This document shows, in pieces, positions 1 to 64,000 of a DNA stretch of 64,000 nt. Below the pieces are notes generated by a model, which was given only the letters and a program-made list of their open reading frames with translations, did not search any database and was not told the DNA's origin. Each line of letters opens with the position of its first letter. The first letter of the stretch is position 1. Made by a program: the position numbers and the translations under genes. The stretch is from Polytrichum commune (Eukaryota; Streptophyta; Polytrichopsida; Polytrichales; Polytrichaceae): positions 58,454,429 through 58,518,428 of the forward strand of contig OX485804.1 of the NCBI GenBank assembly GCA_950295325.1, read 5' to 3'.

Positions 1-2163
1 TTGGCCGATGCAATGCCCCACAAGACGAGGACATTGTCCTCCGGGGAGAAAGTTGTCCAAATGGTGTTGCCCACGGGCACAAAATGGAAGAACATCTTAA
101 CGGACATAAACGAAGTGGGTCGCAAAGCTGGGTGTGGGCCCATTTCTTTGTCCAAGTTGAGTGTAATTAAAAACCAACAGTTTGCGGAGTACATTTTGAA
201 GAGACCCGGGGACAAGTTTGCCAGGTGTACGACGTGTGAAAAGTACAAAGGTCTTCGAGACGCCCATCCTATAGGCACCGAGTCCCATACAAGACACCAA
301 AGAAAATACATTGAGCATGTCAACAACCAGGAGGCACACCGTCAAGATTACTACAAGAATCGTGCACTATCCATAATGAGGCCTGCGGAGGTCCTAACTG
401 TCATCCATGATAAAATGGACCATGCCAAAACCGCATGCCCTTGTTATGCACGCAAAATTAAAGCCACGGATGGTCTCTTCAAGTTGCCCGTAGTTGTCAC
501 AGGTTCGTATGGAATCACAAATGTGTTTGAAAGGATTTCCAATGTTTTTGGGTTTGTTTGCCATATGTCAAACTTCATCCGTCTGTTTAGTGGTTATACC
601 ATATTTTTGTTGTTCATCCATCGTTTTTTTTTCTCAGGTATGATCGCCCACGGCCATGGGGACGTTAAATATGCCCATTATGGTTTGGATTTTTACCCTG
701 GTGATGCCAACCACACGGTTGGTTCATTTGCAAAACTCTTGCGCGATCTTGAGAAGCCGCCGATTCACTCTTCCCGTGCGTTTTTTGATGGTTGTGGAAC
801 GACACCCCTTTACGAGGCAGTGCTTCAGGAGAAGGAGGTTTGTATGTCGGCATTGCCGGAACCACGTGGAGAACCCATTTGTGCAAAACCATTGCCTCCA
901 ACTCTCCATGTTCAACTTGATAATTGTGCTAAAGACAACAAATGTCGATATGTGTTTTGTTTTTGGTCATTGCTTGTGGCAAAAGGCATATTCAAAGAGG
1001 TGTTTGTGTCTTTCTTGATGGTGGGGCATACACACGATGACATTGATGCGTCATTTGGACGTTGGAGCATGAAGTTGCATGAAGAGGATTTTCCCACCAT
1101 ACCGCTTCTTATGAAATCATACATGGATTTGGACAATGTGCCCGTAATCCCGCACATGATTGAGGAAGTACCAAATTTCAAGGCCTTCATCAAGCCATAC
1201 ATGCTGAAGGGAGATGACCGTTTGGTGGGACACACGAAAGCACAACAATTCCGCTTCTATATGAGGGATGATGGTGTCCCTGCTATGCAGTTTAAGCTTT
1301 TGTGCACATCTCCTAATTGGTGTCCGGAGGATGGGATACTCGTGTGGCGTCAGAACAAGGATGGAAAATGTTTGCTCCCGGATGGGGATCCAAAGCCTTA
1401 TAAACCCGATCCCATGAAGAATGGGCCGGAAATCATCAAAGACATATCCGGATTCATTGAATATTGGAAAGAGTTGTGTGAGGAAGACATCACCAAACGT
1501 GTTAGGAATACTTATGAACCGTTGATCGCGTATTGGGATCGCATTCGCTCGGCCTTGATGACACTTGGTGGCGACACACGTATAACTTTGACACAAGGAT
1601 TTTGGCCACAAAGTCGTTTGACGGTTGTGGAGTCCGACACCATGTTCTTTGACAATGGAGAGGTCCGTGAAGAGTTCGAAATGGACGAGCATTACGTTGG
1701 TCCTGCGCGCAATCGGCCGGCACCGTCGTTTCGTGTGGGTGTTGATTGCCATGAAGGGTATATGGTCCTCGTACGAGCAGGAGATGAGGAGCACCCCAAG
1801 CCAATTTGGTTGGTGAAAGCATTGTCTTCACCTAATTTTATCCGAACTAGCCCCAACTTTCATCAAATTGAAGTGGAATATTGCCGTCCTAGCACCAAAG
1901 ACCAGAACGTTCTCCGGACCTATTTAGGTTGGGACACCAAAAAGAATTTCAAGTGGACAGTGGACTCAGCATATGGACCGGTTTGGATAAACACGGATAC
2001 CATACTTTGTGCTTGGAAACCGCGTAAGGGCTCTAAATCGGAAACAATGACCATCCCCCAAAAACATATAGATTTTGCCAAAGACAACCTGGCACGTATT
2101 GCAGCTGTGGAAAATGAAGCCGAGAATGGATATGAAGCGGAATATGGAGACGGGGAAACATAA
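1..2163 (+). CDS. DUF7869-type protein, probably transposon-derived; 5' end outside the window
   Basis: The reading frame is open from base 1 to the TAA at 2161-2163 (about 720 codons). The first codon is TTG and the first ATG is at 13, so the true start probably lies upstream. The N-terminal part has a CxxC pair (TTCEKYKG region, residues ~77-85) and a His/Asp-rich stretch. The core at residues ~305-350 has LDNCAKDNK followed by VSFLMVGHTHDDIDASFGRW, the signature I associate with DUF7869. That family is uncharacterised and often repeated in genomes; its spaced acidic residues suggest an RNase H-like nuclease fold, which is inference. Bases 503-637 look like an unspliced intron of exactly 45 codons: a GT donor, a T-rich tract and a CTCAG acceptor. 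Splicing keeps phase 1 and deletes a hydrophobic stretch that does not fit the family. It could be a live transposase-like gene or a recent copy. Confidence 0.6.
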   Translation: MADAMPHKTRTLSSGEKVVQMVLPTGTKWKNILTDINEVGRKAGCGPISLSKLSVIKNQQFAEYILKRPGDKFARCTTCEKYKGLRDAHPIGTESHTRHQRKYIEHVNNQEAHRQDYYKNRALSIMRPAEVLTVIHDKMDHAKTACPCYARKIKATDGLFKLPVVVTGSYGITNVFERISNVFGFVCHMSNFIRLFSGYTIFLLFIHRFFFSGMIAHGHGDVKYAHYGLDFYPGDANHTVGSFAKLLRDLEKPPIHSSRAFFDGCGTTPLYEAVLQEKEVCMSALPEPRGEPICAKPLPPTLHVQLDNCAKDNKCRYVFCFWSLLVAKGIFKEVFVSFLMVGHTHDDIDASFGRWSMKLHEEDFPTIPLLMKSYMDLDNVPVIPHMIEEVPNFKAFIKPYMLKGDDRLVGHTKAQQFRFYMRDDGVPAMQFKLLCTSPNWCPEDGILVWRQNKDGKCLLPDGDPKPYKPDPMKNGPEIIKDISGFIEYWKELCEEDITKRVRNTYEPLIAYWDRIRSALMTLGGDTRITLTQGFWPQSRLTVVESDTMFFDNGEVREEFEMDEHYVGPARNRPAPSFRVGVDCHEGYMVLVRAGDEEHPKPIWLVKALSSPNFIRTSPNFHQIEVEYCRPSTKDQNVLRTYLGWDTKKNFKWTVDSAYGPVWINTDTILCAWKPRKGSKSETMTIPQKHIDFAKDNLARIAAVENEAENGYEAEYGDGET
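503..637 (+). other. Putative in-frame intron (135 nt) in the DUF7869-type gene
   Basis: The segment begins GTTCGT and ends TTTTTTTTTCTCAG. Its length is 135 nt (a multiple of three) and it holds no stop, so the frame is open whether or not it is spliced. Removal joins VVVTG directly to MIAHGHGDVKYAHYG, a smoother core, and drops a Phe/Ile-rich segment. Confidence 0.6.
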
Positions 2164-3730
2164 CATAAGTTGGATTTAATGGCTCAACGTAGGGGGACTT
2201 TATAGACTTGGTATTATTGCAATTATTATATAATAAATTTATAATATTCAAATTTATAAATACGTTTGGGATGTGCCATACAATCCCATAAGACCCTTAT
2301 ATATGGGATGCACACCTTAAACTTTATAATGACATAATACTATTTGATTTTGGGATTGGATTGTTTTTTCCACGTGTAGTTCATGTTTATGTTATGATAT
2401 GAACACTTACTATTTTTAGTAATGTGAATATTCTTCGCGGGCGAATTTGTAAACCGTCATGTTCCCAAAGTTCCATATGTTCACAATATTGGCATCCCAA
2501 ACTATGGGCGTATTTTATTTTGAGACTTTCCAAAGTCTCCGATTAACGAATATAGTGTTAAGTGTTAAGTTTTACTGTGTCCTTGCAATACTATCTGAGT
2601 ATGATGCCTATGAAACTCAAAGACTATGGACTCACTGAGGCAAGCAAACTTGGTTACCGAACACAGAGTATTGCCTGACCGAGCGCACGAAAGAAGAGAG
2701 AAACATGGAAAGAATAGAAATAGGAAAGAAAAGAGGAAGTTGAGTGGAAAAAGTAAGGATGGTTTGAAATTAACATGAATGAGAGGTTGATGAAGAAAGA
2801 TGAAGAGGACCTATTCCAGGGGATAGTGCAGGAGTAGAAAACTGTAAGATGAGAGGATTGTAAGGACAAGGACCAAAGAAAAGAGCACCTTTAGATAAAA
2901 ACTATGGTCATCACTGAAGTAGGTGGAATTACTCAGAAAGATTGTCGAGTGAATGAGAGTGTAATCTTAAAACCAAGAAATTAGCAGAGTGGCCAAGAAA
3001 GTGAGTAACTTGAAATGACTCAATTTAAAAAAGTTGTAGCTTAAGAGAGATAGGGCCCACTGCTGCCCTGAGGATATCTTAAGGAAAGACCATAATACGA
3101 GTGTATGCCAGAGGAATAGTTGCTGAAGGATAGGACTATTGACTACTAGAGAGAAATTCTTTTCATGGTCACAAAGTTTTATCCTTTTGGAGAGGAGGAG
3201 AGCAAGAGTCTTGAAATAAGAACCAATCGTCTAAGTTCGATGTTACATCATATCAAGACATGAACAAGTCTAAAATCAATCATGAAAGACATGGAGCCAT
3301 GTGACTATCATAGAAGACCATGGGCAAAAGGAGAACGAAGAGACCAAGTTACTTAGTTTGTAAAGTGGGGATTATGTGTAGGATAGAGGGACACAAATAA
3401 GACAAACTATTTGACTATTAAGGAGACAAACTACATGATTACTCTTTTATCCCCAAGTCAATTGTCGGGGAAAAAACAATGAGAAGCCATGGAGAAAGAA
3501 GAATGTGCAGAACCTAGTCAGGCTTTGACCATGAGGCCTCTAGTCTTACCTTGCATCCCCTCTTCACTTTGAGCGGCATGAAACATTAATGAAGAGAAAT
3601 TAAGGAAAACAGGAATTTTTAACTACTTGGCTTGGATACAAAGCATTACCCGAGTGGCCTACGTAGACAAGGTTGTTCAGTTTGTCCAAACCCAACCTAG
3701 AGAGACTTAGACTGCTCAAGTCCATGGATG
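2164..3730. other. Non-coding stretch after the DUF7869-type gene
   Basis: An AATAAA at about 2231 could serve as the poly(A) signal of the preceding gene. The rest is AT-rich, then purine-rich (2640-3000). No credible gene, terminal repeat or RNA gene was recognised. Confidence 0.4.
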
Positions 3731-3734
3731 GACA

Positions 3735-4420
3735 ATGGATTTTTCTGTCATAATGATCAGGAAACACCTTAAGTTACCAGGCGATGGTCACTTAGTAGAA
3801 GACATGCGTGGTCTCACAAAACAAAAACATGAATTCCTCTTTGAAGGAGACTTTCCTCGCAATGTAAGAGGATGTAAATTGGATGCTGCTAAACCTCAAT
3901 GGAAGCAATGGTTTAAGTTTGTTAATGACTACATGATGTTCCGCCCTCAAAAATATACAATGACCCAGAAAATGATTGTTACTACAATGATGACCTGAGA
4001 CGGCAAGAAAGTCAATTGGGCGCAGGCAGTTCAACAATAAAAATTTGAAGAGATTGATGTGAAATGCTCAGAAAAGACAAAGACAATGGAGTTGTACTCC
4101 GCATTTTACATCTCAGTCTATTGCGAGGAGGTTACTCCACCTGATGTATATGGGGCAAGGCCATCATCTCCAAGGTTGACCCCAAGTCCATTGTCTAGCC
4201 CTCAGAAGCCTGACCAAAAAGCTGCTCAGACTTGGAAGTTGAGGATCCGACTGCAGAACCTTTAAGCTATGGTCGATGAGAAACAAGATAAGTTGATCAA
4301 GAAATATGAAACCTTGGTAGAATGCCAGACTAATAATGTTAAGAACCTTTGTAAGTTTGCACAAACCATGAAGGAGAAGATGAATAGTGCTATGGAGATT
4401 GAAGCCTTATCCAATTAAAG
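3735..4420 (+). mobile_element. Broken gag-like / 'putative plant transposon protein' remnant
   Basis: Translated pieces on the plus strand contain KLDAAKPQWKQWFKFVND and nearby text resembling the plant transposon-protein domain often found in the gag region of LTR retroelements. A Lys/Glu-rich, coiled-coil-like stretch follows at about 4265-4400. The element is old and broken in several places. No LTRs or pol domains were found around it, so the family is uncertain. Confidence 0.3.
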
Positions 4421-4469
4421 TGGATTTTAGGTCTCTAGAAAGCTAATGATATGTACTAAGTAAATTAAT

Positions 4470-6479
4470 TATGATAAAGCCAAATTTATAGCGTATTAAA
4501 GTGATATTTTTTAACCATTGAATAACCTAAGAATGATTGAGCAATGTCTGCAAGAATACGAAGATTTTCATATTTTCCACGAAGTGATTGATTCCAACTT
4601 ATCATAGACCACACATCATTAAAAGTTTTATCATGTCATTCTATAGAAGCTTGTATCTTATAGGAAAAAAAATTTCTTTTGGTAGCATCAACATTTATCA
4701 AAGCACAATTTTTTTTCTCATCAATCTATAAATCCTTACCTCAATGATTACAAAGCCTTTCTAGCTCTCAGACATCCCAACTTCCCATACCAACCTGTCT
4801 AGAAGGCAATTCTACATGGTTTAGTATCTTAAAACAACTCACGATATCATTATCTTTGAAACGGTTTTCTAATCCTTTACAAATTTCCTCAGCAAAATAA
4901 ACTTGGTAACTAATAGCTTCTTCTAAATCAGCCCCAGTTCTATCCCTTATCATTAAAATATCATGATACTTAGCTTCTTTAATTTCAGAAAATAACCTCT
5001 TTAAATACCTCTCCAAGAGGGCCAAAATAAGGGATTATATGATATCCAATCTCTTTATTAAAAATATATGCATTTAAATCAATGGATTCAGTAATAAACA
5101 ACATAAGAATCGAAGTTATTGTAGCCTTAACGAGCGCACTAATAGTGCTAACATCCACATGTTTGTATTGAAATACTTTATTCAAAACTGACAAACCATA
5201 TAAAATATCAGCCAAAAAATACAAGCAATACATGTGTTTAAAGGTCCTTAGTCTTATAAAAGTGGAACCATCACTTGGACCATCATCACCATTTTCAACA
5301 TCATGAAACTATGTTAAAACATTTTTTAAGGTATCACACAATGTTGTGATAAACTGCCACCTGGACAACTATCAGATTTTTTTATATATTTTCAAGGATT
5401 TTTGTGCATCATATAATTCTTCTTTTAATTCATTAAGACGAGATTTTGTCTTTCTAGATCTTTTAAATTGAGAAACAATGTCATTAATTCATTATCAAGC
5501 AAAGTAGACAAATTTTTACAAGATGCACTACTTGCAGTATCTAGAGAAGCAATGTTAGTTCTATGTGCAATACAATGAATACTTAAAATAAAATGATTTA
5601 TCTTATTTTTTAAACGTGCAGCCACTCCATTCCAAATTCCCGTCATCACAGATGCTCCATCAGATCCAAACCCACAAACTTATCCAAATCCAAACCCCAC
5701 TTATTCAAGAAGATTAGTATCTATTTATGTATCATAAAAACATCTTTCTTACCTCCTGGAATATGTAACAAAACTAAAAAAACACATATTGGAATACTAT
5801 CCTCAAGAAAAGTAACAAACATAACCAAATGTCCCAAAACAGAAATATCGGTTGATTCATCCACCATGATGCCAAAAAACTGTGAATCTCTAACCCTATC
5901 AAAGACTTTCCTTTGAATGACACTAGATATACATACTAACATATCCGCACAAGCTTTACCATCATGATACATTTTTGTAGTTATGATGGCATTAACTAAA
6001 AGAGAGAAGTTCTTTCCCCACATAATGCGATATTTTGAAAAGTGTCATTAGCGCTTCATCACAAATCCTTGTTGCTTGTACTATTATTTTTTTCATCCTT
6101 CTACTTCCATTATGTGTAGCCCATGACAACCTCTTATGTTCTCCCGTGTTGGCACAGTCTTGCAAGGTTGAAACCTTAAAATTAGTAGATCCTAATGTTG
6201 CAAAAACACCTTTTCTTCCTGATTTTTTGCAAATTTTTAGTACATTATTCCAAGTTCATTATTAAATTACAATCATTTATCTTGTAACCATTTATTTATC
6301 ATAATCTTGTAACCATTTATTTTTCCACACAACCTTGCAGCTGCAACTTTGTTGTTAGCATTTGATGAGTTAGAGTTAGATGTACTTAGGCCATTTACAA
6401 TATGAACCAACTCTAATGTTGGTTCCAAAGTCTTTTATTAAAAACCCGCCAAAGTCGTTTGTCTTTTGTCGGCTGCCAT
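4470..6479 (-). pseudogene. Decayed hAT transposase, DUF4371 / ZMYM1-like type
   Basis: On the minus strand a start-like MAADKRQTTLAGF lies at 6479-6441, a typical N-terminus of the plant hAT proteins with a TTF-type zinc finger. Next come ALMTLFKISHYV (~6050), the DUF4371 core ACADMLVCISSVIQRKVFDR and FGIMVDESTDISV (~5970-5840), MTGIWNGVAARLKNKIN with IHCIAHRTN (~5650-5560), and a C-terminal dimerisation-like part at 5030-4500. The conserved blocks sit in different frames, with a frameshift near 6010, others near 5690 and 5030, and several stops, so it cannot make a transposase. hAT proteins cut and paste DNA by an RNase H-fold DDE mechanism; DESTD carries one of the acidic residues. Clear TIRs were not located. 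Confidence 0.8.
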
Positions 6480-6547
6480 CTGAACCTTAAAAAACAAATA
6501 CCTCATTAGATTTGGAATTCATAGAATATATCCCAAATTCATAAAGG

Positions 6548-6900
6548 AAAACCTAAGGATGTGAACATGTAACTGGTTGAACTTGCAAACAATAGGATGT
6601 CAACTGAATATGCCCAAAAATCTCCCTGGTCACTAAGGCTGAGTTCCATTAGATGATCAAACATGATCATTCATATACAGTTATGTGAATTTTTACAAAT
6701 AAAAAATAACGATCTTACCTTCACAGATACCTTCACAGAACCAAGTTGAATACACACAAAAGAAAAAAGATATGAAAACCTTTACCCCAATTTGATAAAG
6801 GATAACCTAAGGATGTGAACATGTAACTGGTTGAACTTGCAAACACTAGGATCTCAACTGAATATGCCCAAAAATCTCTTGGTCACTAAGGCTAAGTGTT
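6548..6900. repeat. Direct repeat, two ~100-bp units about 254 bp apart
   Basis: The segment beginning AACCTAAGGATGTGAACATG at about 6550 recurs at about 6804 with few changes through CCCAAAAATCTC and GGTCACTAAGGC. A diverged third copy lies near 42571-42650. The two copies sit just upstream of the hAT transposase start (minus strand), so they may belong to that element's 5' end. Confidence 0.65.
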
Positions 6901-7227
6901 GAGTACTTGATGACCAAACAACATCCTTCAAAGAAACTTATGTGAACTCATACAAACAAAATGTGGCAATCTTACCTTCACGGAGACTTGGTTGAATCCA
7001 TCAGATTTGCGTGTTCAATGATACCAACACACCGAAACCCTAAAAAAAACAATTCTCCACCTTGAAAAATAACTTGAGTAGATTGGTGTTCAATAGTATC
7101 GCAACGCCTCTTCTTCAATGACTTTGATTGCAAAGCCTTTGTGTCTGATTTAAGAAGTGAGTAAGTGAGAGTGGGTGCTTGGGAGGATTGTGCTAGGTTA
7201 GGGGCGGTGGTTGAATAGGGGGTGCGA

Positions 7228-7290
7228 AGTTAGGGAAAGCAAGGGAGGGGAGGGGAGGGAGGGGAGGGGAGGGAGGTTGGCAGAAGAAGA
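7228..7290 (+). repeat. G-rich low-complexity tract, (GGGGA)n-like
   Basis: Repeated GGGAGGGGAGGGGAGGG with potential to form G-quadruplexes, followed by a short GA tract. Confidence 0.7.
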
Positions 7291-7299
7291 GAGAGAGAG

Positions 7300-10125
7300 C
7301 ACTGAGGCCAATGTCCACCGTAGCCTACAACGGACACTAAACCCTAGAACGGTAGAACTACTCTACCAGATGATATCCGGCCCTAGATGAATCATACCGG
7401 ATGAAATCCGCCTATTTCTTAATTCATCCGGATAAAAATCCTCCTCCTCAAAATGGTTGCCGGTTAAAATCCGATTTTTTTTTAAGCACCGGTTTTATAT
7501 CCTCCACTTTCCCAATTCAACCGGACTTTTCACAAAACCAACCGGCCGCCATTACACTAAATACCGGTTCTCCCCATACATTGCATTGAACCCAAACAAA
7601 CGAGGAGCATTGAGGTAAGTCAACTAACCCTAGCCTTCCATTTAAAATTGAAGGGAGCGCGGTCAATATATGCATTCTTAAACCCACTTACCTATCTTGT
7701 ATGGTCAAGTGGTTTGACTATTTGACCGCCAAGGATGGTACCCAACTCCATTGTTTTCGGGGTCCCTTGGTATGTTTCATGGTAGTAGTTTTGATTATTA
7801 GAATTTTTTTGTATGTGGTGAAGTCAAATTAATTACCAGTACGACTACTCTGCATGTTGTCGGTAAAAATATGGAGTTAATAACCCACAAATCCATTATT
7901 GTGTTGTTGGCCCAATGAATTGGGAGTCATGATACCAATCCATGAAGATTGTGCAAAATGTTGAATCTATAGGTTGCCTGTCACCATGGTCTCATTAAAT
8001 TTTGTTTTATGGTTCATCAAGTGTAACACACTTAACGATAAAAACATAAAAAACATATCGTGAACCCTTGTTGGCAAAAAAACTCGAATTGGAAACTTAA
8101 TTTGGTAGGTGATACTACCCTACGGACTGTTGAAATCCGAAGGGTTTGAGCTGTCACTCGACCTCCAAGGAACCTACATGAGGCCCTAGAAGGCTCCGAG
8201 CTATGGGGTGCATCAACCAGGTTAGGAGTGATGCCTAATGCATGAATATAGTAAGATATGATGTGTGAACAAAATTAACTAAATAAGAAATAAATTTTAT
8301 AAATGATGAAACTTGAACCAAGTTCCCCTGCTTAGAAATCTAAACACAAGTACATAAGGAAGTAGAAAGAAATCGAATGGTCGATCAAACCATTGTTATT
8401 TCATCCACAGAGCTAGGGGTGGTATGAGTCACATCGGTTGGTGTGTACCAACGCCATCCCAAATCATAAGTTAGGATTGCCTTGGTTCCAAGGCTGGTAC
8501 GTCTGCACTTAGACTAGATCGTAGGTCGTAGGTTAGAACTAGGTATGAAAATGATTAGTGAATTTTAAAATCGTAATAGTAAAGTAAAGCCCAAATTCTG
8601 TAGGTACTACAACCAAAATTTCAATCTCCTTCCAAAAATCTAAGTAGTCACCTTATACACCTACCATCTGGGTTTAGCTTGGGCACCTGCAAGTGCACGC
8701 CACCCTCACCAAAGGACCTTTGTGGCACTTTTAGGCTCCATCGGAGAGGGGTGGCCCAAAAATGTCACAAATAGAGAGATGAAATGATTGAAAGAGAATT
8801 TTACGTGGTCTATAGCACTTGGACAATCATCATCGCCAAGTGATTGGATTAGGAATGTTCATGATAATAAGAGCTCATGAACAATTTGAGAAATCATAGA
8901 TGACTTTGGATTGAGAACTCATGAGACGATGGAATCCATACTCTTCATTATAGTCGATGACGTAATCAAAAGGTGATCAAGAGACAATAAAAAATATTAA
9001 CTTATAAATTTGTCACCTCATTGTTTTAAGTGTAACATATTAATTTGAAGAAGTGCAGGCTATGGAATGATCCATTATAAACATTCTTCTTGAGAGAAGA
9101 AGGAAGGCGAAAGGTCAATAACCTGAGGAAGTCATTGAACGGTCGAGTAAGACCATAACTCACTAAGAGCTTCCAAGAAGCCCAAGAGTGGGGAGAGGCT
9201 ATGATCAAGTAAGCCTCAATTCTAGCAAAGGTCTTTAATGTAAAAGGGAAATGAACGGGTGAACCAGGTGGATCATAATCCAAAGACTATTTTCCTTTAA
9301 TGCATGTTGACTACATTAAAAATAGATGGCCGTAACAAAATTTAACTCTGATAAATAATCAAGAAATTAACCATGAATCATGGTGTTTTTAAGCATTGTG
9401 ATTAAGAAGTGATATGATCAAATACAAGTAAAGACAACTGCAGGACAGTATACTGGAAATCATCTTTAATCAAGAAAAACGGAAAGTTGTGTAAGAATGA
9501 CGGGACTATCAATTCAAGTTTTACTAAAAAGGATTATTTAACACCAAACCATTGCTTCCACCAAAGTGCCCTTGGCTTTGGTAAAGAGACAGAAATGGGA
9601 TACTCATGCAAGACAATTGACTATGCTTGTGCCTATGCTTGAATCCACTTCTAGACGATTGCCTGGGTAATTAGAGTAAGGTGAGTGATTATCACAATTG
9701 CATGCACTCACATTGAGAGGTTTTAAAGTCTTTATCCCTTAAATCATCACCCAATTGACAATTCAAACCCGGTATGATATGAAATAACCCTATGTTTCCC
9801 CTAATAAACCTTATCTGAGACACTTAGATGATATAAAAATCACCTTATAAGTCTCCCTAAATGTTTCCCTAGGTTTATTTGTGACCAAAACCTAAACTAC
9901 AATATTACTTGTTGTGATTTATTGACCCTCATTAATCTACGTATTATGCAATCATCTGATGCATTATAGAGGTTGACTTCCTCAAATTTATCCTCAATGA
10001 TTGTATTTTAAATCATTTGATCAAGTATTTCACCAACAATGACAAAATTGTAGGGTGCCAATAGGCATTAACATTTTTTCTTCTTCCGGCTATGTGGCAT
10101 TTTTTGCTACACGCCTGATGCTTGG
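7300..10125. other. Long stretch without a recognised gene
   Basis: At 7380-7560 several CCGG-containing direct motifs (CCGGATGAAATCC, CCGGTTAAAATCC, ACCGGTT) occur, resembling the 42450-42530 region. The remainder is AT-rich with no ORF resembling a known family; an ORF at 9026-9283 (minus) has no recognisable domain. Confidence 0.4.
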
Positions 10126-10128
10126 AGC

Positions 10129-11077
10129 TACTGTAGGTTCATAGCTGGTTCGACACATGTTAGCCGAATAATTAATTAAAGTTCAAAAAGTAGGTTCAGC
10201 ACCTAAAAATAGTATATTCATATTTTCGGCAATATCTCTTTTAATTTTTAAAAATTCGGCTTAAATTCATTTTTAATTTTCTATTTAAGCTTATATCTTG
10301 TACATCTCTCTTGCATTGAATGACAAGTAAGATGTGAGTGAAGAGTTGGGAATCCTCTGTGCTTTATGCAAGTAGAGTGGAGTTGTGTTCAACAATGCAT
10401 ATATGGGATATGTAAACTTTGAGGTGAAGCACCGAGTTAGACTTCATTTTTATAACACGCATAACTTTTGCATAGAGTCTTCAAATGACATAATTTGTTG
10501 GAGGTGAAAGATTACTTGATTTCTAAACTTTTCTTAGACCAACAAAATTCCAAAAAAGTTGATCTTCTATGCACAAATGAGCTCTGAAAAACTGTTATGA
10601 ACGCATTTTAATTTTTTGATCTTTACACGGCTGCAATGTTTTGTCCATATCTTTTGCATAAAGACTTATTTTGACACAAAACTTGTTGGAGGTGGAAGAA
10701 GGATTGATTTCTCAACTTTTGTTAGTTGGACAAAATTCTAAAAAACTTCATCTTCTATGCTCAATTGGACTCCAAAACTTTGTGTACAACACATTTGAAA
10801 AGCCTCACCTAGAGTCTTGCTACTCCTTAACCCATATTCTTTGTGGACTAATGTAAGTGAACTTGATTACAAAAGGAGCACCTTCTCTCTTTCAAAATTC
10901 ACATATTATGCTTCCACTGTAAGTAAAACTCTAGTGAGAAGTAAAAATTTCTTACTTTTTGGCAATTTTGAAAAACAAGTAATTTTATATTCGGCAAAAA
11001 ATGCCAATAATATTCCGAAATTTTCGGCGTCTATTTTTAGAATTATTTTGTGCCGAACCTGCTATTAAACTACGGTA
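10129..11077. mobile_element. Non-autonomous TIR element (~949 bp) with an internal duplication
   Basis: The left end TACTGTAGGTTCATAGC and the reverse complement of the right end, TACCGTAGTTTAATAGC, form 28-bp terminal inverted repeats matching at 23 positions and continuing with GGTTCGACAC / GGTTCGGCAC. Inside, about 160 bp (10440-10615) is repeated imperfectly at 10630-10800 (TTGGAGGTG...GATTTCT...CAAAATTC...TCTTCTATGC). No clear target duplication was seen, and the interior has no coding capacity. Confidence 0.6.
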
Positions 11078-11084
11078 TTTTAAC

Positions 11085-11685
11085 AAAAGGAAATAAATAA
11101 AAGGTTAGGTGCCCAAAAATCTATTGCCTTAAGGGATGTTTAGTCATTGGGCCATCACCGTGTACCTATGGTTAGCCACCATGTTGCTTAATCTAAGCCT
11201 TTGCTCTAGCTAGCTTTATCCTACGGTTAAGGGTTTGGGAGCTCATCCCATCGCCCCCAACCCTAACTATAGATTTTCCTCATCCCCGGTGGTTGTCACT
11301 TTGCCAACCCCTCGCTACTTCACTTCCCACTATGTAGCCAACGACCTCCAATCTGCCATTGCCGTTTGCTAACCTCGCCTCCACCTTGACCCATTGGCAC
11401 TCACCTCTGTCACCCTTTTTCCTCTTGGTCATGGCTACGTTCATCTCCTCCTTGTTGTTGGTGGTGGTCATCATCGTTGTGTTATTGCTCATGTTGCCAC
11501 TCTTCTTTGCAATCGGTGTTGATGGCCATGGTCATCATTGAACACAATATTCATTAAAATGAGAGTTTTCCAGTGAATTGAGAGTACACAAAGAAAACTA
11601 TTAATCCAAGAATGAAATGAAAACCACTGGAAAGTTGTAGAGTACAAGTAAAAAAATAACATTTGATTTTCCGCCATAAATTCCG
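11085..11685. other. Stretch without a recognised gene
   Basis: GC-richer than its surroundings at 11200-11500, with short ORFs on both strands that are compositional. A copy of the sequence ATTCATTAAAATGAGAG (11550) echoes the terminal repeat of the fold-back element just to the right. Confidence 0.4.
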
Positions 11686-11687
11686 CC

Positions 11688-12009
11688 GTAGTTTCCATTA
11701 AAATGAGAGTATGTTAAGCTGGGAAATCAACTCATTTAGATCGACTCAACCTAAATTGACAACATATTGTCCTCATTTAGGTCGACTCAACCTAAATTGA
11801 CCAACATATTGTCCTCATTTAGGTCGACTCAACCTAAATTGACTAACATAATTGTCCTCATTTAGGTCGACTCAACCTAAATTGACAACATAATGTCCTC
11901 ATTTAGGCTGACTCAACCTAAATTGACAAAATATTGTCCTCATTTAGGTCGGCTCAACCTAAATGAGTCGATTTCCCAGTTTAACATATTCTCATTTAAT
12001 GGAAACTAC
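11688..12009. mobile_element. Fold-back MITE with internal minisatellite
   Basis: The ends are near-perfect inverted repeats of about 50 bp: GTAGTTTCCATTAAAATGAG on the left and the reverse complement of CTCATTTAATGGAAACTAC on the right, both continuing through a TATGTTAAnCTGGGAAATC segment. Between them six units of about 43 bp carry CTCATTTAGGTCGACTCAAC and CTAAATTGAC. Each unit holds a small inverted repeat (TTAGGT/ACCTAA), so the whole element can fold on itself. Confidence 0.8.
11732..11970. repeat. Minisatellite, six ~43-bp units
   Basis: Units start at about 11732, 11772, 11816, 11860, 11902 and 11941 and differ by a few bases and small indels. They form the whole core of the fold-back element. 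Confidence 0.8.
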
Positions 12010-12249
12010 ACGTCTGAAGTTTATCAACCTAACATGACTTTTAGGTGTCCAAATGGCCAATATTATTTTGGGAGGATCCCACTCTCTCAAAATATTGAAT
12101 ATCGTGTTATTGCATTCTTTTTATTTGTTTTCATGCACCCTCCCACTCCCTCTTACCTTCCTAATGTGGTTGTCATCTTTGCTAGTTGGTGGTCTTCATC
12201 CTTTCCGTTGCCAAACTTGTTGTCATTTCCGATGTTGCCTTGCATTGAG

Positions 12250-13560
12250 TGCTTGCACTCGTCTTCACCTTTGATAATCTAAAGATTGCTCCATGTCGTG
12301 CTACATATGCCTCCCCCCCCCCCCCCTATTTACATGTTTTGTTGTTGCACTTGTGTCATCCTTGTTGCGCTTGTGTTTGTCATTGCACTTCTGTTGTTGT
12401 TGTTTGTTGTGTTCTTGGTACCTACGCTCCCTTCCTTATTTGGTTATCTCCATTGCATTGGTTTTGTCCTCGTCACACTCATGCTACCTATGCCCTCCAT
12501 TTGCTTACCTTCTTTTTCATTGTGCTATTGTTGTTCTTGTGGTGCTCCTACTGTCCTTGCTGGTGGCATCCTCGTTGTGCTCCTCCCACCTATGCCCCCC
12601 CCTACTCACCTACTTCACTGTTGCATTGGTGCCATCCTTGTTGTGCTACTGCTACCCCGCGCTAGTGGCGTCATTGTTGCGTTGCTCCCCTATCCCACCT
12701 TGCGCTTACTACTACCTACCATGCCCATCATCGCCATGCCCATACTTGGTGTAGGACAGAGGTGAGCGCCGGCTTGCCATCACCAATCTGCCATAGTCAT
12801 TCGCATAATGGTGGCGATCCATGGAGATTTTGTGGCGATTTGGTGAGTTTCTATGGTGAATCATGAACTTCAAATTTTTAATTTGAAAGGTAAGTTCTTA
12901 ACTTCTTCATTGATGTTTTCATTCTTGTTTTTGTTTTTGTCAATAATTTCATTTTCTTGATTTGGTTCTTGGGTTTCCTTCTTAGGATTCTGATTTCTAA
13001 TGCTCTCACCTTCTTCTTTGTAGGCGGTGGCACTTGTGGTCACTTGTTATCAAGCATTTCATACCTTCTTTGTTTTCTTGTCAATTTGAAAGTTTATAGA
13101 TGTTATTGGCCATGTTTATTGAGCATGAAGGTTGCATTTACAGTAGAAAACCACCTCTATATAGAAGGTAGCCTCACATTCATGGATTCTTACACCCGCC
13201 ACGTCCTCCCTTTGGTTTTGTGGAGCATTTTGCATTTCTCTAGGTTTTTTTTTCTGTGTTCCTAAGAATTATGTCAACAAGCAACATATAAACCTTGTTG
13301 TTGTCATTTACAAGTTGTTTGAAACCTTGTTTTTGTGATGTTTGGGTTGTGAAATACTTGGTGGTATATTGTAGTTGTAAACATTGTTGCACAACTCCTT
13401 GTGAGCTCTAAACCCTTCATGTTGTTATTCAACATGAAGGGTTTAAACCCTTTTGCTACTCTTGTGTTGTTCTTATTTGCACAACCATTGCTTGTATTTG
13501 TGTTTACAATTCTTCTTCATTTTGGTTTTTTTTATGTGTATTGTTGCATCCTCTTGGCCA
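12250..13560. other. Pyrimidine-rich low-complexity stretch, no gene
   Basis: A C-tract at about 12308-12327 and a C/T-rich region to 12760 leave all three plus-strand frames open by composition. The translations are Cys/Leu/Pro-rich without domains. The segment 12840-13560 is T-rich and also without a recognised gene. Confidence 0.5.
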
Positions 13561-13678
13561 TAGTTGAAGCCAAAGCGATGGCTCCACCTCTTGCCCCTCT
13601 CAAGGGTTTAAAATTTTGTAGATTCTTCTCTAGACTAGATCCAACTGTTGCTAGCACAAGCCAAGCACCTCCTTCTAA

Positions 13679-14192
13679 GGGGCGGTTTACACTATGGACC
13701 ATGAAGTCGTCCCACGTAAGAGGCCTATTTTGCGCGGGACGACTTCATGGGAGGATTTCCATGGTCCGAGTTACTAAAATATTAGTTTTCATGGTTCATG
13801 GGCCCTTCACTAGGTGTAAACCGAATATGGACCAAGAGGAATGACCACACACCAAAAAGTGAAGGTGCTGATTTTTTTAATACATGCCCAAAAAAAATCG
13901 GGAAAAAAAATATTAAAAAAAAAATTCGGCCAATGGCTGATTTTCAGCCTTACGGCTCCCTTGATTTCCGTTGAGTCGAGCATTTTGCCTCGCCTCAACG
14001 GAAAACCCGTTGGACCATGGCACATTATCCAAATGGCAGATTTTAGTAGTTTTTGGGGACCTCAAAGTTAGTGGTCATTCTCCTTTTTTCAAGGTAGTGT
14101 AAAGCCAAATGGGACCAAGAGCACTTTACTCTCCAATCACAGATTTTAGAATTTCATGGTCATGGCTCTTGGTCCATAGTGTAAACCACCCC
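13679..14192. mobile_element. PIF/Harbinger-like MITE (514 bp), TSD TAA
   Basis: The left end GGGGCGGTTTACACTATGG pairs with the right end CCATAGTGTAAACCACCCC. The element is flanked by TAA at 13676-13678 and 14193-14195, the three-base target typical of PIF/Harbinger. Inside is a perfect 15-bp inverted repeat CCATGAAGTCGTCCC / GGGACGACTTCATGG (~13700-13752) and another, TTCCGTTGAG / CTCAACGGAA (~13967-14003). It lies in the N-terminal coding part of the hAT gene. Confidence 0.85.
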
Positions 14193-14853
14193 TAATGTTG
14201 TTGTTCCTTCTACTAGTCTTGAGGACAGTGAGGAACTTACAACTCTTATTGTTGACCACACTCCTAAGAAGAAGTCATATGATAAGAACCGTCAATTCCA
14301 TCTCCTTTGGTTGCCTCTTTTAACTTGGGCATAGCCATCTACAAGGAAGAGGAAGTAATCAAAGTGATTTACAAGATGTGTTCTAAAATTCATGGGAAGT
14401 TAGTAGTCTTGATGGCCAAGAGTGACAATTCGTGAAAACACCAAGGGAGGAAGACAACCAAGGGACTAGGTCATAGAGTACTTACTGGGGAAAAGAACAT
14501 GAACCATACCTCCAACCATCACCAAAATGAGAGATTGTTTGCTGGCATTTCCACGGATAGTATCCATGGCCTAGGTGGGTGAGTCTATAGTTAGAGATGG
14601 AAGAATAAATGGATACAATTTGCTACTCTTCTCCACTTGTTGATTCAAGGTAGATCAATCACAAATTATGAGCAAATGTATGTGCTCTTTGAAACCTCAA
14701 AACTAAAGATCAATCCACACCATCATTGGAGTGACACTAGTAGGTGGGAGATGGCAAAGGCAATAAAGCGTGTGGTCTTGAACAAAACCAAGGAGGTCCT
14801 GCAAGGTGCAAATTTCTTTAGCTATCTTGTGATGAAGTCACTTTAGTGAATTG

Positions 14854-15413
14854 CACGGGTAGATCACTCTAAGGCATTTTTGTGCACCACGTGTGGCTGG
14901 GGTTTTTTTTGTTTTGGGGCTATTTACCTTCAAGGGCTGAATTAAAGCCTCCCTATAATTACTTAAATTTCAAAAATTTCAAAAATGGCCCATTTGTTTG
15001 CACCCTTCCATTACTTATATTATCCAAGTCACTGCAATTTTTTGTACTCTATATTCTTTTAAAGTAATAAACGGGCGTGGGGAAGACAACCCCAACGACG
15101 GCGCGTTCCTTTTTCATCCATTTTGGACAGACATAAATCCCAATTATCATCCATCCCCATGAGTCCTAAACCCATTTACATACCATACTAAACATTCATT
15201 TTAGGATCCTTATCTTCAGCCCCTATATTAATTTTACAAAAAAATAATGGCCCACGTTTTATGTCCATCTAACTTACTTATAATGGGATTGTCTACATTT
15301 AATGGCCCCTTCATTATTTGGAATTCCTTTATAATTTTTATTTCAAATGATTTTAATCCTCTCTATATTATGCCGCACGTCGTTTTTTAAATGCACTAAG
15401 TGATCTACCCGTG
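14854..15413. mobile_element. hAT-type MITE (560 bp), TSD GTGAATTG
   Basis: Terminal inverted repeats CACGGGTAGATCACT / AGTGATCTACCCGTG are perfect over 15 bp. The eight-base duplication GTGAATTG is exact at 14846-14853 and 15414-15421, as expected for the hAT superfamily. The interior is AT-rich and non-coding. It sits inside the transposase codons for DEVTLVNCQSWIS. Confidence 0.92.
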
Positions 15414-15587
15414 GTGAATTGTCAATCATGGATCAGTGTTTATTGGTACATAGTGAGAGATTGGAAGCTTATCCCATTGCTCCTTAGCTTGGAGAGAGTT
15501 GTTGAGTGTGGAACATGAGATTATCTTATTGTTGTCATTGTGAGTGTTACTCATGCTTATGGTGGTCTATCCAACCAAAAAATTTAA

Positions 15588-15601
15588 GGGGGGGGGGGGG
15601 G
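15588..15601 (+). repeat. Poly-G tract (G14)
   Basis: An uninterrupted run of 14 G inside the hAT pseudogene; one of about a dozen such tracts in this window. Confidence 0.9.
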
Positions 15602-16454
15602 TTGATCACATTTGGGGCAAATGGGGTTTCTACCTTCCAAGGTGCAAAATATGATGTGACAATGCAATTTATCAACAAGCATGCACCTTCATGGTGGATG
15701 TCCATTGTATGGCACATTGAACTAACCTTATAGTCCAAAATGTATTTAATATTGAGGTGGTGAAACATGTGGAGGATCTCTTGGCAACGTTGTATTTGTA
15801 CTTCAACTCCACCCCTAAGCGCACCCTCAAGTTATACAAGCTTGCAGCTTGTGTGGAATCCAAAGGTAATAAGATCCTTAGGAATGTTAAGACTCACTGG
15901 ATATCTACGCTTGGGCATATGCTACCCCTAATATTGGTTGACCGATACATTTGAGGCTACATACCCTGGGCATATTGCAACATTGAAAACATCCTAGGGG
16001 ATAGCAAAGAAGTTGTGGGTATTGTGGATGCTAAGACCAAGGTCTAAGACCTTGAGCTCCACGCCTTGATGTCCACAACCTTGAGCTCCAATGCACAAAC
16101 TGCCATGTCCTTACCCATGATTGAGAACACAATGTCTCATCTTTGGTGCAAGTTTTCTAGGAACACCCTCATCTCAGTGAAGCTCTCAAAGTTCATCAAA
16201 GTTGTTGAGACTACTCACGTCCAAGTGTTGGATAGTGTGGAAGATGAAAGAACATTGATCTCCTTGTCATTTTTTAAGAGCAAGATGTGGAACTAGCTCA
16301 CAACGCATCTAGACTTGGTGGCCCGCATGTTTTCCCAAGAGTTTTACACCTTGAACACATTCCCTTACCAAATAGCGATATCAAATTGGAAAGCTCAAAG
16401 GATTTGCTGTGGAGGGCAAGAGTAGATGAGTTGTAATGAACATTGTTGCAATTT

Positions 16455-17735
16455 GAAATAGTACATGTAGTGTTAGTGGATGTATGCACAAGTCAAGGGG
16501 AACTAGTAGCAACAACTAAATAGTGGCCTGGAAAATGAAGAATTAGTGTAACTCTAGTTCTAGGAAAGGTACCTGATGTATTGAACTTGCACTCAAGTTT
16601 TGGAACATGATGAGGCAAGGCATGAATTTATACCTCAAGAGTCTAGTGTCAAATTTTGAATCTTGTGTGGCATGGTTGAAGGTGCAGGTCTTCCATGACC
16701 GTTTGTTTGAGGTGCACTACCTATATTTGGATGAAACCATTGGAGGAAGATGTCAGTGCATGTCAGTTGCTTGGATATTAATTTTGTCAGGGTGGTGAAT
16801 GGGTCGTGCTAATAATGGGTTGGAGGTGTTCGCATGTAGTTCAGCACAAACCGCCATCCAACCATATTATGATGGTCTCCTAGAATATGGAGGGCCATGG
16901 ACACATGCTGCTAGACTTCTATGGGCACACTAAAGAATCTTTAGCCTACAAGTGATGGACCCAAAGGATTAAGATGCATTGAAGACTCAAGAGAACCAAT
17001 GTTGGTCTAGTATTCCATCCTTGGTAACCAGGAGGAGCAACTTAGTAGGTGGGCCCGGATTTGAGAAGATGGGAGTAGCTAATTGGCACATATGAACCCT
17101 ATCCCACCAAATTCCCTCTACAATTGGGCGGGTTTGTCCTTATTCACACTCGAATATAGTGGGCGAGCGTCCTACATGGAAACTCACCCTAACTCCACCC
17201 AAATTTCCAAGTTTAGCCTAATGTATGATTAATAAACGAATATTCCTAGCTTGTTCAAGGAGCCCACAAAATACAATTAGCATATTCTAGGGTCATGGAA
17301 CCAACCCACATGACTGATCAAAATAATATACACTAATGCAAAGATATTACTTGAAAGTTATTGCAGCTCACAATAATTAGTCTAATGTGCATTATCATGG
17401 GTCCAAGATGAACAGTGTGGCCCACACTAAATCAAATAGTTAGTGTAATAAAGATGAAACTGTCTACAGTGTGTAGAAACCCATATTAGTCTTTACCGAT
17501 TGTCAGTCTACTAGATGACTCTTTCAACATTGAAGAGGTTGCCACAATTCCACCAAGTTACAGGCTATGGCTTTTTCACTAAGTTAGACTAGGAGTGTGC
17601 ATTAAGGTAGAATATGCATGAACCAACACTGCACCAACTTACATTCGGGCCATCTACCAATAAAACTAATTTAAACCCACATTTACTTGCCTCATAATTT
17701 CAACAGTGCACATATGAAAGTCCTTTTAATTCTCG
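16455..17735. other. Stretch without a recognised gene
   Basis: Short unconnected ORFs only. The segment GTGGCCCACACTAAATC...CAGTGTGTAG (17410-17480) resembles pieces of the 'TTTAGTGTCACCG' repeat family seen near 57.6 kb, but weakly. Confidence 0.35.
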
Positions 17736-17736
17736 A

Positions 17737-17895
17737 AGTGAAGATTCTTGTGCTTATTAAATGGTCATACAAGTCCATCCTAATTATGTTGACCATTGAG
17801 GCTAGAATTGTTAACATAATTTGAGCTTGTAGTCTAAATTTTTTTAGACACTTGTCTTTTTGGTGTCCATTCTTAGATCCGTGTCCAATCACATA
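17737..17895 (+). repeat. Dispersed repeat, copy 1 (others at 59.17 and 63.83 kb)
   Basis: The order of words TTATTAAATGGTCATA, CTAATTATGTTGACCATTGA, ATAATTTGAGC, TAGTCTAAATTTTTTT and ACACTTGTCT is shared with 59170-59295 and, more weakly, 63830-63985. Confidence 0.6.
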
Positions 17896-18124
17896 CCTCT
17901 CAAATAGAGGTGTCTAGTTAATTTATTGCTATGGTTGAATTAGGCACATCCACTTTAGATGTACTAGGTATTAGTTGTTCGAAGACGTTTTAAAAGTTGC
18001 AATGAGCCTTTGGCTTTGACATTTGTTGATGGGTAACTATGAATGATATTTCAAACTTCATAAATTTATTATCACCTTTCCATGAATTGATTTGTAGTTT
18101 ATCTCAAAGTGTGACATAGGTATT

Positions 18125-18545
18125 TCTAGAAGTTTAGACCATAATTTTATTGCATATAATTATTCTTGAAATGATTATCAAAAAGTCATGGAGACTAGAT
18201 AATGATAATTATTATTATACAACATGTGAACTTAGAAACTTTAGTGACCACTCCCTTTTTGAGAAAGAATGACTTCTGATTTTTGGAACACTGAATGTTT
18301 TAAGTGATGTAATGAAAGAACAATACACTTTGTGACAAGAGAAAATGTCACAAAATTCTAAAGAGGAATAGTCGGTATCTTTAATATGTTCTTGGAGGCC
18401 TAGACCATGAATTTATTGCGCAGGCATTTGTTTCTTGAATTTTATTCAAAGGCTTTCAGTTGATCATCAAGAAGTCATGAAGACCAACAAATTAAATATC
18501 ATTACCTAGAACGTGTCATGTACACATCAACTTGGACAACTTTGT
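18125..18545. repeat. Imperfect direct duplication, two ~140-bp units
   Basis: AGACCATAATTTTATTGC...TCATGGAGACTAGATAATG (18140-18250) recurs as AGACCATGAATTTATTGCGC...TCATGAAGACCAACAAATT (18400-18510). Divergence is substantial. No coding sense was found. Confidence 0.5.
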
Positions 18546-18559
18546 TTCCAGGTACATTG

Positions 18560-19840
18560 ACTTTGGAGGACAATTATGAGACATAGCATTGAATCTTGGG
18601 TTGATGTAATATGAGATCAATGCATGCTAAGAAATCGAGGACTAATCAGAAAGCGTCACGAAACTCCAAGTACCGTAGTCCTATGCCAAAGTCAAACATC
18701 ATTGTTGAATAGTTCATTCATTTTCAAGATTTCGTTTTGACAAACAGAATACTCCACCAAATTCTTTAAGTGAAGTTTATGGACCAAAATAATCCTCAAA
18801 ATTGTCAATCAATCCCCAAATAATGTAATAGATGCTGAAATCGCCACAAATTGTACTATGGTAGGAACCCACATGGTTTCCTCAACAATGTTGTACTTTC
18901 GTACTTATCTACTGTCACGACTTGAAATGTGATGTCTGCATTCAACCTGTCTGGAAAAAAAATCCTATTAGTCCAGACTATAAAAGTCCTCCCCCGAAGC
19001 TTCCATGCACTGCAGGACCAGCCCCACAGGATGAACTATAAAGGAGCATGGAGCTTCGACCATATATAGCAAACACTGCAGTAGTCTCAATCCACGTAGA
19101 CTAATACTCAGCTATTGAGGATTTAGTTGCACCTAGTTTGTAGGTCTTCAGGCATTTATTGCAGTTTATATTGTGTGCACTGAGGGAGCTACTTCGTCTG
19201 AAATCGAGAGATTAGCTACATACACTTGCTAGTTCAACACTACTACAAGCTTGATAAATTATAGGAATTGAATCGGTTTTGCAAGCTGCAAACACCAGTT
19301 TCAGAGCAGTCAAGGTATTTGACAATTGATCACTGTTTTGTAAACTCACTCTTGAATGTATCGATTTCATAAATTAATTGTATTTTCTTTGTAACAGTTT
19401 CGTTATGCTATTATATGATTCACACTACGGTACAGAGATTGTTGCGTTGTTCTGACATTTTTATATTTCATATCTTTGCGTTGTACATGAATCCCCAAAA
19501 TCAGTATTTTCCACATGCCATTTTTTCCTCTTTTGCATATGTCTACTACCTAATTTTACATAATACTCTAAATGCTGATCAAAACATTGTAACCATGTCA
19601 CACTTTATCAGTTCGCATAGATTATGTCTTCTGCAGAGAGGCGACGCCAACCCATGGTTGGCATGAGTGAGGGAAACTTCACACTTGACCATAGCTACAA
19701 GCTCATATGTGTTTTGTTCTTGTTTTTTTTTTTGGGGGGGGGGGAGGGGGGGAACGAAACAGCGTGAGCTCATATGTGAACTCGGGGTGTCTTCTGCAAC
19801 TATATCTAATGTAGGTCGATTAGCAAACTGATAGCCAAGA
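18560..19840. other. Upstream region of the chitinase, no gene seen
   Basis: TATA-like words occur at about 18978 (CTATAAAAG) and 19061 (CATATATAG) without a recognised downstream gene. A TTGACC W-box-like site lies at about 19685. A T11-G11 tract lies at about 19724-19752. The segment 19635-19790 shares GGTTGGCATGA..GAGGGA...TTCA and AGCTCATATGTGAAC with 49865-49925, so it is a dispersed repeat. Confidence 0.5.
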
Positions 19841-19850
19841 ATTTATATAT
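19841..19850 (+). promoter_or_regulatory. Probable TATA box of the chitinase gene
   Basis: ATTTATATAT lies about 120 bases upstream of the ATG at 19967, giving a leader of roughly 90 bases. A TTGAC core at about 19905 falls in the leader. Confidence 0.5.
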
Positions 19851-19966
19851 CAACGTTTCAGCCAGCAGCTGGATTAGTGGCTGGATACTTAATTCGTCGT
19901 TGGTGAATTGACAGATTAATTGAAGAAGAAGGTGAGATAGCTCGCTGGGTCAATCAGCTCAGAAAG

Positions 19967-21945
19967 ATGAGGAAAATGATCGGCTCCATCAACATTATGG
20001 TGGTCGCTTGCGTCATTATTGTCTTGCTGCAAGAAGTGTCGGTGGTGGTCGCGCAAACTTGCGGGAAGCAGGCGAACAATGCGGTGTGTGCCAACAATCT
20101 GTGTTGCAGCCAATACGGGTACTGCGGAAGCACGACTGCCTGGTGCGGGACTGGATGCCAGAGCGGACCGTGCACGAGCAGTAGTAATGCAAGCCCACCT
20201 CCCCCCCCAGCTGCGCCATCCAGCAGTGGTGGATTGAGCAGCATACTTTCAAGGTCCATGTTCGAGACGTTCTTCCCCAACCGCAACTCCTTCTACACGT
20301 ACGATGCCTTCACCGCCGCCGCGGCTGCATACTCAGCGTTCGGAACCACAGGAGATGCTGCTGCAAAGAAGCGAGAAGTCGCGGCTTTCTGCGCTCACGT
20401 GAAGCAAGAGACCACAGGTAATTAATACCCCCGGGTGCCAACTCTCCCTTGTCCAACAGTTGTTTCTAAGGCGCTTCTAATATTTGTAATGTAGTCATGG
20501 TTTGTTCGAGAAAAATGCTTGGAAAGAGGGCATTGAGAGGAATTCATTGATATGATTTGTGTATGAATTAGAAAAACCTTTGCACTTTGAAATGTTAGTG
20601 GTCACCATCCAAACACCCTAGATGAAGAATTTCACTTCTAAGAAATTCATAAGATTTCTTAGAATTTATAGTCTTCAATTTTATTATGATGTGAAAGTAG
20701 CTCCCAAATTATGCTTCTTAGCAATGGTTTAGCAACTCCAACCCAGTTCTAAACACGTGAGCCTTGCAAGTGTTACAGATAGGTACCACCTTGGCAGTAA
20801 TACAACCTTTTCTAAAGCTCATGTGATTTAGAACCCTAATTTATGCTCATAATTATGTATATACTGGTGCAAATCGATGGGCTTATACAAATGCAGAGCC
20901 CTCCAGAACGGAGTAGGATTTACAAACGTTGGAACCGCGAGGTCATCCAGGCCCTCTTGTTTTTTAGGTTCTTGCACGGAATTGGAGCAAGCAGGGTTTG
21001 CAAAGGCCAAATGGCACCATGGCCATTGCTAAGTTGTTATGTTTTGAAGCTTTTGCATGGAAAGGTTGGCCCCACATGTTTGGGTGTTTTATAATAGAAT
21101 TTTGAACATGTAGAAAGTGAGCAATATGGAGGTAGTGAACCTTTAAGTTAGAAGGTTCTACTTGGAGGCAACAACCCAAGGAAACGGTGGTAGAGAGGGA
21201 TGACCCGGTCCCCTCTACAACACTTCTTTCCCAATTGACGTCTCAATTTGCAAAGCAATTATTGTCAAAAAGCCTGTGCAAATTAAGTGATCAATCTTGC
21301 GTCTAACGATCGTTTTGTTCTTGTAGGCCTTGTTTACATTGAGGAGATTAGTGACAAGAGTGCTCATTGTCAGGCTTCAACAACATACCCATGTGCGTCA
21401 GGCAAATTGTACTATGGGCGAGGTCCACTGCAAATTTCCTGGTAGGCGTTTTTTCTGCAGCTCCCAACAAGATCATTCTTATTTAATCCTAAGTAGCACT
21501 TGTATCATGTTCATTTCATTTGTCTCCGAAAACATGTGGTATTAATCACGCCCAATGATTTCTACATTAACACAGGAACTACAACTACGGGGCTGCCAGT
21601 GCATCCGTGGGTAGCGACATCTTGAGCAACCCTGACCTGGTGGCCTCCGATGCCACAATCTCCTTCAAGACTGCACTTTGGTTCTGGACAACGGCATCTA
21701 ACCCTAAACCCTCCTGCCACGACGTTATGGTGGGTAATTGGAGCCCCAGCAGCAGCGACACAGCAGCCGGCCGCACTGCGGGCTTCGGTGTCACGATCGA
21801 CATCATCAATGGCGGCGTTGAGTGCGGCTCGGGAACTGCAAGTACCGGCGCGACCAACCGCGTGGCATATTACAAGGACTTTTGCTCTCAATTGGGCGTC
21901 GACCCTGGCCAAAACCTGGATTGCACAAACATGAAACACTTCTAG
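19967..21945 (+). CDS. Secreted GH19 chitinase with CBM18 hevein domain, three exons
   Basis: Exons are 19967-20417, 21327-21441 and 21576-21945; both introns are GT-AG (phases 1 and 2) and the spliced product is 311 residues. A signal peptide (residues 1-29) precedes an eight-cysteine chitin-binding domain ([13 protein letters not shown]..., residues 32-69), then a Ser/Pro linker, then the catalytic domain. E148 in HVKQETTG is the likely proton donor and E157 in LVYIEEIS the second catalytic Glu; this nine-residue spacing is that of class IV enzymes lacking the first loop. [16 protein letters not shown] and SFKTALWFW are family hallmarks. The C-terminal half keeps the [14 protein letters not shown] and IINGGVECG loop of class I/II, so it is a mosaic type. 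It should hydrolyse chitin outside the cell, in defence. The ATG follows a fitting TATA spacing. Confidence 0.92.
20418..21326 (+). other. Chitinase intron 1 (909 nt)
   Basis: Begins GTAATTAATA and ends TTGTTCTTGTAG, placed directly after the catalytic ETTG codons. It contains a short palindrome TTCTAAGAAAT..ATTTCTTAGAA at about 20636-20664 and no coding sequence. Confidence 0.85.
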
Positions 21946-22069
21946 TTGTCCGCTTGCCTCCTTCCATCACGTGCACCCTTGAGAGTTGCCACCTCTATCT
22001 CTCTCTCTCTTTTCCTCTCTTTATTTTGGGTCCCAATGGCCTTGTATAATTTTTTTGGTAATGAAATAA

Positions 22070-22260
22070 TTGTTTGGCATGACCAATCGCGTGGCTTGTT
22101 ACTGGGACTTATAATGCGTGCAAGTGTCGACCCTGGCTAGAACTTGGATTGCACAAATATGTACAACTTCTAGGTTTATCTGGTGCCACTACTTGCACCT
22201 TAGAGGGCTGCTCCTCTCTCTATTTTGGGTCTTGGTGGCTTTGTGTGTTCAAGTGTTGTA
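22070..22260 (+). pseudogene. Tandem duplicate of the chitinase 3' end
   Basis: About 190 bp repeats the last ~30 codons and the 3' UTR of the chitinase (21847-22050): ATGACCAATCGCGTGGC, GTCGACCCTGGCTAGAAC and TTGGATTGCACAAA in the same order, then ACTTCTAGGTTTATC and TCTATTTTGGGTC of the UTR. The codon after DPG has become TAG and a deletion lies in the FCSQLG region, so it has no coding value. The period of the duplication is about 225 bp. Confidence 0.85.
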
Positions 22261-22269
22261 TAGCTTTGT

Positions 22270-23560
22270 CTCCCACACACAAAAATAAAAAAATAAAAAA
22301 ATCAGAACAAACAGACAGCCAGCTAGCCAGAAAGAATGAAAGGAAGAAAAGAAGCCAACATGAACAACTTTCTAAACTCTTCCAGTTCAATCAAATTGTC
22401 AAGTCAGGGTTACCCTATATCCACATATAGGGGAACACAGAGTAGATACATAGATCTAATTGGTCACGTGCAATCTGATTGAGTTACGATAAACGTGACT
22501 GCTCAACTGCAGCTTGAGGAATGAAATTCCAGAAGACTGGAATATTTATGCACCTGGCAAGCTCTGAGTTCATCATGTGTTTCATCCAGTAACTAACTTC
22601 TCCCTGCTCTGTTCTAGTTTCTTCTAGTTTTTTTCAGTTCAGATTCCGATAAACTTCCTGGGCATTAACATGGAATCTGCATAAGGATCCTGTTCTGACA
22701 CGTCACATACAGAAGAGATTCTTTTTGTAACCTCTGTATAATCATCCCAAAGTTTCGTAGCCCTTCTAGGTGTACAACAAATTCTTCCAGAGCCTTGTGG
22801 CTTGAGCTGCAAATTGTCAAGTTGGAACCCTGCCACACATATGCACATATGACAGAGTACACAGATCTCAAAATACACCTGCACTCTAATTGAATCTTAA
22901 CAAGACATTGCTCATGAGTTTTAGGATTTAGGGTTCATTCTGTTATCTCTCCCTATTCATTGATACGGAAACTGCATAACATCCAGCCCTGTTCTGTGTC
23001 ACATTCACACGGATGAGGGTTTTGGTAACTTATGAATAGTCTTCCAGTTTCCTACTCTTCTTCACACAACGTTTTCTATTGTACATGTGACTACTAATTC
23101 TCGCCTAGACAGAGCCCTATGGGTCGCTCCATGGACCATGTTCAAATTCCTGTCATCCCTGTATACTTTTCTTGAAGCTAGCCCCATGCTTCTCCAGGAT
23201 ACAGCAATCTGCTGACAATACTAAAGCGTAACTGAAGTATTAATGCTGCAAGTGATTAATAACCTAATTCCTCAATCCTGAAAATCAATTGAAGGTTCGT
23301 ACTTAATCGTTAGTTACTCTCGCCACTGCTGTTTGGATACTGCATATTTAAAGCCCCAACACATGTGCTGGAGTTGTAACATCATGGCAAACCCAATTTT
23401 CTCAATCTGGACGTTTCTAATCTTTCCAGCATGTTTGTAATAATGAGGATAGACGACCAAATCATCAAAATGCCTCAGATTTCTTAGAGCAAGGATGTCC
23501 TCAGTGCAATTACAAGAAGAAAAGTCATTCAGCTTAACCACAGTTTCCTACCTTCCAGTA
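22270..23560. other. Intergenic stretch with a weak internal duplication
   Basis: TGGAATCTGCATAAGGATCC...TTTTTGTAACCTCTG (22670-22740) is echoed by CGGAAACTGCATAACATCC...GTTTTGGTAACTTATG (22968-23032), suggesting an old ~300-bp duplication. No gene was recognised. Confidence 0.35.
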
Positions 23561-24169
23561 CTTCATCTAAATGAGTCAACGGCAACAGACGGTAGTATAC
23601 CTTCATTTCATATGGAAATAAGCAAAGGATGCACTCATGCATACAGATGCTATGATTGACTTGATGACCATGAAGTCAAAATCATGACTCTTTATTCTAT
23701 TTCTAAATTGCAGCAATATGAGTTACAAGGTCTGAATGGAGCTCCATCAGCCCAGATAATTGTACAATGTTACAAAGCGTGATGTTGTGGCTGCTTCGTG
23801 CCATGGTTGTGTGCACCCAGATAATCTAGTGAGTCTGGCCTTTGGCATTTGCGGGCGGATAGTGAATGCAAACTGCATAAGAAATGCCATAGCCACTCTT
23901 CAGATATTGTAGCAACCTGTGCTTAGTGTCTGCGACGATACCATTTATGTGTGTCATTTTATCCTCTACTTTGTGATCTCCTTCACAATCGCCAGCATCG
24001 CCTCCATCGCCACCATCACTCTCCACGTGATGACATAACCTTCGTCATTATTTTTCCCTTTGAATCCTGGGTCGGCAACATCTGTACAATAAATAAGCAA
24101 GGGTCATCGGCAAAATAAAGCTCCGACAATTTATAGTAAGTTCATAACAAAGCATGAAAGTGATATACT

Positions 24170-24665
24170 AAGAATATGAGATGTAAAAAAAGGTATAATA
24201 AGATATAATACAACATAACAAGATGTAATAATGAATTTTTTGTTAAACAATTTTTTGTGAAAAATCTGATTATATCTTATGCCTTATGTATAATAAACTT
24301 TCAACTTATATTTAGGTATATTTTCGATGTATATTTTTAAAATCTTAACTTTTTGGCTACTTCAATCTTATGGGCGGATTTGTTGATACACTTCTGATAT
24401 ACCTAAATGTTATGGGAGAACATGTGTGAATCCTTGGTGATTACTTGAATGTTATGCTATTAAAATATGATGGAAAATTAAAATAAATGTTGAAGAATGA
24501 AAATGCAATCAAAACAATAATTATAATATTATCATAATCAACTCTGCACATTCTCTTGAAGGATCTTACTATACAATCTTGTCATAGGATCCTATGATAG
24601 AATTCACATGTTATAATTATGGACTTGGACTTAGTCCAATTTTATTGAAATATTCTTTATTCTTT
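24170..24665 (+). repeat. Dispersed repeat R1, copy 1
   Basis: Shares GCTTCAATTCTATGGGCGGAT-type text, GTGATTACTTGAATGTTAT, ATTATCATAATCAACTCT and CATGTTATAATTATGGACTTGG with 32750-34105 (plus) and, inverted, with 60660-61005. It lies in the insertion that splits the PR-1-like pseudogene. Confidence 0.7.
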
Positions 24666-24677
24666 ATTCTTTTCCTA

Positions 24678-25909
24678 GGGCCAATTCACATGGGGTCCCA
24701 AGTTCCTAGTCCTACTCATGTCAACAAGTCCCGACATGGAGACAAAGTCCCAACTTTTGAGCCTCAAGAAATTATTGAAGTATGCTTTATCTCCATTGAA
24801 GTAGATGATAATTATTTTATACAAAAATATCTCAAGACTTGTGTTGCAAGTTGGGTCTAGCTTTTTGCTCAACCCAACTCTCAACAAAAATCCCAAGCCT
24901 AAACTCCAAAAACCGAGGCCGTGTAGCCGTCCATGTCACACTTGGAACTTAGGACTTGGGACCCATGTGAAGTGGTAAGTCCCAATTTCCATGCTCTTAA
25001 CCCCTAACTTCCCACACCCAATTTCCCTCAAATATGTCCAAAAAATGTGACCTCAATTTCAGCAACCGTAGCTAAAGATCTAAAGTTTTTTTTCTGACAA
25101 ATCCAACTCTATAGATGTTTGCAAATTAGAGATGACTACTTAGAGTCCAAATTCTAAATGTTCAAGTTCTATTATGTAGGAGACTATAATAGGAATGTCA
25201 ATAATGGTCTTGAAGGGTAGTAATTTAAAATTTTAATTAGGGTTGGATTTTTTTATCAAACCTCCACTCAAATCCTCTCCAAATGACAAGAAGTTACCCT
25301 CATTCAAAAGAGGGGAAATATACCTACTCAAATCAACTCAGAAATCTTGAATCCATTATTTTGTGATATTTTGGGAAGCTTTGCAATTGAGGCAACGGTG
25401 CCACAACTACACATCTTCCACATGGAATTACACCCACCAACACATGTCCACTTAAAAACTCCAAAAGTATATGTTTAGAATATGTTGCGTTTGAGTGTCA
25501 TGCAAATTTTTAGATCAATTGGGAATCGTTTGCACATAAGGATCAACAAAAAAAACATGTTTAGGATATGCCTCTAAATTGCGGAGGTGACAAATGTCAA
25601 GCAAACATTTGTGGACGAGTTCCACTATAAACCAGATGAGAGCACACTCCCATATTTGAATTAATCCAAAAAAAACTAACTATGTTGAATCAAAATTATC
25701 CACATGGCAGGACATGGTGAACTTGACCATGAACAAAAGGAGTAGTCGAAACAATCCAGAAACCATCCGAACTGGTGTCAAAGGAGTTAGAGCAAATTGC
25801 TCATGACCAGATTATGATCTCATTGGACATTAGGGGTTGATGGGTGAGATTGCACATGTTGACCTCAAGTGAACTGGGGTTTAAGACTTGGAACCCGTGT
25901 GAACTAGCC
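24678..25909. mobile_element. PIF/Harbinger-like element, long form (~1.23 kb)
   Basis: The left end GGGCCAATTCACATGGGG and the right end CCCGTGTGAACTAGCC are inverted and match the element at 31658-32019. Left 300 bp and right 70 bp align with that copy; the ~860 bp between (24995-25845) is extra. Part of it (25010-25150) recurs at 51361-51500, so it is probably a further insertion. Confidence 0.65.
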
Positions 25910-26619
25910 TTTATTATGATATGCACACAATGAATACGTAGGCCAACTGTCAAATAAGACACCATTGGATTCATCTTTTTGAGCTCTTTGCAACAAGACC
26001 AACTTCATTGAGAAAATAATATTTGTGAAAAAATAAATAAACACAATGAACAAAACTGAGTCGCTTGTCATAAAAAGCATGTTACCGTGGTAAATGGCTT
26101 TGAATGTACCACGGTGTCCATTGCCAGAACTAGCAAAGCCTTGAACCCAAGAGCTAGTAGCGTCCTTCGGCCCCTGCAGGTTGGAGACACACCAAGAATT
26201 CTGGCCAACTGAAATTTCTGGAGCAGGCGACCAAGCTTACACATTGTTGTTCTGCCACAGATTTTGCAATCTCAACAAGAGTGTTGACCGTAGTGATGTT
26301 CCACACGAGACTTTCAGCACCTGCGGCAGAGCGGACCTTGTTGTGGGCGTCCAAAAATTCTTGAGTGACAACGCTGAGTCGTACCTAATGAGCTCAAACA
26401 GATCCAAGCCACGTTGCCTCTACAACTCATACAACAACTGCCGAGTAGATCGCCCTCATCTCCCATGCCATGTTCATCGAGAATCGAGATCAATTAGAAT
26501 GCAGCTACAAGTCTGTACAAATCAGAGGTACCCAGCACCTAGCTAGCTGCACCACTGATGATCACTCGACCCATCTTTCGGTGATTCTCTGCTGTTGAGA
26601 CTGGAAATACATCATTGTA

Positions 26620-26688
26620 TAGTAGCAGGATGCTTCCAGAAAACAGGCATCATCTTCATGAGCTCAGTACCTTCTGATGTTCCATACA
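26620..26688 (-). promoter_or_regulatory. 69-bp block identical to 31157-31225
   Basis: Identical base for base to the block upstream of the intact PR-1-like gene although flanks differ by roughly one base in ten. Here it is upstream of the broken paralog. Confidence 0.6.
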
Positions 26689-27009
26689 ACTCTCGCTGTG
26701 TGGATGCAGCTTGCCAGCTCTATCCAGTGAGAGCTGACTGAACCAACAGAAGGAAGTAATAAAAATTTACAAAACCCATAATGTTATGGTACGTCATCAG
26801 TTGACACTTGTTAGGTCCACTAGATTTAGAAGAATTATTTCGAGTAGTACATTGATGTCATGACCTTCCTGTTTGGTCTATTCATGCACTGATGTACACG
26901 TGCGGATTCGCAACTTTTGAGGAAAAGTGATCCTCTCTTCAGTAAATCATTGTAATTGCATCTCACTCGTTGCAGATTCACAGAAATGTGGCAGCCTATA
27001 TCTAGGTCC

Positions 27010-27120
27010 AGAACCGCTGGCATAATATAGAGTTGTGGCTTGTACTCATGTTGGCACAGCCGCACAAGGCGTGCACAGCCAAGGAAAGCAACCCAAGCAG
27101 CGTAATCTTTGTCATGATGT
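27010..27120 (-). other. Conserved reading upstream of the PR-1-like pseudogene
   Basis: One minus-strand frame reads WVAFLGCARLVRLCQHEYKP and then IMPAVLDLDI; the same frame at 31640-31540 reads WIAFLGCSCLCRHEYKP and VMPAALDLDV. Another frame here has a start and a signal-peptide-like MTKITLLGLLSLAVHALCG that ends after 37 codons. It could be a gene fragment carried with the duplication; I do not recognise the protein. Confidence 0.35.
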
Positions 27121-27199
27121 TAAAGTAGCTAAGATGGAACTCACCATCAAAGTGAAGGAGCCTGTTCTATACAATATATGGACATCAATCTGAAATATA

Positions 27200-29480
27200 C
27201 TTATATCTCAAATACATCTATATTTATAATAGTATGTATTGACAATATCATTCAGGTTTTAGGAATGAAGTGAAGAAATTTAGTGAATTCACAAACTAAT
27301 TATTCTTTTGAAAATTTTAGGTTGTCAATTGACAAATTTTCACCCAAAGATATTACATTGGGTTCAAGGCCTCCCAAGATGTTCTAGGTGGCATCTTTGA
27401 ATATAATTGTTGCCTTCATCCTCCTTTCACACAATCTGACTTATCAAGGAGAACTTGAGATTGGCATGTTTAACTTAATATTTCCTAGTCCCAACTTCAA
27501 CTAGGAGCACATATAACGACTTCAATCCTTGGGTGGTTGGAAGACTCCTATTAGATTTGGCATCCATCCTAACATGTTCTTAGATGTGCAAGAAATGGTA
27601 CTGAGTTGCTTATCACTTAAGTTGAATTTAGTGAAAGAGTGTTAGTTTCATGTCCTAAAGAAGATACGTTAGAATGTGAAAAGGACCCAATAACAGCTTG
27701 CCACTAGCCTATGCTTGGTTTCCATTCATAGAATTGATGCCCCTGATCTTGGTGATTAGTTCCTTCAACTTGAACCCATATAGAAAAGGGTACATTCTTA
27801 CAAGGATTCCAATTTTTGAATATTTTTAAAATATTATGGGACATGAAGGGGGTGTGGAGATGGCTTGGATATTAACAGAGGTGTCATAGAGCTTCAAACT
27901 CGACACTTCTTTCAATTCATCTTGTTGACAAATTCAACACATCTGTGGTGGGCGGTTTGGGGACCACTCTCTTAGTTTAAGATCATCTTTTCATACCAAG
28001 CAATCAAATTTGAAAGTACAATCTGTATTTTCAAGTCATTGTTATAATGCCATTCTCCACCTCGTGTAAGTTCAGCTTCTACTATGAAGCATTCTTATTC
28101 CTAATAATGCAAGAAAAACAAGAATTTACACACAAATGTAAGGATTATACATAGACTTGAGTATATCCCTCACATATGTATGCAATGGAAATTGAATGCA
28201 CAAAATAGGCCTAAAGTATCCATAGCAATGACATACATTGCTTTAACTTCAAAAAATCATTGAATCAGGTTTATACAAATTTGTATCAACTTCAAAAGTC
28301 ATTTGTGCTTACACAATTACACTCTCTAAATCCATCATCAAGTGGTTTGTCAAGTCATACGTCTACATTGACCCATGTAACTTTGAAACCAACGTGGTCA
28401 ATTGGATCCACATACTCCACAACTCTTCCTAAATATCAAAGTCGTAGTTATCAAAGTCACTTGTGGTTTACTGTCCTACCTCTTTTCTTCACCTTCTTCA
28501 CAATTGCCTCATTGACATAGACCAAGACTTCTAATGATTGGAAATGACAACCCATGAGCATAGATTCTTAGGCATTGCACATGCCTATATGTAGCCTGTA
28601 TTTTAGACTAATAACACCAATCTAAATTGAAATATAAGTTGAAGGTTTAAGGTACTATAATTGGCATATGCATGGTAACTAATCCACTAGGAAGGGCTAC
28701 AAGCTTACCTCAAAACCATTATGTAGCCATGTACCCTTGCAACAACCCCAACAAAGACCTTGGAATGTGGCATTTCGGGACATGAAACTTGATTTTTATT
28801 GTCATAACAAGCCAGTATCCCTCATGTATCTGTGACATCATTGGAATGGTCAATGCAAGCGTCAACCAAAAAATGAACTTGATGGGCTCTTGAATCTTTA
28901 CTAGCAGATGCTTTGGGGGGTCTCCCAGCTTTATACACATACTTACAAACAGCGATGGCATGCTCAGCCTCTTCTTGGACTAACGCTGCAACATGCACCT
29001 TGGAATTGATGTGCTCGGCCATATTAGCCTCCAAAGGCCCAGCTGTGGGAAATACACGCAGCTATTCACAGTCAAATTTGCACAGCTCAATTTAGAGTTG
29101 AATAATTTAACTTGTCTATGTCCTAGTCATCATGCACTCACTGTTCTGATACAACAAAATGACTCATGATTTGTTTCACACATGATCGGCCCCCTCTCAT
29201 CGTTTAGATTATGAAATTTAGAGAAGCATTATAATATGGACATTGCATCAGATTGGCACGTACCAACCATCAAGTGAAGTCACATGACCAAGGAGTATGT
29301 ACTCCGTGATGTAGGAATTGTGATCTAGGATTAAACAACACTTAGCCTTGTATTTAGTGTCATGGTATTTTATGTCACCATGATAACTTTGCTCGTGACA
29401 CTTCTTATGAATAAGTTTACAACTACCATCATCTCAACTTACCTTTAGTTCATCCACTTTTAGTTTGGTGTATTCTGCAT
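27200..29480. other. Intergenic stretch, no supported gene
   Basis: Minus-strand ORFs at 29034-28822 (EHINSKVHVAALVQEEAEHA and nearby KAGRPPKASASKDSRAH) and 28961-28719 overlap in different frames. The first looks like a real but unrecognised fragment, perhaps the zinc-finger end of a transposase. Nothing else was recognised. Confidence 0.35.
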
Positions 29481-29489
29481 CCTAATATT

Positions 29490-29725
29490 TCCTTAATGAA
29501 ATATTGACATGGATGATCAAAATTTAGATGAAAAACCCTTAGTAAGTGACAGTAATTTCAAACATTGTTAAATCTATAATGCTCAAAAAAAATTACAAGG
29601 AATAAAAAATAATGTCAGGTTTACATTGAGTGTTGGTGACACTACAGAGGGGCGGTTTACAGTGAGTGTTGAGCAAGACAAATAGAATCAACAACACTAA
29701 ATATGATATTTATTGTACTTCTTGC
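29490..29725 (-). repeat. Dispersed repeat R2, copy 1 (inverted)
   Basis: Reverse-complement matches to 57595-57780: GATGAAAAA.CCCTTAGTAAGTGACA, TAAATCTATAATGC, ACAAGGAATAAAAAATAATGTC and CAAGACAAATAGAAT. Other copies are at 57230-57400 and 60380-60515. Confidence 0.6.
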
Positions 29726-30142
29726 CAGCCTGCAGTTGCAATATATTAGTGTAGAATCACCCAAAATGGAACGGATAATGTCATTAAGAAGAAGAAGAAA
29801 TTCACATTGATAAGCTACTCATTCAACATAGCTTCCTAGCTTCCTCCAATAACATTTCAGCTAAAGAGATAAACGGCAACAGATGGCAGATCTCACTTTT
29901 ATTTCATCTCAGAATACAAAACTCTACATTGATGCACACAAAATGCTATGAATGACTCATGTGCCGATCACACCAACATTTCCGTATTGTTCGAGACGTG
30001 AATTGTTGGGGATTATATTGAGAAATAGATGCCGGCCCACCACTTTTCACACAATTGCAGCTGGCCGGAAATGCCGACTGATGGTGCCAGAAGTAGCCGG
30101 TGTGATCAGCCCCTCACTCGATCATGATCATGACATGACTCT

Positions 30143-30148
30143 TTATTC
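30143..30148 (-). terminator. Poly(A) signal AATAAA of the PR-1-like gene
   Basis: AATAAA on the minus strand about 130 bases past the stop codon. The surrounding GACTCTTTATTCTAT is kept in the pseudogene copy at about 23690. Confidence 0.5.
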
Positions 30149-30274
30149 TATATCTAGATTGCGGCAGGGGTTCCGTCGCCCCAGATTATTGCCCAATGTG
30201 ACAACACGTGATGTGGTGTGGTGGCCGCTTCGTGCAGGGAGAATCGTACCATGGTTGTGCGCCGGCCAGGTGAT

Positions 30275-31027
30275 CTAGGGATCCGTAGTATCGCCACTTG
30301 CATTCGCGGCCGGATAGTATTCGCAGACTACGTAGTATATGCCATTGTTGCATTGGAGGTTGTAGCAACCTGTACTTAGTGTCTGCGACCACACCATCTG
30401 TGTGTATTCGCGAGAGCCATAATGTTCAATATGGTGTCTCTCACCATCACCACCATCACCACCGTCGCCTCCGTCGCCTCCGTCGCCGCCGTCACCACCA
30501 TGGCCTCCATCACCCCCGTCACCTCCCTCGCCGCCCTCCCCTCCGTCACCTCCGTCACCGCCATCCCCGCCGTCGCCGCCGTCACTATCCTCTTCCTCCT
30601 CCTCGTCATGGTCGCCTTCGCCATCCTTATTCTCTTTGAATTTGCCATGACCACCATTGCCGGAACTGGCAAAGCCAGCCCGGGCCCAATAGATAGTAGC
30701 GTTCCGAGGACTCTGAGGGCCGACGGCGCACCAGGAGTTTTGGCCGTAGTCTTCGTCATCCGAATTTATGCTCATGGTCCCCTGATCACCGGAACATACG
30801 CCCAAGCTTGCGCATTGTTGCTCCGCGACAGATTTCGCAATCTCGACGAGACTGTCATTCCACACGAGACTCTCAACACCCGCGGCAGCGCGGACCGCGT
30901 TGTGGGCGTCCAAAAACTCTTGAGCGTCGACACTGAGCTGCACCTGAGCTCCAACAGATCCAGGCCACAGGCCCAGTATGGCGCATACAACAAGTGCCAT
31001 GTAAATCGCCTTCAACTTCCACGCCAT
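30275..31027 (-). CDS. Secreted PR-1-like CAP protein with a Gly-Gly-Asp tract
   Basis: A single open exon of 250 residues. Residues 1-27 are a signal peptide (cleavage after SVGA). The CAP domain begins EFLDAHNAVRAAAGVESLVW (37-56), continues through VEIAKSVAEQQC and YGQNSWCAVGP (94-104), and ends with EYTQMVWSQTLSTGCYN (207-223) and YYVVCEYYPAANASG (231-245). Between them, where PR-1 proteins have a short loop, residues 124-200 hold an acidic run (DGEGDHDEEEEED) and about fifteen GGD/GGE/GGH units. Of the four conserved CAP metal-site residues, H42 is kept, the Glu of GENL is Gln, and the His of HYTQ is Glu. CAP proteins act in the apoplast in defence and bind sterols. The tract may be an extracellular acidic, Ca-binding or flexible loop; this is inference. 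Its broken paralog lies at 23.6-27.1 kb. Confidence 0.85.
   Translation of the reverse strand: MAWKLKAIYMALVVCAILGLWPGSVGAQVQLSVDAQEFLDAHNAVRAAAGVESLVWNDSLVEIAKSVAEQQCASLGVCSGDQGTMSINSDDEDYGQNSWCAVGPQSPRNATIYWARAGFASSGNGGHGKFKENKDGEGDHDEEEEEDSDGGDGGDGGDGGDGGEGGEGGDGGDGGHGGDGGDGGDGGDGGDGGDGERHHIEHYGSREYTQMVWSQTLSTGCYNLQCNNGIYYVVCEYYPAANASGDTTDP
30440..30590 (-). repeat. In-frame GGN-GGN-GAY coding repeat
   Basis: A nine-base coding repeat that encodes GGD, GGE and GGH units inside the PR-1-like gene. The pseudogene copy has only a few units, so the tract expanded or contracted after duplication. It leaves other frames open on both strands by composition. Confidence 0.8.
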
Positions 31028-31156
31028 GACGATGAATTATAAAACGGTACTGGAGTAACCAGAGTTACCCAGCACCTACCTAGCTGCACCACTGATGATC
31101 ACTCGACTCGTCTTTCGGTGATTTTCTGCTTTTGAGACTTGAAAAACATCATTATG

Positions 31157-31225
31157 TAGTAGCAGGATGCTTCCAGAAAACAGGCATCATCTTCATGAGC
31201 TCAGTACCTTCTGATGTTCCATACA
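31157..31225 (-). promoter_or_regulatory. 69-bp block upstream of the PR-1-like gene, identical in the paralog
   Basis: It lies 130-200 bases upstream of the ATG at 31027, in the likely leader or promoter. On the gene's strand one frame reads YGTSEGTELMKMMPVFWKHP and closes soon after, so it might be an upstream ORF; it might also be a protein-binding region. Confidence 0.5.
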
Positions 31226-31657
31226 GCTCTTGCCGTGCGGTGCAGCTTCCCATCTCTATCCAGTGAGACTGGATAAAAGCAATGGAAGCAAGAAATTCAA
31301 AATTGCAACACCAATACTGTGATGCTAGATCATCAGTTGACACTGTTAGTTAGGTCTACTGCATCCAAAAAAATTCTTCCAGGTAGTACATTGATGTCGT
31401 GGCCTTCCTGTTTGATTGGGCTATTGCTGCGCTGTCGATCTGCAAAGGACAATTTTTCACTTTTCGGAGAAAGTGATGTGCTCTTTTGTAAATCATGAGA
31501 AGTGCATCTCACTTTGTTGCAGATCCACAGAAATGTCACGGCTTACATCTAGGTCCAGAGCTGCCGGCATGACATGGAGCCGTGGCTTATACTCATGTCG
31601 GCAAAGGCATGAGCAGCCAAGGAAAGCGATCCAAGGCCACCTGAGAGGGAAATGTTA

Positions 31658-32019
31658 GGGCCGGTTCACATGGGGTCCCGAGTCCCCACATGGAGACAAA
31701 GTCCCAACTTTTGAGCCTCAAGACACCATTAAAATGTGGTCAATTATCATCAAAGGTGGATCTTGATTATATTATGCAACAATATTCACCGGACTTGTGT
31801 TGAGAGTTGGGTCTAGCTTTATGCACAGCCCAACTCTCAACACAAGTGCGGAGCCTCACCTCCAAAAGCCAAAACGTGTTGTCATGTAGGCATCCATGTC
31901 ATACTTGGGACTTAAGACTTGGAACCCGTGTGTAGTGGTAAGTCCCAGCTTCCATGCTTTCAACGGTTGAGATTGCATGGATTGACCTCAACTGACTTGG
32001 GACCCATGTGAATCGACCC
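31658..32019. mobile_element. PIF/Harbinger-like MITE (362 bp), TSD TTA
   Basis: Ends GGGCCGGTTCACATGGGG and CCCATGTGAATCGACCC are inverted and flanked by TTA at 31655-31657 and 32020-32022. An internal inverted pair ACTTGTGTTGAGAGTTGGG / CCCAACTCTCAACACAAGT surrounds TCTAGCTTTATGCAC. Relatives lie at 24678 and 50215. Confidence 0.88.
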
Positions 32020-32029
32020 TTACTTCATG

Positions 32030-32745
32030 AACCTAATGATATGAGCATGCTCATGTCAAAGCCCATGGTCATAGGTTTTATATGGGTCTAGAACATGGTT
32101 ATGGAGTCATACAGGTCGTTCATTGGGCATCATAAAAATTATAATGGACAGTCCCCTTCAAAACAAGGTTATAGGGGCACATACGTCACAAAAATCAATA
32201 TTTTGAGGGCGGGTCAAGAAAACTGGTAATCAGGACATGCTCGTGGCCTAGCTTCTCTTTGCTCTAGATGTGGTTTGGTGTTCCCGGTGGCATCTAATGG
32301 GAATGGCATTAACAATTACAAGGACATGGCTCATTCAATAATCAGTTTTTTAGGGTTTGTAATTTTTTTAGATGAGCCACACACTCTTCCTGACTCTCAT
32401 CCACAAAGCCCAATTATTTGTTGCCCACCAATTTATTCAGAGAGGCAATTCATTGTACAAACCTCCTCACTAAGACTTTAAAAAGGAGTGACTGAATCTT
32501 TTCAAGGGTTGTCTCTCCCTCAATAATCAGTGTCCCTGAGTCATTTTGATGATGGCCTCTCACCTTCATAGGCATGCTTAAGAGGACTACAACTCTTCTA
32601 CTAGTTTTTTAGTACGCCGGAGTTGACAGAAGATATACAAGGCCCTTTTGTGGACAATTCAATAACTCTACAAGAATTATTGGTTGAATATCACATGTGT
32701 TGGGAATTTGTCATCTAGTGTACAATTGCGAACACAAAAATCATC
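32030..32745. other. Stretch without a recognised gene
   Basis: Only short unconnected ORFs. Nothing else seen. Confidence 0.35.
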
Positions 32746-32749
32746 ATAA

Positions 32750-34105
32750 CTCATATTTAAGTAAAGATGGACATGTTCTCAAAAACTAGACTTTAATTTG
32801 TGGTTGCTTCAATTCTATGGGCGGATCCAACAATACATTTCCTTATATTAAATACAAAGGAGATGTGTGAAATTTCCTTAGTGATTACTTGAATGTTATT
32901 ATAATTAAATATGATTTAAACCCAAATAAATATTATTCTATGTTCAATATACATTATTAAATGCTAAGAAATAAATAAAAAATCACTTGCATATTATCAT
33001 AATCAACTCTACATATTCTATTGTAGGATGTTTCCACACAATCCTTGTCGCAACCCTTGCTAGTGCCCCTTAACTAATTTGGTCATTTTTCAATCCAAGC
33101 AAGGGTCACCAATGCTAACCCTTTGCATTCCACCATGTTAATGGTTAGCTCACATACCACGGACCTCTTAGTTCATAGGAGAGGGACCAACCCTCCTACA
33201 CTTGCATTCGGGGCTCATCACTTGATCGGTAGCCAATGGTAAGATGTGGACTTCCATCCATGGAAGTCCAATCTTTAGTTAATCATCGTGTTGTCGGAGC
33301 AACACTACAACAACCCGAACCATACTAAGCAACTATGCCCCCATGTTGGGCCAATGCCCGTAGAGGCCGTGCCATTCGACCTCGGGTGGGTTTGGCGGCC
33401 ACGCCACCTCCCTCATATAAGCCTCTAGGACTCTAGACAGGGCCCCTACCCCACCATCAAGAAACCTTTTGTCTTTCTACCAAGAGTTGGGGCCGAGTAG
33501 ACATTTTCCCTTAGCCGTTGGGACTGGAAGCCCCCACCACCTCCAGAACACCATAACTTCTTTGTATGATTTCTGATGCTAATATCCAACCAGTCCATTG
33601 TCATCTACATTTCACGTAGATGCCGATGGACTCCTCTCATTCTCCATTCCGCCAAGTATTAAGAAAGTTATGCCCGTTCAAACCTTGGCAGTCTCGGGAG
33701 CCACTCCCAGGCCACTGCTGTACCAGGGCGTTGTCCCCCCACTCAAATTGCCATATCTCCTAGCTCACACCTCCAATTGAGGTGTTCTTTAGCAATCTAG
33801 GATCTACACACCATAAGCTACGCATAGCTAATGGCCTTTCCCTCGTGACTCCTAGTCTCCATGGGTGGGAGGCGTTCCCAACGCCCGGGGCCCTCACCCA
33901 CAGTAGGACCACTTGGACCCTCTCACCAACGGCGCTACAGGTGCCGGGTGTCACTCCGGAGTCCCCCTTGTGCCCATGGTGTTTCAGGCACTCCTCATGG
34001 AGAGGTGCGTGACAATCCTATTGGAGTATCTTACAATAGAATTTCAACATGTTATAATTTTGGATTTGGATTTAGTCTAATTTTACATAAATATCAATTA
34101 CGTTT
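32750..34105 (+). repeat. Dispersed repeat R1, copy 2, split by a solo LTR
   Basis: Matches 24170-24665 up to about 33045 and again from 34015 (ACAATAGAATTTCAACATG, TTGGATTTGGATTTAGTC). The break coincides exactly with the solo LTR and its target duplication. Confidence 0.75.
33046..34014. mobile_element. Solo LTR of an LTR retrotransposon (969 bp)
   Basis: The element starts TGTCGCAACCC, ends GCGTGACA, and is flanked by the five-base duplication ATCCT (33041-33045 and 34015-34019). It is richer in G+C than its surroundings. No coding domains are present, so copia or gypsy origin cannot be told. It is a fossil left by recombination between the two LTRs; the exact duplication suggests moderate age. 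Confidence 0.85.
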
Positions 34106-34109
34106 CAAC

Positions 34110-35555
34110 TTTCAAAATGACCCGTAGAAAATGCAAAAGTTACAAAAAGTCAAAGTGAAGATTCTCCTCTTTAAACAATCAATTCAGTCCTTTCAAATAT
34201 GTCAATTATTGAGCCTATAGGGGTATCTACATTTTGAGGGCATGGTCCAATCTCATGGTGACACGTGTCTTCTTGAAATCTATTCTTAACTGCAAGCCTT
34301 GCCATAATCCCCCAATAACTGCAATACTATCAGGGTTGGGTATAAATACCCTCGCACATACCCTTAATGATACTTGGGCTTACCCCTAGATACCCACGCA
34401 ACATCAGTTGCAACATTCTAGAAGGAAATGAGAAAACGATTTAAGTACCTGGAGAATACATATGGATGATTGCATGAAAGCGTTCAGAGCTCAATTGCAT
34501 AAGTTGCCTCTCATTAAGTTAGTAACCTACTCCTCGCCACGCCATGCAACTGCTCTGCGGGAGGAATTAGTGGTCTTCAAATATATTATGGGTCGAAATA
34601 TCTCCAAAAGCTGAAGAGATATTATTGACATATGATATATCTGTGACAGTCCATGAAAGGCCCTTCAGTGCTCGTGAGAAGTACTCTCTCCATGGACTAC
34701 AATTATTAAACTGAAATGTGCCCCAGCGTACTTGCATCCCGTCTTATTACATAAAATTAAAGTGATGCTCAAGTATAATAACCAAGTCCGTGTGGGAGTC
34801 CCATATGTCTGTATATGTGGGTTGCTATCATCTATTAAGAAACACCTGGGGACGAAGAAAGACTTCAAGCTTCAATGGTTTTCTGCAATTCAACATTCCA
34901 ATTTCACACCCATCTGTGTTGGACAACCAATTCCACAATCTCATGAACAAGAGGCTACACAAGTGACACTACACATGAACATGATTGTTTTTAAAAGAAC
35001 AATTATGTGTTCTGCATTAGTGATGCTAGGAAAGCAGTTTGTGCCCAATTGACGCATGAATGTACGTCTTTAAACTACCACGTGCATACTCAGTAGCCCA
35101 CCCATGAACCACATCAGCATTTGGACGACTAGGGGCACAAATTCACAATTGTATGCAAAACGCTACAAGTGTGAACCTTGGTCATGGAGCACAAGCACAA
35201 CCTTCAACTATCAAGGCCCATCAATGAGATTATATAGTCTTGCAGACACAGGATTTTGGAAGCAAAATGAACATCTCGGACGTGAAAACTTTTCTGCTGT
35301 GAATGAATGCTGCTGTTTTCTTGTAATCACATAGTAATACATTATGATCTGGGTTTTCTCAAACATTTTTTGCATCTTTTTCTAATTCTGGTCTAGGCAG
35401 ATATCCATACACCTACAATGCAATTTTTTTCTTGATGTGGAAAAACTGGTGATATATTGACATATAAACCAGCGATATATTGATATCTTCCTCCAAGAAT
35501 AACTCGTACTGGATTAGGGGTACAAGTAAAAGAGTAAATGGTCTGTTCATTGAAA
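34110..35555. other. Stretch without a supported gene; isolated TATA box
   Basis: GGGTATAAATACCC at about 34337 is a good TATA-like palindrome, but no gene was recognised after it; the plus-strand ORFs at 34732-35052 and 35104-35334 show no domain. The 3' UTR of the WD40-like gene (minus strand) should lie in 35555-35350. Confidence 0.4.
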
Positions 35556-35560
35556 GTTTA

Positions 35561-38500
35561 TTATAGCCAATGACACCACATGGCTGGTTGATCTTTGGAC
35601 ACAAGTAAGACTCGAGAACCCATTAAGTCGAATTGGGGGCTCTGCAGATCTTCAACAACCAGCACGTCACGAGGATTTATAGGTTCTTGACTAATGGAGT
35701 GCCTGTTAGCTGCATCAAACAGAAACAAACCATTCTCAGTGGCTGCCAAGAAGTTATCGGAGGAGCCCCACACCTGGGCAATGGAAAGGTCCAAACAAGA
35801 GGTGGAGCTGGACTCCCCAAGATTGTAGACATTCATGGCCTTCCCTTGTCGTATTGACCATTGGTTCACTTTACACTGAGCATGTATGACTTTTGTGGTG
35901 CCATCAAACTGCAGTTTGGTTTTGTAACTGGTCGTGCCGGTATACACAGTATCCCCATTGGCAAAAATTGAGTGAGTCTCCTCCCCCAAGAAAGGGAACC
36001 TCATCCCAATGCCTGAAGGCACTCGGAAGTCAAGTACATTGACTGCCTCACTGGTGCAAAGTGTTCCATCACTGTGATGGTCAGACAAGCTTAACCTGCA
36101 CACGAAGGCCAATGTTTTTTTCAGAGTTGGGATTCTTACAGAACCTTTCCAAATTCATCAGCACAGTGTCCAGATAGTGCAGGCATATCAGATGAGAACT
36201 ACCTATGCATGGATCCGAAGCACTGTCGATCTTCAATCAATATAAAATTAAGATTGAAACTTTCTAAGAGACTTATGCTGTGAACATGTCTAATGACCAA
36301 ATGACAGCCTCCAAAAAATATCCCAAGTTGCCAACTAACAACTTGATTTATAAATACTTAAGCTTTGGTTTTAGTTGGTCTGCAAGCAACGAAAAAAATT
36401 TGATCCACACGCATTTTACAATCATGCAGCACATACCGTTGGCGCACACCACCACTGCATTCCGCATCATCATTTTGCACATGCAACGCTCGCAATTTCT
36501 TTCCAACCAAATTAATATTATGCAGACGTCGGGCTTCAAGACTATTAACATCCCAGACACTGAGGCTTTCATTTTCTGCCAGTACAACCTTGCCTGCACA
36601 ACTCCAGAGACCCACCTTTCAGTTACAGGTCCAAATGCTGTTAATTAGAAGGAAACAAAGAGGCCAAAGCAGAGCACATGCAAAAGCAGGCAGAGTAGAC
36701 ATTCATTCACAAAGTCCAAGAACAGAATTGACTAGGCACAAATAAATCTTAGCACATTTAAAACTTTGCAAGGATTTAAAGTATTCAGGAACTTGCAAGT
36801 AATTCATAACATCATCGTTAGAAACATTGACGAAAATTATACTGATCTTTCTTGTGCCTAAGAGGTTTGAGTTAATTTGCAGTGAGGGTCAACAATGGAC
36901 ACAACTGCCTGAGATAATAAAGGTTTTAAGTAGGATAGACTGTTCAAGAATTACAACGCATGCACCTAGAATTAAGAAGTCGGGATATGGTAACTCACCT
37001 CTAGTGCGCCATTGTAAAGGGCTACTGTATTTCATGGCTGCTATGGATTTCTTTGTATCCCACTGCATCACAAGATCACCATCACGAATATCATACAAAG
37101 ACACAGTTCTGAGTCCACTGGCAGCTGAGGCTATGAGGGCTCCACACGGTCTGTACCACCAGAGAGGGAGGTCCGCCACTTTGCTCTCAGCCTTTGCAAT
37201 GGCACTGCGAGTCACAATTGAGTTGTTTAGGGATGATGATCTCTTTAATGTCTTTGTGGTCGCAGCTGTTGCACCAGATCGGAGACTGAAAGAGCTAGAC
37301 CTGTCAAGCCACTTCTTGAAACCCAAGTTGGACCCTGGGCAACGTTGGTCCTTGGGTGAAGAAACTCGTGGTTGTTCACTGACACTAGAACGTGCAGTTG
37401 GAGCTTCAGGGGATACAAGCAATGAGGGCGGCTGACAATGGTAGGCAGCAATGCTCTGCTCATAATAATCCCAAGAACAGAATGCAGCATTTCTTGCCCA
37501 GCCAGCTGATGCAGCAACAATGTATTTGCTGGCACAACCATCCATTCCCGTGACTCCTATCATCCAGCAGTCTCCCCACACACTAGAGGCCACGCTAGCA
37601 GGCGCCTTGTACTCAATTTTCTCCTGCATTAGGATTATTGGATTCATTGCTGTCAGATACAAGAAAAAGCGGTAACTTACTGTAAGATGTCTTCAAGAAC
37701 CAAAACACTTCCTACTGTGGCCCATACAGCATAAGAAATAACATTGGTCAAACAAAATGAAACGAAATGAAATGAAATCAGTGTCAGGTCAGGGCCAATC
37801 AGGAAATGGAAAGTACCTCCATGTTGGCCACATCGTAGAAAGAGCAACAACCGTCATCATGCGCAAGCAGTATACCATCACCCTCAGACACAAACCATCC
37901 CGCTGTTGTGGTCTTTTTCCCAAGCTGCAAGGGCCTCACGGTAGAAGTATGACCAAAAACCTTCTCTCTCCCATTTTCACCTCGGGGACTCATGGAGATA
38001 CACAGGACTCTGTCATTCTCATTGTCTAAGAAGTCTTCATTGCTACACCCTAGCTCATAAGGGTCAGAAATCAACACTCGTTTGTCTTGCTTTATGTGGA
38101 CCGGTTGCTTAACATCATCTTTTGAAGGGTGCCTCGAGATGTGACTTCCATCTGACACCCTGAGGTGGTCAATCTCTGCAAAGTCCGCCTTGACACTACT
38201 GTTGAAACAGTGAACCTTGGTGTCTTCCTGAACGTCAAAATATAAAGGGGACTCATGTTCGCTGGATGGGGAGTCACTTGTTGCATCAGAATACCTGTGA
38301 TTCCTCAATGGATGTAAGCTCCCCTTCAATAAGCTTTGCTCAGTGAGTCCTTGCACCATGCTCACACCAGTTCCAGACATTACCAGCCTTTCAGCCCCTG
38401 ATTTTTGCATTACACAACATCAAGCTCTTTAGTGGAGAAACTTCATAGCCACAGATTGAGGCTAGCATTGTCAAACGAAATAGCTATTGTCACTCAGGTC

Positions 38501-40301
38501 AAGAACTACATTGAGGATTGCGTCTTCAATTCACTTTATCTTTCACATGTATCTGAAATGTCCACTAGCTTAAAAACTTCAAGCAGAATTGTGCAGAAAA
38601 GTGCTCACCGTATGATCTTGGGCTTGCAACCTTTGAAGGGTAGTAAGTCCTCGTGTCCTGAACATAATGCTGAGCCTTGTCGGCTGCTAACAAAGTATTC
38701 ACTCGTAACCTTCCCCTGGAAATATCTGTAGAACACAAGGATTCCTTTTGGTCCTCCAGATACACCTTCAACTGTTCCAGTGGCTTATCATCGTCCAGCT
38801 CTGAACACTCCTCATCATGTCCAAAATCTGGACCAACTAACACCCTCTCTTCGCAAGCATCCACATCCTGTCTGTCCCCTCCAAGATCTGCTAACTTGCT
38901 ACGCAGAAGTTCACGATGCTGACAGAGTTCCTCATGGAATGCAGCCCGGCTGTCCACCAGCTTCTGTTGGGAGGGCGGCCTGCTCTCTACAGCCGCCTTG
39001 CTGTTTTGTAAACCCGTCCCTTTGAACATAGCCTTAGCAAGAGCAGCAAAGTCAGGAGGGCCCCCCACCATTTCTTCTCCAGCACTTACCACTCCATTGA
39101 GATCCTGGATTTTGGAAGCATAAAATGATGATCCATTGGAGGTAAGATCTTCAGAGCCCACCAACATATGCTTCTGAAAATGTGGCTCCACCTCCGACTC
39201 AGTAGCAGTGGATGAGTCTGTTGACAGTGTTTTTTCCAACCCCACATTGTATTGTGGATGCTCTGAACGGGCCATGCTTCTACGCTGTGCATCGGTGAGA
39301 GACTGCAACGCCCTCTTGAATGCCTCCTGCTCAATCTGGATCCTCTCTCTCAAACTCACATCATCAACTCTTGGGGAGTAAATGCCGCTACCATGCGCCC
39401 CCGCAGGAGATGAGCCTGTCATGCATTCCTCAATGTTGGTGATTTTGGATTGGATGTCACTGAGGAGAGCCTCGGAGCAGATAGGATTGCTGGCATCCAG
39501 AAGCTCCATAGTTTCCCGAAGCTCAGCTGCCATTTGGCTCACCCTGCCTTCTAGAGCTGACAACCTCCCATGGAGCGAGCTTTGAATGCTTCTGATCCCC
39601 GCAGGCTGCCTGACCTCCCCACCAACCACCTTGTTAGGAGCCTTGGCAGAGTTGACCGCACCAATTGAGAGAATTGTGGATTTAGCATTCTTCAGATCCT
39701 CGACACATAACAATGGGGAGTTTCTCCCTCCCGGTTTCTCCCCAACTCGTTTTCTACCCAACCCTCCTCCTTGTGGCGGGGTGCTCACAGCCATGGTGGA
39801 GCCCTTCCCCTGCCCACCCTTGTATGCCATTTTGGCATGCACCAAGGCTGTTTTACTTGGAGCTTCGTCTCGGTAATTACGTAACATCGATTGCGGGGAT
39901 TTCTTGCTCCTCGCACATGCGGTGGACACATGTGCCATGGCTGACACCCCTCTTGACAGGATGCTCTTCTCCGTCACCCTGCTGCCTGATGATTTCACAT
40001 CGCTCTTGGCGGTGGTGATGGTAATTCCGGTGGAAGCTCGAGAGGTTGGTTGCTGCGATGAAGAAAGCTCACGCAACGCGAGACGAGGCATCACAGCTGA
40101 CTTCTCGTCGAAATCACAGCTGGAACGTCTCGGTCTCTGCCCCATCACCTTCTCCCTAACCCTTCCTGTTGATCCCGCGCGAGTAGTAGGGGCTTCCTCC
40201 CCCTTCAGAGCCATCCTCCTTTCCCCCGAAGTTCGCCTCTCTCCCTCAACGTGCACTCGAAGTTTCTCCCGCTCCCCATTCCTCACACCTGTATTGCTCA
40301 T
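35561..40301 (-). CDS. WD40-like protein, At4g14310 / KIN14B-interacting type, five exons
   Basis: Exons on the minus strand: 40301-38609, 38397-37817, 37623-36999, 36593-36437, 36095-35561. All introns are GT-AG (GTGAGC, GTACTT, GTGAGT, GTATGT donors), phases agree, and the product is 1196 residues. The first ~560 residues are Ser/Arg-rich and low complexity, with a predicted coiled coil at SIQSSLHGRLSALEGRVSQM...LLSDIQSKITNIEECM. The C-terminal ~600 residues resemble a degenerate WD40 propeller: YIVAASAGWARNAAFCSWDY, GLRTVSLYDIRDGDLVMQWD, ENESLSVWDVNS and a closing FDLMGSRVLLVSKDQPAMW. This matches my memory of Arabidopsis At4g14310, said to interact with kinesin KIN14B in chloroplast photorelocation or cytoskeletal work. 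I chose ATG 40301 (MSNTGVRNGERE); 40361 and 40214 are alternatives. The exons are clearly richer in G+C than the flanks. Confidence 0.78.
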
Positions 40302-40374
40302 CCTGCACTTCCATGTTCCCCGAATGCCATCAGCCCATTGCACACCAACATACTGCCACACAATGCCTCACAGA

Positions 40375-41055
40375 ATGCTCCCTACCAAACTCCTCCGAAC
40401 TCTACCACTGGAAAACGATCGAGCTAATTGCAAACATGCAAACATACACCAGGAAACACTCTCTTAAAAGGAAACGAGGTTTGGGGAGAAGGAGACCCTT
40501 CATTCCCCCCTACCAAAGCCCTCCGAACTCCACCACTGGAAAGCGATCGAGCTGATTGTAAACATACACGCACACAAAACACACATATACAAAGGAACAA
40601 TCTCTCACAAGGAAACCAGGTTTGCATTGGTCATCCTGCACTCCCAGGCTCCCAAACCCATCAGCCCATTGCACACCACCTACCAAACTTCTCCGAACTC
40701 CGCTTGAAAGTGATCAAACTAATTGCAAACATGCACACACACATACAAGGAAACAGTCTTCCCAAACCCATCATCCCATTGTACACCAACACCTACCAAA
40801 TTTCTCCAAACCCTGCTACTGGACAGCGATCGAGCTGACTTCAAACATGCACTCACATAAATACACACGCACAACCAAACACTCTCTCTTACAAGGAAAG
40901 AAAGTTTGGGGAGAACAAGACCCTGTAAGTCAATGTACCACCACAGAACCCACAATGCCACCATCCTCCCTACCGAAGTCCTCTGAACTCCACTTTCAAC
41001 CGATCGAGCCAATTGACATGCTCGCAAACACGCACATACACACAAAGCCTAGCAC
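40375..41055. repeat. Five imperfect tandem units over the WD40-like gene's 5' leader
   Basis: Units of 110-176 bp are marked by CTCCGAACTC...CGATCGAGCTGA...CAAACATGCA at about 40396, 40522, 40689, 40800 and 40978. Some units also carry TCATCCTGCACTCCC and CATCAGCCCATTGCACACC, which on the minus strand match the start-codon context of exon 1 (40300-40345). Confidence 0.75.
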
Positions 41056-41059
41056 AAGC

Positions 41060-42560
41060 AAAAAAGGATAGGGGATAAGGAGATTGACCTTGTAAGTCAG
41101 AGAACTACGAAGGGGGCAACCCCGGCCTCTTCAGAGTTACCCTACATTCTTCCTCTTCCCCACTGCCGAGTTCCTCTCGTGCGTTTCCCCTCCCACTACG
41201 GTGGCAAAGAAAAGAGAGAAACTCCAAGACGCCCCTAAGCTCATTTGAGGCGCCAATTTTCTCTAAGTAATGCAATCCGCACTACTCGACATCATCCAGT
41301 GAGCGGCGACGACCTCCTCCAGGCATTCCATCAGATCTGTTCGGTGTCTGCTTACCTCCCTTCTTCTCCCTTGCTGCTTCCCTCCCACCAGCCCATCGAT
41401 CCCTACCTCCATTATCCCCATCACTCGCCCCGCCAACAACTCATCCACGCAAGAAAAACAAATGCCATCATCTCACATCACATCACATCTCATCTTCCAC
41501 CACCACCACCACCCAATCACTCTCCTAAACCATCAAGCTCCCGTCACAAACCCAACCCAACCCAACCCAACCCCACACGAAACTTTACTTCTTATGTCTT
41601 TTGTGTTTGCACGCTTCCCACTGGCCTCACCTCACAACAATCATCCACATACATGGCCGGTGGCACGAACCAGCACCATGCGCTTGTTTGAAAAACATGA
41701 TGGAGGGAGACTTGGCAACAACAGTAAGCTAATATTGAACTCAAGATAGGCGTGTAGAAAAAGAGAGCGGGAACGTAGAAGAACTTGGAAGCTCCTCCTC
41801 ACTGAGTCCGACCCAGTTTTGTTCGCTTCCACATCATCATGTGAGTGCTGAGACCCAAAGTTGAGCTCACTCACTCCTGCCTCCCCCCTCCCGCCATCCC
41901 TCCTTCCTGTTTCCGAAAGGACAACAAATCCCAACATAAACTACCAGATTTGCACTACCCACCGGTACTCGAAGTGGCCCTTTCACTTATATAAAGCCGC
42001 ATACCTGCATATACTCGTGTTTTTAGATGTGTATTCGGGGCTAGTGACGCAGGCTGGGTGGAGCCCGCAGCGAACCCGGGCGTTGGGATCCAATGATGGG
42101 GAACGGCACCATTGCCCATTTGAATTTCCTCCTCCTTGGCCACCTTCACGGAAGGATGGAGGCAAAAGGGAGGGAGCCTACAGTGGCAGCAACACTTACT
42201 TAACTTAACTTCACTTAATTTACCTGCAGATTTGTAATATTCTCACTCACTTGAAGGCTGCAGGGGAGCAGTTCTGGCACACTGATGCGGACTCAGGAGT
42301 CAGGAGTACTCTCTTCTCTCATCATCACTCTATCCCCTTTCGTTTTTCAAATCTCTGTGACAAGTACCAGGGAGCATAACTCCTATGCTCAAGCCCTGCC
42401 ACAACTTCCGATTTGAATCGAGCAAGGCATTTTCGTATCAGTAAAAAAACGGGAAGAATCCGCCAGTAGTTGCAGATGAACCGGTTGAAAATTCAAGACT
42501 TCAGGACAATTAATTACCGGTTGATTTAAAGAGGAATCTGTGGAATATGCCTCAAACTAA
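41060..42560. promoter_or_regulatory. Likely promoter and leader region of the WD40-like gene
   Basis: A C-rich, G-poor plus strand with (AACCC)n at about 41549-41575 and CCACCA runs at 41500. No clear TATA box was found on the minus strand. 42440-42530 has ACCGGTT words like those near 7.4-7.6 kb. No other gene was seen. Confidence 0.35.
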
Positions 42561-42570
42561 TAAAGAAAAA

Positions 42571-42650
42571 CCACCGAAAGATGTCAACACGTAACCGGTG
42601 GGACTTGGAAACACTAGGATCTTGCCCAAAAATCCTCCGGACACTGGTTC
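42571..42650 (+). repeat. Diverged third copy of the 6.55/6.80-kb repeat
   Basis: GATGTCAACACGTAACCGGT, ACTTGGAAACACTAGGATCT and GCCCAAAAATCC occur in the same order and spacing as at 6550 and 6804. Confidence 0.6.
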
Positions 42651-42659
42651 ATAGCGCAA

Positions 42660-45600
42660 AAACCACAGCTAGATGTGTGAATGTTGTGCCCTTTTGTGTC
42701 ATATTTCATTCCAAGAGTGTCGGTGCAATTCCACCATGTGGAATGCATCGGGTGGGAAAAATCAATGGTGTTTTATGCAGTAGAATGCTTCTTGTGTTGG
42801 GTTTCTCGGCGTGTAAGGTCATTGAGGCCTCAAGCTCTACCCCTCAGTAATGAAATCCCTCCACACTTGAGGCATTTTGTTTGTACACAATTGCCCGTCG
42901 TGGATCACAGTGGGACATTCTTTGTAGCCACATCTAAATTGTCGATCGTGTCTTAGATCAAATGGTCCAAAATGTATGGCAAGCTTTAAGCGTGATAAGG
43001 TCCTCGGACCTTTACCTCCGTGGATAGATGCCAAATTTCAAACGAGTTTGTATTCATGGAAGGCCCCATCCTTGGGGTCCTATCTATTATGTCACTAAGG
43101 ATAGGGCAAAGCCCAACACAAAGGGGGGGGGGCACAAAGGGCCTTCCTTTGCTTGAGACATGAGGGAAACTCACGAGGCACAATGCTTTGCAAAGCCACG
43201 CACAATGTCCTCGTCCCTTGTAATACCATGCCCTACGTGAATATAAATTCGGAAAAGTAGGTCCTCTTGTTAACACACCATAATTTCTATGAGTGTTCTA
43301 AGAGCAGGTTCACACTAGGGTCCAATACCCAAAAAAAAAAAAAAGTTGAGTGATTTTACTAAGGTCCCTAACCAACTTCTTAGAAGAAAAAGAGCAATGA
43401 CATGTGGGATTAGTAATGTTATGTTTTTGGAGCGAAGGAAACAAATCTTTTGAACAAAATTGGTGATTTCAATTTAAAACAATAATAATGATTGCATGAG
43501 TATTCAATTATTTATTTTACATCTTTGTATAAGGGAGCCTAACTTTCTAGAGTGATGAAGATCATTTACACATTCCCAAGAGAGTAGATTATCAATGGAA
43601 CGTACATATTCATCAACATCCAAAGTACGGGATATTCTTCAATTTGATGTTCTGATTCTTGAATAAATTTGGTGGGGGGGGGGAGAACAATTTGGGAAAT
43701 GGGTTAATGGGACCATGCAAAGGGAAAGGTTTCTCCTATGTGTGCACTCTTGAATAACTCCACGGCCATGCACATAGGATTTATTTATTTTTAAATTTCT
43801 ATGCATGCACACTCAACTTGCTATGAGAGTTAAGAGAGCCAGTGTCAAGCATACATAATTCTACTTGCACACTCAAAGGATTCCTAGATCTAGGAGAGTC
43901 AAGGTCAGGCATGAAGAGAAAACAATTCCTCCTCTATCCTCACACTTAAATGGCTCCATGAGTTAGGAGAGCCAAGACCAAACATGATGGGACAAGTTTT
44001 CACCATCTTTGCATCATCAAATATTATTTGTTTCAAATCTAAAAGGGAAGCCTAACTAGCAATCATTTTTTTTATGAAGCCAATCACATCCCATATTGTG
44101 GATAAAAAAGACACTTGTTCATCCAAAATATGGCAAATTCCTCATAGTTTTTTTTTTGGGGGGGGGGGGGGATTTTACGATCTTGTTCATGAAATAGGGA
44201 AATGTATGAGATACTATTATGTTATCAATATTTATCCTGAAATATGGTACTTTTTTTGCTAGTGACACAAATCCACTGCCCATCATCATACACCACTAGG
44301 AGAAATCATGTCCAAATCAACCTTGCAAGGTAGTTATTTTCTCACTACACACCGGCCTTGATAGGCTTTTGGGTTAAATGTTGGTGTCAATGGAGTTGGC
44401 CAAGTGAATCACTCAGTGAGAGGATTGTGTCACTTGTTTTGCCAACCTCCAATGTTTTGATGGTGAGGCCACCCTTGTGGGTGTTGCATACCATTTGATG
44501 GACATGCCCATGGAGGGTGGACGTATTGGGTGGCATAGTGCATCAATGTCAACCTAGTTGGGTACCGGTTTGGGTATAGGGTGCATATGAGGGTGACATT
44601 CGGATATATTCTTACCCACATGCTCACCAAGGCCAGTTTGGCCTACCCATTGCCAAATCCACGTATGCCACACCAACTACTTGGTGGGTGCGGGGGGTGC
44701 CATTCATTACCCATAGGTGGGTGGCATTGAGGGTGGGTGGTGTTGAGGGTGAGTAGGTATTGAGTTGGGGTCAATGGTTAATTTGGGGTAATGGGTTGCT
44801 GTTGGGTGATGTTGGGTGATGTTGGGTGACCTTGGGTGGCATTGGGTTGCATGTTCGGCGGCCATGGGTTGCACAATAGTGGGAGCAATGACAAGGCCTT
44901 TATGTATGTTTTTGAGACATGACAAGAAATGACAATGATTACATTGGTCCTAAGTGAATTATTCTATGTGAAATGCCATGCATTTGTGGGGGCCTTCAAT
45001 TCAAGATTAAGCATGTAAGCCATGAAGGCCCGAGCATCCAGGTTTTTCGTAGGCATTCACGCGGTTCAACACATCTATTATAAGACATATTGTGCCTCCC
45101 ATTACCTCCCCCCCCCCGGGGGGACCCATTAACTTCTCCCATGAAGTTTTTAGGACTTCAAGAAACCTACCCATCATTAGAGTTATTCGTAAAGTAAAGT
45201 AGATGAAACCATGAGTTTTGTCCTGAACCCTACTCATTTTCGTGTTTTCCAACTTCTACACATGAAGTGTACTCTATAAATCTTGTAACAAAAATATCAT
45301 AGATGTAGCTATTGCAACTTTTAGGGTTACACACTAAAGAAAGTTCAAATGAGCATTGATTGTTAAATAAACACTTCTAGACATCTCAAAGTTTAAATTG
45401 AGACTAACGTGTGTTCAGTATTTATGCTCTGTTCTTTAGCTTTCCAAATGCCAAATTACACAAAATGTGAATATTTGCAGAAACAATCCCTGGTTCACTA
45501 CCAAAGGCCTACCTCATTTCCCACAAGTTGAATAGATGCTTCTTTGCAACTGTATATTCACAACAGAGTGTCATGGGTGTTGAGCAACAACGATGTAGAG

Positions 45601-45815
45601 TGAACAAGAGACACACAAGTATTTTGGTGAACTTGTGAACATGGTTAAGTGTTTGAACCTATGAACCTCTAACCCGCCAAAGAATTTCTAAAAAAAAAGC
45701 AGAGAGATACAGCCATTACAACAAAAGGTTGTGTTGTACCCAATCATCCTCTCAACCCTACCAACAGATACTGTCTCAAATTATGACATTATTCTTCTCC
45801 CAAAACCTACCAATC
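42660..45815. other. Long stretch without a recognised gene
   Basis: Poly-G tracts at 43127, 43674 and 44158 (the last directly after T9), a C12-G6 run at about 45108-45124, and a small minisatellite of TTGGGTGATG units at 44800-44835. The minus-strand ORF at 43276-42986 has no recognised domain. AGCAGGTTCACACTAGGGTCC at 43303 resembles a Harbinger-like end, but its partner was not found. Confidence 0.4.
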
Positions 45816-45819
45816 CGTC

Positions 45820-45966
45820 CATAACATTATTCAGATCCATAATATTGTTATATGGGATTGATAGTATTACGTAGAATATTCCCGTATTCAGACCGAATGT
45901 AGGGGAACATTTCGCATAATACTATCAATCCCACATAACACTGTTATGAATCTGAATAATGTTATG
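45820..45966. mobile_element. Hairpin MITE (147 bp), CATAACATTATT family
   Basis: Two ~52-bp arms, CATAACATTATTCAGATCCA... and the reverse complement of ...TGAATCTGAATAATGTTATG, face each other across a ~43-bp loop. The same ends occur at 59318-59437 and 63700-63816. No clear target duplication. Confidence 0.75.
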
Positions 45967-45974
45967 TCTATACT

Positions 45975-47655
45975 GACAAAATCCGACTTTCAAATTTCAT
46001 TACTCAACTCTCTCTCTCTCTCTCTCTAAACACATAATTGCCATAACCAAAAACAAAACACACCTTGCTCTACAACTCATTTTGAAAACTTTCAAAAGTT
46101 GTGTCATCCACAACCTCTGTCAAGCCAATCCACCCACCTTCAAATATGAAAACACAAAATCCTCCTTAAAACAAGAAAAGGAATCCTTTTTTCATGTGAG
46201 ATATTCATGCGAGTATCCATGTGAGTCACATCTCATCACTGGTAAGTTATTGTTTATGTTGAGATAATGTTTGTATTCCATTTCAGGTTCTACTAATTGA
46301 GCACTCTGTGTGAAATATTGCCATCCTTGGACACACCAGTTGGTGGTATACATCAAACACATTGATCCTAATTTAAGAAGAGGTGCCCCTACGGCACTTA
46401 TAATGAAACATAGATGTTTCATACATTCGTCTAATCAACCACATTCTCTTAAGATTCCCATGTTTCACACAATGATTAGCCAACACATGAACTACACGTA
46501 TTTGATTTCAATCAAGAATTTCTTGTAGACATTGAAGCTTAATTTTGTTTACATAATGTTAATAAACGACTCAACCAAAATGTGGTGTTCACCAGTTCTT
46601 ATCATGGAGTCTATGTGACTTTAAATTGATCCAACTTCAATTTTCACAAAGTTTCCTTAAATCATCACGACAACACATAATATTTGAGTGTGCAAGACCA
46701 TGACATGTTGGGAAACTTGGAGTTAATAATCAGCAAGAAAAAGGATTTGCTATTGTGGGTTATGATTTCCAACAACAACCTCCACATTGGGAGGCTAAGC
46801 CTACTTGCATGTGTGCTTCTCATACAACACCAAACGGGGTTTCAAAACTAGCTTAAAGTTTATTCAAGGCCACTCTTTTGAACTAGTCCCCGAAAACATA
46901 CATGATCAACCTTGACGCTCTCCCTTGACCTACCAAGAAATTTCTAATTGGTTATTTGAACATTCTAGAACCCTAACGACTCTACTTGGTAAAAAAAATT
47001 AGTAAAGCAATATAACATTGTGGAAAATCCAAATAGTAAGTGACACTAAAACATCAAATTTAGTGTACGCAGTTATTTGAGTAGAAAATAATACTCTCAA
47101 TAAATTGTTATAACAATGGGTAACTCCAAATGGTAATCCACACTAATTAGACCAAACAGTGTAGCTGCTTAGTAATGTTATGTATTCCCATTAGAAACAT
47201 GGGTTTAAATTCTCCGTGTTTCAATGGATGAACACAACCGACTTTCTCTGATGTGTTTAGAAAAAAATGGATGAAACTGCCACAAGGTGTTGTTATGGAT
47301 GACTGTTGTAGGTTTACTGGCACAATATGAATAGGAAAAGGCTCTATCCAAGTCCACTCCAATGATAATGATCGCAATGTCAACTACTTTACAAATCTGA
47401 GGAAACCAACACTGGAAAGGTTGGAAAGGTGATGGGAAAGCCGTCACTTATTAATCATTCCTGCTAATTAGTTTGCGAATTTGCAGTGTTAACAACTACC
47501 TCATAACTATGTCCAAACTTGGATGATGAAGAAAGCCACCCACTATGAAAAAGGGGACCCTATTTTTGCCACGTACATTTATTGACGGATCATCCCGGAG
47601 AGAGGGGATTGTCACATACGAGCGTGTCTCTCATCCATCCAACATAAAAACTTCA
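45975..47655. other. Stretch without a recognised gene
   Basis: A (TC)10 microsatellite at about 46008-46027. Short ORFs only. Confidence 0.35.
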
Positions 47656-47660
47656 TCCCA

Positions 47661-48023
47661 AATGCGGGTGTCGTTTGGTTACTTTTTTAAACCGGACACC
47701 TATATGTGATTGGTGTCTGTTCGGGTGAAAATCCAAGAACGAACACCGAGAAGGCAGATGTTTAGAAGAGATTGGACTGTACCTTCATCTTTTTATTGTT
47801 CAATATTCTTGAATTGACAGTGAACACAATTGGGAGGACCTACGCATTTAGTTAAAGAATCAATGAACATGCATTTTCGATGAATCATGGGAGGTCCGGT
47901 TTTCAGTTTGAGTTTTGTTGATGTTTTCATCGTAAAATCACTAATGCAACACAAGGTTTCGTTGTGTAAATATGTTTGCTAAAAGTTGGAGAACATGAAA
48001 TACGAAACGAATGACACCCGCAT
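47661..48023. mobile_element. TIR element (~363 bp), first of two related copies
   Basis: The left end ATGCGGGTGTCGTTTGGTTA and the reverse complement of the right end, ATGCGGGTGTCATTCGTTTC, are inverted repeats. The interior (GATTGGACTGTACCTTCATC, GGGAGGACCTACGCA, TGGAGAACATGAAATACG) aligns with 50664-51024. Confidence 0.7.
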
Positions 48024-48212
48024 ACCTTATGGGTTTGTGACCGATTCATCTTTGATGAATTCGACTAGACTAATTTGGGGTTTTGAAGCTAACCTTGGTG
48101 TTGACCCAACTAAAATTATAAACATGATTTAAGATGTTGAATTCGTTAGAGGTATGCTCGTATGCAATGATACTCCCCTCCCTCTGATGATCATGATAAG
48201 AGAGTTTCACTA

Positions 48213-48717
48213 AGGGCCACTTCACAAACAAGACCGAGGGCATGTGACCGTTGCACTACAAGCACTCTCTCATTGGTGGAAAAGGTCGAGCCGGTCCAAG
48301 TTCGCTTCACACTGTGCTTGAGGGACCAACGGAGTCCGTGAATACAAGATGGATGTAAAGTCTACATGGACTCCTACATGGCATCAAATGGATCGTGTTT
48401 CAGGGTCACTTGGGACCATTTTCAAAAACCATCTCTTGGAGGTAGGCCTAACACAAAACACGGAGACCATGGCACTCGAAAATCTCATAACCGTTGATTT
48501 ATTCTATTTCATCATGTGTGAAGACCCCGCATGAATAGACATTCATTGAAATAGCATTTGGTTGAAGGCCCGGTCACATATGACTTCACGCTACACTTGA
48601 GGACCCGTGACCACACACCATGATATTGGAGGTGTGTTGGGACGGCCTTTGGACACTTTCTTTTGGGCTCTCACAATTCCATGGTCACGGCTCCTGGCTC
48701 GTGTGTGAAGTGGCCCT
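48213..48717. mobile_element. PIF/Harbinger-like MITE (~505 bp), family H2
   Basis: Ends GGGCCACTTCACAAACAAG and the reverse complement of CTCGTGTGTGAAGTGGCCC. It is flanked by TAA on the left and TTAA on the right. A second copy lies at about 61135-61632. Confidence 0.75.
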
Positions 48718-48729
48718 TAAGTGAGCTCG

Positions 48730-49300
48730 TTTTCGTCATGTTTTAATGACGAGGACACTCGTCATGGTCTGGAAGCTGGAAAGATCCAAAAAGCGGTCAC
48801 GCTTGCTTATTTAGAAACACAGTGTGCAAATGTCTCAAATATGGTATATTCGAACGGACCGTCCATAATTAAGGATATGTCCGAATAATAAAGCCATCAC
48901 TTGGGCAATAGTTGTGTGATGAATGTGTGCTATAGCTAGCGTCCTTGCTCTGCAAAGCAAAAGGCTCGCTCCCAAAGCGTGCCAAAGGCATGGCAACATG
49001 CAGCACCCCCGGCCGGGACTAATAAGTTGAGGTACAATATAAAATGTATGGGTGGTGTCATGGTATTGTCTTTTGTGTGCGAATCACATCACTCTATTGG
49101 CACACAAGTATACTATCGGCGGTTTCTTCAAAGCTACTTGTGCTGCCAGAATTGCCTTAACTTGCTCTGTTCTGGCCAGCAACCACAAACTTGTGTGCCT
49201 CAGGTAGACTTGTCTTATTCGAACATCATCCTTATTCAAGCCTGCTTTCGGGCACAACACGCTCCACTATTCTCCTGAACCAAACACTAATAGTATTATT
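48730..49300. other. Stretch without a recognised gene
   Basis: A 99-codon plus-strand ORF at 48979 has no recognisable domain. Nothing else seen. Confidence 0.35.
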
Positions 49301-49303
49301 AAT

Positions 49304-49787
49304 CGAAGGGTGGCTTTACACACGGCCTGGGGATGGCCCGAGCACCGCTCCGATTCTCAAGCATCCAGTCCTCGATTCAATCCAACTTTGACAACTTTTT
49401 CCTAGTCCAATCTTGTCACATGTCAAGTGATGATCGTGTCCGAGTTCAGGTCCCGACGTTCTTGTGCAGAAACTTAAGTGAAGATGAGTAACCTTCCGTG
49501 GACGGACGGTGAAGATGTTCATTGTCCAACAAATGGGCCCAATCCGGCTCATGTTGAGAGTTTGAACCCAGGAAAACCTTGTCCTATTTTTTTTCAAGCT
49601 AGCCCGAAGAGTTGGCGCCAATTCTTTTGCCACCTATGATGCCATGTAGGGATGAGTGGATGTTCGAGCCCAACCCTAGTATAAAGCCTTTGGGCCGGAT
49701 TTGATGTAACCAAGCAATTCTTTTTGGTTCGAAATCTTAGAGTTTGGGCCGGCCCTCAATCCGGCCCCGAGTGTAAAGTGGGCCTAA
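49304..49787. mobile_element. Harbinger-like MITE, degraded ends
   Basis: The left AGGGTGGCTTTACACACGG and the reverse complement of the right CCGAGTGTAAAGTGGGCCT pair, and resemble the GGGG-C-GGTTTACAC ends at 13679. The interior is rich in CCGG and GGCC words. Target duplication unclear. Confidence 0.55.
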
Positions 49788-50214
49788 GAATTGATACGGC
49801 ATCCTCATTGGTTGTGTCACCAAGATGTAAGGAACCCAATAGAGAGAGACAATGCCAGTCGCAGGGGTTGGCATGAATGAGGGATGTTTCACCATGACCA
49901 TAGCCATGAGCTCGTATATGAACCCGAAAGCGGTTTACGGAGCATGACACTGGGACAAGTGTTGATGCCTCATGTCAGAGGTGGTCCATGTTAAGTATCC
50001 TTGCACCTTGTTGCCCATGGACATGTGAGCCTAGCCGTACGGCTAATTAACACTAAATAAGAAAAAGATGATGCATCGAGGGAACCATGGACATTGAGAA
50101 TTCATCTCAAACAAGGGGAGGTAAGGGGGTCTTCAAGCCCAGGTTGCTCCCTTCTATTTTGTGCTTAACTCTATCGTGTGAAAAAGAATTGAGTCTTTAG
50201 GGATTAACGAGTTA

Positions 50215-50508
50215 GGGTTGGTTCACATGGGGTCCCAAGTCCCAAATCCTAAGTCCCACTTATGTCAACAAGTCCCGACATGGAGGCAAAGTCCCAACTT
50301 TTTAAGCCTCAAGAGCCCATTAAAGTATGGTCTTTATGAGATCTTGTTGATTTTACACACAAAAATAACATTTTGGGACTTGTGTTGCGAGTTGAAGTCT
50401 AGCTTTTTGCTCGCTCCAACTCCCAACGCAAGTCCCGAGCCTCACCTTTAAAAAATGTTGTCGTGTAGGAATCCATGTCATACTTGGGACCCCCATGTAA
50501 ACCGACCT
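50215..50508. mobile_element. PIF/Harbinger-like MITE (~294 bp), same family as 31658
   Basis: The left end GGGTTGGTTCACATGGGG is preceded by TTA. The right end CCCCATGTAAACCGACC is followed by TTG. It shares CAAGTCCCGACATGGAG and TCTAGCTTTTTGCTC with the copy at 24678. Confidence 0.75.
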
Positions 50509-50663
50509 TGACAATCAAGCTACATCAACTTAAGATGTTGGTTTGAGCAAATTATTGGCCCACATACAATGAACACCATCATTTTAAGAGAATGCAAAGG
50601 AGACTTTGGGGAACTTGGGCCTATAAAATCATTGTCAAATGATCCGAGGGTTTGCGTAAGGTA

Positions 50664-51024
50664 GATGGGTCTTAAGTGGCTCGTTCTCTTAATCGGACCC
50701 CTATATTTGATTGGTATGTGGTTCGGTGAGGACCAAAGAGCAAACAGTCTCAAGACACGTGTTTAAAAGAGATCGGACTACGTCTTCAAATAGTAATAAC
50801 TACTCTCCACTCAACAGCGGACATAATCGGAGAGACCTATGTACTCAATCAAGGAATCAACAACACATGCACTTCCAATGACCATAACTAAAGCACGGGA
50901 GGCCCGTTTTTTTTTGCAGATGTTTCAGCGTAGAGCACGAACTTAATGCAACACGAGTTCCGTTGTGTAAATCCAATCGGTGGAAGTTGGAGAACATGAA
51001 AAACAAACCACATGACACCCGACT
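50664..51024. mobile_element. Second, more diverged copy of the 47661 TIR element
   Basis: Shares AGAGATCGGACTACGTCTTC, GGAGAGACCTATG, AATGCAACACGAG.TTCCGTTG and GTTGGAGAACATGAAAAAC in order with 47661-48023. The right end ATGACACCCGACTTACG is recognisable; the left end is worn. Confidence 0.65.
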
Positions 51025-51575
51025 TACGTTAACGTGTCGCTGCAAATACAAATTTGGGTGTGAGTCCGTGTGACACCACTTGTGGAATCCCATTCCATTA
51101 TTGCTCGTGAAATGCTATGTTGGAGGCATACAAGTGGATTCTACTAAGATTGGAAGCCACATCTGTGCTTCATACAGTGTGGATATAGAGCAATTTCACA
51201 TGGTAGGGTATTGAATCCAGTCAAACCAGCAAAATGATCCGTTTATAAAGGGGTTAAAGAAAGGAGGCCGCAAGCCAATCCGAAGGCGCAACAGGTAGTC
51301 CCAGCCTGACAACAACTGTTGAGATGTCAATTATATGTTGTAGCTTCAGATTAGATTCAGCCTTAGCTTTCCCAACCCCAAGTGCCCTCCACTCTGCCCA
51401 CAAAATGTGACCTCATTTTTAGTGGCCGTAGCTGAAGATCTCAAGCTTTTTTGGACAAATCCAACCGTATAGATGTTTGCAAGTTAGAGGCAGCAGTTTA
51501 GGAATGAAATTAGGGTTGGGTTTCTGATTGGACTTTCACTCAACTATTGTGGCGTGGTGTGGTGTTGAATTCTTA

Positions 51576-52736
51576 GAGCATCCCCACCAGCCCTGCCGAG
51601 TTGGTGGGTGAGGGCATTCCGGGTTTGTAGCCCCCGGGACTGCCGAATTTGGATCCCTAGGAAGGCCTGCCAATGTCATAAGAGACGGGCGGGCGGGCGG
51701 GCATTCTCCAACAAGTTTTCTGCCAAATTTGCCTCGCTTCCCGTGCGAAGCCTTCTCCCACTACCGATCAAATTCGCCGAAATTAGGTGTGTGAGGGTTA
51801 TGGATGCTCACGTCAGCATGGGTGGGCCAAAGCGGAAGGGGAAAATTTTCATGCACGAGGAGGAAGAACAATGTTGCAAGAGTTTCATGCACGTGTCAAC
51901 CAACGCGTGGCGAGGGAGAGGGTAGAAAAAAACTGCGTTATAGGTGGCTAGACCAAGAAAGTGAATGAGACAAAAAAAGAAGAGACTCAAACTAAATATT
52001 AGTGTTGGCGAATTTTTATCGAGTTAAGATAAGACCATGGACAAAGTAGCCCGTGAACCGTGTTGTTTTGAGTTGGGACGCCCGTTTAATTACATGTTGG
52101 GGCAAATGTAGTGATGTCACGTTGGGTTGGGTAGGCCTTGGGGTAGCCCCTGAAAAACACGATATAGGGTTGAACCAAAGGTTGGGAGCGGGCCCAATTT
52201 TCCACAAAAAAAAACGTCACAAGCGAGTATGTTGGGGAAGGGTACCTCCTTGTGGGCCTGCCACCCAAGCCGGCCACCCTAAGCTCCCTATAATATCATT
52301 AACTTAGTGGTGGCGTTAGAGCATCCTCAGTCGGTCTAGGTAAAGCTCACTGCAAACCAAGACCTATCTTGCTTAAAATGCTCAAAATTTAGAGGGAGTG
52401 CACCAAATCTTGCTTAAAAATGGACAGATCCTCCCACACTCCCTCTAAATGTCAAAAATTTGGAGGGAGTGTGGGAGGATCTTTCCATTTTTAAGCAAGA
52501 TTTGGTGCACTCCCTCTAAATTTTGAAAATGTGGTGTTTTCAATGAGGGATTTCACCTACGTCAAATTTTTACAATTCTTTTTTCTTGAGAAATATCTCA
52601 CGTTTATTTAGGTGTGCTTCTAATGATGGTAATTTCAGTTTCTAATTTTAGGTCAGTCAAAAGATAGGTTTTGGTTTGCAGTGAGCTTTACCTAGACCGA
52701 CTGAGGATGCTCTTACCACCTCTCCTAGGGATGCTC
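51576..52736. mobile_element. Tourist-like element (1161 bp), TSD TTA, hosting a second one
   Basis: The left end GAGCATCCCCACCAGCC and the right end CCTAGGGATGCTC are inverted over their first ~12 bases and flanked by TTA (51573-51575 and 52737-52739). Without the nested element it is about 764 bp. No transposase is evident inside; a 105-codon plus-strand ORF at 51608 has no domain I recognise. Confidence 0.72.
52319..52712. mobile_element. Nested Tourist-like MITE (394 bp), TSD TTA, double hairpin
   Basis: TIRs of about 50 bp begin GAGCATCCTCAGTCGGTCTA and are nearly perfect. They are flanked by TTA at 52316-52318 and 52713-52715. A second inverted pair of ~60 bp (TTAGAGGGAGTGCACC... / ...GGTGCACTCCCTCTAA) lies inside, so it folds as a long rod. 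It is inserted in the element at 51576-52736. Confidence 0.92.
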
Positions 52737-52744
52737 TTAGTTAG

Positions 52745-53280
52745 CGATGAGAGTGGAATGATAGACAAACATGCTAAATATTGCCACACTCAACCATTTG
52801 TTCTTAACTGCCTTTCCTCTGTGAAGTGGCCCTCAGTTCAATTAACCCTTAAGATGTCATACACAAATGTTCAAGTTTGCTTGCTTGTGGCTTGTTGCTA
52901 TTTTTTCATTCTTAAAATGTCAAATGTGACCCCACATGAACGTTAATCATTTGTGCCCTCAACCATGATGGGTGGCCCCTCTTTTGGTTTTATGAATTTA
53001 CTTCAATTCATTCCCCCAAACAAGAAAAATCTCATTTGTCAACTACATTTTATCATCATAACACACATATATCCATAAAGAAACACCAAAGGGCTTAAGC
53101 TTGTATAAATGACCTAAACTCAAATATACACCATGGATATGTTAACAATGTTATAACATAAGACCATATTCTCACCTCCTTTTTGAAACATGTTGTGTTT
53201 AATATAGTTTCAATCTCATATCATGTAATATTTGATTTTCAATAGTTATTGAGGACTCGTATAAACAATTGCTTGGCCCA
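52745..53280. other. Stretch without a recognised gene
   Basis: AT-rich, short ORFs only. Confidence 0.35.
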
Positions 53281-53301
53281 GAAGAAGAAGAAGAAGAAGA
53301 A
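53281..53301 (-). repeat. (TTC)n tail of the LINE
   Basis: Plus strand (GAA)n next to CTCCGGTCTCCGG. On the element's strand it is GGAGACCGGAGTTCTTC.... The same junction text occurs on the plus strand at 57050-57096. Confidence 0.7.
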
Positions 53302-56280
53302 CTCCGGTCTCCGGAGGAGGCCGGAGTGAATAAAGTGTATGTTCGTAGAACATCCTAGGCCATGCCTCACGGCAATGGCGTTAGATGTAAAACTACTTCG
53401 CCCTTTGCAAGACGTAGACACTATATTTAGTAACCAATTGTAAATTTCAGTAGCCGGTTATTATGTATGGGCCTTGTTTGGGGTAGTTAGTTGGGGGGGG
53501 ATCTATACTGGGTTGGGAGTTTTATTTATTTATGAGAGGTCTTGGAGATCATTAATAGTTTGTCGATTTTCTAGCCTTCGTTTGTGGACTAATATGGAAT
53601 GTACATATTGTGTGGCAATTATGTTAATTTGTTTAAACGTGTTTTTGATTTTTGTTATAGGGAGTGTGAACGTTGTTTCCAGTTTTTTCATTGATGGGAT
53701 ATGTGTTGTGCCTCTTGCTCCCGCAACTAGTACCATGAGTGGGGCTACGTTCCAACCCTTAGTTATGATGTTGTTTATGAGTGGTTGGTATTTTATGATT
53801 TTTTTGTCTAGGGTTTCAGTGGCGAATCTACCATTGCAATTTGTGAATTCGATGAATTGTATGATGATATCAGGTGTAGGGGTTTTTTTTTTTTTTGGGG
53901 GGGGGGTGGTTATATGGATGGCCTATGATGCATAGTATGTCTGGTTTGAGCCTAGCGTTGCAATGACATCTTTGGGTATCACATGTACATGAAAGTAACC
54001 ATGGGGGAACTGTATTTTCTTGGGGTAGTTCATTATGCGTTCCTACATTCATTAATGTATAATGTCTTGATATTCGAGTTGATACAATGAGTTTGCGTAT
54101 TTCCCATATCGCTTTGTTATGTCTTTTTGTTATTAGTGCATGGATGTGTTGTTGTTTGCATTTAAGTAGTACATGTAGCCATGTATCCACATCTGTTGAG
54201 TTGCAGATAGGACATGTTCACGATGGGAAGGCTTCTCTGCCAAAGAAGAGTTGTTTTCGGGCGTGACCCATATATTGTCCAGTTCAAAATTTTATTAGGC
54301 ATGTTTTTTGCTTATCTGTGATGTCGGGATTCGTCCAAAAGCCATTTGATAGTATTTTATCTATGTCGTCATTTTCTAGCCATTTGTGTAGTTGGTGCGT
54401 TTGATTTGCTATAATTGTTAAGTTATGTTCATTGTCATGCTTGAGAATGTGTTTACTAAGGTGCCTAATGGGGCCCTTGTCAAGTGTTTCTTGCATGGAA
54501 TGCCACCAGTTTTTTGTAGGTAATATGGTGTAGGGTGTGCATGCTCGTATGGAACTGCGGCATCTCTATGGTCTAGTTCACGTCCTTGTTTGGCTAGTGT
54601 ATATGCTTGGTCATTTCCCCCTATGTTTGTGTGGGCCTTTATTTTGTGGAGTGTGGTGGTTTGTGTGCGGGATATTAAGATTTTAATCATGTTTTCTAGG
54701 ATTATTTTGTCCGGGTGATTGTTATGACTAGTGGGGTGTTTGATTTGGGTGTTTAGGAGGTATAGGATGTTTAGACAATCTGTAAATATGTGGGCTGGCT
54801 CATTTCAGTATGTTGTGGTGAGGAGTTGTAGAGTGTGGTGTATGGCCATCATTTCTGCTCGTAGAATATTTTGTAGTCCCGGTATTTTTTTTGCGATTTT
54901 TAGGTTCTTGAAAGGGTTGTAAATACCATATCCAACTTTTTCACGTCTCCATTGTCCATTGTTTGTTTGTTTGGGTGGTTTGAATGACCCGTCCGTGTAG
55001 TAGCAAAATTGGGGTGGGTATTTAAGCGGTAGACATTGTTCTGGGTTGATATTCCATGGGTTGGTTGGGGTTTGGATGGTCGGCAGGGGGGGGGGGGTTG
55101 GGTATGTGAGTTTGGTCCATTTTGTAGTTTAGTTCACTAAGGTGTCTAGTGGCGTTAGTGGTGCAATTTGGCAAAACATTTCGGGAATTCGTAGTGTATT
55201 GGCAGTATCTTTCATTTGCTGGGTATAGGTCTCTATTCCTATGGGTGTATTCTTATGGTGTATGCATACTATTTGTACAGTGCGATTTTCTGTTATAGGT
55301 TTAGTTCTTAGTTCTGGGGGAATTGTTGGTTCTTCGTAGATGATGGCATCGGCTTTGAAGTGGGTTATAACATGTGAATTTAGGAAGGGTCCATTGTGAG
55401 GATTAGGATTGTGATACCAATTTTCATCTGGCATTACTAGTATTGTGATAGAGGTTGAGTCGTTTTTGGCTGCGAGGCGGGCCCAATGGAGGGTTTGTTG
55501 AGTTTCAGTGTTTGTGTGTGGGTGCGCATAGTCATTTCCATGCCATTTATGATGGAATGTTTTTCCAATTGATCCAAATACTACATCTCTAGGGAATGGG
55601 GAGTGAAATTGTATGAGTGTGGTGGAGCATGTTACTGGTGATGAGAAATTTGAGTGTGTTATTTGGAATGTGTTTATGAAGTTCTCAAGGATGGCATTTG
55701 GGAGTGTGTATTGCGAAAGTTTAAGGGGATCATTTTTGGGAGTTTTGTATTTATATCTTTGATATAACCATGCCACTTCAGTTTCAAATGGTTGGGTGGG
55801 GGGCTCTAGGTTGTGTGGTCTATTTAGTGCTAAGTAGTATTGGTCCCATAACCATTTTAGTCTTGTTTCAGGAATGATAATCAAATGTCGACTAGTGTTA
55901 TTGTAGATGTATGCATTGTCATATTGGGTTTGGATAGTGTATTGTAAGCATGCGATATCATCTTCTAGGTTGCATTCGTTACGTGTATTTGGCATAGGGG
56001 TATGGTTTGTGGTGGGGGAATATATTTGGTATCTCTCATTTGTTCTTGGTTGAAGTTTATGTTTAGTATGTTAGTAAAGTGTTGGTGTTGTTTTCGAGTG
56101 TAGTATTGTGTTAGTAGTAAAATGTTATGGTTTATGGCGTTTTGGTTGTTCCAGGGAAACAACTATTTTTTGGGAAGCCATTTGTTGTAAGTTGTTTCAT
56201 GTGAGAGTGTCCATTGGCATAGGTAGGATGTGTATTCGCTATACAACATGCTATGTCCATAATTCTCCACAAAAGAAGGA
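53281..56280 (-). mobile_element. 5'-truncated LINE with PCIF1-like domain and RNase H
   Basis: On the minus strand, from its 5' side: a ~290-residue block (55995-55129, with a further piece to 56162) with SPVTCSTTLIQFHSPFPRDV, VFGSIGKTF, YAHPH and ITILVMPDENWY; then RNase H (about 55010-54570) with YYTDGSF, RAEMMAI, FTDCLN and HKIKAHTNIGGNDQAYTLAK; then a C-terminal CPICN...TWLHVLLKCKQQHIH zinc-knuckle-like region (~54220-54130); and a tail ending RLENRQ near 53540. The 3' end is a (TTC)n tract at 53301-53281. Pieces lie in at least four different frame segments, so it is dead. Reverse transcriptase and endonuclease are missing, as expected for 5' truncation near 56280. The RNase H call is firm; the first block's kinship to PCIF1 is inference. 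Confidence 0.72.
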
Positions 56281-56283
56281 TAG

Positions 56284-57060
56284 AAAATAACGAGTCAATA
56301 CCACTTGACACACAACTACCTAAGAACTCCCTAAAACACTAGCCAACCAATAAATAAAATATATCACAATAAGCTAATGGAAGGCCCATGACTCAATATC
56401 CACCCCACAAAGTTATAACCTTTGCCCCTACAAGCACTACAACCGCACCAACGCATGGCGAACTTGGTTACCCCAGTTACCATAGTGCCCACCCCGAGAG
56501 GGGTTAGTAGTCCTGCACCATTGATATTATGTCCAGTGGACATAATATCAAGGGTGGGTCGAACGGGCATTTCAATCATGTTGATCCCATCAGGGGTCAG
56601 CGTTTCTTCTCTCTCTCTAGGATGTGTATTTTTTCATGATTTTGTACTTGTCTGTGTATGCGCATGGGCGGTCGTTTCTTATGCTTTGTATTGGGAAGTG
56701 TGTTGGGTCCTTGAGTATGTATGGGGGTGGTTTTGGGTGTCCTAATGATAGTGGAGGTGGCTTGCTTAGCCCATATTATATAGTTGTCATCTCACATGAG
56801 CTATTGTACTTTGTTGCTCTTAAGAATAAACCTTCTTGACCCACCTCAACGTCCCATAACTTCTAGTCCCATAAATCTCTTAGCTGCATGAACTTTAAAT
56901 CAACTTTCATGTCTTTAGACACCTATATTTTTATGAGAAAAGATAGACAAATACTAACTATGCATTATGTGGATTGGTATTCAAAGAAGACATTATCGAC
57001 ACGTTGACCTCAATTACATGTTTGTATATAATTTGGGTTATTCGTACCTTTGGAGACCGG
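56284..57060. other. Stretch between the LINE and the (CTT)n tract, with a perfect palindrome
   Basis: TTGATATTATGTCCA / TGGACATAATATCAA at about 56520-56550 is a perfect 15-bp inverted repeat with a single-base loop. No gene was recognised. The plus strand ends GGAGACCGGAATTCTTC, like a LINE 3' end in the opposite direction. Confidence 0.4.
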
Positions 57061-57063
57061 AAT

Positions 57064-57096
57064 TCTTCTTCTTCTTCTTCTTCTTCTTCTTCTTCT
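57064..57096 (+). repeat. (CTT)n microsatellite
   Basis: About eleven CTT units preceded by GGAGACCGGAATT, matching the junction at the LINE tail. Confidence 0.85.
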
Positions 57097-57229
57097 AGTT
57101 TGTTTCAAAATAACAAGGGCCAAGCACAAGCTATTGGCTACTATCGGAGGAGTTTGCACAAAAATCTCATTACTCAATTTGTACATCAAAGAGCTACACT
57201 AAATATAGTATTTAGTTCCATCAAATATT

Positions 57230-57780
57230 TGTCTTGTTTGATACTAATTGTAAACCACACATGCAGTGTCATCATCAGTAAATGGAAACTTAACATTGTT
57301 TGTCATTCCTAGTTTAAAAAAAATTGGCATTATAGATTTACAATGTTGCAACTTCTATCAACTACTAAGTGACTTTTCATGTAATTCAATCATGCATGAT
57401 GCTACTCCATTACATAAATGTTAGAATGCATAATATACAAAACTTTGTTTCAATAATTGGTGTTTGGATGAACCAAAAGTAAGTTGGGACAACCATAGTT
57501 GTAAACATTCATAAGAAGTGTCATTAGAAACGTCATAGCGACATGAACTACTGAATATGACATTTAGTGTCACCGATTATAATTGTCTTGCTCAATACTA
57601 ATTGTAAACCGCAGTGTAGTGTCACCGACACTAAATGTTAACCCAACATTATTTGTCATTCCTTGTAAATTTTGTGGGGGATTATAGATTTACAGTGTTG
57701 CAATTATTGTCACTTACCAAGTGATTTTTCATCCAAATTTCAATCATCCACGACAATATTTCATCACAAGTTGATGACAA
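57230..57780 (+). repeat. Dispersed repeat R2, two direct copies
   Basis: TTGATACTAATTGTAAACC, TTTGTCATTCCT, TATAGATTTACAATGTTGCA, CAAGTGA.TTTTCAT occur at 57240-57400 and again at 57595-57740, about 360 bp apart. Inverted relatives lie at 29490-29725 and 60380-60515. Confidence 0.65.
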
Positions 57781-57964
57781 GAGACGGTAGGGTTTTGACC
57801 AATGGACGAACCCATCCATCATATATGACAACATTTGTTCAATTATTCATAAGGAGTGTCATCCAAAGAGTTACCATAGTGGCATGAAATACCATATAAC
57901 ACTAACTATCATATTTAGTGTACCATATGACACTAAATACAATATTTAGTGCACTTATTTACAT

Positions 57965-59165
57965 GTTATGGCGGTACCTTGCAAGACTTGCGAATTATTT
58001 AAATACATGCTCTACCATTATCAACTATCCTCTCACAATCATGTAAGTGCTTTGTGACACCAATTGTTAACATGTATGTTAACAAGCACACAAAATGAAC
58101 AATATCAAAGGGAAAAACAAAGTGTTTAACCCCAATTTGTTGTTTTTACCCATGTCATTCTAACCTGGGGTTAACATAATGGTATATGGCAAGTCTTGTT
58201 GTTATGAATGGCCACCAAAAAGACATGTGTCATGATGAGATTGAACTAGGTGTTCATAATGTAGAAGCCATTACAGATTCAAAATTGAATACAATTGATA
58301 TGATCTATGTGATTGCATAAATTAGAGAAGTGAAACTTTTGTTCGACCTCTTGTAACTTTTACCCCTCCGTTCCGATTATGAAGCTTGAATGGATGATCT
58401 CCACGATTCACAGTTGCTAAATGGATAAGACAATTTTTGATATGATCCAATGGCCAAAATTGCATGTGGAATTGGAATTTCCCACAACAAGGTTACATAC
58501 CTTAATGTTACAAAACGATACCCTTTCACTATCATTATCTTTTGATCTATAAAACTTATGTCGCTCATGTATGTAGGTTATTTAAGCATCCAACCAATGA
58601 TTTTTATTCCAGTTATGCACATGTGATTTAGGACTCTACAAATAGAGAATAGAATGTTTCATTTTATTCTATGATTATGTGGATGAAATAACCAAAATTT
58701 GATGAGATTACCAACTTTTGGACGGATGTGTATAAAATTGGATGAAATATATAGAATCGTCCGCATGTGGCTTTGTCACTCCAATGGTTGTAGTAGATGC
58801 TCCTCTCTTTGAAACTTGAATTAAAATCGCTGCATCCAACAATGTTGGTGCATGTTGTTCATCAATTTGGAGAATTTTCAAATTATTGTGATGTGGTTTG
58901 ACTCTCATTTGCCTAGCTTTGAATTCACACCACAAAAGACCTTCTTCAAGAGCCTCCTTCATTGCCCACTTCGACCTTGATGGTGAGTTAAGGTGAGGTA
59001 CATGGGTTTTAAATCATCACTTCTCGTGACTAGCCCACTTTTCCTAGGATATGGGACACGCGATTAAGCTTAGTACAAGCTAGTTAGCTAATCTACATCA
59101 AGGCATGGCCGCTTTCCTCATAATATTTGGTACTTATATGAACATTTCATTCATTATTAAAGTGG
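57965..59165. other. Stretch without a recognised gene
   Basis: AT-rich; the minus-strand ORF at 58962-58708 has no recognised domain. Confidence 0.35.
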
Positions 59166-59169
59166 ATAT

Positions 59170-59295
59170 TCTCAAGCTCATTAAATGGTCATATAGGGCT
59201 CCTCCTTAATTATGTTGACTACTGAGTTTAGGATGGTTATCATATTTTGAGCATGTAATTCAATTTTTTTTCTTAAACATGTGTCCTTATGATAT
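59170..59295 (+). repeat. Dispersed repeat, copy 2 of the 17.74-kb family
   Basis: CTCATTAAATGGTCATATAG, TTAATTATGTTGACTACTGA, CATATTTTGAGCATGTA and ACATGTGTCC align with 17745-17860. Confidence 0.65.
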
Positions 59296-59317
59296 TTGTT
59301 TTTGGAGCCACACCTAA

Positions 59318-59437
59318 CATAACATTGCTCAACATTCAACTCTCATTTTGTGAGCTTGAATTTGCACTAGCTATGGCATCCACGGTTTTATTCTTAAAGT
59401 CCACATTAACTAACGCACATTGCTTAATAATGTTATG
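59318..59437. mobile_element. Small TIR element (120 bp), CATAACATT family
   Basis: Ends CATAACATTGCTCAACATT and TTGCTTAATAATGTTATG. The interior (GCTATGGCATCCACGG..TTATTCT) is shared with 63700-63816. Confidence 0.65.
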
Positions 59438-59439
59438 CC

Positions 59440-60375
59440 CACACTACCGCAATTACATCGTTTACCTATGACAAGGTTATATCAGATCGAGCCCACCTCA
59501 ATAGGGGGAAGCAACATGTGGGCAAAGAGGCTCTTCGTTTATGCTTGCTTCATCTAGAGCCGGTGTATCTATCTATCTTTCTACAACATGTGTAACAAAA
59601 AAAGAAAGGTTGAAACCTTTTTTTTTCTTTTTTAGGGGGGGGGGGGAGAGGGGGAGGGGCTAGTGCAAAAAGGTGGGTATCATGGAGGCAACCTAGGGAG
59701 GTGGTAGGCATGGTATGGGTGGGACATGATGGGGGATCATGAGGGACTGACATGCATGGACATGAACATACATACATATGGCAATTACGCATAGGCATGG
59801 GGGGGGGGCATGGTTGCACTAGCTTGCACACTTGGGGTGGCATGGATATTAATTTGGCCACTGAGGTCGAATGGGCTGCCAGGGCGACACATGTCCAAAC
59901 TAATGTACTTACATCCACATAAATCACTTGCTATTCACTTGTATATCATGAACAAATGCAAGGAACTGGTATATGGCCCTAATGTGGGCACTTTCAACTC
60001 CATGCAAAATTGTGACCCTTGGATCAACTTGGGAATAGTCTCATTTGAAATTGCAAATCGCGATGCTCTTTGTCTCAAGCTTCATGATCAAATTTTAAAA
60101 AAGAAGTTATAGTTAACCTCTTGTCACCATAGATTTACATAAAACTTGGTACAATATAAATACAACAAGTGGAACCCACTCATAAAACCCCTTTGACAAT
60201 AAGGCTGAAAGCAAACTCACCATCTTGACAGCAGGGTAACACAATCCATCTACGTCTCAACATCCCAAAATCTCAAAATCTCAAAATCAATTGTTGAGAT
60301 TCTTATGATTTTGAGATTTCCAAAATATTGTCATGGATGATGGATGAGTTCATCTGTTGGCTGAAACCTCACCTT
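59440..60375. other. Stretch without a recognised gene
   Basis: T-rich then G12 tract at about 59620-59650 and a further G tract at 59800. Nothing else seen. Confidence 0.35.
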
Positions 60376-60379
60376 CTCT

Positions 60380-60515
60380 TGTCATCCACTTGTGATGAAA
60401 TATTTTCATGGACGATTGAAAATTGGATGAAAAACACTTGGGAAGTGATAGATATTGCAACACGGTAAATCTATAATCCCCAATATTCTACAAGAAATGA
60501 CAATAACTCATACAA
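60380..60515 (-). repeat. Dispersed repeat R2, copy (inverted)
   Basis: GATGAAAAACACTTGG.AAGTGA, GGTAAATCTATAATCCCC and ACAAGAAATGACAATAA are the reverse complement of the 57660-57740 text. Confidence 0.6.
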
Positions 60516-60659
60516 TCCCCCAACATAATTGCCATGTTTGAAACCTTAGCCCACAAGTGAGCAAAAGTCTCCTACTTAAATGTAAGCAATACACACACCT
60601 CCAAGGAAATCACCCATGCATTGCATGAGCATTCCATGGTAATTATTTTATTCAATTGG

Positions 60660-61005
60660 TTTTATTCAATAAAGTAACAAATATTTAAGTAGAATCGAAC
60701 CAAGTCCAAGTCCAAGATTACAACATGCAAGTTGATTATGATTACGTTGCAGTAACTGCTTTCAATATATTCTCATTACTTACCATTTAATTAGATAGAT
60801 TTGACATCAAGAAGTTTAGATTTGATAAATCTATGCATATTTTGATATCACGACATTCAAGTAACCAATAAGGATTTATATATCTCCCAAGATATCTAGG
60901 TGTATTGGAAGGGTATTGACATATTGACTTTAGATTTGAAGCAACCAAAAAATCCACATTTTGAAACTATGTTCATATTAACTCAAATATGAGTCAAGTC
61001 CCTAA
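60660..61005 (-). repeat. Dispersed repeat R1, copy 3 (inverted)
   Basis: ACCAAGTCCAAGTCCAAGAT, TTGATTATGATTACGTTGC, CATTCAAGTAACCAATAAGG and TTTGAAGCAACCAAAAAATC are reverse complements of R1 words at 24.2-24.6 and 32.8-33.0 kb. Confidence 0.65.
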
Positions 61006-61134
61006 AAACACATTGATGTGTTCCTTTATGTTTTCTAAAAATAAATTAGTTAAGAAGCCATAATGTAGAGGTTTTCAATAACATGTTAATTATTGAACAC
61101 ATAATAGTGTTTATATTCTACCAACCACATAGTC

Positions 61135-61632
61135 CACTTCACACATGAGACTGAGTGCCCATGACCATTACACTTCAAGCACTCTCATTGGTGAAAAAGG
61201 CGAAGCCGGTCCAAGTTCGCTTCACAGTATGCTTGAGGGACCAATGGAGAATGTGAATGCAAGATGGATGTAAAGTCTACATGGAATCCTATATGGCATC
61301 AAACAGTTCATGTTTCATGATCACTTGGACTGTTTTCAAAAAACCACCTCTTGGAGGTAGGCCTAACATAAAAATAGGAGACCATGGCACTCCAAACACT
61401 CACGACTGTTGGTTTATTCTACTTTATCATGTGTGAGCACCCACATGAATAAAAATTTATTGAAATAGCATTTGGTTGAAGGCCCAGTCACATATGGCTT
61501 CACACTACACTTGAGAGCCCGTGACCACACTACATGAGTTTGGAAGTGTCTTGAGACGGCCTTTGCACACTTTCCTTTGGGCTCTCACAATTTCATGGTC
61601 ATGGCTATTGGCTCGTGTGTGAAGTGGCCCTA
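61135..61632. mobile_element. Second copy of Harbinger-like family H2
   Basis: GGTCCAAGTTCGCTTCACA, GCTTGAGGGACCAA, AAGTCTACATGGAATCCTA and GGCTCGTGTGTGAAGTGGCC match 48240-48717. The right end is followed by TAA; the left end is worn. Confidence 0.75.
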
Positions 61633-61639
61633 AGGCTTG

Positions 61640-62360
61640 TGACATAAGTAACCTTATATTAGATTAAGAAATAGTGTCATTTGTTAAGTTTCACTTTTAG
61701 TTAAGATGCCAACTACCAATCCAAAACAAATGACAAGCACACTATCATAGCCCAAGGCTCCCAATTTGAAAAGTTGTCTAAATATATCAAAATTGTCACA
61801 CAATCTGCATTGACCGGACTCATGACCCACCGTCCCATTTCGCACAATTCCCCAAAAAAATGTTGAGAAATTATATGTAAAGTATTGACACAACAACATG
61901 CCATGTGGTGTGATAATGCATGGCAATGTGCCATGGATAATGTTTAATAGATAGCCTAATTGAAGGGAGAGAAGGGGGGGGGGGGGGGAACTTCAAGGAA
62001 TTCAAGTTCAAACGTGCAAACCGATCGAGATGTTGATTTAGTCAAAAAAGTCAAAAGCTACATGCGGATTCAAATTTGGGTAGCCATGTATCGTAGCCGG
62101 CTCGCAATTTTATGCAAATTTGAAATGAAATTATGAAACTTCTTCCTAATCGGGTCATGTGAGGAGTCATCAATCGAGTCGTGTCTCTCTTTCGGAATGA
62201 TTGGGCATACTTTTTTCTTTTTTAATAGTTTGGTCCCTGGAATTACTCTCCTTCGATTCAAGTGGAGTTTCTTAGAACCAATGGGGCAGCTTAACTTTAG
62301 GTATTCTTGGCATATTCACGTCCTAGATTCCTTGGACCTTGCAAGTTGCGTCCCGTTTTG
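61640..62360. other. Stretch without a recognised gene
   Basis: A G15 tract at about 61975-61989. Short ORFs only. Confidence 0.35.
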
Positions 62361-62366
62361 TTGGTA

Positions 62367-63210
62367 TAGTAGAGGCACCTCTTCCCAATCAGGACCCCAT
62401 CGGTAATCTATAGGGTACCGTAGTTTTCAATCCAGCTGGGGATTCAATTTCAATCAGGCCCAAACCAATAGTGTCATGGTTTTCAGTGTCAAAGTGAGGA
62501 GGATTGAGCAATTACGGTTGATTCTAGACATTGGTACTATATTTGGGCCAGTTTTTGGTTTCAAGACTCCACAAGAATTTTCATATAAGGACTAATAAGG
62601 TTATCAAAAAAATTGTAGTCCTCCTGGTTTTTTATCTTCCTACGTGGTATGAATTTCACTGTATTGATGGTAAGGGGTGAAATTTTGCACCGCCTTATAC
62701 TTCTCCAGACATAGCACAAAGTCTCTTAAGTGATCGAGTATGGGTGCCTCTACGCTAGGTAAGGTGTGTGGGTAATATTTGGTGCAGTTTTCATGTTCTC
62801 CAACTTCTATCGATTATGGTAGAGGCACCGATCAAGACCCCATCAGCAATTTATAGGGTATCAAAATTTTAATAAGGTTGGGATTGATTTTCAATTAGTC
62901 AAAGATTGAAATTGATCATGCCGGAATCAATAGTGTCATGACACATGTCTTGATTTTGAGTGTTGAAGTGAGGAGGAATGAGCGGTTAAAAAGAGCAATT
63001 ATGGCAAACTCTAGACATTGGTAATACGTTCGGGCCAACTTTTGGCTTTGAGACATAGTTGTTTCACTTGAAGGAATAAAGTTACCGAAAAATTGGCAGT
63101 CCTCCTAATTTGATCTTCTTGCTTGGGGAAAATTTGCACCACCTTATACTTCTCCAGATTTGGCGCATAATCTCTTAAGTGATTAGTTGTGGACACCTCT
63201 TCTCTAGATT
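62367..63210 (+). repeat. Tandem duplication, two ~400-bp units, period ~450 bp
   Basis: AGAGGCACC..TCA.GACCCCATC, AATAGTGTCATG, AAGTGAGGAGGA.TGAGC, TCTAGACATTGGTA and CCTTATACTTCTCCAGA occur in the same order at 62367-62750 and 62817-63190. Confidence 0.75.
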
Positions 63211-63219
63211 TATGTGACA

Positions 63220-63695
63220 AAAAATAATGTGTTGAATTATCAAACATGATGAAGCATTAGAGTTTTCTAAAAAGTCTCTCAAAGAGGGATGAGACCATGG
63301 GTTTGATTTATCTTTGAGACAACTTCCTATTTAAAGCTTGTTAGCTCGTTGTGTATCGGAGGCTATTTAAAAGTTGGGTGGAATTTTTGGGGCCTCCTCT
63401 TTTCACCTCTCAAACTTTGAGAGAATTCCACACTTTTAAATGTGGTACGCACATGGGACCTATTGTCCTAAATCCCGGATTGGCCTATGCAAGGCTAACT
63501 TGGCCCACCCATCCTAGTAGGATAAGTTACAAAGCCAACTTTTAATAGCCCAACACCACTCTTTGTGTATGGTAATAAGAAAACTTGGGTGACTCATGTT
63601 AATTCTTAATAAACTTTGGGACTAAAACCCATGATTTCATCTGCTTACTTTTTTACGGGTAGCTCTATTGACAAAAAAAGGAATCTCTCTTCATC
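63220..63695. other. Stretch without a recognised gene
   Basis: Short ORFs only. Confidence 0.35.
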
Positions 63696-63699
63696 CAAT

Positions 63700-63816
63700 C
63701 ATAACATTATTATGCATTGTGCGTTCGTTCGGACTAAATATGTAGTAGTTGCGGCATCCCATGGTTATATTCTCAAGGCCCACATAAACAAATGTACACT
63801 CCTTAATAATGTTATG
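63700..63816. mobile_element. Small TIR element (117 bp), CATAACATTATT family
   Basis: Ends CATAACATTATTATGCATTG and CTTAATAATGTTATG; related to 45820-45966 and 59318-59437. Confidence 0.65.
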
Positions 63817-63829
63817 GTCATGACTATCG

Positions 63830-63985
63830 AAAGTGCATGTTTATTAATTCCTTAATTGAATGCACATGTTCTCTCAATTGTGTTCAATACTGAGGGTGCA
63901 ATAGTTAATCAAATTTGAACACATAGTCCAAATTCCTTTTGAACATGTATCTTCATTGTGTTTTTTCATTCTCACAAAATCACAC
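63830..63985 (+). repeat. Dispersed repeat, weaker copy 3 of the 17.74-kb family
   Basis: CAATTGTGTTCAATACTGAG, CAAATTTGAACACATAGTCC, AAATTCCTTTTGAACATGTAT align with 17795-17865. Confidence 0.5.
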
Positions 63986-64000
63986 ACGGATCAAATATAG

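Follow-up and report, generated by a model that had tools for sequence, protein, structure and literature searches.

The reading frame at 30275–31027 of a 64-kb window of Polytrichum commune DNA (the window being the whole stretch analysed here) raises the question of how a CAP domain comes to carry 15 Gly-Gly-Asp-type units within its fold: whether this tract belongs to the protein, whether the domain around it still folds, and what, if anything, such a loop may do.

An intact CAP frame with an acidic GGX loop

The frame encodes 250 amino acids on the minus strand and runs from an ATG (31027) to a stop, with no internal stops. Its product is a CAP protein whose nearest counterpart among solved structures is plant PR-1, and several of its features depart from PR-1. 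The Pfam CAP profile PF00188 covers residues 39–237 (E 9.7e-10; 39.8 bits against a cutoff of 21.1), and phmmer against solved structures returned 13 sequences at E up to 0.01 with plant PR-1 in first place (9lyt, E 1.2e-11; 1cfe, E 3.4e-9). Membership of the CAP superfamily is judged here by profile and fold, not by the cation tetrad, and the signal-like start and its cleavage site were judged by inspection. The parts of the gene are as follows.

30275–31027, minus strand: CAP (PR-1-like) protein, intact frame of 250 aa (open frame and Pfam PF00188)
30947–31027, minus strand: signal-peptide-like N-terminus, about residues 1–27 (charged start, hydrophobic core, SVGA-Q; from sequence)
30668–30913, minus strand: N-terminal part of the CAP domain, residues 39–120 (Pfam, pairwise alignment, model)
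30410–30667, minus strand: replaced loop, about residues 121–206, with a Gly/Lys/Asp lead-in, acidic run, GGX tract and His-rich exit (pLDDT and residue count)
30446–30580, minus strand: GGX tract, residues 150–194, 15 units of which 12 are GGD, 2 GGE and 1 GGH (direct reading, Tandem Repeats Finder, codon test)
30278–30409, minus strand: C-terminal part of the CAP domain, residues 207–250, with EYTQMVW, GCYNLQCNNG and VVCEYYPAAN (phmmer to 9lyt and 1cfe; pLDDT)

The preliminary description had placed a GGD/GGE/GGH repeat inside the CAP domain in one unbroken frame, between a helix ending in TIYWARAGF and a strand beginning EYTQMVW. That account holds: both flanks are present on this minus-strand gene, the 15 units lie in a frame without a stop, and the Pfam CAP match surrounds them. 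The tract is directly preceded by DGEGDHDEEEEEDSD, its lead-in contains the run DHDEEEEEDSD, and Tandem Repeats Finder recovers the array at 30447–30585 (period 9, 15.4 copies). Within residues 118–203, 38 of the 86 residues are Gly and 28 are Asp or Glu, giving a net charge of –24, and X is acidic in 14 of the 15 GGX units. By direct count the loop spans 92 residues from Trp114 to Glu207 (the E before YTQMVW), against 19–28 for the equivalent stretch (Trp to the His before YTQ) in 55 other CAP domains, in keeping with the earlier statement that a short loop is normal in PR-1, with only two of the 55 being plant PR-1 proteins (P14a and 9lyt) and the remaining 53 prokaryotic or viral domains from 51 loci. 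The direct count is used because an automatic column count gave 61, MAFFT having misplaced letters into the tract. The 51 loci (48 in genome contigs, 3 in viral contigs, none in plants) were retrieved with a query alignment of this protein and three known CAP proteins, and served both as yardstick and as the source of the model alignment.

The codons of the tract are constrained as those of a protein. Across the 15 units, 24 of the 45 third positions differ from the modal letter, but only 1 of the 90 first and second positions does, in the GGH unit. The Fisher p of ~3e-13 is nominal and not a true probability, because the units descend from one another; yet both position classes share that history. 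An accidental DNA repeat lying in an open frame should vary roughly equally at all codon positions, and the tract is unlike that. Where the tract has a GAN codon, it also encodes Asp more often than Glu (12 versus 2, nominal p 0.006). Besides the GGD frame, a second frame on this strand and all three on the opposite strand are open over the tract, which is 70% GC; these extra frames are a by-product of composition, and the CAP flanks occur only in the GGD frame. The DNA pattern suggests that selection kept the tract as protein, and we regard the loop architecture and the coding nature of the tract with high confidence.

The preliminary description had named transcripts with the tract spliced out as a refutation of its reading. 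A simple sequence scan (donors with at least 6 matches at nt 300–480 and acceptors at nt 540–650 of the frame) found no good sites. Two in-frame GT...AG pairs exist and would remove part of the tract only; the donor of both pairs agrees with 6 of 9 consensus positions, and the acceptors are preceded by 27–33% pyrimidine. With the high GC content and coding-type codon pattern of the tract also speaking against it, splicing-out appears very improbable.

Predicted fold and departures from PR-1

An AlphaFold2 model was built with an alignment of 52 prokaryotic and viral CAP domains (L041, one of the 53 yardstick domains, was left out), giving a mean pLDDT of 69.5 and a pTM of 0.60. Block means of pLDDT are 92–96 for residues 31–70, 69–90 for residues 71–120, 32–51 for residues 121–210 and 92–93 for residues 211–240. 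The N-terminal part of the domain is modelled with helices at 33–48, 58–75 and 107–120 and a strand at 95–102, and residues 2–17 of the signal-like start as a helix. Foldseek with this model retrieved 27 solved chains at E up to 0.001, the best being the plant PR-1 9lyt (TM 0.78 on target length, E 3e-8, 20% identity). A single-sequence model made without an alignment was unusable (mean pLDDT 36.1). Insofar as the alignment pulls the prediction towards CAP, the model supports rather than proves the alpha-beta-alpha CAP fold; the Pfam and phmmer matches are independent of that alignment. Modelling, which had been proposed as a check, thus predicts a PR-1-like core and a long acidic Gly/Asp loop of low confidence within it, and the loop is probably disordered, low pLDDT being the usual sign of disorder, not proof of it.

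The core itself departs from its relatives at the cation tetrad, which a passage of PMC10189770 describes as highly conserved in CAP proteins. In place of His/Glu/Glu/His the protein has N88, Q96, A117 and E207. Q96 is anchored by YGQN (YGEN elsewhere), E207 by REYTQ (RHYTQ elsewhere) and A117 by Trp114 and YWARA; the assignment of N88 is less certain, lying in a gapped stretch of the alignment. GE[NS] and H[YF]TQ are present in all 53 yardstick domains, the conservation of the latter being partly built in, since loci were selected with the pattern [HE][YF]TQ. In the MAFFT alignment, tract residues E142 and H176 fall in the columns of the relatives' tetrad Glu and His, which we take for a gap artefact, with a small chance that the loop supplies the two residues.

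Six cysteines follow the signal-like start (72, 78, 100, 221, 226 and 235). The last three align with those of P14a and 9lyt, 72, 78 and 100 are not clearly in register, and the two PR-1 loop cysteines before HYTQ have no counterpart here; six cysteines in the P14a/9lyt positions are the defining mark of plant PR-1. At the C-terminus, CEYY is followed by PAANASGDTTDP, and the full stretch, CEYYPAANASGDTTDP, stands in place of the CNYx cleavage motif and CAPE peptide described for PR-1 in parts of PMC10189770 and PMC10403534. Of the "extracellular defence protein" named in the preliminary description, the CAP/PR-1-like part therefore stands, and "defence" goes beyond the evidence, because the tetrad, the loop cysteines and the C-terminus are all unlike PR-1.

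Against tomato P14a (1cfe) and Mucuna PR-1 (9lyt), to which pairwise identity is 28% and 31%, the protein shares the CAP domain, the HN..R of helix 1, YTQ(V/M)VW and the last three cysteines. It differs in the distance from Trp to the residue before YTQ (21 and 20 residues there, 92 here), in the tetrad (H/E/E/H versus N/Q/A/E), in the missing pair of cysteines and in the C-terminus (CNYxP.GN...PY versus CEYYPAAN...DP). The yeast sterol-binding CAP protein Pry1 offers a further comparison: it has the CAP domain (29% identity), and the change described here sits in the loop that holds its caveolin-binding pattern, YDFSNPGF. Passages of PMC10189770 give this flexible loop, and the aromatic residues in it, a part in sterol binding, and state that plants have mostly not preserved the caveolin-binding motif. 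The pattern OXOXXXXO (O = F, W or Y) has no match anywhere in the present protein; since P14a also lacks it in that loop, its absence does not separate the protein from plant PR-1, whereas loop length and composition do.

Resemblance to RTX repeats had been suggested from composition. RTX repeats and the tract are both Gly/Asp-rich, and GGxGxD occurs 11 times in that register, but the full nonapeptide GGxGxDxUx (U = L, I, V, M, F, Y or W) has no match: the tract has no hydrophobic position, its unit is 3 and not 9, and the protein starts like a eukaryotic secretory one. At E up to 1, Pfam found besides CAP only a below-cutoff Sharpin_PH match in the whole protein and no RTX family, and EF-hand-like spacing has no match in it. 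The tract alone gave four matches among solved structures (E 0.4–1), two of them to collagen-like peptides. Given its low model confidence as well, a structured, RTX-like repeat that binds calcium is as improbable as splicing-out, and both remain weak readings.

A broken tandem copy and the rest of the window

A tandem relative of the CAP gene, interrupted by in-frame stops, was found by DNA comparison within the window and by tblastn on the same strand at ~23.5–27.1 kb.

26098–27097, minus strand: 5′ flank and 5′ part of the broken copy, with stops in frame (72% DNA identity to 30634–31635; tblastn)
24066–26097, no strand assigned: 2032-bp insert in the broken copy, GC 34%, flanked by the 8-bp direct repeat ATTCAAAG (26098–26105 and 24058–24065)
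23519–24065, minus strand: 3′ part and 3′ flank of the broken copy (DNA comparison, tblastn)
23988–24014, minus strand: GGX tract remnant GGD GGD AGD in the broken copy (direct reading and a tblastn piece)
31157–31225, minus strand: 69-bp block 5′ of the intact gene, identical to 26620–26688 5′ of the broken copy

Segments 23666–24024 (64%) and 23519–23661 (69%) match the 3′ part and flank of the intact gene, and the 3′ part of the broken copy reads SDGGDGGDAGDCEGDH. Because the GGD motif occurs at the loop position in both copies, it would predate the duplication, barring later conversion between them. The intact gene has 15 units and the broken copy ~3; units may have been gained in one copy or lost from the other. 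When the tract region is set aside, differences between the copies fall on 30 of 147 first, 32 of 148 second and 49 of 147 third codon positions (p 0.019), the excess at third positions that protein constraint on at least one branch would produce. For the gene as a whole the support for constraint is only modest: with 111 of 442 sites different, the coding DNA is no more alike than the 5′ flank (47 of 273), although it is more alike than the 3′ flank (187 of 404), which aligns poorly.

These comparisons bear on the possibility that the intact gene is itself in early decay, with the changed tetrad, the missing loop cysteines and the repeat expansion as its signs, as in the neighbouring copy, which is broken by stops and an insert. 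The replaced tetrad residues and the lack of any excess similarity of coding DNA over the 5′ flank are consistent with such a course. A 250-aa frame without a stop and with a signal-like start, six cysteines of which the last three are in register, and a codon-position signal both inside and outside the tract argue against it, and we consider decay improbable, if less so than splicing or an RTX fold.

The intact gene has the octamer ATTCAAAG at the place matching the ends of the insert. Parts of the insert recur in the window at 31681–31964, 50213–50490, 32748–33049 and 60668–60994, and these shared repeats give it the look of a mobile or composite element. Target duplications of 8 bp are typical of hAT elements; no clear inverted repeat was seen by eye in the first and last 40 bases of the insert. 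The two 100-column blocks holding the identical 69-bp block are 88 and 91% alike, the other five lettered blocks 68–78%, and the identity may mark either a constrained promoter or leader element or gene conversion.

Elsewhere in the window, a frame at 19967–20425, ~10 kb from the CAP gene, encodes a chitin-binding domain of the hevein type and the beginning of a GH19 chitinase domain; nothing here shows joint action of the two genes. Frames at 35561–36112 and 36889–37662 contain parts of an At4g14310 propeller domain, a 720-aa frame at 1–2163 contains DUF7869 (E 3.8e-40) and is perhaps, at a guess, part of a mobile element, and a 288-aa frame at 55129–55995 has a PCIF1_WW domain (38.1 bits against a cutoff of 31.1). 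We read the chitinase, propeller and DUF7869 frames as marks of a plant genome. A 41-bp tandem array lies at 11731–11964 (5.6 copies, 92% matches). Scanning the window for tRNAs and, at the gathering threshold, for Rfam families returned nothing.

The preliminary description had let its reading turn in part on whether any homolog carries the insertion. The broken copy has the short motif, and an intact homolog with the insertion was not found: tblastn with the whole protein gave no match among 72,556 plasmid and 50,697 phage records, and searches of viral contigs with the last 50 aa and of genome contigs with the whole protein recovered no relatives. The main text of a paper on brown-algal PR-1 (PMC12879055) makes no mention of an insertion, glycine or a loop, and no comparable loop in a CAP protein appeared in the literature searched, among the titles and abstract openings of the matches listed. 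The novelty of a GGD loop in a CAP protein is therefore provisional.

Possible roles of the loop

The reading that we tentatively favour is that of a CAP scaffold which, in the cell wall, displays a loop that is disordered, acidic and rich in glycine and acts by multivalent contacts. The product would be a PR-1-type plant CAP protein that is secreted, and we infer that it resides in the cell wall or apoplast. The flexible loop before YTQ(M/V)VW would have grown into an acidic, glycine-rich, disordered segment of ~90 residues, and the CAP core, with its changed cation tetrad, would still fold as a stable scaffold. The loop would then be the working part, most likely through weak, multivalent interactions in the wall: mainly with Ca2+, which could bridge it to pectin and other acidic wall polymers, or else with basic partners. 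For plain Gly/Asp chains, weak binding of Ca2+ is to be expected. A proposal cited in PMC10189770 has the CAP sandwich serve as a stable scaffold presenting this same loop.

The same tract may instead be a tolerated low-complexity expansion of a surface loop, translated and in frame with no specific task, in a protein that works, if at all, through the rest of its CAP core. The variation in unit number between the copies fits such loose constraint and counts against a selected loop, passages of PMC10189770 have CAP domains varying mostly in loop length and orientation, and the loop is modelled at low confidence beside a core that is modelled without it. However, the retention of 89 of 90 first and second positions despite turnover at third positions is more than frame-keeping needs, and the core on which function would then depend has itself a changed tetrad. 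We judge a tolerated expansion somewhat unlikely, less probable than the displayed loop and more so than decay.

Among the closest known systems are the class I plant glycine-rich proteins, which part of PMC5852109 defines by a signal peptide with a (GGX)n region after it. A signal-like start and a (GGX)n tract occur here too, with the tract enclosed by a CAP domain and an acidic X in nearly every unit, and any membership of the class would be tentative. A bolder and more doubtful extension would posit a plant CAP lineage without a cation cavity, in which the fold has become the holder for a selected acidic (GGD)n chain, uniting the PR-1 and class I glycine-rich ideas within one domain and working through multivalent Ca2+ or pectin contacts in the wall. 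A CAP protein in which nature has replaced the display loop, retained it in protein form and altered the cation site would make it easier to tell what the CAP fold does as a scaffold from what it does in binding cations and lipids.
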